Assembly (NCBI GenBank): GCA_030710605.1
Contig: CP092877.1
Span: forward strand, 5,139,569-5,203,568
Length of the DNA: 64,000 bases
DNA from: Cordylochernes scorpioides
Taxonomy: Eukaryota > Arthropoda > Arachnida > Pseudoscorpiones > Chernetidae
Direction of reading: 5' to 3'
The position numbers and the translations under genes are program-made. The notes below the pieces were generated by a model, which saw nothing but the letters and a program-made list of their open reading frames with translations, ran no database searches and was not told where the DNA came from. Shown in pieces: positions 1-64,000 of the stretch (position 1 is the stretch's first letter; each line of letters begins with the position of its first letter).

Positions 1-2341
1 AAATTCACGTACATATCGCTCAGCTAAGCCATTAGTGCTGGGATTGTACGGACTCGTTTTTGTGTGTCTTATACCATTTATTTTTGTAAATTCCTCAAAT
101 TCACTTGAGACAAATTGTCTGCCATTATCGGTTACCAAAAGTTCAGGTAATCCAAATCTGGCAAAGATCTCCCTAAGATGTCCTATGATGGTCCTGCTCG
201 TAATGTCCTTTATGATGACAATCTCCAGCCATTTGGTGTACGCGTCTACAAGGACCATAAACATTCGCCCCATAAAGGGACCTGCTAGATCTAAGTGTAG
301 AGGGTGCCACGGCTTCTCAGGCCAAGTCCACTCTGAAATGGTAGACGGCGGCATACTTGCAGATTCTTGGCAGATTCTACAATCTCTAGCCAACTCTTCA
401 ATGTTCTTATCTACGCCTGGCCACCAAAAATACCGTCTAGCAATCATTTTCATTTTCACCATCCCTAGGTGCATCTCATGTAAATCGTTCAAAATTAAGG
501 ATCTTAATTTCTGGGGAATTACCACTCTTTCACGCCATTGCAGACATCCAAACTCACAACTTAATTCGTCTTTTATCCTATAATAGGAACAAAGTGGATT
601 TTCCTGCGATACCTTTGGAATTTGCCAATTATTTTCCCTAACATTTCTCAACACAATTGATAGTAATTTATCCCGGCGTGTCTCAACTGCAACATCCTGG
701 AATGAGAAGGGGACCTCACTCATTTTCCGAAGGAGAAGCACCTGATCCTCATCCAAAGATTCCGTGGTCTTTGAGACTAAAGGTAATCGTGATAACGCGT
801 CTGCATTGCCATTATCATCAGTTTTTCGAAACTCCACAGTGTATTTAAATGCAGATAATTTTAACGACCACCTCTTAATTATTGATGCAGCACATATGGG
901 GATCGGTTTCTGGGGTGAAAAAATGTGCATTAAAGGTCGGTTGTCTGTGATTAACACAAATTCACGTCCCAATAGATATTGTCGGAATTTCTCACAACCA
1001 AAAATGATGCTTAAGGCTTCTTTTTCTAATTGCGAATACCGCCTTTCCGCTTCAGTTAGCGTTCTTGAAGCAAAGGCTATAGGAGTTTCTTCCTTTCTAT
1101 CGTTCCTGTGACTCAGAACCACTCCTAAACCATAGCTAGAGGCGTCACATGCAAGGACTAGTTCCCTAGTTGCATCATAATGTGCCAGCACCGACTCGTT
1201 AGTTAGCAATGCTTTGCATTTTGCAAATAATATACGGTGTTCGCCAGTCCAGTTCCATTTGGATTTTTTTTAAAGAGGTGATAGAAGGGCGCTAAAATAT
1301 CTGCAATATTTCTTATAAACCTAGAGTAATACATAAGGAGACCTATAAAAGATCTCAATTGAGAAACGTTTGTAGGTTCAGGCGCCTCTACCACCGCTTC
1401 TATTTTACTACTTATGGGATGCAGTCCTTTTTTATCTATTTTAAAACCTAAATATTCAACAGCATTTACTGCGAATTTGCATTTATCCTTGTTTAATCTT
1501 AAACCTTTTTCTTGCAGCCTTTTAAAGACCAATTCCAGCTTTTGCTCGTGATCCCTATGATCCTTTCCGGCTACCAGGATGTCATCGATGTAGCAAGCCA
1601 CTCCCGACATATCTGCAAATAGATTATCCATTTCTCTTTGAAACTTATTTGGTGCTACAGCTACTCCATAGGGTAGCCTTTTAAAGGCAAATAACCCCTT
1701 CGTAGTATTAATGTTCACCACTCTTTTGGCCTCTTCAGATAATCTGACCTGCAAATAAGCTCTGGATAAGTCTAATGACGAAAACACTGTATTTCCAGAC
1801 AATTTTGAAAATATTTCGTCTATTGATGGAAGCGGGTACTTATCCAATTCTATGGCCTTATTTGCGGTGCATCTAAAATCGCCGCAAATTCTAAGGCTTC
1901 CATCTTTCTTCAGTACTGGTACTATAGGTGCGGCCCAGTTTGCATACTCAATAGGTTGTAAAATTCCCTCGTTAACCATACCATCGATTTCATTTTCTAC
2001 TTTTTTCTTCAAAGAAAAAGGCAAACTTCTCGCCTTACAAAATACAGGAGTCGTATTTTTTTTAAATAAAAATCAATATGGACGTTTTTTAAGCAACCTA
2101 ATTCTTTGCTAAATAAATTAGCATACTTATTTATTATAACTTTGATATCGGACTCGCTTACTTGTCTAATGTTCAATAACCTAGAAAAATCAAGATTTAA
2201 ACCTTTTAGCCATTCTCGTCCCAACAAAACTATCGAAATATCTTCATCTACAACTAGCAACCGCAAATCTTGATTTGCCTCCTTCACAAAAACTCTTCTC
2301 TCACCAATAATTTTTATTGGTTTTCCGCAGAAGGACCTCAA
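1..2341 (-). pseudogene. Pol of the Mag-like element: protease end, RT, RNase H, integrase (frameshifted)
   Basis: The first segment, 2341-2009, carries the protease C-terminus (VLLGREWLKGLNL) and the linker to RT. RT lies at 2024-1203 in a third frame, with DGSLRICGDFR, FSSLDLSRAYLQV and the catalytic YIDDILV around 1590. RNase H follows at about 1240-870, where a minus-strand reading gives LACDASSYGLGVVLS and, further on, LITDNRPL. The integrase HHCC finger and catalytic core run from about 580 to the window edge, including HLDLAGPF and VTDNGRQFVSSEF; the third acidic residue is in GLAERYV near base 30. Breaks are visible near 2344, 2020, 1265 and 590. The plus-strand ORFs here are antisense shadows. 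Confidence 0.88.
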
Positions 2342-2343
2342 TC

Positions 2344-3294
2344 TTAAATAAGATGGAGATAATTTATTATCTTTCCAGTATTTTTTTCATAAATTGTTTT
2401 CGGTATCAGTGTGACGGGACTTCCCGTGTCCACCACAAAACACAACTGATACTCGTCAACATGTAGATTTATTTTTGCATCAGTATCACCTTGTACCGAA
2501 TAAATAAATTCGTCCTGCACATATCTGCAGTCTGGCAAGGATTTACCCGTTTTGCACACCCTGCTCAAATGTCCATTTCTCTTGCATTTAAAACAAGATT
2601 TTGTTTTATGTGGACATGCAGGTGCCAGGTGAGAGTTTTTTCCGCCGCATCGGAAACAAATTGTCTCCCTTCTTTGCATACCGGGCCCATGCTGCCATCC
2701 TCTACGAGCTTCATTCTTTCTATTTCCTCCCGGAACAATATCCAACTTAGCCACTAGTCCATCCTGCAGCTCCTTAGCATTTTGTTCAGCTAGCTCAAAC
2801 GAGACTGCTATAGAAAATACCCTGTCCAAGGTGACATCGTCATCCTCCTGTAACAATTTCTTCTGAAGGCTTTCCGATTTTATACCAGCCACAAAACGGT
2901 CTCGTAACATGACCTCCAACATTTCACCAAAAGTACAATCCATAGCCAAATGCCTGAGCTCACGCAGGTATTCCGAGACGGATTCATTCTCTAGTTGTAT
3001 TCTCTTCAAGAACCTGCATCGTTGAGGAATCACCTTCTTTCTTGGAGCTAGATGTAGCTTTATTCTTTGTATTGACCGTTCATAAGGCTGTTCTTTCATT
3101 GTACTCGGGAAAAACAAATCATTGCCCAGCTTCAACATTTCCGAATCCAGAAGAGAAACAAAGATGGGCATTCTTTTTCCTTCTTCCAATGTATTTGCCT
3201 CAAAAGCTGCTTCGAACCTCTGAACGAAAATATCAAAGGATTCTTCTCCTGGCCTAAAGGAACAGAACGGTACAATTATTGGGCATCCAGACAT
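2344..3294 (-). CDS. Gag and start of protease of the Mag-like element
   Basis: This 316-residue ORF begins about 75 bases after the primer site. The first ~190 residues are a K02A2.6-type capsid region. Two zinc knuckles follow: CFRCGGKNSHLAPAC near residue 214, with CX2CX5HX4C spacing, and CFKCKRNGHLSRVC near 233, with CX2CX4HX4C spacing. They would bind genomic RNA. Close to the end is the aspartic protease active site FVVDTGSPVTLIP. The ORF stops just after it, and the rest of the protease reads in another frame from 2341, so a frameshift separates the protease halves. The start is the first ATG after the primer site and gives a complete gag. Identification is by motif and order. Confidence 0.88.
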   Translation of the reverse strand: MSGCPIIVPFCSFRPGEESFDIFVQRFEAAFEANTLEEGKRMPIFVSLLDSEMLKLGNDLFFPSTMKEQPYERSIQRIKLHLAPRKKVIPQRCRFLKRIQLENESVSEYLRELRHLAMDCTFGEMLEVMLRDRFVAGIKSESLQKKLLQEDDDVTLDRVFSIAVSFELAEQNAKELQDGLVAKLDIVPGGNRKNEARRGWQHGPGMQRRETICFRCGGKNSHLAPACPHKTKSCFKCKRNGHLSRVCKTGKSLPDCRYVQDEFIYSVQGDTDAKINLHVDEYQLCFVVDTGSPVTLIPKTIYEKNTGKIINYLHLI

Positions 3295-3370
3295 ACTGTT
3301 GGCTTCTCGTTCGCTTTATATTTCTGTTTTCCTCCACCTGTGAAAGAGCACTTGAACCGGTTCTCACACA

Positions 3371-3380
3371 CTCGTCGCCA
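3371..3380 (-). promoter_or_regulatory. Primer binding site, tRNA-Ser type
   Basis: On the minus strand the bases TGGCGACGAG follow the LTR end after two bases. They match the complement of the 3' end of metazoan tRNA-Ser(GCT) including CCA. Mag/SURL-type gypsy elements are known to use tRNA-Ser. Confidence 0.75.
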
Positions 3381-3382
3381 GT

Positions 3383-3551
3383 TGTTGTATCGCCTCCCAG
3401 TAGTAGTCACGACAACGCAGCCTATATTTACTGGTCAATCTCTCTTTTATTGCACCGTTAATGTTCTATATATACAAATATATATTTACATATTAATAAT
3501 AAAAAAACATGAAAAATACATACAGATATTTAACAATTTACATACACAACA
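3383..3551 (-). repeat. 5' LTR of the Mag-like element
   Basis: This 169-bp LTR has perfect 6-bp terminal inverted repeats, TGTTGT and ACAACA. In element orientation it holds a TATATATA box and an AATAAA signal upstream of the primer site. The boundaries are inferred from the terminal repeats and from the primer site two bases away, because the partner LTR is outside the window. Confidence 0.7.
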
Positions 3552-3776
3552 AAAGTAATGAATTAAAAAATTTAGAAATTGGTGGAAAATAAGGTAAAAA
3601 TTGATATATTGTAGTTGAAAATAATTGAAATTGAATTAAAATGAAATAAAAAATAAAAAATTCAATTTTAAAATGATTAAGATGACACTAAACACAAAAT
3701 TTATAGGAAATAAAGTTGTGAACTTGAAGAGAAAGTTATGTAGGTTTTTGAAAACTTACAGTTAATTGATGATTGT

Positions 3777-4142
3777 TCAGTCAGGAGACTTGGTTCGTGT
3801 TGTCGTTCTGCTAACGTGTAAGGCGCTCCATGTAGGGATTTTGGAAACTTGTATTTTCTGTAAAGTTGATTGCGGCTTGTTACCTTGAGCATTGTCTCGA
3901 TGCCAGGCCGAAGGTGGGGAACTTCTCACTAGGTTTGCGCAACTCCGCTCCTCGGTTTCCATGTCTTGCGGGATTTTCGGCTGTGTCGTTGGGGCTCTCA
4001 GCTTGCTCCTGGCATTGGCGAACTGTGTTAGCGGGTCTGCGGAGGCCCCTAGGGGCGGCGTTTCCTCCACCTCAAATATTGTCTCTTGTTGGGGTAGCAA
4101 TTGCTCGGTTGTATCGTTGGAATGGCGGGCTTGTTCCTCCAT
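3777..4142 (-). pseudogene. Gag N-terminal fragment of the gypsy relic
   Basis: This 121-residue ORF starts MEEQARHSNDTTEQLLPQQE, then has an acidic, proline-rich stretch and EETPPLGASADPLTQFANA. Its position just downstream of an LTR-like repeat, and its loose similarity to the G2 gag opening (MEDEQ, later EASPLAGILLQLA), make a truncated gypsy gag the best call. No zinc knuckle or protease follows; coding potential ends near 3740 in AT-rich DNA. Overlapping plus-strand ORFs are GC-rich shadows. Confidence 0.45.
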
Positions 4143-4214
4143 CTTTGCTCTTTCTGGCTTCTATCTGGACAGTTTTCTTTCCTTCTTCCTTGTGATCATC
4201 CTGTTGTTGTGGTT

Positions 4215-4965
4215 ATCCTGTCGACTCTCGCTGTGCTGTAATATCCTGAAGGTATCTCGCTTTACTGTGGTAACCGAGAGGGTCAAACCTGCAGTAACCG
4301 AGAGGGACAGTCAGGGTGTGGAGAGTTTTAAAATACCTCTCTGCACCTTGGAAGGCCTTTAACAGTTCTCACAGAAAACATGCAGTCGTGGTCGAGGCAG
4401 AGTGGAAGACTTGGGAATATCCACACAAAAACGAAGGGCCACATTTGTACTAGGAAATCTCCGTGAAAAGATAAAAGTCGAGCTAGGAGCGAAAGATGGA
4501 GATGTTTAAGAACAAGTCTCTTACTGATCTACATGGTCGAGCATCAGAAGATTAAAGAACGAGGGCTCCCGCGTACTGTGAAGTGACTGTGTTTTTGGCT
4601 AGCGCGGAGGTCTTATATATTTTTGCCGATAGAAAGTATTGCGTTTCAGCGGATGCAACAACGGCGTGGATCGGAGAGATGTCATTGTATGATCTTAACG
4701 ATTTCCTGGAAACGCCCTGACATTTCTACACCTTTTAAGCCTTAATTTTAGACGTTGTTGGACTTCTATCTCAATCTCTTGTTTTAGCTAAAGTTTTAAT
4801 CTCTTACAGAGTTTCATTTATTTATCGTCAGTTTGTACAAAGTACATTACATATGATGATGTGATGACACTTGTCAATCATGTATATAATTATTTACAGA
4901 AGTATTTATTGTACAACATGAAATTGTTGTTATATTATGAGGCTGTTGGTTTAAATTACCATATA
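4215..4965 (-). repeat. Dispersed LTR-like repeat, copy 1 (copy 2 at 49930-50680)
   Basis: Both copies share the same order of blocks: GTCGACTCTCGCT and CCGAGAGG motifs, ACCTCTCTGCACCTTGG, a GTCGTGGTCGAGGCAGAGTGG block, a TATATAT box, and GTACAAAGTACATTACATATGA. The same orientation and internal promoter-like TATA favour an LTR. The far end is AT-rich and blurred. Confidence 0.6.
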
Positions 4966-5274
4966 TATATATAACGCCTTTTTATAATATTTACATAACA
5001 ATCAAAAATCTAAAAGATTATATAGACAGAAAATTTGCGACGTCACTATCACTATATTTTATATCCAACATTGGGGTGAATACACCTTGTTAAGGGAAAT
5101 TCAGTTGTCACACACAAATAGAGGTTTCAAAATATATAGTTTTTGTTCTCTCGATATTGATTTTCAATTAGCATAAAAATTTATGTACTAACATTTTGCT
5201 AGTAGTTTTTAAAAAAACATTTATTGTTAGTCCCAATATTTCAAGAATACTATATAACGTAGAACTTCATATAA
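4966..5274. other. AT-rich stretch, nothing recognised
   Basis: About 300 bases of AT-rich sequence between the LTR relic and the first TRIM-like element. No coding, RNA or repeat signal was seen. Confidence 0.6.
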
Positions 5275-5278
5275 ATAC

Positions 5279-5455
5279 TGCCACGTGGAAAATTAGGGAA
5301 GACCAACTTCGGGATGAGACAACAATTTATTTCAGGCAAGAACAAACTATGAGTGATAAACAAAAGATAAGCAAAAGAGGGAAGTGTACAGAGTATAGCA
5401 AAATATAAACATAAAAATAATACTATGCTAATAAAATAATGAATACTTTGTTACG
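5279..5455 (-). repeat. LTR (3') of TRIM-like element A
   Basis: Nearly identical to 5787-5964; both begin TGCCACGT and contain AATTAGGGAAGACC. The outer end reads GTTACG instead of GTTACA, a mutation in the terminus. Confidence 0.8.
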
Positions 5456-5786
5456 TAGCTCCTTCCCTATGGGAGCTGTGACCCACAGCTAGCAATTATT
5501 GAAGTTACTGACATGGATCTGACGTGCTTCTGCCAAGGATTCCATCGAAATTTTGGAACTTTGTCCCTAGTACCTTTGCGTCCTTTTTCTTGCGGCGTGA
5601 AGAGCGTCTTTGTCGTCGTATCGTCCATAGGGACATCGGCATTTCGGAGGGAAGTATTTGCTTTGACACGTCCGTGGAATCCCGGAGCCAGTCTCCGAAA
5701 ATTTAGATCACAGCACCCATGGCCTATAGGTCTTTTCGGCGATCTTCAGTGTGTCTTCCCTAATTTATTCAGCATCTCCACAAAAA

Positions 5787-5964
5787 TGCCACGTTGAAAA
5801 TTAGGGAAGACCGACTTCGGGATGAGACAACAATTTATTTCAGGCAAGAACAAACTATAAGTGATAAACAAAATATAAGCAAAAGAGGGAAGTGTTGAGA
5901 TTATAGCAAAATATAAACCTAAAAAATAATACTCTGCTAATAAAATAATAAATATTTTGTTACA
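5787..5964 (-). repeat. LTR (5') of TRIM-like element A
   Basis: Partner of 5279-5455, ending in GTTACA, followed by the ATAC target duplication. Confidence 0.8.
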
Positions 5965-6034
5965 ATACTTTCGATTGATGATTCGCATATGCGAAAGAAC
6001 CTGAAAACATTTTATATGCGCATGTAATTTATAT

Positions 6035-6753
6035 TGTCGCGTTTAAAAATAGACGCGAGGAGAGATAAACACGAACGGATTTTATTCTTTTTAACGGTCT
6101 ACCTTAAAATAGTATTTACGCGCATTTATATAGCTATGCCAGGATTCAAAACTATGCAAATCAATACAATCAAAAATAAGTAAAAATATTAACCACGTTA
6201 CATTGCTCTCTCCCCCAAAAGGACAGAGTCCCCGCTGTCAGACAATGTTATCCTCGGTCGGCTTGTTGTTCGTCAGGGTCAGGGTGAACAATATCCTTTA
6301 GTAGACGGAGATTGCCTCTCTGCAGACTTTGATGTCATCTCATCAGACGGCGATCATATCTCCGCAGACGGCGTTCTCATCTCTGCACACTGCGATTACA
6401 TCCCGGAAGAAGGCGTTCCCATCTCTGCCGACGGCGTTTCCATCTCCGCAGAAGACCTTCCGATCTCCGCAGACGGCGATTCACTACAGATCGCGATTCT
6501 CTGAAGACGGAAATTTCTGGAAACGGCAATTGTTCAGACGACGGTCTCAACTCCGCAGAAGACGGTCTCACCTTCGCAGAGAGAGAGAGAGAGACCAAAA
6601 GGTTGATCCAGGCCTTGTGCGCGAAGGCCTCCTCCCATCAAGTCATCCGTGAGAGTATCGGTCCTCGGAATCTCCACCACTTGTAGTGTTGAAAAATAGA
6701 CGCTATGCAAATCAATAGAATCAAAATTATGTAAATAAATTAACTACGTTACA
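6035..6753 (-). mobile_element. Small non-autonomous LTR element (TRIM-like), copy B
   Basis: A 168-bp LTR (6035-6202, TGTCGCG...CGTTACA) and an internally deleted partner (6687-6753) flank about 480 bp. On the minus strand a purine tract, GGGGGAGAGAGCAA, abuts the left LTR. Possible target duplication ATAT lies on both sides, but in AT-rich sequence. The core holds a 21-bp minisatellite and no retroelement enzyme. Confidence 0.72.
6335..6487. repeat. 21-bp minisatellite inside TRIM-like element B
   Basis: About seven diverged 21-bp units built on TCCGCAGACGGCG. The plus frame reads as 7-residue repeats such as PQTAFSS and LPTAFPS; the period being a multiple of three keeps short ORFs open on both strands. 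There is no sign of a real protein. Confidence 0.75.
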
Positions 6754-6760
6754 ATATATA

Positions 6761-7520
6761 TCTAATATTTCTGTCGACTCTATAATATTTTACTTTTTTC
6801 GGGATTGGTTGGTTGGTTGTTTGGATTGGTTGTTGTAAGACCCTGTTGACTTACTATAATTTAGCCGTTCGGATTGATTGGATTGGTTGTTTGGATAGGT
6901 TGTTGTAAGACCCTGTTGACTTACTTGAGGTGGTTGACGTGGGGGTGATTGTTGGCGCAGTCGTTTGGCTGAAATGGTAGATTTTATCACAGGGGAAAAT
7001 AACGAGAAGGACACAAAAAATGGGATTGAAATATAGGACAAGGCGATCTAGGGAGAGAAGGGCTTTTGACTAATGGTTTGGCTATTCACATGCTGAAGAT
7101 AGAGTTACCTTTGGTGATGAGAAGGGCTTAAGCGTACTGCTTTTGGTGGTGTCGAGCTCCCAACTAACAAACTTGAGTCGAGATTTAACTCGTTAACTCT
7201 CTAGTGCTCTCATTGGTGGAAATCGTCTCGTGGCGACTGTCGGTTGGCTGTTAGCTATTCCTACTGGACTCTGATTGGATATTGTTGCTTCTATTGTTCG
7301 TCTCATGATTCCCAGGGACCCGGAAGAAGAAGGTCTTTGAACTTAGTTTTTATTAGTTCCTGGGTAATAACTTTTGCTTCCTGGATAATGAAAACCTGGT
7401 AATAGATTCTCTGCTGGCTTCTCTCCCAGTTCGCTACGCCTAGCTTTTATTAAAACCTTTTGGATCATACATTGCATATATTGTGGTGGGGTTATATCTT
7501 GTTATATACAAATTATGACA
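6761..7520 (-). repeat. 3' LTR of gypsy G2
   Basis: About 760 bp, matching 14043-14784 closely. In element orientation it begins TGTCATAATTTG and has an AATAAAAG signal near its start. The other end, near TCTAATATT, is fixed only by comparison of the two LTRs. Confidence 0.85.
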
Positions 7521-7719
7521 GATGCGCCCCCTACATGTGAAGAATTCAAAAAGGGGTAGCCTTAAGTGAATTCTGTAAGGGAAAAATAATTTTGTGGGGA
7601 AAAATTAATTATGGTTACTGGGAGGCTATATACAAGCATTGTTGGTGACATAAAAGATAAAAGAGAATGGTGTTGGTGAGATATTGGTTGAGTATAGGTA
7701 AGAGAAATCAAAATATTTA

Positions 7720-8000
7720 ATTATAAGAAATCAAAGTGAATGCTATGGTGCATTGTTGAGTAAAAAGAAAAAGGTTCCTAAATATTCAGCTAGAGATGGG
7801 GAAACTAAAATCGAGGGAATTTTTCTATTAGGGCTTTTGAGAAATCAAAAATAAAATTTAGTTGTGAGAAATCAAAGTGAATGCGCTTTGTAGCATTGTT
7901 GAGTGAAAAAAAAAAGAAAAAGGTGCCTAAATAATTCAGCTCGAGATGGGGAAACTAAAATCGAGGGAATTTTTCTATTTTGGGCTTTTGGAAATCAAAA
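7720..8000 (-). repeat. 150-bp tandem repeats in the G2 3' noncoding region
   Basis: Two units with a 150-bp period: GAAACTAAAATCGAGGGAAT begins at 7801 and again at 7951, and GAGAAATCAAAGTGAATGC also recurs. G3 has a related array of the same period at the same place in its 3' region. Confidence 0.75.
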
Positions 8001-8438
8001 ATAAAAATAAAAATATAGAAAATTAAAAGAAACCCAGTGAGTTTTCGTTGAGAAAAATTTGTTTAGTGGTTGAGAAAGTAATTGGTTTATAAACAAATTA
8101 AAAAAAGAAGTTGTTATATAAATGGTAAATATTTGATTAAGCATTTTGATTTCAAAGATTAAAAAAAAATGAATGGGGTAAGAAAACACAATGTACATAG
8201 AGAGGTTCGCAGGATCTCTAATGATAAAAGTTACATGCCAAAATCTATGTCATGCGGCGCAATCAGCCTTTTTATTGCTTCGTAGATTTTTTGTCCCTGT
8301 ACGACTCGTGGGTGAACATATGATCCTTTCCAAAAGTACGCTTACATTGTGTTTACAGGAGACACGGGAATCTCGCTAACCTTAAGTGTGTATTTGTATT
8401 GGTTGTGGTGTGTTTGGGGTTGTATTGTCTTCATGATC

Positions 8439-8661
8439 TCAAGGCCGAGTGTATTATGTTAATTTGTCCCGAGCCTTGATGCGTTCTAGGGATTTTTATG
8501 CATTTCCCTAGGGCACTTAAGATATGCTCGCCCGATATCCACTTCGTTATCGGGAAGTCGTAACCGGAATCGGATCTTTGAATACAGGGTTCGAGGAAAG
8601 TCCTCGACCCTTCTAAAGTGGTTGTTTCTTCCTTTCGGAAGAAACGTAAGCTCGAAAGCTT
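8439..8661 (-). other. Cluster of six consecutive stem-loops in the G2 3' region
   Basis: Inverted repeats follow one another: 8439-8445/8473-8479; CTAGGGA 8486-8492/8505-8511; CCCGATA 8531-8537/8548-8554; 8587-8610 (ten base pairs, GGG+TCGAGGA); GTTTCTTCC 8624-8632/8637-8645; AAGCT 8648-8652/8657-8661. In the element's RNA they would form a string of hairpins. No ORF covers them. The function may be packaging, export or stability, but nothing in the sequence decides which. Confidence 0.7.
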
Positions 8662-9243
8662 TGCTACCTACATTTTTTTCTTATCCTATCCTTTAAGTGG
8701 TAATGTGCGTGTTTTGTTCGTATTTGACCTTGAGATCTGAAATTTGTGTATTGGTCGTGAGTGTTGTGTGCTTGTTTTATGTGGGTGTGGCGTGTAATAT
8801 TGTTTAGAAATGTTAGTAAAAGAATCGAATTTGGTTGGCAATTCATTTGGATTGCGTTCTGAGAATTAAATTTGTTTATCAATATAATATTAACATGATG
8901 ACAATAATATAATTAAATGTGTTTTTGTAAGAATCGGGATGTGAACTCGTTTTGAAATGGATCCAATCTGGTGACCGTTAAAATGGTGGACGTGGGGGAA
9001 CACGGTGACCTCGATCGAATTGCCGGACATGCGAGGCCCTTCGGGGAGATTTCTAAATCTGTCCAACTTGAACGAAACTGCAATTTGATGACATGTAGAT
9101 GGCGGCATCTTTGTGTCGCGGGGGAGAAAATGACCTCCATCTTACTTCCGTCCTACTAATTGATCCAGGGGGTGTCAGCGCCAGCGGGATGCTTTTTATT
9201 TAATTTGGTTCTGACCCCCTGATCCGCTGAAAGTTTTCTTCTA

Positions 9244-9516
9244 TTATCTAAGAGTTAGAAATTCAAAAATTGCACTGCCTATATGGAAGATGGCTTTTAG
9301 GATATCCAATATAAGTGCGACAAATGTGTAAACGGAACTTCCTATATGGAAGACCGCTTCCTGTAACTTGTACAGTTTTTGGGGCTGTTGGGTATATAGT
9401 CCAAGGTAGATTACTATGGTAAATGGGGCGAGTTTATAGGGCATAATTAGAAGACAGATAAAAAATATTAAGTGAAAAATGGGAAATTGGCACATTTTCT
9501 CCCATGTCTTCTCCAC
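9244..9516 (-). CDS. Small hydrophobic ORF after pol in gypsy G2 (ORF3)
   Basis: This 90-residue ORF starts MEKTWEKMCQFPIFHLIFFI and lies 97 bases after pol. It has a likely membrane segment at residues 11-35 and a second hydrophobic stretch after FHIGSSVYTFVALIL. The G3 element carries a related sequence at the C-terminus of its pol ORF (MGQYPIFHLIFILCLLVLPY, then LQEVVFNLGQAV against LQEAVFHIGSSV here). Conservation in two diverged elements implies a translated accessory membrane peptide. It is too short for a retroviral envelope and shows no known domain. Function unknown. Confidence 0.6.
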   Translation of the reverse strand: MEKTWEKMCQFPIFHLIFFICLLIMPYKLAPFTIVIYLGLYTQQPQKLYKLQEAVFHIGSSVYTFVALILDILKAIFHIGSAIFEFLTLR

Positions 9517-9612
9517 GAGTTGGGTTTTTTGGGTATCGTGTTGTACTTCTATTGGTTGTGGCGACTTGGAATTGGATGTACCTGTGGATGGGCGATGTCG
9601 CGTTCTTTGTTA

Positions 9613-12600
9613 TTATGGGTGAATGGTGTAAATCGGGTTTTGGTGAAAATGGTAGGATCTAAAATGATTGAAAGGCTCGCTGTTTGTCGGTTTGATTGTC
9701 AACGGCTCCGCTGGAAAAAGTTCGGGTGTGAGGTGTCTAAATGGAAACGTGTAATTATCTTTATGTTGCATATGGTGTATCTTGATTGCGGGTGGTGTTA
9801 TATATTGTATGTTTTCTGTGTATAGTTTAAGTTTGTTCACATGGACTGTATCGGTATCTCTTTGGAGAGGTTGGTTAGGTCTATCGATACGGACTACATT
9901 TGGGGAGATGATCTCTAATATGGTGTATGGTCCTGTGAAATATGGGGCGGGTTTCCCTGTGTTGGGGTGGTGATATATTTTAACCAACACCAGGTCGCCT
10001 ATTTCGAAGTGTGGTTGTTTGTGTCGTTGGTCATAAACTTTTTTATCTCGTATGTGTTTGTTTTGAGTTCTCGTGTGTGCGATCTTCCTAGCTCTGTCGA
10101 TGTCTGGATAAGGTGTGGTGTGGTCAGAAAGTTCTGGTGGTAGAACGCCAAACATCAGGTAAATGGGCGGAAACCCGGTGACAGAGTGTGGGGTATTATT
10201 GTATATAGTGGTAACTCGTTTGACAAACTTGGTCCATGCGATCTTAGGATTCTCCAAATGTAGTAGCCTAAGTTTTCCTGTAAGGTCGGCGTTTAGGCGT
10301 TCACATAGACCGTTGGCTTGTGGATTATTGCTGGTGGTGAGCAACGGGTGGATACTCCTGTTAAGCAGGAAGCTCCTAAATTTTGGCGAGTAAATGCAGG
10401 GGTTCTATCCGTAAGAAGGCGTTTCGGGGAGCCATCCTGTAATACTCTCTTGAGCACCTGTTGGTAGGTAAAAATGCTGGTGAATTTGGACGGGAACGTC
10501 CATGTGTAGCGCGAGAAATGGTCGACTACGACGTGGAGATATACTTTGGCGTTGCCATATTTGGCAAACCCTGCTATGGTGTCAAGGGATAGTAGGTCAA
10601 AGGGTCCTTTGGCTTCTGGCGGTTGACCTAATTCCCCGTAAGTGGGTCCCAATGGACGTTTTGTTAACTGGCAGGTTGGGCAGGTTTTAACCTTCTGTGT
10701 AATGTCTTTTGACATTATCTGCCAATAATACTGAGCGGAGATGAGTCTCGTCATTTGTGATATGCCTGGGTGGTTGTATTGGGTGTGTACTGTTTGTAGT
10801 AGTTTGTTGGTGAGTGTTTTGGGAATTATGATTTTGGTTACACCTTTGCGGGAAATGGTATGAAGTCCGTTGTGATCAATGGTCAAGCTAGAATTTCCCG
10901 ATGGGGAAGGCTGATGGTTCTTAATGAGGGAGGCGTCTAAGAAACCACAGAACGTGTTACGGGATAGGAGGACCGCCTCTAATTGTTGTGTTCCTTTTAT
11001 GTAGCGAACCTCATACTCGTAACTCGATAGCCGTAAACTCCATCAAAATAATCTGCCTGACGGGTTTTTGATCGTTTTCAGCCACTGCAATGCGCGATGG
11101 TCAGAAAATATGGTAAATTTTCTGCCCATCAAATAGACGCGGAACTTATCCACACTCTCAACAATTGCTAGGCATTCTAGTTCAGAGATGGAATAGTTCC
11201 GTTCGTGTGAACGCATGGAGCGGCTGATATACTGGACTGGGTATATTTTCCCATCAGGGTGGACCTGTTTGAGGATGCCTGCGATGCCGAGTGTTGAGGC
11301 GTCACAGTACACTTGGCATGGCAAACCTTCTCGGTAAAGGTGTAAAATGGGGTCTGTTGTGAGGCTTTCCTTCAGGCTGATGAACGCCTTTTGGCATTTT
11401 TCATCCCAGACCCACTTGACATCCTTTTTGAGAAGGTTGTTAAGTGGCGTCCGCAAGCGGGCATAGTCCGGAATGAATTTATTATAAACGTTCACAGCGC
11501 CTAAGAAGGATTGTAATGTTTTGCGGTTGTGTGGTTGTTGGATGGCGTGGATGATATCTGTGTTGCGTGTGAGTGGTGTGGTAGTACCAGCAGTGATGGT
11601 GTATCCTAGGAAATTTATGGACTGTTTAAAAAATTCGCATTTTGCGAAGTTAAGTTGCAATTTTTCTACCTCGCAAAACGCGAAAAATTGTCGCAGATGG
11701 TTTTGATGTTCCTCCAGTGTGTTGGAGAAAATGATGAAGTCGTCGAAATAATGTGCCACACAATCAAGTCCGTGCCTCTGTAGGATTTGACTCATGGCTC
11801 TTTCGTAGATCTGAGGGCTGGTTTTCAGTCCGAAAGGCAATCGAGTGGGCTGATATAACCCCTCGAGCGTGGCAAATGCCAACAGTGGTCGAGAATCGGG
11901 GTGTATTGGGACCTGCCAAACGCGGAGGATATGTCTGCAGTGGAGAAATACTTGGCCCGTGCGAGACGGTCGAGTATATCCTCGATCCTTGGGAGTGGAT
12001 GGACATCAGAGCTGATAAGTTCGTTCACCTTTCTATAGTCAATGAAATACCTTTTGGTCTTGTCGCGCTTGGCGACGAGAGTGACAGGGCTAGAGAAAGG
12101 TTAAAACGACTGCTCTATAATGCCATTTTCTAGCATTTGTTGGACTTGATTGCGGATTTCCTGTTGGTCGCATATCGGAACACGATATGGACGTATGGTG
12201 ATGATTTTGTTGGAGTTTGTGGGTATCCTGACTTGTGGGATTTTTAGACATGGTACGCCGAATTTGTTTTGTGTAAATATGTGGTTGTATCTTTGTAAAA
12301 GTGTGGTGAAGTGAGGTGGATAGTGAGAACTTGGTTTCGTACTGAAGCATGTGTATGGGGTAGGATTTTGTTGTGTTTTAGTGTGAGTGTCGCGCTTGTC
12401 GCGATGTACACGTGCGTGACGGTTGTGTGGTGACGTGTGGTCACGTATGTTCTTTGTGTGAGAGTTGTCCTGTTGGACGGACACATTTTGTGCATTGTTG
12501 TTGTGAGTTGGGGCCGTTGTGGCCTTGTGCATTGAGGGCATGTAATAAAGGCATTTGGCCTTAGTGAAAAAATTGTGTTGTGCGTGCGCGTGACTAGATT

Positions 12601-12865
12601 GGCATGTTGGCAATTGGGTTTTGACCAATGGATGCGCGCATTGGGTGCCATGTGCGGAAGGTTTGTGTGCATTGTGAGTCCTTTGTGACACCGCTTGGCA
12701 CTCCCAATACGTGCATTCATTGGGTACGTGATTAAAGTGGTAGGTAGTGGAAGACAATGGAGCGTCAAGTTGGAACATAGTGTCTTGGTTAAAATCTATT
12801 GTTAGTTTAAATTTTCGGAGGGAATCTAAACCGAGAATTCCAAATGGTAGAGGTGCTTCCACCAC
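9613..12865 (-). pseudogene. Pol of gypsy G2: RT, RNase H and integrase (several frame breaks)
   Basis: Segment 12865-12101 links protease to RT, with PFGILGLDSLRKF, a basic His-rich spacer and the RT entry IRNQVQQMLENGII. RT continues at 12028-11764 and 11882-11043 with ISSAF, LPFGLKTSPQIYERAM and the catalytic YFDDFIIF. The connection and RNase H follow (YCDASTLGIAGIL, FTIFSDHRALQWL). A stop at 11043 interrupts the path to the integrase: the HHCC finger ends in CPTCQL, the core shows LSLDTIAG and LLTDRTPAF, and the frame changes near 10340 to NNPQANGLCERLN. The C-terminal ligand region ends at 9613. At least four breaks make it inactive. Confidence 0.88.
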
Positions 12866-12957
12866 ATGGAAATTCTCCTTTTTGGTTAAATTACCTATTG
12901 TCAGGGGGAGGGTTATTTTACCTATGGTCGGTACAAGCCCGTTTATGGCCTGTAGGT

Positions 12958-13509
12958 CTATGGACTGTTTTTAAGTTTTAGTTTAGGGAGGTTAATTTTT
13001 AAAATCTTATAGAGGTTATAGGGCACTATGTTCAAGCTTGCGCCTGTGTCAATTAGAAAAGGGGGTGACAGTTCAGGGGTTATGGACAGTTTCATTGTCA
13101 GTTGGCTGATGAAAAGGGATTGGTACCAAACTACCTGGTTGGCGAAAGGCTGGGGCGTCTTGGGCGTGCTATGGAGGTGGGGCTGTTTGCACTGCCCGCT
13201 CGCTCGCGTGTTGAGTTGGGGCTGTTCGCACTGCCCACGCGCTCGCGTGTTGAGTTTTATACCGGCATTCGCTGTGCCAGTGGTGGGCGCCGCAGAACTT
13301 AAAGTTCGACGGCGGAGCAGGTGCAGTCCACGCACCTGTTCTTCTGAGTGTGCTGGTGTATGGGCCCGACATGGTGGGCGGTTGTTCCTCGCGGTGACGT
13401 GCAGTTGGTACGCTGGGCCCGTGGATTCGCTGCACCAGTCGGAACCACTCTCCCAGGCTCTCAGGAGGTACCACACAGACCAGGCGCTGGTCGGAGAGCT
13501 GCAACCCAT
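12958..13509 (-). CDS. Protease region of gypsy G2
   Basis: This 183-residue ORF overlaps the end of gag in another frame. The first ~130 residues are low-complexity, with repeats around NTRARGQCEQPQL. The last 40 contain the retropepsin active site FLIDTGASLNIVPYNLYK. The ORF ends 28 residues after the catalytic Asp, so the rest of the protease has been lost to a frame break or is read from 12865 onward. It would mature the polyprotein in the virus-like particle. Confidence 0.75.
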   Translation of the reverse strand: MGCSSPTSAWSVWYLLRAWESGSDWCSESTGPAYQLHVTARNNRPPCRAHTPAHSEEQVRGLHLLRRRTLSSAAPTTGTANAGIKLNTRARGQCEQPQLNTRASGQCKQPHLHSTPKTPQPFANQVVWYQSLFISQLTMKLSITPELSPPFLIDTGASLNIVPYNLYKILKINLPKLKLKNSP

Positions 13510-14002
13510 CCGTCAGCGTCTCGAGGATTACCTCCTGTGGGAGTCCCAGTTGTAGTCCCATGGCGGTTTTCTCCCAGTTATACGTCTCCAGGTCTGCCTG
13601 ACCAGCAAGTTTCATGGCGAAGGATGCTTCGCTGGATTCTGGGTAGAGATCCGAGGGGGTTTGCTTCACCTGGAAGTAGCTCTGGGTGGCCAACCGGAGT
13701 TTCCTGAAGAGTTCCAGGGGTTGGCGTGTCAGGTAGCCCGGCAACCGGAGCAGCTTATCGGGGGCGTCCACGTGGGCGTCGTCCATCTTCCGGTCGTAGG
13801 ACTGGAAGAATTGACGGGCGCCGTAGGTCCCATCAAAGAGTGGCAGCTCCGTCTCCGCTCGCTCGGTCGACCTTACATGGGAGGGCACCGTCGCCAACTG
13901 GAGTAAAATCCCCGCTAGGGGGCTGGCTTCGCCGACGCCGGTTTCTTCCTCTCCGGTTACGTTGCCGCTATTTTTTGCTTCTGTGTTTTGCTCGTCTTCC
14001 AT
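13169..14002 (-). CDS. Gag of gypsy G2
   Basis: This 277-residue ORF begins just after the 5' LTR. It has an acidic N-terminus (MEDEQNTEAK), then a capsid-like part with FDGTYGARQFFQSYDRKMDD and ETYNWEKTAMGLQLGLPQEV, typical of retrotransposon gag. Near residue 235 is a partial zinc knuckle, FCGAHHWHSEC, that lacks its first cysteine. The tail is low-complexity (HASAWAV and HASERAV repeats). Protease continues in an overlapping frame from 13509. The region is much richer in GC than its surroundings, which also produces long antisense ORFs that should be ignored. Confidence 0.82.
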   Translation of the reverse strand: MEDEQNTEAKNSGNVTGEEETGVGEASPLAGILLQLATVPSHVRSTERAETELPLFDGTYGARQFFQSYDRKMDDAHVDAPDKLLRLPGYLTRQPLELFRKLRLATQSYFQVKQTPSDLYPESSEASFAMKLAGQADLETYNWEKTAMGLQLGLPQEVILETLTDGLQLSDQRLVCVVPPESLGEWFRLVQRIHGPSVPTARHREEQPPTMSGPYTSTLRRTGAWTAPAPPSNFKFCGAHHWHSECRYKTQHASAWAVRTAPTQHASERAVQTAPPP

Positions 14003-14042
14003 TTTAAATATCCTGTCGATTCTCTAATATTGCTGTTGACTC

Positions 14043-14784
14043 ACTATAATATTTTACTTTTTTCGGGATTGGCTGGTTGGTTGTTTGGATTAGTTGTTGT
14101 AAGACCCTGTTGACTTACTATAATTTAGCCGTTCAGATTGTTTGTATTGGTTGTTTGGATTGGTTGTTGTAAGACCCTGTTGACTTACTTGAGGTGGCTG
14201 ACGTGGTGGTGATTGTTGGCGCAGTCGTTTGACTGAAATGGTAGGTTTTCTCACAGGGGAAAATAAACAGAAGGACACAAAAAATGGGATTGAAATATAG
14301 GACAAGGCGATCTAGGGAGAGAAGGGCTTTTGACAAATGGTTTGGCTATTCACATACTGTAGATAGAGTTACCTTTGGTGATGAGAAGGGCTTAAGCGTA
14401 CTGCTTTTGGTGGTGTCGAGCTCCCAACTAACAAACTTGAGTCCGAGATTTAACTCGTTAACTCTCTAGTGCTCTCATTGGTGGAAATCGTCTCGTGGCG
14501 ACTGTCGGTTGGCTGTTAGCTATTCCTACTGGACTCTGATTGGATATTGTTGCTTCCATTGTTCGTCTCATGATTCCCAGGGACCCGGAATAAGAAGGTT
14601 TTTGAACTTAGTTTTTATTAGTTCCTGGTTATAACTTTTGCTTCCTGGATAATGAAAACCTGGTAATGGATTCTCTGATGGCTTCTCTCCCAGTTCGCTA
14701 GGCCTAGCTTTTAATAAAACCTTTTGGATCATACATTGCATATATTGTGGTGGGGTTATATCTTGTTATATACTAATTATGACA
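14043..14784 (-). repeat. 5' LTR of gypsy G2
   Basis: Partner LTR of 6761-7520. It contains a duplicated TGGTTGTTTGGAT / TGTAAGACCCTGTTGACTTAC motif, as does the left LTR. Gag starts about 40 bases beyond its inner end. Confidence 0.85.
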
Positions 14785-15206
14785 TATATATTAACGGATG
14801 TACCCGGCTTCGCCTGAGTTTTACCCAAGTAAAAGTTTGACAAGCGAATATTTGATGAAAAATATTTTGCGAGCAAAAACATCCACGCTCTAATGAATAT
14901 AAATATTTATAAAGATATATATCATAATTTAAACAAAGCTCTATAAATTAATAGCCCTCATTCAAGTTTGTACCATATTAATAACCATTAACTCTTTCCC
15001 TATCTGCCCTCACAACATATTTCGTGGAATTAGTTATAACTTTTTTTATTAATATAACTTGAATCTTTATTATTTTTTACCATAGAACAGGCCATAGTTG
15101 AATAGTATAAATCCTTATAAATTGTAACACTATTGATTATTTTTACCCACTTTATTGCTCTAAAATATCAAAATCTGTCTTATGTAAGTAATAAAGTATG
15201 ACGTCA
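14785..15206. repeat. Fragment of the CGGCTTCGCC-type interspersed repeat plus AT-rich DNA
   Basis: The first ~80 bases (AACGGATGTACCCGGCTTCG, then AAGTAAAAGTTTGACAAGCGAATAT) match the start of the 859-bp insertion at 44291, so a 5' fragment of that family lies here. The remaining ~330 bases are AT-rich with nothing recognised; a TGACGTCA palindrome is at 15199-15206. Confidence 0.6.
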
Positions 15207-15650
15207 TTCCAGTCGTCTCAAAGTGACACCAGTTTGCCACCCCAGGGGAGGGGAGGATGAACCACATAAGTCACTGACCAATAAGAATCAATCCCCGGGG
15301 ATCCGGGCAGAGGGAGAAAAAGGGACGTTGGGCTGGATGTCGACAATTAGGTTCGGCTGGGATTTTCTGACAGGCCCGCTCAGTACTAGGTCCGTTGTCA
15401 TCTCACCGCGGCCCTCGTAGCCGCCGTTTTGGCTCCTCCCTGCCCCCGCGGCTTTATGCAGGGCACCGAGCTTTCCTCTGTTAATCCTCAACTTTTCCCT
15501 GGTCTTGGTGCGACCTGAGACGTCCTGAGAGAGCGTCTTTTGATCCCAAACTTTGTCCTTACTGTCCCGTGCGGACTTCCCACTCTGCACTCTTTGCCAC
15601 TCAACCACGACTGCTTCCAACTCACTTGTTGGCTCACCCAGGTTTACGAC
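15207..15650. other. GC-rich island, unassigned
   Basis: About 440 bases of unusually high GC, with CCCCGGGGATCCGGGC, CCGCGGCCC and CCCCCGCGGC, between AT-rich repeats. ORFs on both strands are short and look like nothing known. A promoter region, an LTR remnant or foreign DNA are all possible; none is supported. Confidence 0.4.
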
Positions 15651-15830
15651 ATATATAAATATAGACGGAAATTTTGCCGGGAGGAAATTATTCTAAAGAG
15701 ACAAGGGTCGCCTCTTCCGTCAAAACAGACGTCTAAAACCAGACGCCATCTATTGACCGTCGCCGCAACTAGCGGCCTCGGGTCGGTGACAAAGCCACAA
15801 CACACGCTTTTTCAAACTGAAAAGCGTCCA

Positions 15831-15874
15831 CCTAGAGACCCTGGTTTTGGGCTAATGGCCCTCGTCAGTCTAGG
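15831..15874 (-). ncRNA. Hammerhead ribozyme, R2 family, mutated core
   Basis: On the minus strand CCTAGA pairs with TCTAGG as stem I. CTGACGA is followed by a perfect stem II (GGGC/GCCC). The GAAA box reads AAAA, so the conserved G is lost and cleavage is unlikely. Stem III is ACC/GGT with a 2-base loop. Confidence 0.75.
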
Positions 15875-16236
15875 GCGGACTTTATTCCATGATCTCCACA
15901 CGGGATCTAATGGAATCTTGACAATCTGCTAAAGAGGTGTTTAGCTGGCAAAGTGGCTGGGCCATATCTATGGCTAAAATATAGACGGAAGTTTTGCCGG
16001 GAGGAAATTGATCTAAAGAAACAAGGGTCGCCTCTCCCGTCTGGTGGTCTGGTTTTAGACGTCTGTTTTGACGGGAGAGGCGACCCTTGTTTCTTTAGAT
16101 CAATTTCCTCCCGGCAAAATTCCTGTCTATATTTTAGCCATAGATATGGCCCAGCCACTTTACCAGCTAAACACCTTTTTGGCAGATTGTCAAGATTCCA
16201 TTAGATCCCGTGTGGATCTCATGAAATAAAGTCCGC

Positions 16237-16280
16237 CCTAGACTGACGAGGGCCATTATCCCGAAACCATGGTCTCTAGG
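16237..16280 (+). ncRNA. Hammerhead ribozyme, R2 family
   Basis: Type I layout: stem I CCTAGA/TCTAGG, extended outward by GTCC/GGAC; core CTGACGA; stem II GGG/CCC with one G-to-T mismatch at its base; GAAA intact; stem III ACC/GGT with a 2-base loop; GTC cleavage site after 16274. All conserved core positions are present. Confidence 0.82.
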
Positions 16281-16469
16281 TGGACGCTTTTCAGTTTGCC
16301 AAAGCTGGTGTTGTGGCTTTGTCACTGACTCGAGGCTGCTAGTTGCGGCGACGGTTAATAGATGGCGTCTGGTTTTAGACGTCTGTTTTGACGGGAGAGG
16401 CGACCCTTGTCTCTTTATATATATATAAATATATTGACTCTTAAATATATATTTTATATATGTCAAAAA

Positions 16470-17057
16470 AAATTAAAGAAGGCATAACCTGACCACGAGC
16501 ACATGTGCATTTAAGATGGTGCTCTGCCAGTAAGGGAAACCTTTACATTGGGTAAGGAATCAACCTCTCTAGTTTCATTTTGTTGAGAACAGATTCTTCA
16601 AACACACAGTCACACTAGATTCTATCAGCTGGTTCTTCTCAGGGATGCAAATTCTCCATCCATGTCCACGAGTGGCATAACTGACTAGAATTCCCTTAAG
16701 TACTCTTGGTTCAGGCTTTGATCTTCTTCTCTTCCTTGGTATGTGAACAAACATCCACACACTCTCAGATGTTGTGAACTTGGCTACCATCCAAACCACA
16801 ATTAAAATGGATTCTTCTCCTTGTTGTGCTTGTTTACAACCCTGTTCCCAGATATGCAGCGGTGTAGATCAATTCAGCCCACTAGGCATTTGAGAAATTA
16901 CAGCTATTCATTGTGCTTCTAACTAAATACAATGAAGACCTAATTCGCTCTGCAATGCCCTTTTTTTGCTAGGCATACACCATTTTGCGTTCATTTATAA
17001 TGCCATGATCCTTTGTGAAAATATCTCAAACCTGCGAACAAAATTCTAGTCCATTAT
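16470..17057 (-). pseudogene. Ty1/copia pol relic, integrase C-terminal part
   Basis: The minus strand reads NGLEF (the second acidic motif of copia integrase) near 17045, then after several breaks VWMVAKF and FVHIPRKRRRSKPEPRVLKG, followed by GWRICIPEKNQ. This is the stretch that joins integrase to RT in copia proteins. The relic is interrupted by the BEL/Pao element exactly before NGLEF; its other half is at 29212-29460. RT is missing to the left, where homology ends near 16470. Confidence 0.7.
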
Positions 17058-17250
17058 TGTTGTAGCCTTGGAAGAAATCACGAAGCGTGCTTGCACCAAC
17101 AGACAGCCTTTATTTTCTCTCTCCTATATACAACACATTCTCTCTATTTATACAATTCTCAGTCACACATGATCTTACAACAATAGCTAAATATGCAAAT
17201 CATACAAAACAACAAAAAATATATATATGTAAATCACAGAAATCCTAACA
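17058..17250 (-). repeat. 3' LTR of the BEL/Pao element
   Basis: Starts TGTTGTAGCC, ends CCTAACA (TGTTAGG...GGCTACAACA in element orientation). Nearly identical to 19751-19929 over their shared length. The polypurine tract follows at 17251-17261. Confidence 0.88.
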
Positions 17251-17347
17251 TTCCTCCCCCCGTTGATGCGTACCATCAATACAAACAGTGGGGACCGGTA
17301 GAAGAGCCAATTTGACCAGGGGTCGCCTGATCATGCCGGTCTTGGTT

Positions 17348-18280
17348 CTATGTGACAGCATTCCATACTGGTCCTGATATTTCAGGCACTTTGGGCCGTA
17401 GCTCGTCTCGCAAATTCAAAGCTTTCATTGTAGTTTCCGCTTCAGCCATGATGTCATCCACACATGAATCTCTCCTTGTTGCCTCCACATCATCCCCATA
17501 CCGGACATGATTAGAGAAAACCCGGGTAGTGCCGAGGATATCCCCTCCTGTTAATCTTCCCGATAGGATCCATCCTAACCTTGTGTCTTGTGCACATAAC
17601 TGGGTCCTTTTACATCTCCGGATATCAGGCAGCAAGATTGATCCGTATACATCGGCTCCCAAAATAAGATCAACTTTCCCATTTTTTTCAAACTCTGGAT
17701 CCGCAAGCTCGATATTCCTCAATTCCTCGGATAACGGAAGGCAAAGGTCTCGACCTGGTAACAATCCAGTCATTTTATTTACTAATAAAGCCTGTAGTGG
17801 CAATTCCCATTTCTCCTTCCCGAGAGGCTTTATGACACAGTGGGCAAGCTCCCTTACCTCCTCTCCTTTGGTCGAGTTGATTCCATAAATTTGAGCATTC
17901 ACCTTGGAGACCGGGACATTCAGCATCTGGAGCACATTCTTGTGTAGCATAGAGGACTGCGATCCCTGATCCAATAGGGCCCTCACCACTATTTCCTCAT
18001 TCCGGTGGTTAACCAATCGCACTAAGGCCGTGGCCAAAAGAGCCCTTGGTACCAATGTCTTAACATGCATGCCCGCGATTGATACCTCTCGCGGTTCTGC
18101 CTTTGAAGGAATCTCCCTGATGTTCTTGGTCTCCTCACTATGCAGAAAAGTATTGTGATGTTTGTTACACAGCTTGCATTTTATATACTTTCTGCAGTGA
18201 CGCCCATAATGTCCAACACGAAGGCAGTGGAAACAAGCCTTATGTCTGCCTAGTAACTCTCTTATTTCCTTAACAGCCAT
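17348..18280 (-). CDS. BEL/Pao zinc-knuckle and aspartic protease region (DUF1758 type), RT deleted
   Basis: This 310-residue segment continues the gag ORF in a shifted frame. It begins with a knuckle, CFHCLRVGHYGRHC, and a second Cys/His cluster, CKLCNKHHN. Residues ~100-115 carry the Pao protease motif RALLDQGSQSSML. ILGADVYGSIL and TRLGWILSGRL follow, as is usual in Pao polyproteins. The ORF then stops about 90 bases before the 3' LTR; RT, RNase H and integrase are missing. The deletion is clean and leaves the polypurine tract, so the element could still have been packaged in trans. Confidence 0.82.
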   Translation of the reverse strand: MAVKEIRELLGRHKACFHCLRVGHYGRHCRKYIKCKLCNKHHNTFLHSEETKNIREIPSKAEPREVSIAGMHVKTLVPRALLATALVRLVNHRNEEIVVRALLDQGSQSSMLHKNVLQMLNVPVSKVNAQIYGINSTKGEEVRELAHCVIKPLGKEKWELPLQALLVNKMTGLLPGRDLCLPLSEELRNIELADPEFEKNGKVDLILGADVYGSILLPDIRRCKRTQLCAQDTRLGWILSGRLTGGDILGTTRVFSNHVRYGDDVEATRRDSCVDDIMAEAETTMKALNLRDELRPKVPEISGPVWNAVT

Positions 18281-19409
18281 GGCAAGCCATCTCTGGCAGG
18301 TCGGAAAACCAATGGCCAGCTCGACACAATAGACACACTTTAGGCCGTGAGCTACCTGTGTCTCTCACTTCAGTTCCGTGTAGCCTGGTAGTATAGGGCT
18401 TTGTAACTCTTTTAGAGGATTCGCCAAATCCAGCCCTCACATAAGTCAGGCGTTCTTCCCCTTTTACTTCCTGCCTTAGGAACCTTAACAGTGAACCCAG
18501 CCTCTGGTTTATAGATTGAGGCTTATCCTCACCTTCGACATCGTATCCCGAACTGGAACTGCGCTGCCAAACCTGAATCAATTCCTCTGGCAGACTAGAT
18601 TCAACCATGGGGTACAGAAACGTCGCATGCTGATCCTGAGTAACTCCCAAGGATTCCAAAGATCGGAGATAGGATTCCAACTTGTCATACAGGTCCTCAA
18701 TAGTCTTTGTAGATCTTCGGGCGTTATTTATGACTAGGCCCAGTAATTGTCTCACATATATTTCGGTGAGAATTACCCCATCGCCAAACCGGTCTTTTAA
18801 CGCCTCAATGATTTTTGGGTAATTGTCGGCAGTAAGTGGGAAACTTTTCACCAGTCGTGATGCTCTTGTATCTTCCTTTATGGCCTGCACCAAATACTGC
18901 AGTTTATCCACGTTTGAGAGCCTAGAATCCTCATCTATCGTGGAGAATTGGGCCCACCAGCCCAACCATTCTAGGCTGGTTCCATCGTATATTTTCAATT
19001 CTAATTTGGGCAACCGACACGTCCTTGTTTCATTTAGCGAGCCTTTTTGGTAACCATTGCCTTGAAAGACCTCAGTATTTTGTGTCGGAGGATTGAGGAA
19101 CTCACTTATTTGGCTTTCCAGGTCGAGCCATTTTTGTTTATACTGTATCACAGTATCCTGCTCGTCTTCCAATTCCCGACTAGTGTTGTCCTCGTCATCG
19201 ATCATCAATTCCCAGATTATCTTGTCCTCTTCTTGGATCTTCACCATGTATTCCTCCATTATTCTATAATTAGTTCTTATGAACTTTTCTGAGGGAGTTT
19301 CTTCATCTAATTCTGCTTCCACCTTTTTAATCATCTTGGAAATAGTCGTTCTTTGAACGGCTCTACTTTTTATTGCTCGCTTCATTTTTATAGTTTCAAA
19401 TATCTTCAT
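18270..19409 (-). CDS. BEL/Pao gag-like protein (DUF1759 type)
   Basis: This 379-residue ORF begins about 340 bases after the 5' LTR. The N-terminal third is charged and likely helical. From about residue 130 it matches the Pao gag pattern: LPKLELKIYDGTSLEWLGWW, then FSTIDEDSRLSNVDKLQYL and IIEALKDRFGD. Near the C-terminus CLLCRAGHW starts the usual cysteine-rich region, but the frame ends at 18270 and continues in another frame from 18280, so one indel splits the protein. It would form the particle core. Confidence 0.82.
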   Translation of the reverse strand: MKIFETIKMKRAIKSRAVQRTTISKMIKKVEAELDEETPSEKFIRTNYRIMEEYMVKIQEEDKIIWELMIDDEDNTSRELEDEQDTVIQYKQKWLDLESQISEFLNPPTQNTEVFQGNGYQKGSLNETRTCRLPKLELKIYDGTSLEWLGWWAQFSTIDEDSRLSNVDKLQYLVQAIKEDTRASRLVKSFPLTADNYPKIIEALKDRFGDGVILTEIYVRQLLGLVINNARRSTKTIEDLYDKLESYLRSLESLGVTQDQHATFLYPMVESSLPEELIQVWQRSSSSGYDVEGEDKPQSINQRLGSLLRFLRQEVKGEERLTYVRAGFGESSKRVTKPYTTRLHGTEVRDTGSSRPKVCLLCRAGHWFSDLPEMACHGC

Positions 19410-19750
19410 ATTTCGATATATCTATTCAATCGCTAAACACCGTTCTGATTCTCACTTGATTTGCATTAATTTATAACTTTCTTATATGCAAAGCAGTAGG
19501 TATCACCTTTTAGCGATTTAAATTCTCAGATTTCTTCCGGCTTACTTTCAACTCTTGGTCAAGTATCTTCTTATATTCTTCTTACTATCTTCTTAATATC
19601 TTCTTAATATTCTTTAAATCTTCTTTAAATCCACTTTATATCTTCTTTATAATCTTAATCTTCTTTATATTTTCTTAATCTTCTTATATCCACTTTATAT
19701 CTTCTTTATATTTTCTTAATCTTCTTATACCCAGCTCGATAAGGACCAAA

Positions 19751-19929
19751 TGTTGTAGCCTTGGAAGAAATCACGAAGCGTGCTTGCACCAACAGACAGC
19801 CTTTATTTTCTCTCTCCTATATACAACACATTCGCTCTATTTATACAATTCTCAGTCACACATGATCTTACAACAATAGCTAAATATGCAAATCATACAA
19901 AACAACAAAAATATATATATGTAAATCAC
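19751..19929 (-). repeat. 5' LTR of the BEL/Pao element, inner part (continues at 29185)
   Basis: Matches 17058-17240, then breaks off after GTAAATCAC where the Penelope-like insertion begins. The remaining bases (AAATCACAGAAATCCTATCA) reappear at about 29192-29211. Confidence 0.85.
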
Positions 19930-19977
19930 GGTATACAGTGTAACTTTCAGATGAATAAATTTAAATCTCCTTTAGAT

Positions 19978-20129
19978 ATCTGATAACAAAGTAAAACGTT
20001 TATGGAGATGTGTATATTTTATTCCAGTCTTCTCAAGCTTTCGGGCTTGTCCGCCCTTCTACAGGAGAAACATATACAATATAACGAGAAAATATAACGC
20101 CGCCTGATGCTAAAACTATTATGATTCTA

Positions 20130-20137
<8 letters not shown>
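19978..20137 (-). repeat. Penelope-like terminal repeat, minus copy
   Basis: Inverse complement of 29020-29182. It contains GTTTTACTTTGTTATCAGAT at its outer end on the minus strand and a hammerhead-like motif at 20029-20072. Confidence 0.85.
20029..20072 (-). ncRNA. Degenerate hammerhead-like motif in Penelope-like terminal repeat
   Basis: On the minus strand TTTCTC pairs with GAGAAG (stem I), CTGTAGA stands where CTGANGA is expected, stem II is GGGC/GCCC, and CGAAA follows. The A-to-T change in the core and a stem III of at most one pair suggest loss of self-cleavage. Confidence 0.6.
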
Positions 20138-20173
<36 letters not shown>

Positions 20174-20174
<1 letters not shown>

Positions 20175-21029
20175 GTCATAATTTGTATATAATTAAATGC
20201 AACCCCGACCCACTATGTATGTATCATGTATGATTTTCAAAGATTTAATAAAAGAATAAGGTAACTGGAGGAAAGAAAGTAACAAAAGACATAGGAAGTA
20301 AATCTAGAGGAGAACATATTTATTAATAACGTCGCAGTTAACCTTCTGACCCCGGGTCCCTGCGAGCTAAGTTTAAACCAACACTTCCTGGAAAAACAGG
20401 ACGTATCTAGTGACCAGAAGTTATAAATGTTAAAGCTAGCACTCAATACTTCCTGACAAAACAGGACGTATTTTGATAACGCGGAAGTAAATAAAGTGGA
20501 AATAACACTCGACACTTCCTGTCAGGCAGGCCATATCTTTCATCAAGGAGAGCCGCGGGCCAATCAGAAGACAGCACCTTAAGTAGGTCAACCAATAGGA
20601 AAAGATCATGTGACATCTCTCGACCAATCAGAAGACAGCACCTTAAGTAGGTCAACCAATAGGAAAAGATCATGTGACATCTCTCGACCAATCAGAGAGA
20701 AACTGAGTCTTGGTGTTAAATCGAAAAACAAGAATAGTCAGTTGCTCCTTCGCTTCCAACAAGGTAACATCTACTCTAGAGATCTCTCTCCCTCCGCTCA
20801 TTTCATCTAAATCCCATCATCGCCATGTGATCAACTAATTAATAAGTCAAATCGCTCAACTCTTCTCAAGCTTTCTTCCCTCCAACCCAGTTGCTTTTTA
20901 TTTTCAAACCCCATCACGTGTCCTGATTATTCCTAACTGTGTGCTTCACTTACCACTCAACGACTGCGCTTCAACCAAATCTCACCATTCGCATCCAACA
21001 ACAAGAAACCCCTCAACGATATTGCCACA
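20174..21029 (+). repeat. 5' LTR of gypsy G3
   Basis: Starts TGTCATAATTTG and ends ATATTGCCACA. 856 bp, the same length as the 3' LTR. The difference I noticed is CTCAACG here against CGCAACG in the 3' LTR. Confidence 0.92.
20560..20695 (+). promoter_or_regulatory. Duplicated 64-bp enhancer-like unit in the G3 LTR
   Basis: CCAATCAG recurs at 20560, 20624 and 20688. Each 64-bp unit carries two CCAAT motifs (CCAATCAG, CCAATAGG) and TCATGTGACA, an E-box of the CATGTG type. The same array is in the 3' LTR from 26294. Duplicated upstream elements are common in active LTR promoters; activity here is inferred. Confidence 0.6.
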
Positions 21030-21155
21030 GAACGGTTAAGTCGACAGGATTCTACAACAGTGTAATACATCAAATATTATAGTGTAATAACAATTGCATC
21101 ATATTACACAGAGTCGACAGGATAAAGATTATAGAGCTTAATCAGGATAAAGATT

Positions 21156-21632
21156 ATGGAAATTAGCCCAGGCACTAGCAAAACAAAAGGCAATGACAAA
21201 CCAAGAGAGAACAAACTGGCAACGAGCGGAAAGAGACTGACAACGAACGAAGCGACAAGACATACCCTGGCGACGGTAATTTTAGAACTGACCGCCGCGC
21301 TACAAGGGGCAAGATCCACGCAACTGGAAACGGTCTTCCGGAGCGCCACCCACGGGGCAACCGACGCCCGCACCGCCGGTACGTGTCCGAACAACCTGAC
21401 GCCCACCGAGGAGTCGCCACCCGCCATGCCGTACCCGTGCACCCGGAAGCAATCCACGCGACACGGGCCCAGTGTACCGACAACGCGATCCACTCGAATG
21501 GAAGCAGTACAAATGACTAGATTTCCCTTTCAATCGCGCGGACAGTGCAAACGGTCCCGATCCGGTCCAACAGACATTCCAAGCCAGCCATCCCAAGCCG
21601 AAGACGCCACAGTGGAGTCCTTTCGAGACTAA
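21156..21632 (+). CDS. Truncated gag-like ORF of gypsy G3
   Basis: This 158-residue ORF, MEISPGTSKTKGNDKPRENK onward, sits where gag begins in G2, about 125 bases after the LTR. It is GC-rich and basic and lacks both the capsid-like region and a zinc knuckle. Most of gag has therefore been deleted or replaced. A different frame carries the protease from 21664. Whether the peptide keeps any role, such as RNA binding or a leader for pol, cannot be seen. Confidence 0.55.
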   Translation: MEISPGTSKTKGNDKPRENKLATSGKRLTTNEATRHTLATVILELTAALQGARSTQLETVFRSATHGATDARTAGTCPNNLTPTEESPPAMPYPCTRKQSTRHGPSVPTTRSTRMEAVQMTRFPFQSRGQCKRSRSGPTDIPSQPSQAEDATVESFRD

Positions 21633-21663
21633 GGTAGGCAATCCACCCAATGACACCATCAAA

Positions 21664-23991
21664 TTGACTTTGGACTTGTATCTGACCCAGGACCTACCAT
21701 GTACCTTTCTAATTGAACCAGACGCAGGTTCGAACATATTGCCGTATCATTTATACAATAGATTAAAAGCACAACTTCCCAACTTAAGTCTTAAAAACCC
21801 TTCCCTTGATCTATCCACCCTAAATAGTTTTACGAAAATAATAGGACATTTAACTTTCCCTCTGACAATAGGCCAAATAACCCGTAGAGAGAACTTCCAC
21901 GTGGTAAATGCATCCTTGCCATTTGGAGTTCTTACCTTAAAAACCCTTTATCAGTATAAATTAAAGCTAAATTATAATCGCGGCACTATTTTCCAACTTG
22001 GCGTCCCATTATCTAATACTATCTACCACTTTAAACATGTATCAAATGAATGCAAGCACGGGCTAGGCCAAAACCTGTCCCAAAGGACTCGCACAACACC
22101 CAAAACTTTCACACATGGAAACCCTTGCCTGCATTCATTGCCAAAACCCCAAATATTTACATGCCACCATTCTAATCTCACACCACACAACTTTTCACTC
22201 AACCCAATTACCAATACTTTATGCCCACCACATATAAAGCCACCACGACTTCAATCTACAATTCCAATAATGTCCAAAAAAGTGTCAGTACACCAACACA
22301 ACTCACCCACTTACCACACAAAATCCATACACACACCCATACGCCATCACGCAACAAACACGCACAACCCGCCCAACAAGCGCGACACTCACGCCAACAG
22401 ACGACAACGACAAACAAGCGCATGCACAACCGTTAAGAATAATACAATCACCCCGTCTACACAAAACATAGAAAAAATTCACGCCACCAAACAACCACAC
22501 AATCGAAAAACATTACGATCTTTCCTAAAAGCTGTGAACGTCTATAAAGAGTTCATTCCAGACCACGCCCGCTTGCGGACGCCACTTATCAACCTTCTAA
22601 AAAAGGATGTCGTGTGGGTCTGGGATGACAAATGTCAGAAAGCGTTCACTAACCTGAAAGAAAACCTTACCACACACCCCACATTACACCTTTACCAGGA
22701 AGGTCTGCCATGCCAGGTGTACTGTAACACCTCAACATTCAGCATTACAGGCGTTCTTAAACAAGTCTACCCTGATGGGAAGACATACACCGTTCAACAT
22801 TTCAGCCGATCTCTGCGTAGTCACGAGCGAAATTATTCAGACTTGGAACTACAATGCCTAGCCATTGTGGAAAGTGTGGATAATTTCCGCACCTGTCTAA
22901 ATGGCAGAAAGTTTACAATATTTTCTGACCATCCCGCATTGCAGTGGTTGAAAGAGATCAAAGCTCCGTCAGGCAGATTGTTTCGATGGAGGTTAAGATT
23001 GTCAAGATACGAATATGAGGTCCGTAGCATAAATGGAGTACAACAATATGAAACGGGCGTTGGAACTCGTATCCCATTTTGTGGCTTTCTAGATGCGCCA
23101 CTCATACAGAGCCAACAGTCTTCTCCACCGAGAAAATCTCGCGTGACTATAGATCACAATAAACTGCGCACCGTCTCCCGAAAAGGAGTACTGAAAACTA
23201 TAGTCCCAAGTTCACTTACAACCAGACTTCTTAAGTCCGTACACACTCAACACCACCATCCAAACATCTCCAAGATGACGAGGCTCATCTCATCACAATA
23301 TTATTGGCAGAACATGACACAAGACATCGCAAAACAGGTAAAAACCTGCCCCACCTGCCGATTCGCTAGAAGAATCGATGAATACAACCAACCTTCACGT
23401 AAAAATACCGACACAGGCACCAAAGCAAAACAAAATTCGTACATAAAGCACAGCGTACACACAACACAAACAATGTCAAAATTACCACACCCACGTCAGA
23501 GAAACGATCACACATCTCAACCTAAACCAATTACCGCCGACATATCTCTAATAAAACCATTGACGATCAAACAGGAGAACTGTAAACCTGACAACCAGCT
23601 CAATCATATCACACCACTCCCTAAAGATATCAAACAGGAGAAATGCGAACCTACCAATCATTCAAATTCTACAATTCATAAGGTTCAAGCAAATATTTCA
23701 GAGTCCCCAGTTACAAAAATGTGGACGAACATGGGGCAATATCCTATCTTTCATCTGATTTTTATCCTTTGTTTATTAGTTCTACCGTACAACTGTATCC
23801 CAATTTTATTCATTAATTACTTGTTTATTTATGCCATGCCCGCTCAGAAAATCTTCGAACTACAAGAGGTAGTTTTTAATTTGGGACAAGCAGTTCTTCA
23901 TTGTGGACAAACATTTATAAAGCTTCTCATAATTTTAGGAACCATCTTCGCAGAAAATCTAAATAAACTCCGAAAAGATAGCAGTAACTGA
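21664..23991 (+). CDS. 775-residue pol-derived ORF of gypsy G3: protease, connection/RNase H, integrase finger, membrane tail
   Basis: The N-terminal 30 residues hold a protease motif, FLIEPDAGSNILPYHLYN, in which the usual DTGAS reads DAGS. A His/Thr-rich spacer follows, then a direct jump to the region after the RT active site (HNRKTLRSFLKAVNVYKEF), so the palm with its Asp pair is missing. RNase H is largely present (VYCNTSTFSITGVL lacks the first catalytic Asp; FTIFSDHPALQWL is kept). The integrase HHCC finger ends CPTCRF; the catalytic core is deleted, and the frame continues into a tail with LIKPLTIKQENCKP and a two-segment hydrophobic end related to G2 ORF3. Several large deletions all preserve the frame. 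Confidence 0.82.
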   Translation: MTLDLYLTQDLPCTFLIEPDAGSNILPYHLYNRLKAQLPNLSLKNPSLDLSTLNSFTKIIGHLTFPLTIGQITRRENFHVVNASLPFGVLTLKTLYQYKLKLNYNRGTIFQLGVPLSNTIYHFKHVSNECKHGLGQNLSQRTRTTPKTFTHGNPCLHSLPKPQIFTCHHSNLTPHNFSLNPITNTLCPPHIKPPRLQSTIPIMSKKVSVHQHNSPTYHTKSIHTPIRHHATNTHNPPNKRDTHANRRQRQTSACTTVKNNTITPSTQNIEKIHATKQPHNRKTLRSFLKAVNVYKEFIPDHARLRTPLINLLKKDVVWVWDDKCQKAFTNLKENLTTHPTLHLYQEGLPCQVYCNTSTFSITGVLKQVYPDGKTYTVQHFSRSLRSHERNYSDLELQCLAIVESVDNFRTCLNGRKFTIFSDHPALQWLKEIKAPSGRLFRWRLRLSRYEYEVRSINGVQQYETGVGTRIPFCGFLDAPLIQSQQSSPPRKSRVTIDHNKLRTVSRKGVLKTIVPSSLTTRLLKSVHTQHHHPNISKMTRLISSQYYWQNMTQDIAKQVKTCPTCRFARRIDEYNQPSRKNTDTGTKAKQNSYIKHSVHTTQTMSKLPHPRQRNDHTSQPKPITADISLIKPLTIKQENCKPDNQLNHITPLPKDIKQEKCEPTNHSNSTIHKVQANISESPVTKMWTNMGQYPIFHLIFILCLLVLPYNCIPILFINYLFIYAMPAQKIFELQEVVFNLGQAVLHCGQTFIKLLIILGTIFAENLNKLRKDSSN

Positions 23992-24879
23992 AAAATGACC
24001 AACCAATGTCGGAGAAGTCACACTCCAAAAACAAGAGGCAAATAGCAATTAGGCGGACAGGAAACGTAGTTCCCCCACTCCATGACTCCAATTACGTGCA
24101 AATAGTGGGTGGATAAGTTTAGACCGGACCTCGCGTCCCCGACACGTCCCGCTTCCGGCATCTCATTACAAGGCCCCGCTCATCCAAATTAGGTCACCGC
24201 TCTCCCCAGCCACAGATTCCTCTATGCCACCAATTGTGGATCCCAGTTCGAGTCTACATATCGATTTTTACCACCCAATTCCACATCCACGAGACAACAC
24301 ATAGAACTAGCTCACACATTTCTTACACAACCGACTTCTAACATTTTTTCACAACACACACACAAAGACAAAAAATTACACATAAAGGTTATATAGATTT
24401 CCATGTCTCCTGTACACACAGCATAAACGCACTTGAGGGCTAGAATCACGTTTTTCACCTAAGTGTCGCTACAGATGAGACAAAAAATTTATAGGGCATA
24501 ATTGAGCAAGTAAAACATTTATAGGGCAAAATGGAGCAACCAATACATGTAGATCAGGGCATGTAGATACCAAAGGGTTCCAACCAATACACCTTATTTT
24601 TCATATCAATCATTTTCATTATTTTCTCTCAATTAAAATTTAAATATTTAATCAATTTATCAATTTATTCAACTAATTACCACTTTTAATCATTAATTAT
24701 CATTTTTTTCCAATTAGTTTATATTATCATTTTTATTTATCAATTATCATTCTATTTACCACTTAGCTTAAACTGCCACAACTCAATTATCAACGAAAAC
24801 TCATTGGTTTTCGATTAAACTAAAAACATTAAATCACCCTTTGTTGTTGAAACCTTTTTATTTTTCATTTTTCTTTTTT
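23992..24879 (+). other. G3 3' noncoding region before the repeats
   Basis: Noncoding, moderately AT-rich. A block near 24400 (GTCTCCTGTACACACAGC) matches the G2 3' region near 8360 on the minus strand, so this part is inherited from a common ancestor. The hairpin string of G2 was not found here. Confidence 0.6.
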
Positions 24880-25680
24880 TCCAAGCACTCAACTTTGATT
24901 TCGTTCAACTCTTATTTTTATTTTTATTTTGATTTCTCAAAAGACCTAATGAAACCCCCTCGATTTCATTCCCAATCTCAAGTAGGATAGTAATTAGGCA
25001 ATTCTTTTTTTTTTTTCACCAACGCAACAAAGCATTTTCTTTTTTTTTCCATACAACAAGACTTTTTCTTTTTGTGTAACCAAGCCTTCACTTTGATTTC
25101 ATTCAACTTTTATTTTATTTTTATTTTTGATTTCTCAAAAGACCTAATAGAATTCCTTCGATTTCATTCCCAATCTCGAATAGAATATGGTTAGGCATTT
25201 TTCCTTTTTTTTTCACCATTCAACCAAGCACTCAACTTTGATTTCGCTCAAAAAACTTTTATTTTATTTTTAATGTTGATTTCTCAAAAGACCTAATAGA
25301 ATTCCTTCGATTTCATTCCCAATCTCGAATAGAATATGGTTAGGCATTTTTCCTTTTTTTTTTCACCATTCAACCAAGCACTCAACTTTGATTTCGCTCA
25401 AAAAACTTTTATTTTATTTTATTTTGATTTCAAAAGACCTTATGAAATTCCCTCGAATTCTTTTCCAAATTCGAGCAAAAAAAGTAACTAGGCATTTTCC
25501 CTTATCACCATGCAACAAAACAATTTTTCTTTTTCAACCAAAAACATTCAATTTTGATTTCATTCAACTATTTTTATATTGTTTTTATTTTGATTTCAAA
25601 AACCTTAATAGAACTCCCTCGATCTCCTTTCTTATCTCGAGTAGAATTCGTTTAGGCACATTTTCCTTTTTTAGCCCACT
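24880..25680 (+). repeat. 150-bp tandem repeats in the G3 3' noncoding region
   Basis: About five diverged units with a period near 150 bp; for example GACCTAATAGAATTCCTTCG begins at 25141 and again at 25290. Each contains runs of T, a CAACTTTGATTTC motif and GATTTCTCAAAAGACC. Pyrimidine-rich on the plus strand. Related to 7720-8000 in G2, inverted as expected from the element's opposite orientation. Confidence 0.8.
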
Positions 25681-25907
25681 ATGTACCATAGCATTCATTG
25701 ATTTCTTACAATTAAAAATTTTTGATTTCTATTAATTATACTCAACCTATATCATCAACACCATTCTATTTTACTTATTATATCGCCACCAATGCTTGTA
25801 TATAGACTCAATACCCACAACTAATTTTCCCACAAAATTATTTTTCACTTTACAGAATTCTCTCAGGCTAACCCCTTCTTGAATTCTTCACATGTAGGGG
25901 GCGCATC

Positions 25908-26763
25908 TGTCATAATTTGTATATAATTAAATGCAACCCCGACCCACTATGTATGTATCATGTATGATTTTCAAAGATTTAATAAAAGAATAAGGTAACT
26001 GGAGGAAAGAAAGTAACAAAAGACATAGGAAGTAAATCTAGAGGAGAACATATTTATTAATAACGTCGCAGTTAACCTTCTGACCCCGGGTCCCTGCGAG
26101 CTAAGTTTAAACCAACACTTCCTGGAAAAACAGGACGTATCTAGTGACCAGAAGTTATAAATGTTAAAGCTAGCACTCAATACTTCCTGACAAAACAGGA
26201 CGTATTTTGATAACGCGGAAGTAAATAAAGTGGAAATAACACTCGACACTTCCTGTCAGGCAGGCCATATCTTTCATCAAGGAGAGCCGCGGGCCAATCA
26301 GAAGACAGCACCTTAAGTAGGTCAACCAATAGGAAAAGATCATGTGACATCTCTCGACCAATCAGAAGACAGCACCTTAAGTAGGTCAACCAATAGGAAA
26401 AGATCATGTGACATCTCTCGACCAATCAGAGAGAAACTGAGTCTTGGTGTTAAATCGAAAAACAAGAATAGTCAGTTGCTCCTTCGCTTCCAACAAGGTA
26501 ACATCTACTCTAGAGATCTCTCTCCCTCCGCTCATTTCATCTAAATCCCATCATCGCCATGTGATCAACTAATTAATAAGTCAAATCGCTCAACTCTTCT
26601 CAAGCTTTCTTCCCTCCAACCCAGTTGCTTTTTATTTTCAAACCCCATCACGTGTCCTGATTATTCCTAACTGTGTGCTTCACTTACCACTCAACGACTG
26701 CGCTTCAACCAAATCTCACCATTCGCATCCAACAACAAGAAACCCCGCAACGATATTGCCACA
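25908..26763 (+). repeat. 3' LTR of gypsy G3
   Basis: Partner of 20174-21029, preceded by the polypurine tract and followed by the target duplication TACA. Confidence 0.92.
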
Positions 26764-27017
26764 TACATTAGGATGTTTTTGCATATTATTTTTTACTTAA
26801 GATATGTTTTTTATTTGGTTAAGGTATTTACATATTTTACTATTGTTTGCTATATTCTATGGATTATCTTATAGGTTCAGAATTCTATTATTTAAGTTAG
26901 TTTTATAATGGTTATTGGCTATTATCTATAAGTTACTTTTATTATTGTTGATATTATTAGCTGGTACTAGGGTATATTGTGTTATATGTTTCGGGCAAAT
27001 CTATTTTTCTATTGATG

Positions 27018-28083
27018 CTATTGTGTTTTTTTTTTTCTGGATAATAAAGATTCAATTATAAGCCTTTGATATTTGCTGTTTATGTTATTGTAATGTATTC
27101 TAGGTTCTTCTAATGCGAAAGTGTGGCCTGTTTCTTTGCAATGTTGGAAAATTAGAGATCTATTGTCTTGATTTATTATGTTGCGTTTATGTTCATATAT
27201 TCTATTGCTGACTCTCCTTCCTGTCTCCCCCACGTATTTGGCTTGGCAGTTGTTGCATTCTATGGAATATATTGCTTCTTTTTTGTTAGTGGGTTTTATG
27301 ATATTAGAATTATTTTTAGATAGTGGATTTTTAATGATGGAGCCTATGTTAGGGGAATTACTGTAATATGTTTGGATGCCGAAGTTTTTTAAGTAGTAGG
27401 CTATTGTTATAGATGTTAGTGAGTATGGAATGTAACATATTGCCCTGTAAATATCTGTAGTTTTGTTTATTGGGTTATTGATTGTTATACTTTTGTGGAA
27501 ATGTTTTAATATAAAGGTGGTTGGGTATCCTGCTTGCTGGAGATTATTTATAATGTTCTGTGTTTCAATCATTTTTGAAATCTGTTGCGAGCAATGGGTG
27601 TGTATTCTTTTGGTTAGTGTTTTAATTGTGTTTATCTTATGGCTTAGTGGGCAATATGAGGTGAAATGTATATAATTTGGTTCGAAACTTGGCTTGTAGT
27701 ATACGGAGGTTTGTAATCTGTTTTGTGACCTTATGATATTAATGTCTAAGAATGGTAGTTTATTGTTTTTTTCAACTTCTATTGTAAATTTGATTCTAGG
27801 GTGGTAGTTATTTAATGAGGTTAATATGTGGTTAACTTTGTTAGCTGTGCATATACAGAATATGTCGTCTATGTATATTTTATATATTATTATGTCTGTG
27901 GGGAATTGTGTAATTATCCATTTGTCTATTGTGTTCATAACTATTTCGGCTAACGGGGAAGATAGTGGGCTGCCCATGGGCGATTCTTTTATTTGTTTAA
28001 ATGATTGTGAGTTGAAATTAAAGATGTTCGATTTTAATGATATATCTATTAATTATATTATTTTGTTTATGACTGTTTGGTCT
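27018..28083 (-). pseudogene. Penelope-like RT C-terminal part plus GIY-YIG endonuclease (minus copy)
   Basis: Only the last third of the usual protein is present. A long open frame runs from the junction near 28083: FKQIKESPMGSPLSSPLAEI is RT motif B, KIYIDDIFCIC holds the catalytic Asp pair, and thumb sequence follows. The C-terminal 80 residues form the GIY-YIG endonuclease of Penelope-like elements: AIYSIECNNC, then AKYVGETGRRVSNRIYEHKR. RT motifs upstream are missing by 5' truncation, so no active enzyme is made from this copy. ATG at 27977 is internal and not the native start. The frame is otherwise undamaged, so the copy is young. Confidence 0.85.
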
Positions 28084-28761
28084 AATTATATACATTTCAC
28101 CTCATATTGCCCACTAAGCCATAAGATAAACACAATTAAAACACTAACCAAAAGAATACACACCCATTGCTCGCAACAGATTTCAAAAATGATTGAAACA
28201 CAGAACATTATAAATAATCTCCAGCAAGCAGGATACCCAACCACCTTTATATTAAAACATTTCCACAAAAGTATAACAATCAATAACCCAATAAACAAAA
28301 CCACAGATATTTACAGGGCAATATGTTACATTCCATTTTCACAAACATCTATAACAATAGCCAACTACTTAAAAAACTTCGGCATCCAAACATATTACAG
28401 TAATTCCCCTAACATAGGCTCCATCATTAAAATTCCACTATCTAAAAATAATTCTAATATCATAAAACCCACTAACAAAAAAGAAGCAATATATTCCATA
28501 GAATGCAACAACTGCCAAGCCAAATACGTGGGGGAGACAGGAAGGAGAGTCAGCAATAGAATATATGAACATAAACGCAACATAATAAATCAAGACAATA
28601 GATCTCTAATTTTCCAACATTGCAAAGAAACAGGCCACACTTTCGCATTAGAAGAACCTAGAATACATTACAATAACATAAACAGCAAATATCAAAGGCT
28701 TATAATTGAATCTTTATTATCCAGAAAAAAAAAAAACACAATAGCATCAATAGAAAAATAG
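28084..28761 (+). pseudogene. Penelope-like RT tail plus GIY-YIG endonuclease (plus copy)
   Basis: Begins NYIHFTSYCPLSHKIN, downstream of the RT catalytic Asp pair, and continues through an open GIY-YIG domain (YVGETGRRVSNRIYEHKR) to a stop at 28761. It is almost identical to the minus copy; two visible differences are YIPFSQTS for YIPYSLTS and IKIPLSK for IKNPLSK. The ORF that appears to start at 27826 is antisense to the minus copy for its first 85 codons, so its N-terminus is artificial. Confidence 0.82.
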
Positions 28762-29019
28762 ATTTGCCCGAAACATATAACACAATATACCCTAGTACCA
28801 GCTAATAATATCAACAATAATATAAGTAATTTATAGATAATAGCCAATAACCATTATAAAACTAACTTAAATAATAGAATTCTGAACCTATAAGATAATC
28901 CATAGAATATAGCAAACAATAGTAAAATATGTAAATACCTTAACCAAATAAAAAACATATCTTAAGTAAAAAATAATATGCAAAAACATCCTAATGTATA
29001 TATATATATATATATATAT

Positions 29020-29182
29020 ATGTACATAGAATCATAATAGTTTTAGCATCAGGCGGCGTTATATTTTCTCGTTATATTGTATATGTTTCTCCTGTAGAAG
29101 GGCGGACAAGCCCGAAAGCTTGAGAAGACTGGAATAAAAGATACTCATCTCCATAAACGTTTTACTTTGTTATCAGATATGT
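29020..29182 (+). repeat. Penelope-like terminal repeat, plus copy
   Basis: Follows an AT microsatellite (about 28996-29022) and ends TTATCAGAT. Only single-base differences from the inverse of 19978-20137. Confidence 0.85.
29084..29128 (+). ncRNA. Degenerate hammerhead-like motif in Penelope-like terminal repeat, plus copy
   Basis: Same sequence as 20029-20072 inverted, including the CTGTAGA core change. The change is therefore shared by both copies and not a private mutation. Confidence 0.6.
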
Positions 29183-29211
29183 ATATATAAATCACAGAAA
29201 TCCTATCATTC

Positions 29212-29460
29212 ATCTTTTCGAATTTTGTTTACAGAATGATTTGTTTTCTTCACTACCTTAATTCCTTAATTTTNNNNNNNNNNNNNNNNNNNNNNNNNNN
29301 NNNNNNNNNNNNNNNNNNNNNNNNNNNNNNNNNNNNNNNNNNNNNNNNNNNNNNNNNNNNNNNNNNNNNNNNNCCTATTCCTCACTTTTGTTCTTGATAG
29401 AATGACCTCGAATGTATCTGGTGGCATCATCCCCAATGCATAGGACATAATGCGCACCTT
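29212..29460 (-). pseudogene. Ty1/copia integrase relic, N-terminal part of core (other half of 16470-17057)
   Basis: The minus strand reads VLCIGDDATRYIRG and IKNKSEE near 29450-29380, the first acidic motif region of copia integrase. After the assembly gap it gives VKKTNHSVNKIRKDE up to the BEL LTR. Across the BEL insertion the protein resumes with NGLEF at 17045. So the BEL element landed between the two parts of the RTDNG motif. Size across the gap is unknown. Confidence 0.65.
29274..29373. other. Assembly gap of 100 N
   Basis: Exactly 100 N, the usual placeholder for a gap of unknown size. It lies inside the copia integrase relic. Confidence 0.99.
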
Positions 29461-29559
29461 CCCAACTTTGAACTCTGAATGGTCCCATTATATTTTCTTA
29501 ATAAAATACCAGATTTCTACGTGCTCAGGAAAAATATGAAAAATTGAGCACAAAATTTG

Positions 29560-30148
29560 AGAAGAAATTTATTGAAAATAATCCCCACATTACCGACTAT
29601 CCAACCACCCAGAAGTCTAGAGTTTTGTTAACTGGCATTGCTATAAATATTAAGCTAATCTATACATTTTCAGTCTTCTTTGTGGTTCGGAAAAAAATTG
29701 AAGTGTGTGATAAAAATGAAACTAAATAGAGAAATCAAAATTAGCCCATTGCCGACCTCCCCGACCACGCAGAAGTCGGTGATTTTGCCAACTTGCAATT
29801 TAATAACATTTGAACAAGTGTACCAAATTTGAGACTTTAGCTGTTCTGTAAATCGATCACAAAATTTAAATAGAAAATTAGAAATTTGCCAATTGCGATA
29901 CCCTGCGACCATCAGAAGTCTGAAATTTTATCAACTTCCAATGCCAACACGTTCGAACAAGTATACCAAATCTGATTTTATGTGTTCTTTGGGTATATTA
30001 CAATTCGATCACAAAATACAAAAATAAAAATAGAAATTGGACAATTTAACCACTCTGAACACTCAAATGGCTAATATTTTGTCAATTCACATTGTGATCA
30101 TATTCAAACAAGTGTACCAAATTGCATATTACTAGGTAATCTGTGTGT
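29560..30148. repeat. Diverged tandem repeat, period about 150 bp
   Basis: Four strongly diverged units share CCACNCAGAAGTC, then a T-rich GATTTTGNCAACTT block and GAACAAGTGTACCAAATTTG. The landmark occurs near 29595, 29757, 29903 and 30048, spaced 162, 146 and 145 bases. No ORF is conserved. It looks like an old satellite fragment or part of an unknown element. Confidence 0.6.
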
Positions 30149-30149
30149 A

Positions 30150-30835
30150 CAAAGTGCGTTCAATGATTTCCTAGACTGGTCAAAGCCTAATAAAAAAAAA
30201 GCCTCATAAAAAATTATAGACAGTCAAATACTGGACATTTTACCACGGCTGACAGAGAGCACGAGTCTTGTGGCGCATGAACCGAACTAAAAAAGAACGA
30301 AACAACTTCCATGTTCGGTTCGTATTTATTCATTTTGAATGGCCATTTTCGAAAAGCAGAGAATCTACATTAAGTTTTGTTTTGAATTGTAAAAAAAGTG
30401 CAACTAAGACGCATGAATTGATTAAAGAAGCTTTTGGCAATGCTGCTTTACCCGTTCAAGAACCTTTGAATGGTTTTCACGCTTCCAAAAAGGTCATTAA
30501 GAGGTAAACCATGATCAACTATGGGCGTCCAAGAACAATAAGTTGCGAGGAAAATAAAATCGAATTAAAAATAATAATCTAAGTTAAACAGAAGAATTTA
30601 TTTTTAAATGGTGGCGAATTATTTTATACAGTAAGAATTTCTTTATTAACAACTTATCTTCACAGACTGGGCTTTCTGAAAGACTGTGTCATCAAATAGT
30701 AACAAAAGATTTGGACATGATACGTACATCTCCAAAAGTTGCTCTTCCGATTATATAACGAAGGAACAAAACAGAAATGAAGTCTGCCAAAACATGATAG
30801 AAATGACCCGTATTGATCTATAGTGTATATAGTTG
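30150..30835 (+). pseudogene. Mariner transposase relic, N-terminal half
   Basis: A 30-bp left terminal repeat (CAAAGTGCGTTCAATGATTT) after TA matches the mariner at 60293. Transposase sequence follows in broken frames: MAIFEKQRIYIKFCF, then [19 protein letters not shown] (helix-turn-helix), GRPRTISCEEN, and the second HTH part TGLSERLCHQIVTKDLDMIR near 30660-30720, ending near 30830. The catalytic half and right terminal repeat are missing. Frame breaks are near 30370 and 30510. Confidence 0.78.
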
Positions 30836-31087
30836 GATCTATAGTTATTATATTTAGGTGTTTCAGAATTCGATAATGTTACATCAATTAAATATTGGTA
30901 TTTAATTGTGAAAAAATATTTTAAATAAATTAAAAGCTGTTGTTATGTGATATATCACTTGATATTTTTTATATATTGATTTCTCAAATATCTTTCTGAT
31001 TTCAAATTTATTTTTAAAGTATGTAAAACCACAATTTTTACTTTTTTGATATTAACCAAAGCATTTTCTGATGATCAATTTAGAAGT
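30836..31087. other. AT-rich spacer, nothing recognised
   Basis: About 250 bases, very AT-rich, between the mariner relic and the 3' end of the channel gene. Confidence 0.6.
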
Positions 31088-33477
31088 TTATTTTTTCACT
31101 TTAGAATTCACATGTTTGAATCCACGGACAAAGATGATCTCGAGTGGGATGAGGCAACGACCGACGAGACGGGTGAGCGGGACGTCCAGCATTGCTTCGG
31201 AGTCTCGACGCACCAGAAGGAAGGCGAGCTGGAGCTTTACTTTCTCGCGGGCTTTTAACATCGAGATTTCTTCGTAAAACCGAATGTAGAAGGATTGAAG
31301 AAAATTGAGAGGTAATGGTAAGATGAGAACAGAAAGAAAACACATCAACATGAGATAGAGTCTGCCCATGTCTGACAGGGGCAGGTACACTCCACTGCTG
31401 GTTGCAACAAGAATGTTTAAGCTGAAAGGTATAGTTTGTCGGACTCCATTCAAAACGAATGGTATAGTGACGTTGTTATCCCAAACATATTGTAGTTCTG
31501 GAAACACGAGAACTCCGCCGAATGTCAAAGACAAAGAAAGATAGAGCCAAATGATAAAAGTCAATTCATATCTTGCATGATAGAAGGTCGTGAATATTGA
31601 TTCGAAAACAATATTATTGGATGCGAACCAAGCCAGTCGAATTATCGATGTGTTTATGAAGAGTATATAGAGAACTTTTTTTTCAAACATTCTTTCACAA
31701 GAGAATCAGTGATGATGAAGAAATAGAGCATTAGGATGACGGGCAGAGTGCTCACTAGGGAGATTATTACGTCGAGCCGACGAATGTACTGAGCTTTCAT
31801 GGGCATCACTAAGATGCGGAGGACAGTTTCATTCAATATTAACGTCATTAAAACCAGAAGCAGTATAACTAAGCTGGCGTCGAACATATGAGCCATATTT
31901 CCTCCTGGAAGTGGAACTTTTAGGTGATTCGCAGGTGTGATGATCCGAATGCCCACTAGAATGGATACGAACACGATAATATTAAGAAATATTTTGTAGA
32001 TCTTTGCAAAAATGCTGGAATGAAGCAGAAAAAATTCCATCAAATTGATTCGCCAGCGTGCATATATATTTTCGCCAAAATCATACTTCATATATTCATC
32101 CCCAAATAAGGTGTGTTTTTCGAGAAAATAACTGTAAGCAAATGTCAACTTCTTAAATGAGCTATAATCATTATTATGCACGGTCGTTAGTATGCTTTGG
32201 AGGTATGAAATTTCCTGATAATATAATGCTTGCAGATGACTTCTATTTTTCAAATCTTCGGGAACTTCAGACACCAATATATCATTCATGATTTCAATAG
32301 CGAATGCTAATGAGTGCTTGAACATTATTTCAGGATAACCCCGTTGAGTTTTGTTCTTGATTCTGAGATAATAAAACCTGTTTACTTCTTCAAAATATTT
32401 TCTGATCCCTTCGTTCTTTCTGTAGAAATAACCTAGAGTTGATATACATAAAGCCATGAAACTTGTAGAGAAGAGCATAAGAATAAGAGACAATGCATAC
32501 CCTGGGAAAGTTTTAACAACAAAGTCCCCTAGACCTACTGTACTGAGGAGTTGTGAGGCATAATAGTACCCATAGAATAAACTGGTATAAGCAAACGATT
32601 TGTAGTTAGCAATTTCTTCTGGGTCATACACAATATCTTTTTCAAAGTAGAAAATATGAGCTCCAATCAGGATAGTCACTACTAATAAAATAGAAGCAAT
32701 GCAAGTGAGCATGCTCATTGCCTCTTGACAGGCAATTCTGTAGGCAATCAGATAAGGCGATTGTTTGAATAATTTGAAAATAATAAGCAATTCAGAGGAA
32801 CGTATCATAAAAAGAAAAAGAGCATTGGACATTCCCAAACTACTGTCTATTGAAAAGCTGTAGTCTTTAATGAAATACCATATATTTAGAGTAAGAACGA
32901 AGGTGTCTAAGAAATTGATCATTTTTTTGAAAAACTGCTTGATATCGGGGCAAATTATCATTCTTACTATGAAGCAAAATAAAATAATTATAGCATAATA
33001 AACGGAAAAGTAGTGAGTGTATAAACCGATATTCGTATTGTACTCATCCATAAGGATTTTATCAAATAGAATGATCATATCATAGGCAAGTAGGCTAATG
33101 AAGTGCCAAAAACAGTATAGCTTGGCCGTGAAGGAAGTCTGGGGATATTCGGTTGTAATCCAAATGAGGTAGAGGGCATGAGAACCATGGGAGGTTGGGA
33201 TTTCTATTTCTTCGCTCGAAGATTCGGCAAATTTCTCTTCCTCGTACAGCTTCTTGCTTTCTCTCTGCTCCTCCCGTAGTATATGCTCGGAGAGTTCAAT
33301 AATTTTATCAAGTTTTTCTGAAGGACGTTTTAAACCTCTGCTGGATTCACGCAAATCTTCTGAAGACGACTCATATTCTTCATCTTCATAATCGGATATT
33401 TTATCCGATTCTGCTCTGAAATTTGAGCGTCTTTTGGAGGAAGAATATTTGCTACTTCGTTTCTTTTTAGAAGCCAT
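31088..33477 (-). CDS. Two-repeat six-transmembrane voltage-gated-type channel with TVGLGD filter (one-base frame break)
   Basis: An intronless reading frame of about 795 codons. The N-terminus (residues 1-115) is charged, with Lys/Ser- and Glu-rich stretches. Repeat I: S1 ~118-138, S2 ~152-175, S3 ~185-203 (NFLDTFVLTLN), S4 ~218-236 with Arg/Lys, S5 ~256-278, pore helix and filter YYASQLLSTVGLGDF with TVGLGD at 313-318, S6 ~327-350. A long linker follows, then repeat II with S1, S2 (LILNETVLRIL) and S3 (RRLDVIISLVS). The frame then shifts at an A8 run near 31683, and S4, S5, a pore loop without GYG (ATSSGVYLPL) and S6 follow to 31088. A 2x6TM plan recalls two-pore channels, but repeat I has a potassium-type filter. 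AATAAA overlaps the stop. The break may be an assembly error or a real lesion. Confidence 0.68.
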
Positions 33478-33934
33478 TTAAATGAATCTGGTTTTTATCA
33501 TTATGGTAAACCGTTAGGAGATTTGATGTGCTTTCCATTTTATTTTGAATTATAAATATATTTAAATTTCAAACCATTGTTTTCCAAATAAATTAACTAT
33601 ATAGGCTAATAGACGTATTTGTTTTTGCGAATAAATGAAAATAGAAATTATGAAATATAAATATGAAAAGGTGTCAGAGATAATATTAGGTGACTATATG
33701 ATGAATAAATGTTTGGTAAAAAATATTATTTGTTAACAAGATAAAATATATATCAAGTGAAGACATCAAGTCGCCCAATGTTTCTTTTTGAAAGAATCAA
33801 ACATTTCTACTATTTTTACTGCGATGAAAAATATTGGGAGGTCTTGGATCATTAGAAGTAAACCCTCACAGCAGTTTCGACAATGTAATTATAGTGCAGC
33901 CATTTGATGAGAGAAATATTTAAGATGTACATCA
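33478..33934. other. AT-rich region upstream of the channel gene
   Basis: About 450 bases, no ORF. It would hold the promoter of the minus-strand channel gene; no clear TATA or initiator can be assigned. Confidence 0.5.
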
Positions 33935-36087
33935 CGCTATTATTGATAGGATCAGAGTATTAAGAGAGGAGAATAAGAAAGTTCGAGTCAATAAAATATT
34001 AAATACCAAAAGGGCGATTATTCTACAAACGTCGGACGAAAGGGATTCTAATTTTCTAAAAGAGGAATTATGCCAATCAACCCAACAAACAGATCTTTGC
34101 AAAACATTTATTCCGATCAAAAGAGATCCTACGATAATAGTTTAAAATGTTTTTAAAAAATCACCGAGGTAAATTCCTTCGAAGAAACAATCTGTCAGTT
34201 AAACGACGAACTAAGGAATATGATAAGCGAATTTAATGTGGTATTCTGCACTAAATATAATACCCCGACTCGCAATATAGTTTTACGAGTTTCTCCTAAG
34301 GTTTATCAAACTATTAGGGAATTTAACAATAGAATATACACTGATTGTGAGCGCTGCGTTGTTGTAGATTAGATATTGGTGAAACAATGACAGAAATGTC
34401 TGAAATTCAACCCCACCCACAAAATGGCAGAATGCCCTAGCACCCCAATATGCAGGACATCTGGAGTTCGGGGAGTTATTGATTGCTCAGGAATTCCCAA
34501 ATGTCTCAACTGTTCCCAACATCCTAAGTATAGAAACAGGCCCCTATCACACAGAGCAAATTCAGAGGAATGTCCTATGTATAAAACACAAATGGACAGA
34601 ATAATCGCAAGAACAAGTTATTTACCAACTGAAAAGTCAAATGGCTAACTATTTCAAGTCAAACAGGATAGAATGCAAGTTCTGTTTTTTTAAGTGTGTG
34701 CAACAAAATCTAAGAAAAACATATACGCAACAAATGAAATTCTGGCTCAGAAAGCTAACGACCCACCAAACATATTATTTATTCAGGAGCCTTATACAGT
34801 GAAGAATGTTGCCATTTTTGGCGGATGCGAGCATTCAGTTTTAACATCTAAAGAAAGCAAGATAAATTCAGAAAAAAATATTTTAAATAAAGGGTTAAAA
34901 TCAATAAGATATATCAATTCACCAACTCATTTTGTACTACAATCTCAATACATTTCTCAAAGTCAAATATTATTCTAGAAAATTTTTACATTCTCCCTAA
35001 CTCCTTTTCAGAATCCCATCAAAAGGTTTTTGAGGAAATTTTGGAAACTTTCAAACTTCAACCGATTCTGCTTTGTGGGGATTTTAACTCTAGGCCTCCC
35101 GTCTGGTATGATAGGATGACTAACTTAGCCATTCAATAGTGAACCAACACAATCTTTTCGTCCACAATACTAAAACTGCAACGTGTCGTAATTCCAGCGT
35201 GATCGACCTCACTATCTCCAACAGAAATTCAATAAGTCTATTAAAACTCTGGAATATATCCATAATGTCGGACACCTCTGATCACGTGACAATAACCTAT
35301 GAGATGATTTGTAAAGACAACAGTAATATAGACGGATATAAATCAACATGGAAATTCAGCGAAACTGACGCAAACTGGAGTGCATTTTATGGAAAACTTT
35401 CGTCTCCTGAATTGCTAAGCCTCATGGATGTAACAAACCAAATAAAAAATCCAGAAAGTATAAATAGAGCTGTTTATAAACTCACAGATATTATCAGGGA
35501 AGCAGCTTACGCATCCCTCAAGTTAAAATCAACCATAAACAGAAAAATCAAATTCAAATGGTGGACGAATAAACTTGAAAAATTGAAAATGATTTTAATT
35601 ATATGAAAACTTATTCTATCGAAGCAAAATAATTCATGAGAGAATTTTTAAAGCTGTTCGTAGCAAATATAATAAAGCTTTAACAAAGCAAAATTTAATA
35701 GCTGGAGATTCTTTCTAGAAGAAAACGAATCAAATAATCCTTTTGGTAACACTTACAAAACCTTCAAGAGAGACTCAAAAGCATCATATAACATAGCACG
35801 GATTTCATTGATAGACAACGCAACGGATTTTACTAGGACTTCTAAAATGGAAGGTTTACTAAACGATCTTTTCCCGGACGATAATATTTCTTCCGAGGAG
35901 GAACTTCACAAGGCAACTAGAAATTACTCTCCAATTTAAAATAATAGAAAAGGGTGATGATAAACCCAAAAGATATTGAATCAATTATTGTATCAATGCA
36001 AAATAGGAAAGCACCTGGACCAGATAATATTAGCAATAATATGAAAAAATTCGCCTATCCTAAAATTTCCACAATCATCCATCAAAT
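33935..36087 (+). pseudogene. R1/I-like LINE, older copy A (ORF1 and 5' part of ORF2)
   Basis: The ORF1 remnant includes LNDELRNMISEFNVVFCTKY and zinc knuckles in broken frames (CSGIPKCLNCSQHPKYRNRP, as in copy B). ORF2 endonuclease follows from about 34690: FIQEPYTVKNVAIFGG, LLCGDFNSRPPVW, SVIDLTISNRNS and TSDHVTITYEM. Similarity to copy B ends near 36087 in the early RT region (APGPDNISNN). Many stops and indels make it much older than copy B. Confidence 0.85.
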
Positions 36088-36629
36088 CAAGGGATGTGTG
36101 GAGTAATGTAAGTTGGTGTATGGTTGAAGGTGATACTTCCAATTTTGAAGTGGCGATATATGCTTTAAAAATTGATGTGAGTTGGGGGAGGTAGTTTAGT
36201 TTAGAGGGTCCTTCTCGTGGTTTAATTCAATTAAAGTAGTGCTCAATGAATGTATGGACCTTTGTACGATATTCTGTGCTAAATAGGAGCAGTAAAGAAT
36301 TTGGACCTAGTGGCTACGTTTTAGATCGTGAAAAATATTCATATATATGCCTAAATGAGTTCTTCAAAGAAATATAAAGTGTAATTTATCAGGAATTGTA
36401 GCCTTAGTGAAATCATATGCGGGGGGTTAGAGGAAGATGAAAAATTGAATAAGATGAGATTGCCCAAATAAAATGTTATGGCCAGGAGGGGCAGCGCGAG
36501 CAGGAGGGTGTCAAATTCCGCTTAGGGGCTTTATGGGGTCAATTGACCGGATGACCGATTAGTCGGCTTGCTTGGAAATGTATTTCTATGATTTGGATCC
36601 ATTGTGTTATTAAGAAATTTTGTGATGTA
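36088..36629. other. Unassigned sequence between LINE A and the retrozyme array
   Basis: About 540 bases of mixed composition. A G-rich tract (AGGAGGGGCAGCGCGAGCAG) lies near 36485. No ORF above background and no match elsewhere in the window was noticed. Confidence 0.5.
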
Positions 36630-36786
36630 CATAGATTATTTTAAGAAAAAGGCATCTCCTTATCGTGCAACTGAAAGTTGCTGATGGCTAGCGCCATCTA
36701 TCGGAATAAATATCAACTATTCTCGTTGATTTTTAATTATTCCAGAATTGGCCAAATACCCATTCTTGATTAATCAAGAAAAGCTA

Positions 36787-36828
36787 ACCACGGACGCGTT
36801 TCGGGCTGTTGGCCCTCATCAGCGTGGT
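36787..36828 (-). ncRNA. Hammerhead ribozyme, R1 family, inverted unit
   Basis: Full type I core on the minus strand: stem I ACCACG/CGTGGT, CTGATGA, stem II GGGC/GCCC with CAACA loop, GAAA, a very short stem III, and GTC cleavage site. All conserved bases are intact. Confidence 0.88.
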
Positions 36829-37139
36829 GCAAGCTGTACCTCAACGACCAAAAAATTGGTCATTAAGGCATCCTGAAAAATCATGAAACGGGTAGTTAAG
36901 GCCAGAATTGCGTGAGGACGCTACACAATGTGAAAAAATAGCACAAATGTAACTTTCAGTTGCACGATAAGGAGATGCCTTTTTCTTAATTTATGCACCT
37001 TATCCCAGTACAATGTTACATTTGTGCTATTTTTTCACATTGTGTAGCGTCCTCACGCAATTCTGGCCTTAACTACCCGTTTCATGATTTTTCAGGATGC
37101 CTTAATGACCAATTTTTTGGTCGTTGAGGTACAGCTTGC

Positions 37140-37181
37140 ACCACGCTGATGAGGGCCAACAGCCCAAAACGCGTCCGTGGT
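37140..37181 (+). ncRNA. Hammerhead ribozyme, R1 family, unit 1 (mutated)
   Basis: As the other units, but the GAAA box at 37166-37169 reads AAAA. Loss of this G should abolish or strongly reduce cleavage. Confidence 0.82.
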
Positions 37182-37553
37182 TAGCTTTTCTTGATTAATC
37201 AAGAATGGGTATTTGGCCAATTCTGGAATAATTAAAAATCAACGAGAATAGTTGATATTTATTCCGATAGATGGCGCTAGCCATCAGCAACTTTCAGTTG
37301 CACGATAAGGAGATGCCTTTTTCTTAATTTATGCACCTTATCCCAGTACAATGTTACATTTGTGCTATTTTTTCACATTGTGTAGCGTCCTCACGCAATT
37401 CTGGCCTTAACTACCCGTTTCATGATTTTTCAGGATGCCTTAATTTTTTCACATTGTGTAGCGTCCTCACGCAATTCTGGCCTTAACTACCCGTTTCATG
37501 ATTTTTCAGGATGCCTTAATGACCAATTTTTTGGTCGTTGAGGTACAGCTTGC

Positions 37554-37595
37554 ACCACGCTGATGAGGGCCAACAGCCCGAAACGCGTCCGTGGT
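37554..37595 (+). ncRNA. Hammerhead ribozyme, R1 family, unit 2
   Basis: Intact core CTGATGA / GGGC-CAACA-GCCC / GAAA with stem I ACCACG/CGTGGT and an outer AGCT/AGCT helix. Predicted cleavage after GTC at 37589. Confidence 0.9.
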
Positions 37596-37891
37596 TAGCT
37601 TTTCTTTATTAATCAAGAATGGGTATTTGGCCAATTCTGGAATAATTAAAAATCAACGAGAATAGTTGATATTTATTCCGATAGATGGCGCTAGCCATCA
37701 GCAACTTTCAGTTGCACGATAAGGAGATGCTTTTTTCTTAATTTATGCACCTTATCCCAGTACAATGTTATATTTGTGCTATTTTTTCACATTGTGTAGC
37801 GTCCTCACGCAATTCTGGCCTTAACTACCCGTTTCATGATTTTTCAGGATGCCTTAATGACCAATTTTTTGGTCGTTGAGGTACAGCTTGC

Positions 37892-37933
37892 ACCACGCTG
37901 ATGAGGGCCAACAGCCCGAAACGCGTCCGTGGT
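37892..37933 (+). ncRNA. Hammerhead ribozyme, R1 family, unit 3
   Basis: Intact; predicted cleavage after 37927, exactly 338 bases beyond that of unit 2. A transcript through both would release a 338-nt RNA. Confidence 0.9.
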
Positions 37934-38126
37934 TAGCTTTTCTTGATTAATCAAGAATGGGTATTTGGCCAATTCTGGAATAATTAAAAATCAACGAGAA
38001 TAGTTGATATTTATTCCGATAGATGGCGCTAGCCATCAGCAACTTTCAGTTGCACGATAAGGAGATGCCTTTTTCTTAATTTATTCACCTTATCCCAGTA
38101 CAATGTTACATTTGTTTCTTTTTTTT

Positions 38127-38193
38127 CATAGATTATTTTGTACAAGTTCGTACAAGTTTGTACAAAATAATCTATGTACATCACAAAATTTCT
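38127..38193. repeat. Palindromic host sequence at the array insertion site
   Basis: CATAGATTATTTTGTACAA is followed after a short loop by its inverse complement, and the 30 bases at 38164-38193 are the inverse complement of 36613-36642 left of the array. The original site was thus a hairpin of about 80 bp, perhaps a small MITE. Confidence 0.7.
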
Positions 38194-38673
38194 AATCTTG
38201 TATGTGAAAAAAAGAATTCAAATCAATTGTGTTTTATTTGGAGGGGGATATATTTGGGAATTTAACCTTATATTGGAATTACATGATCCATAATATGTGA
38301 AGTTTGAATAGCCATGATCTGTACAATGGTTGCTTAGTGAGAGTGGTAGGGGCATCTGGTTTCCCTTTGGAATAGTATCGTGGCGTATTATGGTGGAATG
38401 GCTGGCAGGCGTTGTATCTCCTATTGGGAGTTCTGTTTGTTAGCGCGGTGCTATGGCGGTCCCATGGATATATAAATGGGATTTTCTCTGAGTGTAGGTA
38501 AAGATAAAAGGGATGGAGGAAGATGTGAGGGTGAGATATTTGTAAGTTGTATTTAAAAATCAAGAACTTTTCTTTTTTAAAGAAGCGTGATCAAAATTAA
38601 TTGGCTTGGAAGGGAATAATTTAATAGACCGAAAATGATTAAAATAGCCTGCCACTGGATAAGTTGAATTGTT
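38194..38673. other. Unassigned sequence upstream of LINE B
   Basis: About 480 bases with short ORFs on both strands and no recognisable product. Confidence 0.5.
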
Positions 38674-38682
38674 ATGTATGAC

Positions 38683-38973
38683 AAAAGCCCCGGAGATAAG
38701 ATTTTTGTGAAACAATGCCAGAAATGTCTTAAATTTAATCCCTCTCACAAAATGGCAGAATGCCCTAACACCCCAATGTGCAGAATATGTGGAGTACAGG
38801 GAGTTCATGATTGCTCAGGAATTCCCAAGTGTTTTAATTGCTCTCAACATCCTAAGTATAGAAACAAGCCCTTATCACACAGAGCTAATTCGGAGAAATG
38901 CCCTTTGTATAAGGCACAAATAGACAGAATAATTGAAAGAACAAGTTATTTCCCAACTGAACAATCAGGATAG
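38683..38973 (+). CDS. LINE B ORF1 C-terminal fragment with three zinc knuckles
   Basis: About 97 codons survive. Knuckles are CQKCLKFNPSHKMAEC, CRICGVQGVHDC and CFNCSQHPKYRNKP...HRANSEKC. Three Cys/His knuckles at the end of ORF1 are typical of the I/R1/jockey LINE group and bind the element RNA. The apparent ATG at 38674 belongs to the target duplication, so the fragment has no native start. ORF1 stops at 38973, and ORF2 begins with the ATG at 38975. Confidence 0.8.
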   Translation, partial: KSPGDKIFVKQCQKCLKFNPSHKMAECPNTPMCRICGVQGVHDCSGIPKCFNCSQHPKYRNKPLSHRANSEKCPLYKAQIDRIIERTSYFPTEQSG

Positions 38974-38974
38974 A

Positions 38975-41900
38975 ATGCAAGCTCCATTAATTAAGTGTGT
39001 GCAACAAAATTTAAGAAAAAGCATAAACGCAACAAATGAGCTCCTGGCTCAGATAGCTAACGACCCACCAGACATATTATTTATTCAGGAGCCCTACACA
39101 GTGAACAATGTTGTTATTTTTGGCGGAGAAGAGCATTCAGTTCTAACAGCTAAAGGAAACAAGATAAACTCGGCAACAATAATTTTAAATAAAGGATTAA
39201 AATACAATAAGATAGATCAATTCACCAACTCATTTTGTACCACAAGCTCAATACCTTTATCAAAGTCAAATATTATTACAGCGAATTTTTACATTCTCCC
39301 CAATTCTTTTTCAGAAACCCATCAAAAGTTTATTGAGGAAATTTTGGAAGCTTTCAAAAATCAACCGATTCTGCTTTGTGGGGATTTTAACTCTAGGCAT
39401 CCCGTCTGGTATGATCGAAAGACAAATTCAAATGGTCACAAACTTCATTCAATAGTGAACCAACACAATCTCTTCATCCATAATATTAAAACTACAACGT
39501 GTCGTAATTCTAGCGTGATCGACCTCACTATCTCCAACAGAAATTCAATCAGTCTATTAAAAAACTGGAATACATCCATAATGACGGACACCTCCGATCA
39601 CGTGACAATAACCTACGAGATCGTTAGTAAAGACAATAGTCATATAAACGGTTATAAATCAACGTGGAAATTCAGCGAAACTGACGCAAACTGGAATGCA
39701 TTTTTTGAAAAATTTTCCTTCCCCGAATTGCTAAGCCTCGTGGATGAAACAAACCGGTTAAAAAATTCCGAAAGCGTAGATAGAGCTGTTTTAAAACTCA
39801 CAGATATTATCAGTGAAGCAGCTTACGCATCCCTCAAGTTAAAATCAACCATAAACAAAAACAAAGTCAAATTCAAATGGTGGACGAATAAACTTGAAAA
39901 AATGAAAAATGATTTTAATTATATAAGAAATTTATTCTATCGCGCGCGCGCGGCAAAATAATTAATGAAAAATTCTTTAAAGCTGCTCGTAACAAATATA
40001 ATAAAGCCATTAACAAGGCAAAATTTAAAAGCTGGAGATTCTTTCTCGAATAAAATGAATCAACTAATCCTTTTGGGAACACTTATAAAACTTTCAAAAC
40101 CTTAAAAGCATCATTTAACACAACAGGGATTCCATTGATAGACAACGCACCGGATTTTGCTAGGACTTCAAAAATGGAAAGTTTACTGAACGATCTTTTC
40201 CCGGACGATGATATTTCTTCCGAGGAGGAACTTCACAAAGCAACTAGATATTACTCGCCAATTTACAATAATAGAAACAAAGTGATCATAAGCCTAAAAG
40301 ATATCGAATCAATTATTGTATTATTGAAAAATAAGAAAGCACCTGGATCAGATAATATTAGCAATAATATGATAAAATACGCCTACCCTAGGATTTCCAT
40401 AATCCTCCATCAAATATTTGAAAAATGTATAAGTTTGGGATATTTCCCAGATTATTGGAAAAACTCTTTTGTGAAAGTAATTCCTAAAGTAGATAAAACT
40501 AGTTATGATGTTAGTAAAAGCTACAGACCAATTTCCTTGCTATCAAACATTTCAAAAATTTTCGAAAACGTAATTAAAAACAAACTTACTACCTTTTATG
40601 ACGAAAACAATTTGATGAGTCATAGACAACACGGCTTCTCCAGGCATAAATCAACAATTACTGCTATGAAAGAGCTGACTGAAACTATTCTGGAACACAA
40701 GCAAAGAGAACTGACGGCGTTGATCGCAGTGGACTTATCAGGGGCTTTTGATAATGCATGGTGGCCAGCTATAATAAAAAGAATGGATTTAGACAACGTT
40801 CCCAGCTCTCTGATTCAAATCATCCAATCCTATTTGAATAATAAAAGGACAGTTTGTCTGTCATACGGTGGCAAAATGGTCTCCAAAAACCTTACTAAGG
40901 GATGTCCTCAGGGTAGTCCACTGTCACCGTTATTATGGAACATCTTGCTAAACGATATTTTAATGAATTTTATATCTACAAACGCTGAAATTATCTGCTA
41001 CGCGGACGACATCTCTATTGTATGTTGGCATTATAATTTAGAGGGTCTAAAAACTGAGTTAGTGAACACCCTAAACTATGTCACTCAATGGTGTCGCTCA
41101 AACAAGTTAAAAATAAATCCAGAAAAAAACAAATTTGATTCACTTCCACAATTTCCATAGGTTCCAGTTGGAATTTCAAAAAACCGTCATAAAACCTTCA
41201 AATGAAATCAAAATTTTGGGAATGAAATTATCTAATCATAGGTTCAAAACCAAAATAAATTTCACCCCGCACATCAATGAGATTTTGCATAAGGCGCACC
41301 GCATGAAAAATCTGCTTTTTTCCCTCAGCGGCAAAATATGGGGTATAAACTCTAATAAAAGGTTAATTTTGTATAAGACGCTAATTAGACCTATTCTAAC
41401 ATATGGAGCTGAAATTTGGTTTTACCAAATAAATAACCGCTGTAAACAGAAATTAAATTCGATGCAATACCAAATTGTTCTTTGGGCTACTAGATCGTTT
41501 AAAACATCTTCCTCAAATTGTGTCCACTGTCTGGCAGAGATCCCATTCCTGACTGATTTTATCGAATCAAGATTGATTAAATATGAATTGGACCAACTAA
41601 GCGAGGAAGACCAACGAACGTTCAGTCCACATTCTCCTTCAATAATAAATGGATTTTTAAGAACAAGAATGGAAGATATGTTTTCTAATACAAGTGATCA
41701 CTTTCGTCTCTTTTTCCCTTTGGGCATTCCAAAATATTTCCGCCCTGACTTTTACAATGTGCAATTCGTTACTGGTCATGGAAATTTCGGAGATTTTTTG
41801 TTTCGAATAGGAGCTATAGACGATCCGGGATGTTTATGTGGAAAGAGAAAGCAGGATTCCAGTCATCTGCTTCTTGAGTGCCCAATCTTCCAGAACTACA

Positions 41901-42025
41901 GAAACCGGGAAAACATCGAATACAAGGATCTTTTTATGTTTGTAAATAGTAAGGACTCGTATTTTAAATTTAGAAAATTCTGTAAATATATCTATGATTT
42001 TCTCTCTTGGTTAAAAAAACCTTAA
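38975..42025 (+). pseudogene. LINE B ORF2: APE-type endonuclease, RT, C-terminal zinc finger
   Basis: The native start is probably ATG 38975 (MQAPLIKCVQQNLRKS). Endonuclease motifs are FIQEPYTVNN, ILLCGDFNSRHPVW and TSDHVTITYE. A (CG)6 run at 39941-39952 shifts the frame, and one stop lies near 40050 where Glu is expected. RT is open from 40135: YRPISLLSNISKIFE, IAVDLSGAFDNAWW, GCPQGSPLSPLLWN and the catalytic YADDISIVC. A second shift near 41150 leads to the C-terminal part with CLCGKRKQDSSHLLLEC and a stop at 42025. The few lesions indicate a fairly recent insertion. Confidence 0.9.
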
Positions 42026-42256
42026 TTATTGACTATTTGTATATTCTTTTTTTTTGGTTTGTTTATTTTGTCTGTTGTGATGTAAAATCAAGAATGATTT
42101 TAACGTCCTCTTTCTTATCTTTTCAAATCTTGTAATTATTTAATTTTAATTTTTTTTAATGTAATATAGTATCTGAATTTAGTGTTGTTATTGACGCAAG
42201 CATCCCTTGTAGGGATATCGCGTCTGATTTGATAAATAAATAAATAAATGTATGAC

Positions 42257-43282
42257 TTGTTGTGATGATTATTGATAAATTACTAAATGATGGCTATGTG
42301 CAGTGATTTTAAGAATGTAGCAGGCGTACATTTCCAAATACCAAAAACTTGTTTTTATTTTCCATTAAATGAGTATTTTTAAGTTGAAAAAGGCTTTTAT
42401 TCAAAGAAGAAATTATTTTAAAAACGAATATGTTAAAATGATTGTACAGTCTAACGGTTTATTAATATTATTTTTTTAATGTTATAATGTATAAAAGAGA
42501 GAGGGAGAGAGAAATATAAAAATTATTTTTAAAATGTTTAAAATGAAGGATTTTATTGTAATATCAAAATAAATTTACAGCCTTGAGCTAAAGTGGCTCT
42601 AATATATTTCAGTTTAAATTTCATATAATGAGAAGTAATATAGGTGATTGAGAGAGAGAGAGAGGTTTAGAATATAGTGATGGGTATATAATTGATTTCA
42701 TGAAACTCAAAATATGATCCAAGAAAAAAAAACGAATTTGTATAAATGAAATGGAAAATAGATGTTAATTTGCAGGAGCTAAAATGAAATGATATAATTG
42801 AAATAAAATATATTTAAATATTAATTACAAATGTTTATGTGTAAAATAAGTTGTACTCGCAGTACAAAGGTGTTCGTTGGAGTGTAGTCGGAAAGTTCGC
42901 ACTGGTTGATGTAGCCATGGTGATGATTGGCACAGTCGAGGAGGAAGGAGTTCTTGTCGTCAGGTGAAGCGTGGATATTTGCGGCGAGCACGTTAGACGT
43001 ATAATGGTGAAATGATGAAAGGTTTGTTGCCTTGGAAGAAAGTCCATCTCCATGAGATTGGGAGCGGTAATGTTTCGGATGGATTCCGTGAGTTGTGCCA
43101 CTATGTCCGTGGCATGGTGGTGATCTCCGGCGTCACTCTGCTCTCCAGGTTCCATTCTATATGCGCTGTCCTTGGTATAATCCTGGCGGCTGATTGATAT
43201 GGTAGGCAGGAACTATGCAGGCATGGGGCCTACAGTGGGCTCAGGCGTCAATGGTTAGCACAAGAGGACGAGACAGGTTGTA
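42257..43282. other. AT-rich region with AG microsatellites and an unassigned ORF
   Basis: GA-rich runs occur near 42500 and 42650. A 106-residue minus-strand ORF at 42835-43155 (MEPGEQSDAGDHHHATDIVA...) begins like a retrotransposon gag and is GC-richer than its surroundings, but has no zinc knuckle or other decisive motif. Confidence 0.4.
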
Positions 43283-43440
43283 TGTCACCTCAGAGAGATA
43301 CTAGCCCTGAAGACGCGGACATGGTGCAGGAGGTTGTGATTTACATGAGGAAGAAATGATCTGATTCTTCCTCTCATGTAAATCACAACCTCCTGGAACT
43401 TTTCCGCGTTTTCAGAGCTGGGCCTCTCTCTGAGGAGACA
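43283..43440. repeat. Large imperfect palindrome, 73/76-base arms with a 9-base loop
   Basis: TGTCACCTCAGAGAGA at the left pairs with TCTCTCTGAGGAGACA at the right, and the inner 30 bases around TGTGATTTACATGAGGAAGAA are a nearly perfect inverted repeat with spacer ATGATCTGA at 43356-43364. It could be a foldback or MITE. No ORF. Confidence 0.8.
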
Positions 43441-44005
43441 TAATTTTTAAAAAATATATACACATAAATATATATATATATTGAAATTTTGAAAAAGGAA
43501 TAATCTGACCTTTTTTAATTATTTTATTCTTTTTTTACACACGCATATATGTTATATCAAATATTTTTGAGATTGAAAGAGATTGTTATTTTTATGATAA
43601 ATTTGTTTGTTATAGAATTTTCTTAGCTTGTTTAAGGATACATGAGTATTTTGTTATATTTGCTGGTTCTATTAAGTACATTGATACTAAATGGTATTAG
43701 TATGCAGTCGTGTAAAATCTTGAAGATATAAATAAAAAAACAGTTTAGATCAGAATTAGCTTTAATTGAGCTTGAGGAATATAAATACATAATTGAGGTA
43801 GAAATACCTGATTTGAGGCGCGCGTAAAGAAGAAAATAAAATATTAAATATTTACATATGTACAAAATATTTGAGCGGGCAAACGGGAAACAACAACAAT
43901 AGGTTCATATAGGGAAAGCCGCGACATCTGGCGGCCGATTTAAACAGAGATATTTGTTCTATAAATTATAATTTTGGTATATAATACAATTTTTATATAA
44001 CATAT
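43441..44005. other. AT-rich spacer, nothing recognised
   Basis: About 560 bases between the palindrome and gypsy G4; one small island near 43915 (GCCGCGACATCTGGCGGCCG). Confidence 0.5.
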
Positions 44006-44290
44006 TGTTGCACCAGGTTGCGGCTTGGCAGACTCTTCAGCCTTGATTCTCTCCTGTGCTGGGTCTTGCATCTTACCAGAGCGTGTTTCAACCATCCTAC
44101 AAATTTATATAAGGGAATAATGAGATAAGTCTACTTTAAGTAGCCTCCAGAATAATTTATTTATTTATTTCTCACATCAAAGAGAGCAGTGAAGTCACAC
44201 GTGTACCTAAATACAAATGATGATTCTATAATACATATGTTCTGTTTATAATACATATATTCTGTTTAATGAAATAAATAAATATAAAAT

Positions 44291-45149
44291 ACTAGCGGAT
44301 GTGTACCCGGCTTCGCCCGGATTTTATCCGAGTGAAAGTTTGCCTAACGAATATTATATATTATGAAGTATAATAAACAATGCTAAAGATTAGTTTTAAT
44401 TATTAATCAAGATTGTGTGTGAATATGTGAGAAAGATGTAATATCGTTGTTGTTTTCTTGGCCGACTGTTTTACATATGGTGTTATCTTAAAATTGCTTG
44501 CTTTGAATATTTTTTTAGATTGAGTTGAATGAATTGCTGATATTCTTTTTGTATTTATATATAAATAAAATTAACTCTGTTGATTTTTTTGTATTTAATC
44601 GATAACAGCGAAGTTACGCATGTTAAAGTTAGGAAAAATATTTTGATGTTAAGCAAAACCTGCTCCATCTCGTTTTACATAAATGTTGAAAATTTGGTCG
44701 AAATTGATGCATTGTAACGAAAGTTTTTAGCGAACACCACTTATGAAATTTGCATTTTATTAATATAGATTTCCATTTTATTAATATAGATATAATATAA
44801 ATGAGTTTTAAAAATTGTTTAAAAAAATGCATCGGCCGGGAATCGAACCCTGGCCACCCGCGTGGCAGGCGAGCATTCTACCACTGAACCACCGATGCTT
44901 TAAAAAAATCAAATTCATTTATCGTCGCGACCAGTGCTGCGCCCTAGCGGTAAAAGACTGGAACTAACGCTTTTTGGTTTTTTATTTTTTTAAAAAAGCA
45001 CATTAACTTTTTTAGTTTTTTGAATAGCCTATATGTTAAACGAAATCTTCAGCTACCTACATGCGAAATTCCATAATGATTGAGTCAGTAGATTTTGCGT
45101 GATGCGATAACAAACATCGATTTCGCATTTCATTTATATATATATAAGG
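44291..45149. mobile_element. 859-bp interspersed repeat (CGGCTTCGCC type) inserted in the G4 3' LTR
   Basis: The left end ACTAGCGGATGTGTACCCGG continues CTTCGCCCGG; the right end has GTCAGTAGATTTTGCGTGATG and AACAAACATCGATTTCGCAT, then TATATATATAAGG. Such ends are common on insect RTE-related short elements. Comparison with the intact LTR fixes both borders. A 5' fragment of the same family is at 14785. No ORF. It contains the tRNA-Gly-like sequence. Confidence 0.7.
44828..44898 (-). tRNA. tRNA-Gly (anticodon GCC), possibly a retro-inserted copy
   Basis: The minus strand folds as a cloverleaf. The acceptor is GCATCGG/CCGATGC and the D arm carries TGGTTCAGTGGTAGAAT. The anticodon stem CTCGC/GCGGG encloses CTGCCAC with anticodon GCC, and the T loop is TTCGATT. 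The T stem has one A-G mismatch. A T7 run follows as Pol III terminator. TTTAAAAAAAT flanks the gene on both sides (44818-44828 and 44899-44909), suggesting insertion of a tRNA sequence with an 11-bp duplication. It lies within a repeat, so it may be a pseudogene. Confidence 0.8.
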
Positions 45150-45227
45150 ATAATTTTGAATTTAAAATATATGAAAAATAATATTACAAATTAAAATAAA
45201 ATAGGTTCATTAGCCATGATGCAACAC

Positions 45228-46025
45228 TTATCCCTCTCCAGGGGTCGTCACGTCCTCGTGAGTTACCTCATCAATTCTCTCAAAATAGGGTTTGAGTCTT
45301 GAGACATGGACAATCAATGGGTCTTGGCCAGGATTATCTTTCGGCTCGATTAAGTAATTTATGTTAGACAGCTTCTTTGATATTCGATATGGGCCAAAAT
45401 ATTTTCTCAATAGTTTTCACATTTTCCGATTTTCCTGACTGGTGTCCAAACTGCCACTAATTTTCGTCGTAATCGTCCATGTTAGTCCGTTAGTCTGGGG
45501 GTGGTAGCTCGTTGTGAAGCAGTGTTTAACTTTGCACATTTTCATTACCTCCTTCATCAAATTGCTAGTGAATTGTGAACCTCTCTCGCTAATAAGAAAT
45601 CTTGGGGCCCCGTGACGTAAAATAATATGTTCGATTAAAAATGTAGAGACTTCTTTAACGGTTGCTTCTGATACTGCCTTTGTTTCAGCCTACTTGGTAT
45701 AATAATCAGTCAACACAATTATCCACTTCCTTCTTCTTTTCGTTGATGGCAAGGGGCCAACAAAGTCAATTCCGATTCTTTCAAAAGGGTAGTTAGTTGG
45801 GGGGATAGGTTGTAAAAGTCCAGAAGGCAAGTGATTTGAACCTTTCCGACTTTGGCAAAGGTGGCACGTCTTTACAAATTCTGAAACATCTTTCAACATG
45901 GAAGGCCAATAGTATTTATTCTTCAATCGGTAAGTGGTTCTGGCGACGCCCAGATGGCCATTCAGCATATGGTTGTGGTATTCACTCATGATTTCCTTCC
46001 TTATCTTCTTTGGCACTACCAGCAA
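45228..46025 (-). pseudogene. Integrase of gypsy G4
   Basis: 46025-45690 has the zinc finger (HNHMLNGHLGVARTTYRLKN...CHLCQ) and the first catalytic motif, RIGIDFVGPLPSTKRRRKW, then LTDYYTK, where a stop interrupts. The middle part, about 45690-45415, is readable in broken frames (RGSQFTS-like; INHCFTTSYHPQTN-like). The C-terminal part, 45410-45228, resembles the usual tail (MRKYFGPYRISKKLSNINYL, VHVSRLKPY). The stop codon lies directly before the 3' LTR. Confidence 0.82.
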
Positions 46026-47395
46026 CCATGCCTACCTTCAGGATTTGGATTTTTCTTGTAGAGACACCCATTTTCTTCTTTGAAATTCTGTGTAATTGAA
46101 CGCTTGTTTGCACTAAGGTTCTCCTTAATATTCTCAATAAAATCATCCTTTTCGTCTATTATTTGATTCAGAAATAGTCTTTCATAATCTTCGTCCCATT
46201 CGTTTTCCGGTAAGGGTCCTCTAGATAGACCATCAGCGTCCAGATGTTTTTTACCCGATTTGTGTATAATTTCGAAATTATATTCCTGAATCTTCAGTGC
46301 CCATCGTGCTAATCGGCCGGTCGGATCTTTCAGATTCTTAAGCCAGCATAGTGCGTGATGATCAGTTACGATTTTGAAGTGCCTTCCATATAGGTAGGGT
46401 CGTAACTTGGACATTGACCACACAACAGCTAGACATTCATTTTCGGTAGTCGAATAATTTTGCTCAGGTTTGCTCAGTGTTCGACTTAAATATGAGATCA
46501 CCTTTTCTTTATCGCCGAACTTTTAGACTAATGTTGCACCCAGGCCGATGTTAGATGCGTCAGTATGAATGTAAGTAATTGCATTCGGATCAAAGTGCCC
46601 TAAAATTGGGGGATTTATCAATGCTACTTTAAGGGTTTGAAATGCTTTTTCTTGATTTTCTGTCCAGGTAAAAGGTACATTCTTTTTTATAAGACTGGTT
46701 AATGGATCGGCAATTTTTGAAAAACCTTTGATAAATTTTCTATAATATGAGCACATTCCTAAAAATGATTGAACTTCTTTTATCTTTTTGGGCCGAGGAA
46801 AATCTCTAATAGCCTTGATATTATGCTCCGTTGGTTTTATACCATGTTGATTAGTTATATGGCCAAGAATCTCCAGTTCTTCGAAAGCAAATTGGCATTT
46901 TATGTTGTTCAATTTTAAATTAGCCTCGCGAAAACATCTTAAAACAGCTTCTATTCTCTTGAGATGTGTTGAAAAATCCGAGCTATAAATGATTACGTCA
47001 TCTAGATAACATAAGCAAATTTGCCATCTAAGATTACCAAGCATATTTTCTATGTTCCTCTCAAATGTAGCAGGGGCATTGCATAGACCAAAGGGCATTA
47101 CGTTGAACTCATATAGGCCATGTGCTGTAGTGAAGGCTGTCTTTTCTTTATCTTTCTCCTCAACCTCTACTTGCCAATATCCGGATTTAAGGTCAATTGC
47201 TGAAAAGTATTTGAATCCTTGAAGTGTATCCAATACTTCATCAATTCTGGGAATTGGGTAAACATCCTTAACTGTTACATCATTCAATTTTCTGTAGTCA
47301 ACGCAAAATCTGTACTTACCATCTCGCTTCTTGACCAAGATTACAGGGAAGGACCATGGACTCGAGGATGGTCTAATTATGCCGTCTCTGAGCAT
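46016..47395 (-). pseudogene. RT and RNase H of gypsy G4
   Basis: 47395-46523 is an open RT domain: IIRPSSSPWSFPVILVKKRD, RFCVDYRKLND, FSAIDLKSGYWQV, MPFGLCNAPATFER and the catalytic CYLDDVIIYS. The connection (QSFLGMCSYYRKFIKGFS) and the start of RNase H (YIHTDASNIGLGATLV) follow. One break near 46510 separates 46501-46016, which continues RNase H (ENECLAVVWSMSKLRPYLYG, KIVTDHHALCWL) and the domain end with ADGLSRGP. Apart from two indels the coding is well kept. Confidence 0.88.
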
Positions 47396-47412
47396 TTCAT
47401 CAATTTGCTCTT

Positions 47413-48279
47413 TTATGATTTCTCGCTCTTTGCGCTCACCCTATACGGCTTGTGTTTGATCGGTTTCGCGCTTTCTGTATCAATCCGATGTTTCGCTAAG
47501 TTGGATCTTCCTAATCCCGACGAAAACAAATCCGCGTACTTTTCCAAAACTTGTTTCAATTGCTCCATTTCCTTATATGATAAATTTTCGTTTATCTGAA
47601 ATTGGGGTTCTTCATGCTTTTTTTGTTCACTTTCTTCTATAAGATTCACTTCGGCTGGCTGGCTTCCAAAGCACAATGTTTGGTTTTTTATTATTTTTAA
47701 TGGTCGAGGGTAAGGTTTTGTTATCCAGATATATGTTTCCTTATTCACAACATTTATTAAGCTTCTCGCTAGTCGAAGTCCATTTGTTTGAAACATTTTA
47801 TGGTTCTCCTCGATGATGTATTCGCCATCCTCTGCTTCTACAAATGCATTAATCAATTTAATAGAAAGTTCTGGTATAATGGCATCCTTTGCACTTTTTA
47901 TTTTTTTCTGTTAATATTTGATTACGTCACGATTTTCTGTCAAGTCATATTTGATTATTTCACGCTGACAATCAATTTTTGCGTTCATTTTCTTAAGAAA
48001 ATCTCGACCAAGTATAAATATTCGCAAATGTGTTCTCATTATCACAAATTGATGTGTAATTGTTTTGTCATCAAATTTTATTTTTAAAATAATATTTCCT
48101 ACGATATCTAATTCTTTGGCATCGGGTCCGGAGCACATTTTATCAGGATTTATTATTTCAAGACCTGTGTTAAGAGCTGTACTACGGTCGACCACTGAAA
48201 GATCGGCGCCTGTATCAATCAAAGCTTCGCAGATACCGATTCTATCCACGCTAATGTTTATTTTATATTTGGGGTCCAA
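47413..48279 (-). pseudogene. Protease and linker of gypsy G4
   Basis: 48279-47911 holds a retropepsin: CEALIDTGADLSVVD as active site and IFILGRDFLKKM as the second conserved strand. After a break, 47856-47413 gives the linker toward RT: LRLARSLINVVNKETYI, then QLKQVLEKYADLFSSGLGRS and HRIDTESAKPIKHKPYR, which is the typical gypsy RT entry. Order and spacing fit one polyprotein split by small indels. Confidence 0.8.
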
Positions 48280-48335
48280 CTTTTTAATTCCATTTATGGT
48301 CGACTTGCTTTGATTGATGGACTCAGGCGCGATGC

Positions 48336-49480
48336 TTAGTTTAAATCTTCTAATGCGGCATATCTATTCCTTGTAGGGATACCAGAGTACGTGCTATTAC
48401 TTACGTCAGCGTAGAGCAGAGGTCTCGACTTCTCAAGTCCATTATCCATTCGGATTTCTTCTTCGACCTTGTCTTGTGTAACTATGGGGTCCTCTTCCAC
48501 AATTCTTACAAACCTGACTCTGCAATACCGCGCTACGTGTCCTGGCTTGTTACACTTGAAACATATTGGTCTCCCGTCTTCTGTCCTATTTCTGTTTGAA
48601 TCTGGACTCTTATTGTATGTTTTCCTTGGGTAGACCGGTTTTGACTCAGGTTTGGGAGTGTAATATCGACTAGGGGCAGATACCTGGGGCAGAGGCTTGT
48701 TCTGGTAGTACCTCGGAGTGGGGGCCTGGGGCTTGGAGGTGTTCTGGTAGTACCTCGGAGCGGGGGGGCCATTCTGATATGGTCTTCTGAACGACGTAGC
48801 ATTCTTCCATTGCTCTTGATGATGGGGACGAGGAGAGCGTGGTCCATTATATAGAGCTTTTGATTTTTCTGTACGTTCTTGGTAATTCTTTTCGAACAAA
48901 TCCAGCTTTTTACAAATTTCTAGAAGTTCGTTTGTATTTCTAGGAGGGTTGAGGTGGAGGGCAAAAGAGTATTCCTTCTTTAATCCTCCAATAACCCAGT
49001 CTATTTTAGTCTCTTCTTCCATTTGGGGGTCGACCTTGTTGCACAGTACAAGAATATCCTCTGCGAACCTGATTGCAGGTTCATTCCACTGTTACATCCT
49101 GTTCAGTCTCATCTTCATTTCCTCTTTGTTGGCGTCTGAGGCAAAATCCTCAATTAGGCGGCTCTTGAAATTTTCCCAGCTGGTGAAACTTATCTTGTGT
49201 AGGTTCAGCCAGGTTTTGGCGCTACCAATCATATTCATGGCAGCATAACGGGAGATAATGTAGTCTGCCCAATGGTACAGGAAGCCAATTTCTTCAAGAG
49301 ATTCAATCCATGGGCGAGGGTCTTCCGTTCCATCATACTCGGGGATGTCGATGTTGGGGTTCAGGACAACTGGGTCGGAACTTGCATCTCTACCAATTGT
49401 TGCACCAGGTTGCGGCTTGGCAGACTCTTGATTCTCTCCTGTGCTGGGTCTTGCATCTTACCAGAGCGTGTTTCAACCAT
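48336..49480 (-). pseudogene. Gag of gypsy G4, reading frame beginning inside the LTR
   Basis: In the 3' LTR copy the frame MVETRSGKMQDPAQERIK... runs to the LTR end and is in phase with gag sequence just past the 5' LTR (IGRDASSDPVVL, then DIPEYDGTEDPRPWIESLEE). So gag begins in the LTR, probably at the ATG at 49456, because 49480 is only ~10 bases from the TATA box. In the 5' LTR a 7-base deletion breaks it. A stop near 49094 also interrupts. From 49022 the frame is open: EEETKIDWVIGGLKKEYSFA, then a Pro/Tyr-rich repeat (PRYYQN) and a zinc knuckle, CFKCNKPGHVARYC. It would coat the element RNA. Confidence 0.75.
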
Positions 49481-49772
49481 CCTACAAATTTATATAAGGG
49501 AATAATGAGATAAGTCTACTTTAAGTAGCCTCCAGAATAATTTATTTATTTCTCACATCAAAGAGAGCAGTGAAGTCACACGTGTACCTAAATACAAATG
49601 ATGATTCTATAATACATATATTCTGTTTATAATACATATATTCTGTTTATAATACATATATTCTGTTTAATAAAATAAATATATAAATATAAAATATAAT
49701 TTTGAATTTAAAATATATGAAAAATAATATTACAAATTAAAATAAAATAGGTTCATTAGCCATGATGCAACA
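49398..49772 (-). repeat. 5' LTR of gypsy G4
   Basis: 375 bp, TGTTGCACC...GATGCAACA on the plus strand. In element orientation it has a TATATAA box near 49490 and ATG codons at 49480 and 49456 before its end. It lacks 7 bases present in the 3' LTR near 44038. Confidence 0.9.
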
Positions 49773-50680
49773 ATATATATGTGGAAAAAAAACATTAAAA
49801 AATATAATATATGTAGTGAAGGTCTGGTAGCCTCTTGTAGAATCCTGTCGACCATAAATGTGATGATTTTCTGTAAACTCTTGTAGAATACTGTCGACTA
49901 AAACTGTGGTGAGATATCCAGTCGACTTAAACTATGGTGTGAGTCCCTGTCGACTCTCGCTATACTGTGTTGACCGAGAGGAACAGTCAGGATGGGGAGT
50001 TTTCCAGTACCTCTCTGCACCTTGGGAGACCTTTTACAGTTCTCACAAAGTACAGGCAGTCGTGGTCGAGGCAGAGTGGAAAGCTTGGGAATGTCCACAC
50101 AAAACACGAAGACACAGTTGCACTAAGAAAGTTCTGTGAACAGATAAAAGTTGAGCTAGGAGCGAAAGATGGAGATGGAAGAGTTCTTACTGGTCTACAT
50201 GGTGGATGAGGTGGACCTGGGGTACAACCGACGAGGGCTCACGCAGATGATGAAGTGACTATCAAGTGACTGTAAAGTGACTGTATTTATAGGTTAAGAC
50301 GGGGGCCTTATATATATCTTTCCCGAGAAAGGGAGTAGAGCATTTCAACAGACGCGAAGAGTGTGGATCGTCTGATAAATTCTAAACTGGCGCCGTCCTG
50401 GCAGTTTCCAATCTATTTTTAGATGTTGTTTTGTGACTCCCATCTATCTCGAATTTAGACGCTTTTGACTTCTATCTCTTTAGCTCAACTCTCAATCTAT
50501 TACAGAGTTTTATATATTTATTCTCAGTTTGTACAAAGTACATTACATATGAGGATGTAAGGACACATGTCAATCATGCGTATAATCATTTATAGATGTG
50601 TTTCTATTATACAACATGAAAATCTTGTTATAAGTTATATACAATATGGGGTTGTTGGTTTGAATTACCATATATATATA
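49773..50680 (-). repeat. LTR and leader relic, copy 2 of the 4215-4965 family
   Basis: About 49930-50680 matches copy 1. To the left (49837-49965) GTCGAC recurs four times in a degenerate tandem arrangement (GTCGACAGGATTCTACAAGAG on the minus strand resembles the G3 leader at 21040). TATATATA lies near 50310. A gypsy LTR plus leader of a G2/G3-related family is the likely identity; the rest of that element is gone, G4 adjoining on the left. Confidence 0.55.
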
Positions 50681-53024
50681 CAGGGTGATCCAAAAGTCCC
50701 GCACAACTTTAAAAATTAATAACTCCGCGAATATTTGCGCTAGAGCAATGCGGTAAACACCATTGTGTTCAGGATGCAATGGGAATTTTTGTGGCAAATA
50801 ATAAAAATTTCGAAATTGATTTTAGTTACAACTTTATTCGCTAGATGGCGCTCTACCAGAATCAGCGATTCAGCGGCCAAATTGTTTGATAAATTGCAAA
50901 ATAAAACTGAACGACACGTATTTTTCCTTTTTGAATACCAGGAAAGAACCCTAATAATATCAAATGATAAATTAATAAAACACAATTTCGCCAGAAGTTA
51001 GAAGAAATGGTTAACGATTTTTAAATACAATCTGAGATATGTAAAATAGGTATATGCAAATTAAAACATGTAACAAAAAATATCTATATTTTAGATGGGG
51101 TTTTATGAAATAGATTGAATGTTTGGAAAACACTGCTGATATCAATACACGATTTTTTGAAATGTTAATATAGTACCAAAAATTATGATGGCACTACTAA
51201 TAGGATTTCGTGCTTAAGGAATGTGTAGTTTCTTGACTAATTGGAGACACTTGACTATTTAACTGGATATTTGTCATGATCCAAAAATGAAATATAGAGG
51301 GGAGTGACAAAATATATTTGTCGTACTTTATTCCAAATATCCTATGGGTTTGTCAAATGTTATCATTTTTATTATACTGTACATAATTTTGAAAATGTAT
51401 TCCCTCAACAAAAAAAATCATTTTTAAATCGACTTTTTGCGCTGAAAAACGTGGTAGTAAAATCATTTTGTATTATTTTTGCGCGAAATTTCTAAAGTTG
51501 ATGGGGGGGGGGGATAAAGAGAATATTCATTTTGCTATTTCTTCTAATGAGCGAAAAGCGATAAACTAAACATAAGGGATAAAATTGTGTATACCAGTGT
51601 TATTCGAGAAGTTATAACACTTTGGCCTGCACGAAATAATATAACATGTGGGCAAATCACAAACAAAATAAATTACTGTTCACAGAAAAAAAAGAGTCAA
51701 GATGTGAGGACAGCATTTATCATTCCCATAACCCAAAAAAAAAAAGAGCTGCAAAATATAACACATGAGGTAACTGCCTTCTCTCTTGTATTAGGTCACA
51801 ATCCTTGCTCAATGTGGCGCCCTTCATTCTCAAACACCGCCTGCAGACGATAGATGACAGAACGGTCACAATTAAATAGTTGAAATTTATAAAACGTGCC
51901 ATCTGATAGAAGCCTTCAACATGGCCAATGTGGTAGGCCGGCATCGATAAAAACGCGACTTAATGTACCCTCATAACCGAAATTTTAAGGCGTCAAGTCT
52001 GGTGATATTGGAGGCCACTGGTGTATAAATTGGAGACTTATCAACGAATTTCACCGAACGTATCCTTCAGGAAATTGTTCATAACCGCGGAGATATGAGG
52101 AGGTCCTCCATCATGCATGAATGTTATTTCGCTTAGTGCTTGTCTGTCCTGCAATATGAGAATAGCCTTTTCTCTCAAAAGTTGAATATTACGTTCACAA
52201 GTTACAAAAACAGTTTTAAAAGTTCTTCCATTGATTTTTTCAATGAAAAATGGCCCAATAATAAAAGAAGAAGTGAACCCACACAAAACTGTAACTCTGG
52301 GCTGATGAAGTGGTATTTCTGTAAAAATCCTAGGGTTTTCTGTTGCCAAAATGAGGCAGTTTTGAATGTTAAATTCTCCCTTTAGATAAAAGTGAGCATC
52401 ATCTGTTCTTAGAACATTTGACAGCCAGTTTTCATCAATATCAATTTGCCGGAAAACCCATGCAGCGAATTCTTGACGCTTCTCAAAATCGTTGACTTTC
52501 AACTCGTGAAAACTTTGAATTTTGTTAGGGTATTTTTATAGAAAAATTCTAAATGTGTGTTCTCTCCAAACTGTTCCATACGAAATCCCCGTTTGTCGAG
52601 AAACTTGTCTAGCACTTACTTCTCCATACGTGGATAACGTTTCAATAGCTTCAGCATTCTGCAAACCGTAACAGCCACTGACTTGTATGTCGATGGTCTT
52701 CCACTCCGAGGTTTTACTTCCAGAGATCCAGTTTCCTCAAAACTTTTAATCAATCGCTTTAGAGAGTAGAAACTCATTGGTCCTTTACCGCTTCGAATAT
52801 ATTTAAAGGAAAGAAACGCTCGTAAAGCTTCAGTGGCAGATTCTGATTCACAATTCAAATATTTCACCAAGAGTGCTTTATCCTGTAGTGACGGCATTCC
52901 AGGGGGAAGGGGAGAAGTCCGACCACACCTCCTTGCGGTCCCCCCTGGACCCTTGGAATATTTGACCAAATTCTGGTTCGTTTCCAAGATGACTAACGTT
53001 GCAACGGCACCCATTTTCAAATGA
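50681..53024 (-). mobile_element. Mariner-superfamily element with DUF4817-type transposase, decayed
   Basis: The left end begins CAGGGTGATCCAAAAGTCCC directly after TA, a typical terminal inverted repeat. No matching right end was found near 53024, so that end is lost. The transposase occupies about 51780-52897 on the minus strand; 51000-51580 is AT-rich filler. Confidence 0.75.
51780..52897 (-). pseudogene. DUF4817-type mariner transposase
   Basis: The start MPSLQDKALLVKYLNCESES at 52897 is the usual N-terminus of this family, followed by KGPMSFYSLKRLIKSFEETG and the RSGRPS hook. Frame breaks lie near 52610 and 52510. The catalytic part at 52502-52041 has RTDDAHFYLKGEFN (first Asp), ENPRIFTEIPLHQPRVTVLC, IIGPFFIE and FMHDGGPPHISAVM (second Asp). 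Past a stop, SPDLTP and NFGYEG mark the third acidic motif with a stop just before Asn. The C-terminus near 51800 reads SVIYRLQAVFENEGRHIEQ. Not functional. Confidence 0.82.
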
Positions 53025-53049
53025 AGAGCAAAACTGATAATTCCAGTAA

Positions 53050-56000
53050 TGCTACCGCGTCCGGGGTAACCGCCGCGTCAGGAGCTGCAGCTCGAGCTCA
53101 TGATGAGAAATCTACTACGAGGACACAATTCAATCTACTACAACTCAATATAAATGATACCCAGAGGAAAATAAAGAGCTGACTTGTCTTCTCTATGACA
53201 ACAATGTACATATTACTTGTCCTCAGGAGACAAAATTGAATCAGAATCTGAGATTCAATATCAAAAATTATACAACACTACGAAAGAACAGACTGGGAAA
53301 ATTCGGAGGAGGACTTGCCGTTTTGATTAAAACTCTATATATCAAATTTAAGGAACTCGCCTATAATCAGAGTAAACCTAGAGAAAGCACGACAGAAGTT
53401 CAGGCAATAGAAATCTATCTTACAGATAAATCAATTCCAATCATAAATGTTTATCACCACGATAATACTAGCATCAATACAGGCCTGATAGAGACATTAA
53501 GTACAGCGTCTTCGGATATCGCAATCATACTTGGTGATTTTAATGCCGAAAGACCAACTTGGGGATCACCTGTCCAGGATAACAAAGGTCAACATGTTGA
53601 GGACATGCTAACCGACCTCGACCTTACACCTTTGAATAACGAAAAGAACGCCTATCTATCCAAGTCCACAGGCACAGAATCCGCAATATACATCACAGTG
53701 ATAAATTACAACATCGCACCCATAACACAATGGAAAATGCTGAAAAGTGCAATCAGTAACCACAGACCAATTTTAACAACCCTAAAATTCAAAATTGAAA
53801 ATTTCCGACAGAATAAAAGAACACTGGAAAAATATTCACAGAAAATCTTGAAGAACTGTGCAACGAAGAATTAAATCACAGAACGATTGACAAAAAATTG
53901 GAAAAATTCTCTTCGAACATATCCAAAGCTGCAAAAGTATCGATACCTAGAGGTAGACGTAAAGACCTGTGAATACTTTACTGGAAGGACCACAATATCG
54001 AGGCAATGATTGCAGAGAGAGACAATATCAATGAACTTCTTAAAACAAATAAAACAGAAGAAATCATAAAGGAACCCATTGAAATTAGTCACAAAATATA
54101 ACAAGAAATTTGGATATTCAAACAAGAAAAATGTGCAGAATTCTGCGAAAAAAATGGATCCAAAAAAGGAAAGCCATCACTTGAATATAATTAGTGTTAT
54201 AAAACAATCAAAACCAACACTAATCCTCCAATACTCTTACCGATATGAATAGCGAGAACGAACAAACAGATGGCTGAAATAATTGCTGAATATCTTTCAA
54301 GCACTTCCAGACTCAGCTATACGAATGAAGGCAGGACTCTAAAAATAATGTAAACAGGTTAGTTAAACAAGCAAGAAATTACCATCAACAAGATATTTAC
54401 TCGAGAGACTTCACACTGAATGAGCTAAACTCATCAATAGGAAAGTTTAATACAAGATGTCACCTGGAGATGCTCTAATATTTGGTCAAATGATTAAACA
54501 CTTTGGAGACAAATCTAAAAATCAACTCCTACGAATACTGAAGATTTCATGGCAAACTGGTAAACTACCAAAGAATTGGAAGATATCAATTATAGTGCCA
54601 ATACTGAAACCAAACAAAGATGCCAAGGAATGCAAGAACTATCGGCCAATTGCTCTTACCAGCATACTTTGTAAAATAACAGAACGAATTATTCACTCTA
54701 GGCTCATAGTCTGGCTCACTATCAATAATAAAATAAACTTCTACCAAACTGCCTAAAGATCCAGACACTGTACAACTGATAAACTGTTCTACTTCTGTCA
54801 ATCAATAATATATTTTTAGGAAAAACCACCAAAGAAGACAACGGCCGTATTCCTGGATATGACCTCAGCTTTTGATCGAGTGTGAAGGGAGAAATTACTT
54901 GAAAGGCTGCACAACATCGGAGTAAAAGGAAAAATCTTAATCTGTATTGCAGACTTCTTAAGGGGAAAAAGGATAAAGGTTCGGGTCAATGGAGCATTTT
55001 CCAAGGACCGAAGAACATGGGCTGGTGTACCTCAGGGATCTGTGCTCAGTCCTCTACTCTTCTCGCTATATGTTAACTGTTGTTTATGTAAATAGATGAA
55101 TATTATTTGTATTATTTAAAGCCTCATTATGTAAGAATATATGTGTATATGAATTGGACATTTTTTGTTGGCCAAACGAAAAGAATAAGAGCTAAATAAA
55201 GAGTCATTGTCAAGTTTGAGTTGTTATGCAGATTATATAGCCATATGGCACACAAGTAGCAGTATAGAAATATCAGAAAAATACTGAACACATCAATGAG
55301 AGGACTGGAGAAGTGGGCAATGAAACTCAAAATGACAATAAACCCAATAAACACAAACCTATAGGTCTCCTTCACTGACAGAAAAAAAGGCATGATTTTA
55401 ACTCCAAAATAAGCATAAACAACCATATAATTGATAAAATTAGATCTCCAATTTACCTAGGTGTGATACATGATGAGAAATTGCGATTTACAGAACACAT
55501 AATTAGCACCTCAAATAGAGCTACCAGAAACCTAAACATTCTGAGAAGGCTATGTTGAACAAATTGGGGAGCAAAACCCAAAATTCTCAGAACAACATAT
55601 ATCCCCTTAATAAGGCCACCTGTTTTATCTCCCTCAAGTTCATCATTAAAAAGAAAACTAGACAGTGTTCAAGCAAAAGCGGCCAAATTAATCACTGGTT
55701 CTGTTTCAAATACAAACAATTAGAAAATTCAGAGAGAATGTGGTCTAGACCTACTTGAAAGCAGAAGACAATTAAAAACAATAAACCGAACACATATCCC
55801 ATAGAACCTATTTAAACTGGACACAAAAAGAAAGGCTCAAAAGATCTTCAACACTTCAGTACGACAACAATATTAGAAAGAACATAAATATGAAACGTAA
55901 TGAATTTCAAATTCGAGAATAACCAATATTTCCTACCCCATTGCCATCAAATGTAATCATCAATCTTAATCTGAATGAACCCTGCAATAAAAAAAAAGAG

Positions 56001-56935
56001 AACAAAAACATACTTAAAAAGAAAGAACTTGACACAATTGGCTTATGCGATCAGATAAATTATTTAACAGCATATACAGATGGATCATCAGACCTTACCA
56101 TAAGTAATGGAGGGGCTAGAATTAACATAATACTGCAAGATGGAACATACATCAAAATCAAAGAAGGACCAAGAAAGATTTCACTTGTGAACTGACAGCT
56201 ATCTGGAAAGCTCTTGATGTATGCCTTAACCAACCATCCCTGCATCAAGCAGAAGGAATTATAATATACCGTACAAAGACTTCATATCCGATCTAGAAGC
56301 AATTCAGAAGGGCAATACTATAATCACACAGAAAATACACTCGTTACTTACTCAACTGATATCATTGGAGAATAACTGCATTCTACAATGGATTCCTGCC
56401 AGTGTTTGGATCGGGGTTAATGAAATGGCAGTTGAATTTGCAAAGGAAGCCAGAAAGTTGAGCCAAAGAAAAGAACAAATGCCATTATTTGACGCTGATG
56501 CTTTGGAAAAATACTAGAAAATTGAACAAAAATAAGAAAAAAAATCAAAATGCGAAATAAACACTGAGAGAAAAATGACAAAAACTATAACACGGCTTAG
56601 AACAAAACACTATAAAGAAATGACAATACATCCAGATGGCACAAGAACCTATAGGACATGCAACAACTGTCCTTAGTGGAACTAACACCTACTCACATAT
56701 TCTCATGCCCAGCAATGGCCGCAGCCTTGCAAAAATTTGACATAGACCCAGAGGAGCTACTTTACACACCCAAGATAGTGGACAATGCTGCTGCTGCTGT
56801 GATAGAGATGCATGGAGACATCTGAGGCTCTTTATTGGACACGACAAAAACAACAACGGCATTCCAGAATAAAATAAATCTTCAGAGATAGATATATTTT
56901 TCAAATGAATTAAAATAAATATAATCGATACTGAT
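53050..56935 (+). pseudogene. LINE relic with endonuclease, RT and RNase H (I/jockey group)
   Basis: From about 53085 the frame reads FNLLQLNINDTQRKIKEL; then 53236-53874 is an APE-type endonuclease (AIILGDFNAERPTW, ISNHRPIL). RT follows in pieces: 54457-54750 (SIIVPILKPNKDAKECKNYR), about 54830-55075 (VFLDMTSAFDRVW, WAGVPQGSVLSPLLFS), and after ~130 foreign bases YADYIAIW near 55230. 55941-56195 has RNase H (AYTDGSSDLTISNGGARI), and QWIPASVWIGVNEMA follows near 56390. A C-terminal Cys/His stretch ends near 56720. Numerous indels and stops. RNase H and a second gene layout distinguish it from LINEs A and B. Confidence 0.82.
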
Positions 56936-56944
56936 ACTGCAACA

Positions 56945-59346
56945 AAACATGGTTTGACGCTCATTTGTAAAGGAAATCAGATAAAATTGTAAAAAAATTC
57001 GAAAGTTATAGTTACTGGAAAAAAGGATAATTCAAATCTTTATAGAATATTTATTAAAGCAAAGCAATCTTTACAAATTCATGTTGCCCCGTTAAGTCAA
57101 GATATATTGCATCAAATAATGGGACATGTAAAACCTATAAAATTATCATAAATGTTTGAAAATAAGGTTTTTGAAGAAAACATTAAAATTAGGGAAAAGC
57201 CTGATTCTTTACTATGTGAAACATGCATCTATGGAAAACAAAATAGAAAAGTTTTTCACACGTCAACAAGTCCAAATTCGACCTATCCAGGAGAGCTGAT
57301 CTATTCAGATGTTTGTGGAACAATGAATAAAATATCACCAGGTGGATCATTATATTTTGTATCATTCAAGAATTATTTTTCAAGATTTAGAGTGGTCTTC
57401 CTCATTAGGCATAAATCAGATGTACTTGAGAAATTTAAAAAAAATGTAAAAATGTTAGGACTGAAACTGGAAATAAAATAAAAAAGATTCAGAACAGATA
57501 ATGGCACCGAATTTTCAAATAAGAATTTTTCTGATTATCTAAAATCTCTAGGAATTGTTCGTGAACTCACTGCTCCGTATACCCCAGAACAGAAGAGAAT
57601 TTCTGAAAGGAGATAACAGAACAATAGTTGAATCAGCTAGATGCTTGTTACATGGAAGAAAAATGCCTCTTGAACTGTGGGCTGAGGCCGTAAACACAGC
57701 GGTTTATCTCTTAAATAGATGTACTACTAAAGTATTGGGAAATTAAACACTTTATGAAATAAGGGACAAGAGAAAACCCTCCATCTTACATTTGAAAACC
57801 TTTGGATGTAATGCTTATGTGCATATACCAAAGGATAACAGAAAGAAATTAGACAAAAAGAGTATTCGTACATTTTTTTGTTGGATATATATATACTGAA
57901 CTAACAAATTATAAAATGTAGGATCCTATTGCTAGAAAAATTATTATAAGCAGAGATTAAATATTTACTGAAGCTAATACATCATAAAATATTCAGGATA
58001 ACCAACAAGAGCAGGTAACTATATATAGTGAAGAAAGTGTTGATAGCACAAATACCAGTTTCAAACCAGAAGAATCAGATACCCTCTCAGGAATAGAATC
58101 AGAGAAAAGGAATAACCATCAACCAACTGTACAAGAGCTATTTCATATGCTTGTTATGTCCATGGCCAAGAACCAATGAACTATGAAGATGAAATCGTTG
58201 GACAAAACTCAAAAAAGTGGATACCAGCTATGAATGATGAATTCAATTCCTTGATGAAAGATCAAACATGGACGCATTTGACACTACCATCAGACAGAAA
58301 ATCTATTTCATGCAAGTGGATATACAAAATAAAGCAAAATGCAGATGGATAAAATAAAATGTTTAAGGCTAGACTAGTTGCGAAAGGTTATTCACATATA
58401 TCAGGACTTGATTATGGTGAAACATTTTTTTCCATTAGTAGAATTCGATTCAATCAGAACAATCTTATCACTTTGTGCATCACTTGATATAGAAATGATT
58501 CAATTAGATGTAAAATCTGCCTTCTTGAATGGTGATTTGGAAGAAGAACTCTATATGGAACAACCTGTACCTTCTGATCCTTACTCAAAACTAACAAAAG
58601 AGATGTGTCCAAAAGATAATCAGGAAATTGAAGAAATGAACAAGATTCCATACAGACAGACAATTGGTAGTTTAATGTACCTCATGACTGGAACTAAACC
58701 TGATATTGCCTACGCAGTCAGCAGGGTTAGCCAATTTATGAACAACCCAGGACCTTCACATTGGACCGCAGTAAAGAAAATATTTGGATACTTAAAAACT
58801 ACGAAAAACATCGGTGTTTGTTTTGGTGGGAGTTCCTGCACTACATCTCTGATAGGTTTTTCCGATGCTGATTTTGCTGGAGACCTAGACACAAGAAAAT
58901 CAACCACCGGATATGTGTTCATGTTGAATAATGGACCTATTTCTTCGTGCAGTCAAAAACAGAATTGTGTGTCTCTGTCAACAACAGAATCTGAATATTG
59001 CGGCTTCCAAAGCAACGAAAGAAGCAATTTGGCTGAGACAACTTCTACGAGAGCTACATCAAGAACAAATAAAACCTACAACAATTTATTGCGACAATCA
59101 AAGCTGCATAAGACTCGTTCACAACCCAGAATACCACAAAAGTACTAACCATATTGATATTCCGTATCACTTTATCAGAGATCAATTTCAAAAACATGCA
59201 ATTGGCCTTCTTTATGTCTGCACCAATGCTCAAGCTGCAGACATATTTACGAAAGCTCTACCTCCAGAAAGGTATAGAAGACTAAGAAGCCAACTTGGAC
59301 GGTTTGAAGCAACTAAGTTCTTGTCATGTGGGAGTGTTGGAGAGTA
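56945..59346 (+). pseudogene. Copia pol: integrase, partial RT, RNase H
   Basis: The pre-integrase segment (LHQIMGHVKPIKL, CETCIYGKQNRKVFH) precedes the integrase core: GELIYSDVCGTMNK, then RTDNGTEFSNKNF near 57495 and, after breaks, SARCLLHGRKMPLELWAEAV. The RT N-terminal part appears near 58240-58330 and from 58378 (IEMIQLDVKSAFLNGDLEEE). An internal deletion removes the palm with its Asp pair: EQPV is followed at once by SDPYSKLTKEMC, from the thumb side. RNase H is long and open: GSLMYLMTGTKPDIAYAVSR, GFSDADFAGDLDTRKSTTGY, IYCDNQSCIRLVHNP, NAQAADIFTKALPPERY. Confidence 0.88.
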
Positions 59347-59799
59347 ACTTCGCACATCAGCTCTTGCGCCACTTTTCCTACCGGACATCACGTGCCCTGG
59401 CGGCACGCTGACTGTACCTGTAGTTAAAGTTTTGGTTTCTGTTACTACGCTTGCCTTTTTGCCTCTTTTGTTCTTTGCCATCTCAATCTAATTTATATAA
59501 TATTATATATTATATTATATTTATATTATATTATCTTAATCTAATTCTTGATTAATCAAGAATGGGTATTTGGCCAATTCTGGAATAATTAAAAATCAAC
59601 GAGAATAGTTGATATTTATTCCGATAGATGGCGCAAGCCATCAGCAACTATCAGTTGCACGATAAGTAGATGCCTTTTTCTTAATTTATGCTCCTTATCC
59701 CAGTACAATATTACATTTGTGCTATTTTTTCACATCTTAATCTAATGTTTTTGTAAATAAAACAATAATATCAGAGATCCAACCTCTGATTCTCTTACA
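59335..59799 (+). repeat. 3' LTR of the copia relic, interrupted
   Basis: TGTTGGAGAGTAAC to CTCTTACA, with AATAAAAC before the end. About 265 bp without the retrozyme insertion and one copy of its duplication. The end is inferred from the TG...CA rule, as no partner LTR is present. Confidence 0.65.
59533..59746 (+). mobile_element. Solo R1 retrozyme fragment with 13-bp target duplication
   Basis: 59546-59733 (188 bp) matches the 338-bp R1 monomer from TCTTGATTAATCAAGAATGG to TTTTTTCAC, with a few substitutions (GGCGCAAGCC for GGCGCTAGCC). ATCTTAATCTAAT flanks it at 59533-59545 and 59734-59746. It is a 5'-truncated partial unit without the hammerhead. The duplication has the same length as that of the big array. 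Confidence 0.85.
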
Positions 59800-60292
59800 C
59801 ATAGTGACGCAGAATGAAGCAAATAGTACCATTTACATTGTCAACAATCGAGTTGCTAGTAGAACGATAAGAAGTTATTGATAGTTTTTAATACTATATA
59901 ACTTGCATATTTCTCTGAATATATCTGAACGAATGCCACTCCACGGTCAGATAAGGTTTCTTAACACAAGTCCCATATCTGTTCACTATCTTATCAACAA
60001 ATTCGTATTCAGCGGTCTCTGCAATGCAATCCATAAAGGGAAAAAAATCTCAGCGTACCCGGTGAAAGCATCAATAAACACGAGTAGATATCTATACCTG
60101 TTCCTAGACAAGGTAAGAAGTCCTACGAAAGGGTAGTTAGCGGGTCAGATGGGCAGGATAGGACCTTTCCTGAGCCTACCATTATGCTCTGCGTACACTG
60201 TGCATGTCTTCACGTACCTACGTACATTATACACAGTTTCCTTCCAATAGTAATGGCTTAAGACAGCGTACAATGTTTTATCTATTGAAATA

Positions 60293-61231
<939 letters not shown>

Positions 61232-61589
61232 TATGTCCTCTTATGGGATTGTCATGACATCTTTACAGAATCACGAAGAGCAGGAAGTCTGACGTTTGCT
61301 TCGCCATCTTCCCCTTACGAGTGGGCCTACTTTCTGAACTGATCATGTCGAAATACCGGGTGGATCTGCTTAAAAATTACCTTCACTCTTTTATATCTCA
61401 CTATCAGCGCTTAAGGTTATCTTGTAGATGTTTTTACATAAATTAATTAAGGAATAAATTCAAAAAAACCTTTTTGTTTGGACCGTAGGTTTTCACAGGA
61501 ATGAATGAGAAATTGCAGTGCATCAGGCATACGATAAGCTTAAATTTCAACTTGTCTCTGTATCCATTCTTCTTCATCTTTATCACAAA

Positions 61590-62640
61590 TAAAGGTAATG
61601 GTTATCGCTGATGTCAACGACTTAAGATGTGGCGGTATGTTATCACAGTTGAAGAACGGCACTCCACAGCCCATTAGTTTCTACAGCCATAGGTTCAGCA
61701 AAGTGCCGAGTTAAATTACAGTACCATAGAAAGGGAATAGCTGTTTAATAATATGTCAAATGAGCAGTTTGACTTCTACATCTATAGGTAGTAGATGGAA
61801 ATATATAATGTGACCCCGATCCGCTGCGATATCTTAAGTCTCTGGAGGATAAAATTCGTAAACTAATGAAATGGACCTTGATGCTACAGGACATGGAGTT
61901 ACCCTTTTTGCATGTGAGGTGGGATGAGGAGAATGCGATGGCTGTGTCTCGCTGACCCGCGACACCTTTAATACCGAGGTTGTTGATCTCAATGTCTATG
62001 ATGGATTAACTACCATTCCGAAATATGAGAAACCCATGCTGCCCATGCATCCTACTTTTCAGACAAGTCCACCCGATATCTCAACAAGGCCAGTCCAACA
62101 GTATGCCTATTTGTAAGAAGAGGATGATGAAGCAAATTGTTAGACTCCTCTTGCTCACGGTGATACCATTTTGGAAAGATGTCGATGACAGTCTCATAGG
62201 AGAGCATCTTTCAATAGAGAAAATACGTGGTCTTAAGCCATAACTATTTGCTATATGTCTGATGTAAATAGGAAGGTGAAGTCATGCTCAGTGTGTGAAG
62301 AGAACAGTGGAAGGCTTATGAAGGCACTTAACCCGCTAGCTACCTTTTTAAGAGAGTATGCGTAGACATCGTGGGTCCTCTTACACTGTCTAGGAATAGG
62401 AATAGATACTTGTTTGTGTTCATTGATGCTCTCACCGAGAACGCTGAGGTAGGGATTGCGGGAGACACTGCGTAAGAATTTGTTTCTATGATAAAGAAAA
62501 GGTTTGGGAAATGTAAAGGAGGTTCTATTTGACTACAGAGCCGGTTCAGATTTATTCATGGAGATATAAAATCTATAAGGTACAATATATCCACAGCTTC
62601 ATATCATCCTACAAACAACTCGGGATTAATCATTTTTGTT
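61590..62640 (+). pseudogene. Second gypsy pol relic: RNase H end and integrase
   Basis: In broken plus frames: PISFYSHRFSKV and LNYSTIERE (RNase H) near 61670-61740, then integrase finger pieces (CSVCEENSGRLMKALNPLAT near 62290-62345), IVGPLTLSRNRNRYLFVFID near 62370-62430, and FGKCKEVLFDYRAG near 62500. Opposite in orientation to 59900-61380 but of a similar type (LSRNRYRYL in both). Heavily decayed. Confidence 0.65.
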
Positions 62641-63156
62641 CTCTGCTCTATTTTCTTTTTCGAAGAACATAAACATATTTTCTCTCATTGGTTTACTAAC
62701 GCTCCCATGAGAACATATTTAAATTCACATTAGAATATGTTCGTCAGTTTTTTTTTTAATTAAAATTTCATTATGTAAAATTTTATTGTTAATTTTCATG
62801 AATAGTCAAACCTTTTGAAAAACACCTCTCTGTCCATCGATCTTTTGGAATTCTTCAATTTCAAGTGCGGTATTTGTACGGCAGTGTATATATAGACTAT
62901 CTGAACAAAACACACACAAATAATATTATATAAGATTCTTTGAAATAAATTTTAATTATTTATTGATATCTAAACTATTTTGAAATAAATATATATACAT
63001 AGGGTAATATATGAGAGAAGATTGAATACAGAGGTAAAAATATATATTCCGGTAGAATAATCATGTATTACTTAAATATATAAAAATATTTGACAAATTA
63101 TATAAATAAATAACGTTGTGTTATATTTTATAAATTACAATGGCAATCAAAAGGTA
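62641..63156. other. AT-rich spacer, nothing recognised
   Basis: About 515 bases, very AT-rich, no ORF or repeat noticed. Confidence 0.6.
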
Positions 63157-63786
63157 CTAATTAGAGTTCTCTAATAAACGCTGGATCATTAAAGCCGTGT
63201 CCAAGAATTTGAAGTAAGTACCTTCTTGAAGAAAGAGATATGAGAGGTCTAGTCCAGGGCTTTGACTAAGGCAAGTATCTTGATGCAGGACGCTGGTGTC
63301 CATCATCGTGCATGGCCCTTGAATCATGCCCTCGCGGCACGTTGGTCGCTGTGGAAGAAAATGTCCGGACACGATCCCACCTGCTGCTCTCAAGAATAGG
63401 ATCAGGCCGTTGTGTTCCCTCACGGCGTTATCCACTAGGGATTGAAGATAATACACTTCAGAAGGAAAATGGTTCAGGAATTGCTGCCCGGCTATATTTT
63501 GAAAGCTTGGATCTTGAAGGTAAGTCAATATAATATTCATATGGAATTTTACATTTTTCTCGTGTATGAGCATATCATGGGCATAGGAAAAATATTTGCA
63601 TCCAAAACAATGATATTTGCATTTTATCGGCTTAAAAAATAAAACATTTCTTTTAATTTGATTTTGTAGCAGATTCAGTTTGAAGTTGCATATTATATGA
63701 TCATTAATGGTTTTCTTATGATATTTTCTTTTGTTGAACTTCGGTTTTGCTGTTCCAAATATGTTCAAGCTCTGAGTAACATCCAT
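63157..63786 (-). CDS. Unassigned 209-residue ORF, possibly containing a host exon
   Basis: I do not recognise this protein. The N-terminal ~90 residues are Lys-, Asn- and Ile-rich with CKYHCFGCKYFSYAHD and look like translated AT-rich DNA. From about residue 90 (63520) composition changes to a balanced stretch (AGQQFLNHFPSEVYYLQSLV, HNGLILFLRAAGGIVSGHF). A CTTACCTTCAAG sequence at the transition could be a splice acceptor, making 63157-63520 a terminal exon. An unknown host gene or a decayed element are both possible. Confidence 0.3.
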   Translation of the reverse strand: MDVTQSLNIFGTAKPKFNKRKYHKKTINDHIICNFKLNLLQNQIKRNVLFFKPIKCKYHCFGCKYFSYAHDMLIHEKNVKFHMNIILTYLQDPSFQNIAGQQFLNHFPSEVYYLQSLVDNAVREHNGLILFLRAAGGIVSGHFLPQRPTCREGMIQGPCTMMDTSVLHQDTCLSQSPGLDLSYLFLQEGTYFKFLDTALMIQRLLENSN

Positions 63787-64000
63787 TGATGGCTTGTGGT
63801 AGAGAACCTACCTGTGAGAGATCATCAGAGTGGAGATATGGAGACGATAAAACCTAATCAGATGTCAAGGCTGTCATAAGGAGATAAGAAACCTATCCAG
63901 GATTTACAATGCAGTTAGGGTTAGAAGATGATAGGTTTCAATTTTATTGTTTTCTCAATAAAAACATTATTAGTGACATCTTATTCTCCGAATGTGATGG
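63787..64000. other. No feature recognised at the window end
   Basis: About 210 bases of ordinary sequence without ORF or repeat; a gene upstream of 63786 on the minus strand would lie to the right of the window. Confidence 0.5.

Follow-up and report, generated by a model that had tools for sequence, protein, structure and literature searches.

A head-to-head hammerhead retrozyme with two paired end sites in Cordylochernes scorpioides and its probable link to Penelope-like elements

The insertion and its target

The window is the whole stretch of 64,000 nucleotides analysed here (C15:5139569-5203568), from the genome of the pseudoscorpion Cordylochernes scorpioides, which comprises 2.62 Gb in 24 contigs. 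One insertion occupies 36643-38126 and is flanked by an exact 13-bp direct repeat, CATAGATTATTTT. The following features are found in the insertion and its target:

36613-36642, no strand: left piece of a palindromic MITE-like element
36630-36642, no strand: left copy of the 13-bp target duplication CATAGATTATTTT, exact repeat
36643-36953, minus strand: inverted arm, about 0.9 unit, with its outer end at site A (unit position about 220)
36773-36838, minus strand: type I hammerhead with an intact core (36787), match to Rfam RF02275 (HH9)
36951-38126, plus strand: direct arm, about 3.5 units, with its outer end at site B (unit position about 268)
37130-37195, plus strand: type I hammerhead with GAAA changed to AAAA, match to RF02275
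37544-37609, plus strand: type I hammerhead with an intact core, predicted cleavage at 37589/37590, helix III palindrome ACGCGU
37735-37742, plus strand: site A of an internal unit, U-run ending at 37740, in a hairpin loop of the folded unit
37783-37790, plus strand: site B of an internal unit, U-run at 37783-37788 followed by CA
37882-37947, plus strand: type I hammerhead with an intact core, predicted cleavage at 37927/37928
38127-38139, no strand: right copy of the 13-bp target duplication CATAGATTATTTT, exact repeat
38127-38193, no strand: right piece of the palindromic MITE-like element

The inverted and direct arms meet head-to-head at 36951-36953, and the MITE-like element is split by the insertion. 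A 338-bp period extends across 36951-38128, with one spacing of 414 bp that is due to an internal 76-bp duplication at 37367-37520. The first-pass annotation described 36630-38139 as a tandem array of 338-bp units. The direct arm is indeed periodic, but with 36643-36953 inverted the array is only partly tandem, and the core at 36787 lies on the minus strand. The limits given are the outer limits of the 13-bp repeats, and the insertion itself is shorter. Neither the head-to-head structure nor the palindromic helix III described below was part of that annotation.

The GC content of 36001-38000 is 0.394, which is counted as low. No stop-to-stop frame of at least 120 amino acids overlaps the insertion. 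The absence of a frame for reverse transcriptase (RT) and GIY-YIG endonuclease means that it is not itself a Penelope-like element (PLE). A near-identical twin at C15:5112516-5113587 (L058), about 64 kb away, has the same flanks and duplication, and the region was therefore duplicated after the insertion. Elsewhere, the window contains a run of N at 29274-29373, and one 64-bp tandem repeat is present at both 20560-20696 and 26294-26430, 5.7 kb apart.

The hammerhead ribozyme and the fold of the unit

The hammerhead consists, in order, of CCACG, CUGAUGA, GGGC CAACA GCCC, GAAA, CGCG, UC, the cleavage point, and CGUGG, which makes it type I and not type III. The three intact hammerheads match RF02275 with 26.5-26.6 bits (E about 6e-4) and the AAAA copy with 23.6 bits; all four fall under the family gathering score of 52, and no hammerhead at or above the Rfam gathering score is present in the 64-kb window. 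A type I descriptor (CUGANGA, stem II of at least 3 bp, GAAA, and stem I of at least 5 bp) matches four sites in the window, namely the three intact cores of the insertion and 16243, where the mean expected by chance is 0.005 per window, both strands together (200 order-1 random sequences). Together with the 338-bp period, these matches confirm that the hammerhead array is real and that three of its four cores are intact, while one has GAAA changed to AAAA. The profile and descriptor check that the first pass had proposed recovers the three intact cores, but with RF02275 scores below the gathering score. The sequence also agrees with the earlier statement that the two predicted cleavage sites are exactly 338 nt apart. 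A match to MIR841 at 36870-37099 (113 bits, gathering score 200) was rejected as an effect of the inverted arms.

Helix III comprises one A-U pair closed by CGCG, and the resulting ACGCGU is a perfect palindrome. Cleavage is for this reason expected mainly as a dimer, and cleavage of a single-unit transcript may look weak. The axolotl hammerhead HHR_Amex1 also has a single base-paired stem with a palindromic tetraloop, and its cleavage is poor in the monomer but much improved in the dimer, according to the parts of PMC7229834 consulted; dimer-dominated cleavage is expected for the 338-bp family by analogy.

An internal loop in stem I and a loop on stem II are both present, as potential partners of the loop 1-loop 2 tertiary contact of the canonical type I motif. 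The unit folds strongly (z -6.05), with 0 of 100 shuffles equally stable, and the minimum fold of a single copy also pairs part of the hammerhead core. The hammerhead without helix III has a fold of -15.3. The predicted dimer fold is -44.2 kcal/mol compared to 2 x -19.2 kcal/mol, and its shape is domain-swapped rather than a clean double hammerhead, so that it is no evidence for a dimeric ribozyme.

Both core segments are kept in 108 of 118 near-complete hammerhead copies from 36 loci. Copies, which share ancestry, differ less in the hammerhead region (41/5782 compared positions) than in the remainder of the unit (669/35340). When copies of the related family fam2 (L027, L073, L070) are compared to the first family, fam1, two-sided changes that keep the helix occur at one pair of stem II, two of helix a, zero to one of helix b, and three of helix d; because one helix is out of place in the MAFFT family alignments, the helices were paired by hand, a procedure that favours those that fit. 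In L070, helix b has one broken pair.

Copies across the genome

A search with the 338-bp unit gives 171 matches in the best 40 of 1372 candidate places genome-wide. Candidate places are not counted loci, and the loci analysed are the most similar ones. The matches were grouped by hand into 39 loci (the window and 38 others) and mapped onto the circular unit, on which positions are given as u. In 34 of the 39 loci, on many contigs, a minus block precedes a plus block, which places a 3' start point of cDNA at each outer end. The remaining loci, L036, L038, L043, L050, and L056, have a single block. The longest arm (L030) measures about 2 kb, or about six rounds of the unit.

The outer ends cluster at two sites about 48 nt apart. 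Site A lies at u219-226 in the counted insertions and reads ...GCCTTTTTCTT then AA; site B lies at u264-275 and reads ...CTATTTTTT then CA. The count is based on 23 de-duplicated two-armed insertions with a duplication of at least 9 bp, taken from 41 insertions at the 39 loci. Ten have A on the left and B on the right, 11 have the reverse, L048 has B on both sides, and L052 has an unclassified left end. Ends of the A/B or B/A kind are present in 21 of the 22 classifiable two-armed insertions (p = 5.3e-6 versus independent ends). The 18 insertions left out are the duplicates L032 and L058, the LINE-joined L026, L035, L045, L049, and L057, the second copy in L034, both copies in L046, and eight more (L036, L038, L043, L050, L051, L054, L055, and L056), which have one arm, are cut by the locus edge, or have a duplication that is shorter than 9 bp or absent. 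L043 (9 bp) and L056 (17 bp, in an AT repeat) were excluded as one-armed despite their duplication.

The inner joints lie at variable unit positions. Of 37 joints, counted with the duplicates L031/L032 and L058/window, 23 overlap by 0-3 nt, two by 7-9 nt, and 12 are gapped by 1-19 nt. The divergence of units in 22 insertions is 0.80% within the same arm (208/26009), 1.06% between opposite arms of one insertion (279/26391), and 2.33% between different insertions. L022 and L029 have no difference within or between arms. Counter to the trend, the opposite-arm units of L027 and L044 are no closer than units of other insertions, and in L034 the two are about equal. The likeness of the two arms fits one RNA circle copied from both ends, and a homogeneous linear multimer is also compatible with it.

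Target-site duplications

The duplications have a median length of 13 bp over the 23 insertions and reach at least 11 bp in 22 of them. Swapped flanks of all 23 insertions, used as a control, have a median of 6, yet 20% of the pairs reach 11 bp, a consequence of the many AT-repeat targets. For the 11 insertions with non-repetitive targets, the duplications are 9-14 bp and the swapped flanks at most 9. L027 and L029 lie in long AT repeats, and their duplication length is consequently uncertain.

Related copies and families

Two further insertions are found in the window:

15664-16420, no strand: second retrozyme family of the window (fam3), 320-bp unit, inverted and direct arm head-to-head
59546-59733, plus strand: copy of the first family with one arm, truncated at its 5' end, which ends near site B

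The fam3 insertion has a hammerhead core at 16243 on the plus strand, a helix III palindrome ACCAUGGU, unequal ends, and a 13-bp duplication, ATATATAAATATA, at 15651-15663 and 16421-16433. Its sequence is unlike that of the first family, but its anatomy is alike. A fam2-like retrozyme end piece on the minus strand at 16420-16520 lies directly against the A end of fam3 within a single AT-rich tract. The copy at 59546-59733 is flanked by a 13-bp duplication, ATCTTAATCTAAT, at 59533-59545 and 59734-59746. The family fam2 has a period of about 350 bp, with up to about 11 units in a row, and gives 65 matches in the best 40 of 1767 candidate places.

Penelope-like elements of the same genome

The PLE query P0017 gives 155 matches in the best 78 of 30198 candidate places, with many open frames of 785-863 amino acids. 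Six head-to-head PLE pairs were noticed among the listed matches, and both ends were read for four. All four have unequal ends, about 31-34 nt apart. The PLE on C22 has A (p1374) on the left and B (p1408) on the right, that on C12 has B on the left and A on the right, and those on C13 and C8 (792-aa family) have one end longer by about 31-32 nt, with the boundary set by eye. The longest flank words shared by the four are 13, 13, 14, and 12 bp. Ends of the F785 PLEs L082 and L086, one seen in each, fall at p1374-1375. L092 (C12) contains an F785-type PLE in an AT tract right beside a fam3-like retrozyme (by eye), and PLEs and retrozymes therefore share target tracts.

The window itself holds a PLE fragment at 26763-28999, a head-to-head palindrome with equal ends and a central unpaired part. 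It has an RT match and a weak GIY-YIG match, and belongs to another PLE type than those read elsewhere. No target duplication was seen by eye at this fragment.

When an insertion is described as PLE-like by its inverted arms, a tail at one end, and a short duplication, 21 of 22 retrozyme insertions and 4 of 4 PLEs have this form, and the PLE of the window has equal ends. This shared anatomy (unequal ends and short duplications, of 12-14 bp in the PLEs), together with the open PLE frames, points to PLE machinery as the probable mover. The equal-ended cases, L048 (B/B) and the PLE of the window, count against this reading, and so do the one-armed insertions (the five single-block loci and the window copy at 59546-59733).

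The similarity does not extend far into the sequence. There is a likeness between the F785 PLE end near ACGTTTTTTCA and the B end of the retrozyme, CTATTTTTTCA, though runs so short may match by chance, and nothing longer than short U-run motifs links the retrozyme to the PLEs read. When the unit was compared with 30 PLE loci, L073 gave a match to an adjoining fam2-like hammerhead and L070 one to a fam2-like fragment, and a further match of 28 nt had E 0.36. The last, between site B and one PLE family, was dropped, as it lies away from the PLE ends.

LINE joints and alternative explanations

In L026, L035, L045, L049, and L057, the retrozyme stops at u23-27, just 5' of the hammerhead, and a sense LINE ORF1-like frame follows. 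These frames carry different 5' leaders; the LINE ORF1 naming is the authors' own, and two of the frames have no Pfam match. With the L057 joint as query, 31 of the best 40 of 1523 candidate places span the joint, which is not a frequency, as top scores favour the joint. Nine of the places are without it, and in all six of these that were read, fam1, fam2, and fam3 are absent beside the LINE. Three LINE copies without a retrozyme (L097, L099, L101) share another leader with a TATA-like box. The array ends at u23-27 were ruled out as a third start site, being joints to LINE ORF1-like frames, and a LINE that enters retrozymes only is not borne out by the six LINE copies without an adjoining retrozyme. 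Either the LINE often enters retrozymes at u23-27, or retrozyme DNA is captured by the LINE as a 5' module.

A LINE could also be what moves the retrozyme: target-primed reverse transcription would start from one strand, and the inverted arm would come from twin priming or template jumping. LINEs with endonuclease and RT domains are present in the window, LINE ORF1-like frames adjoin retrozyme units at the 31 places named above, and twin priming yields inverted arms. In twin priming, the second cDNA starts inside the RNA, at a variable point. Against a LINE as mover, the outer ends of the retrozyme, each a 3' start point, lie at two fixed sites, and 21 of 22 insertions use both sites, one on each side; the PLEs of the same genome also have like ends and a like duplication length. 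This explanation is considered unlikely.

A second possibility is that the arrays are solo pLTRs of a PLE, and thus fragments of an autonomous element and not an element of their own. PLEs carry hammerheads in their pLTRs (PMC7761336, in the parts consulted), and the head-to-head PLEs of this genome have the same anatomy. However, the 338-bp unit has no convincing match among the 30 PLE loci compared, the units repeat whole and lack a coding part, and the hammerhead-like stem of the two PLE families read has CUGUAGA instead of CUGAUGA. A solo pLTR origin is thus very unlikely. A third possibility, plain satellite DNA that carries a hammerhead and has spread through unequal exchange or as DNA circles, with a later inversion at the head-to-head joint, agrees with the tandem units, with the homogeneity within arrays, and with newt hammerhead satellites of about 330 bp (cited in PMC7229834, seen in part), but satellites are arrays without insertion signatures, and the dispersed insertions with duplications, the fixed outer ends, and the head-to-head arms found on many contigs (34 of 39 loci) render it hardly credible.

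Comparison with known systems

Animal non-LTR retrozymes: The retrozymes of coral, mussel, and axolotl have a type I hammerhead, low GC, no coding part, duplications of more than 4 bp, and multi-unit arrays of about 170-400 bp, in the parts of PMC7229834 consulted. The insertions described here share these traits, with 338-bp units in multi-unit arrays, 13-bp duplications, and a helix III like that of HHR_Amex1, in which one pair is closed by a palindromic tetraloop. The unit lengths of 338 bp, 320 bp (fam3), and about 350 bp (fam2) all lie within the range of about 150-450 bp, in at least two copies, that defines these elements. The retrozyme reading of the first-pass annotation is supported by these likenesses and by the dispersal of the insertions. 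The sequence and host are different. Head-to-head arms with paired A/B ends are not mentioned for animal non-LTR retrozymes in the consulted parts of PMC7229834.

Plant LTR retrozymes: These are likewise non-coding hammerhead retroelements, and they form circular RNA. They differ in having a type III hammerhead, LTRs with PBS and PPT, and a 4-bp duplication, where the present family has type I and 13 bp (PMC7229834 and PMC7761336, each in part).

Adineta vaga Pen2a_Av: This PLE resembles the present insertions in its head-to-head inverted terminal repeats, and has a 9-bp duplication and a 31-bp tail on one inverted pLTR (PMC3846280, parts consulted). In contrast, it is autonomous and codes for RT and GIY-YIG endonuclease. 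The same parts of that paper favour self-priming on an antisense template.

Anolis PAc: The PLE PAc is similar in that its RT starts at two adjacent internal sites and both strands of an AT-rich target are cut and extended, whereas it is autonomous and starts in an AC-rich stem loop (PMC11167929, parts consulted). A dimer is predicted, and hammerhead mutants still inserted. No strand preference for the start site is reported in vitro, which counts against a one-site-per-strand rule.

Schistosoma mansoni W elements: The W elements are repeats that resemble satellites, and some of them have a type I hammerhead and what may be a target duplication. A paired-end head-to-head structure is not mentioned in the parts of PMC8490949 consulted.

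PLEs have been proposed as movers since PLEs and retrozymes occur together (PMC7229834, in part), and the consulted text of PMC7761336 states that animal retrozyme repeats lack any conserved motif that would identify the mobilising element. No paired ends of retrozymes were found among the titles and abstracts of the literature searched (with bioRxiv and most subscription papers outside its scope), and no description of a 338-bp retrozyme family in C. scorpioides was found there. The family is probably a further animal non-LTR retrozyme, and its paired A/B ends are a new observation.

Proposed mechanism and meaning

The insertion in the window is probably an animal non-LTR retrozyme, that is, a non-autonomous retroelement, moved by PLE-type machinery. 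Judged by its sequence, the RNA of the first family should cut itself into circles. Its own hammerheads, acting mostly as dimers owing to the perfectly palindromic helix III, would cut the transcript into 338-nt RNAs, and a host ligase, as suggested by work on other animals, would close these into circles. A PLE RT with GIY-YIG endonuclease may then make cuts about 13 nt apart in the two strands of an AT-rich target, which would leave the duplication that is observed. Both target strands would prime cDNA on RNA of one sequence, one at the U-run of site A and the other at the U-run of site B, where the ends are found. Each cDNA may circle the template several times, and the two cDNAs would be joined head-to-head; the joined structure is seen in the insertions, and the order of these events is presumed.

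In the fullest form of this proposal, which is given about an even chance of being correct, each insertion is the record of a single RNA circle bound to a dimer of PLE protein. Its two subunits would sit at the U-run sites A and B, each would copy from one of the staggered strands, and the rolling cDNAs would be joined head-to-head. The same rule of one site per strand, rather than self-priming, would also account for two features of PLEs, their inverted arms and their one-sided tail, and PLEs would be the movers of animal retrozymes.

The evidence bears on the mechanistic question of which enzyme may move animal retrozymes. In this genome, where many PLE frames are open, the anatomy of the insertions itself links retrozymes to PLEs. 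The same anatomy suggests that PLE integration may follow a rule of one start site for each DNA strand.
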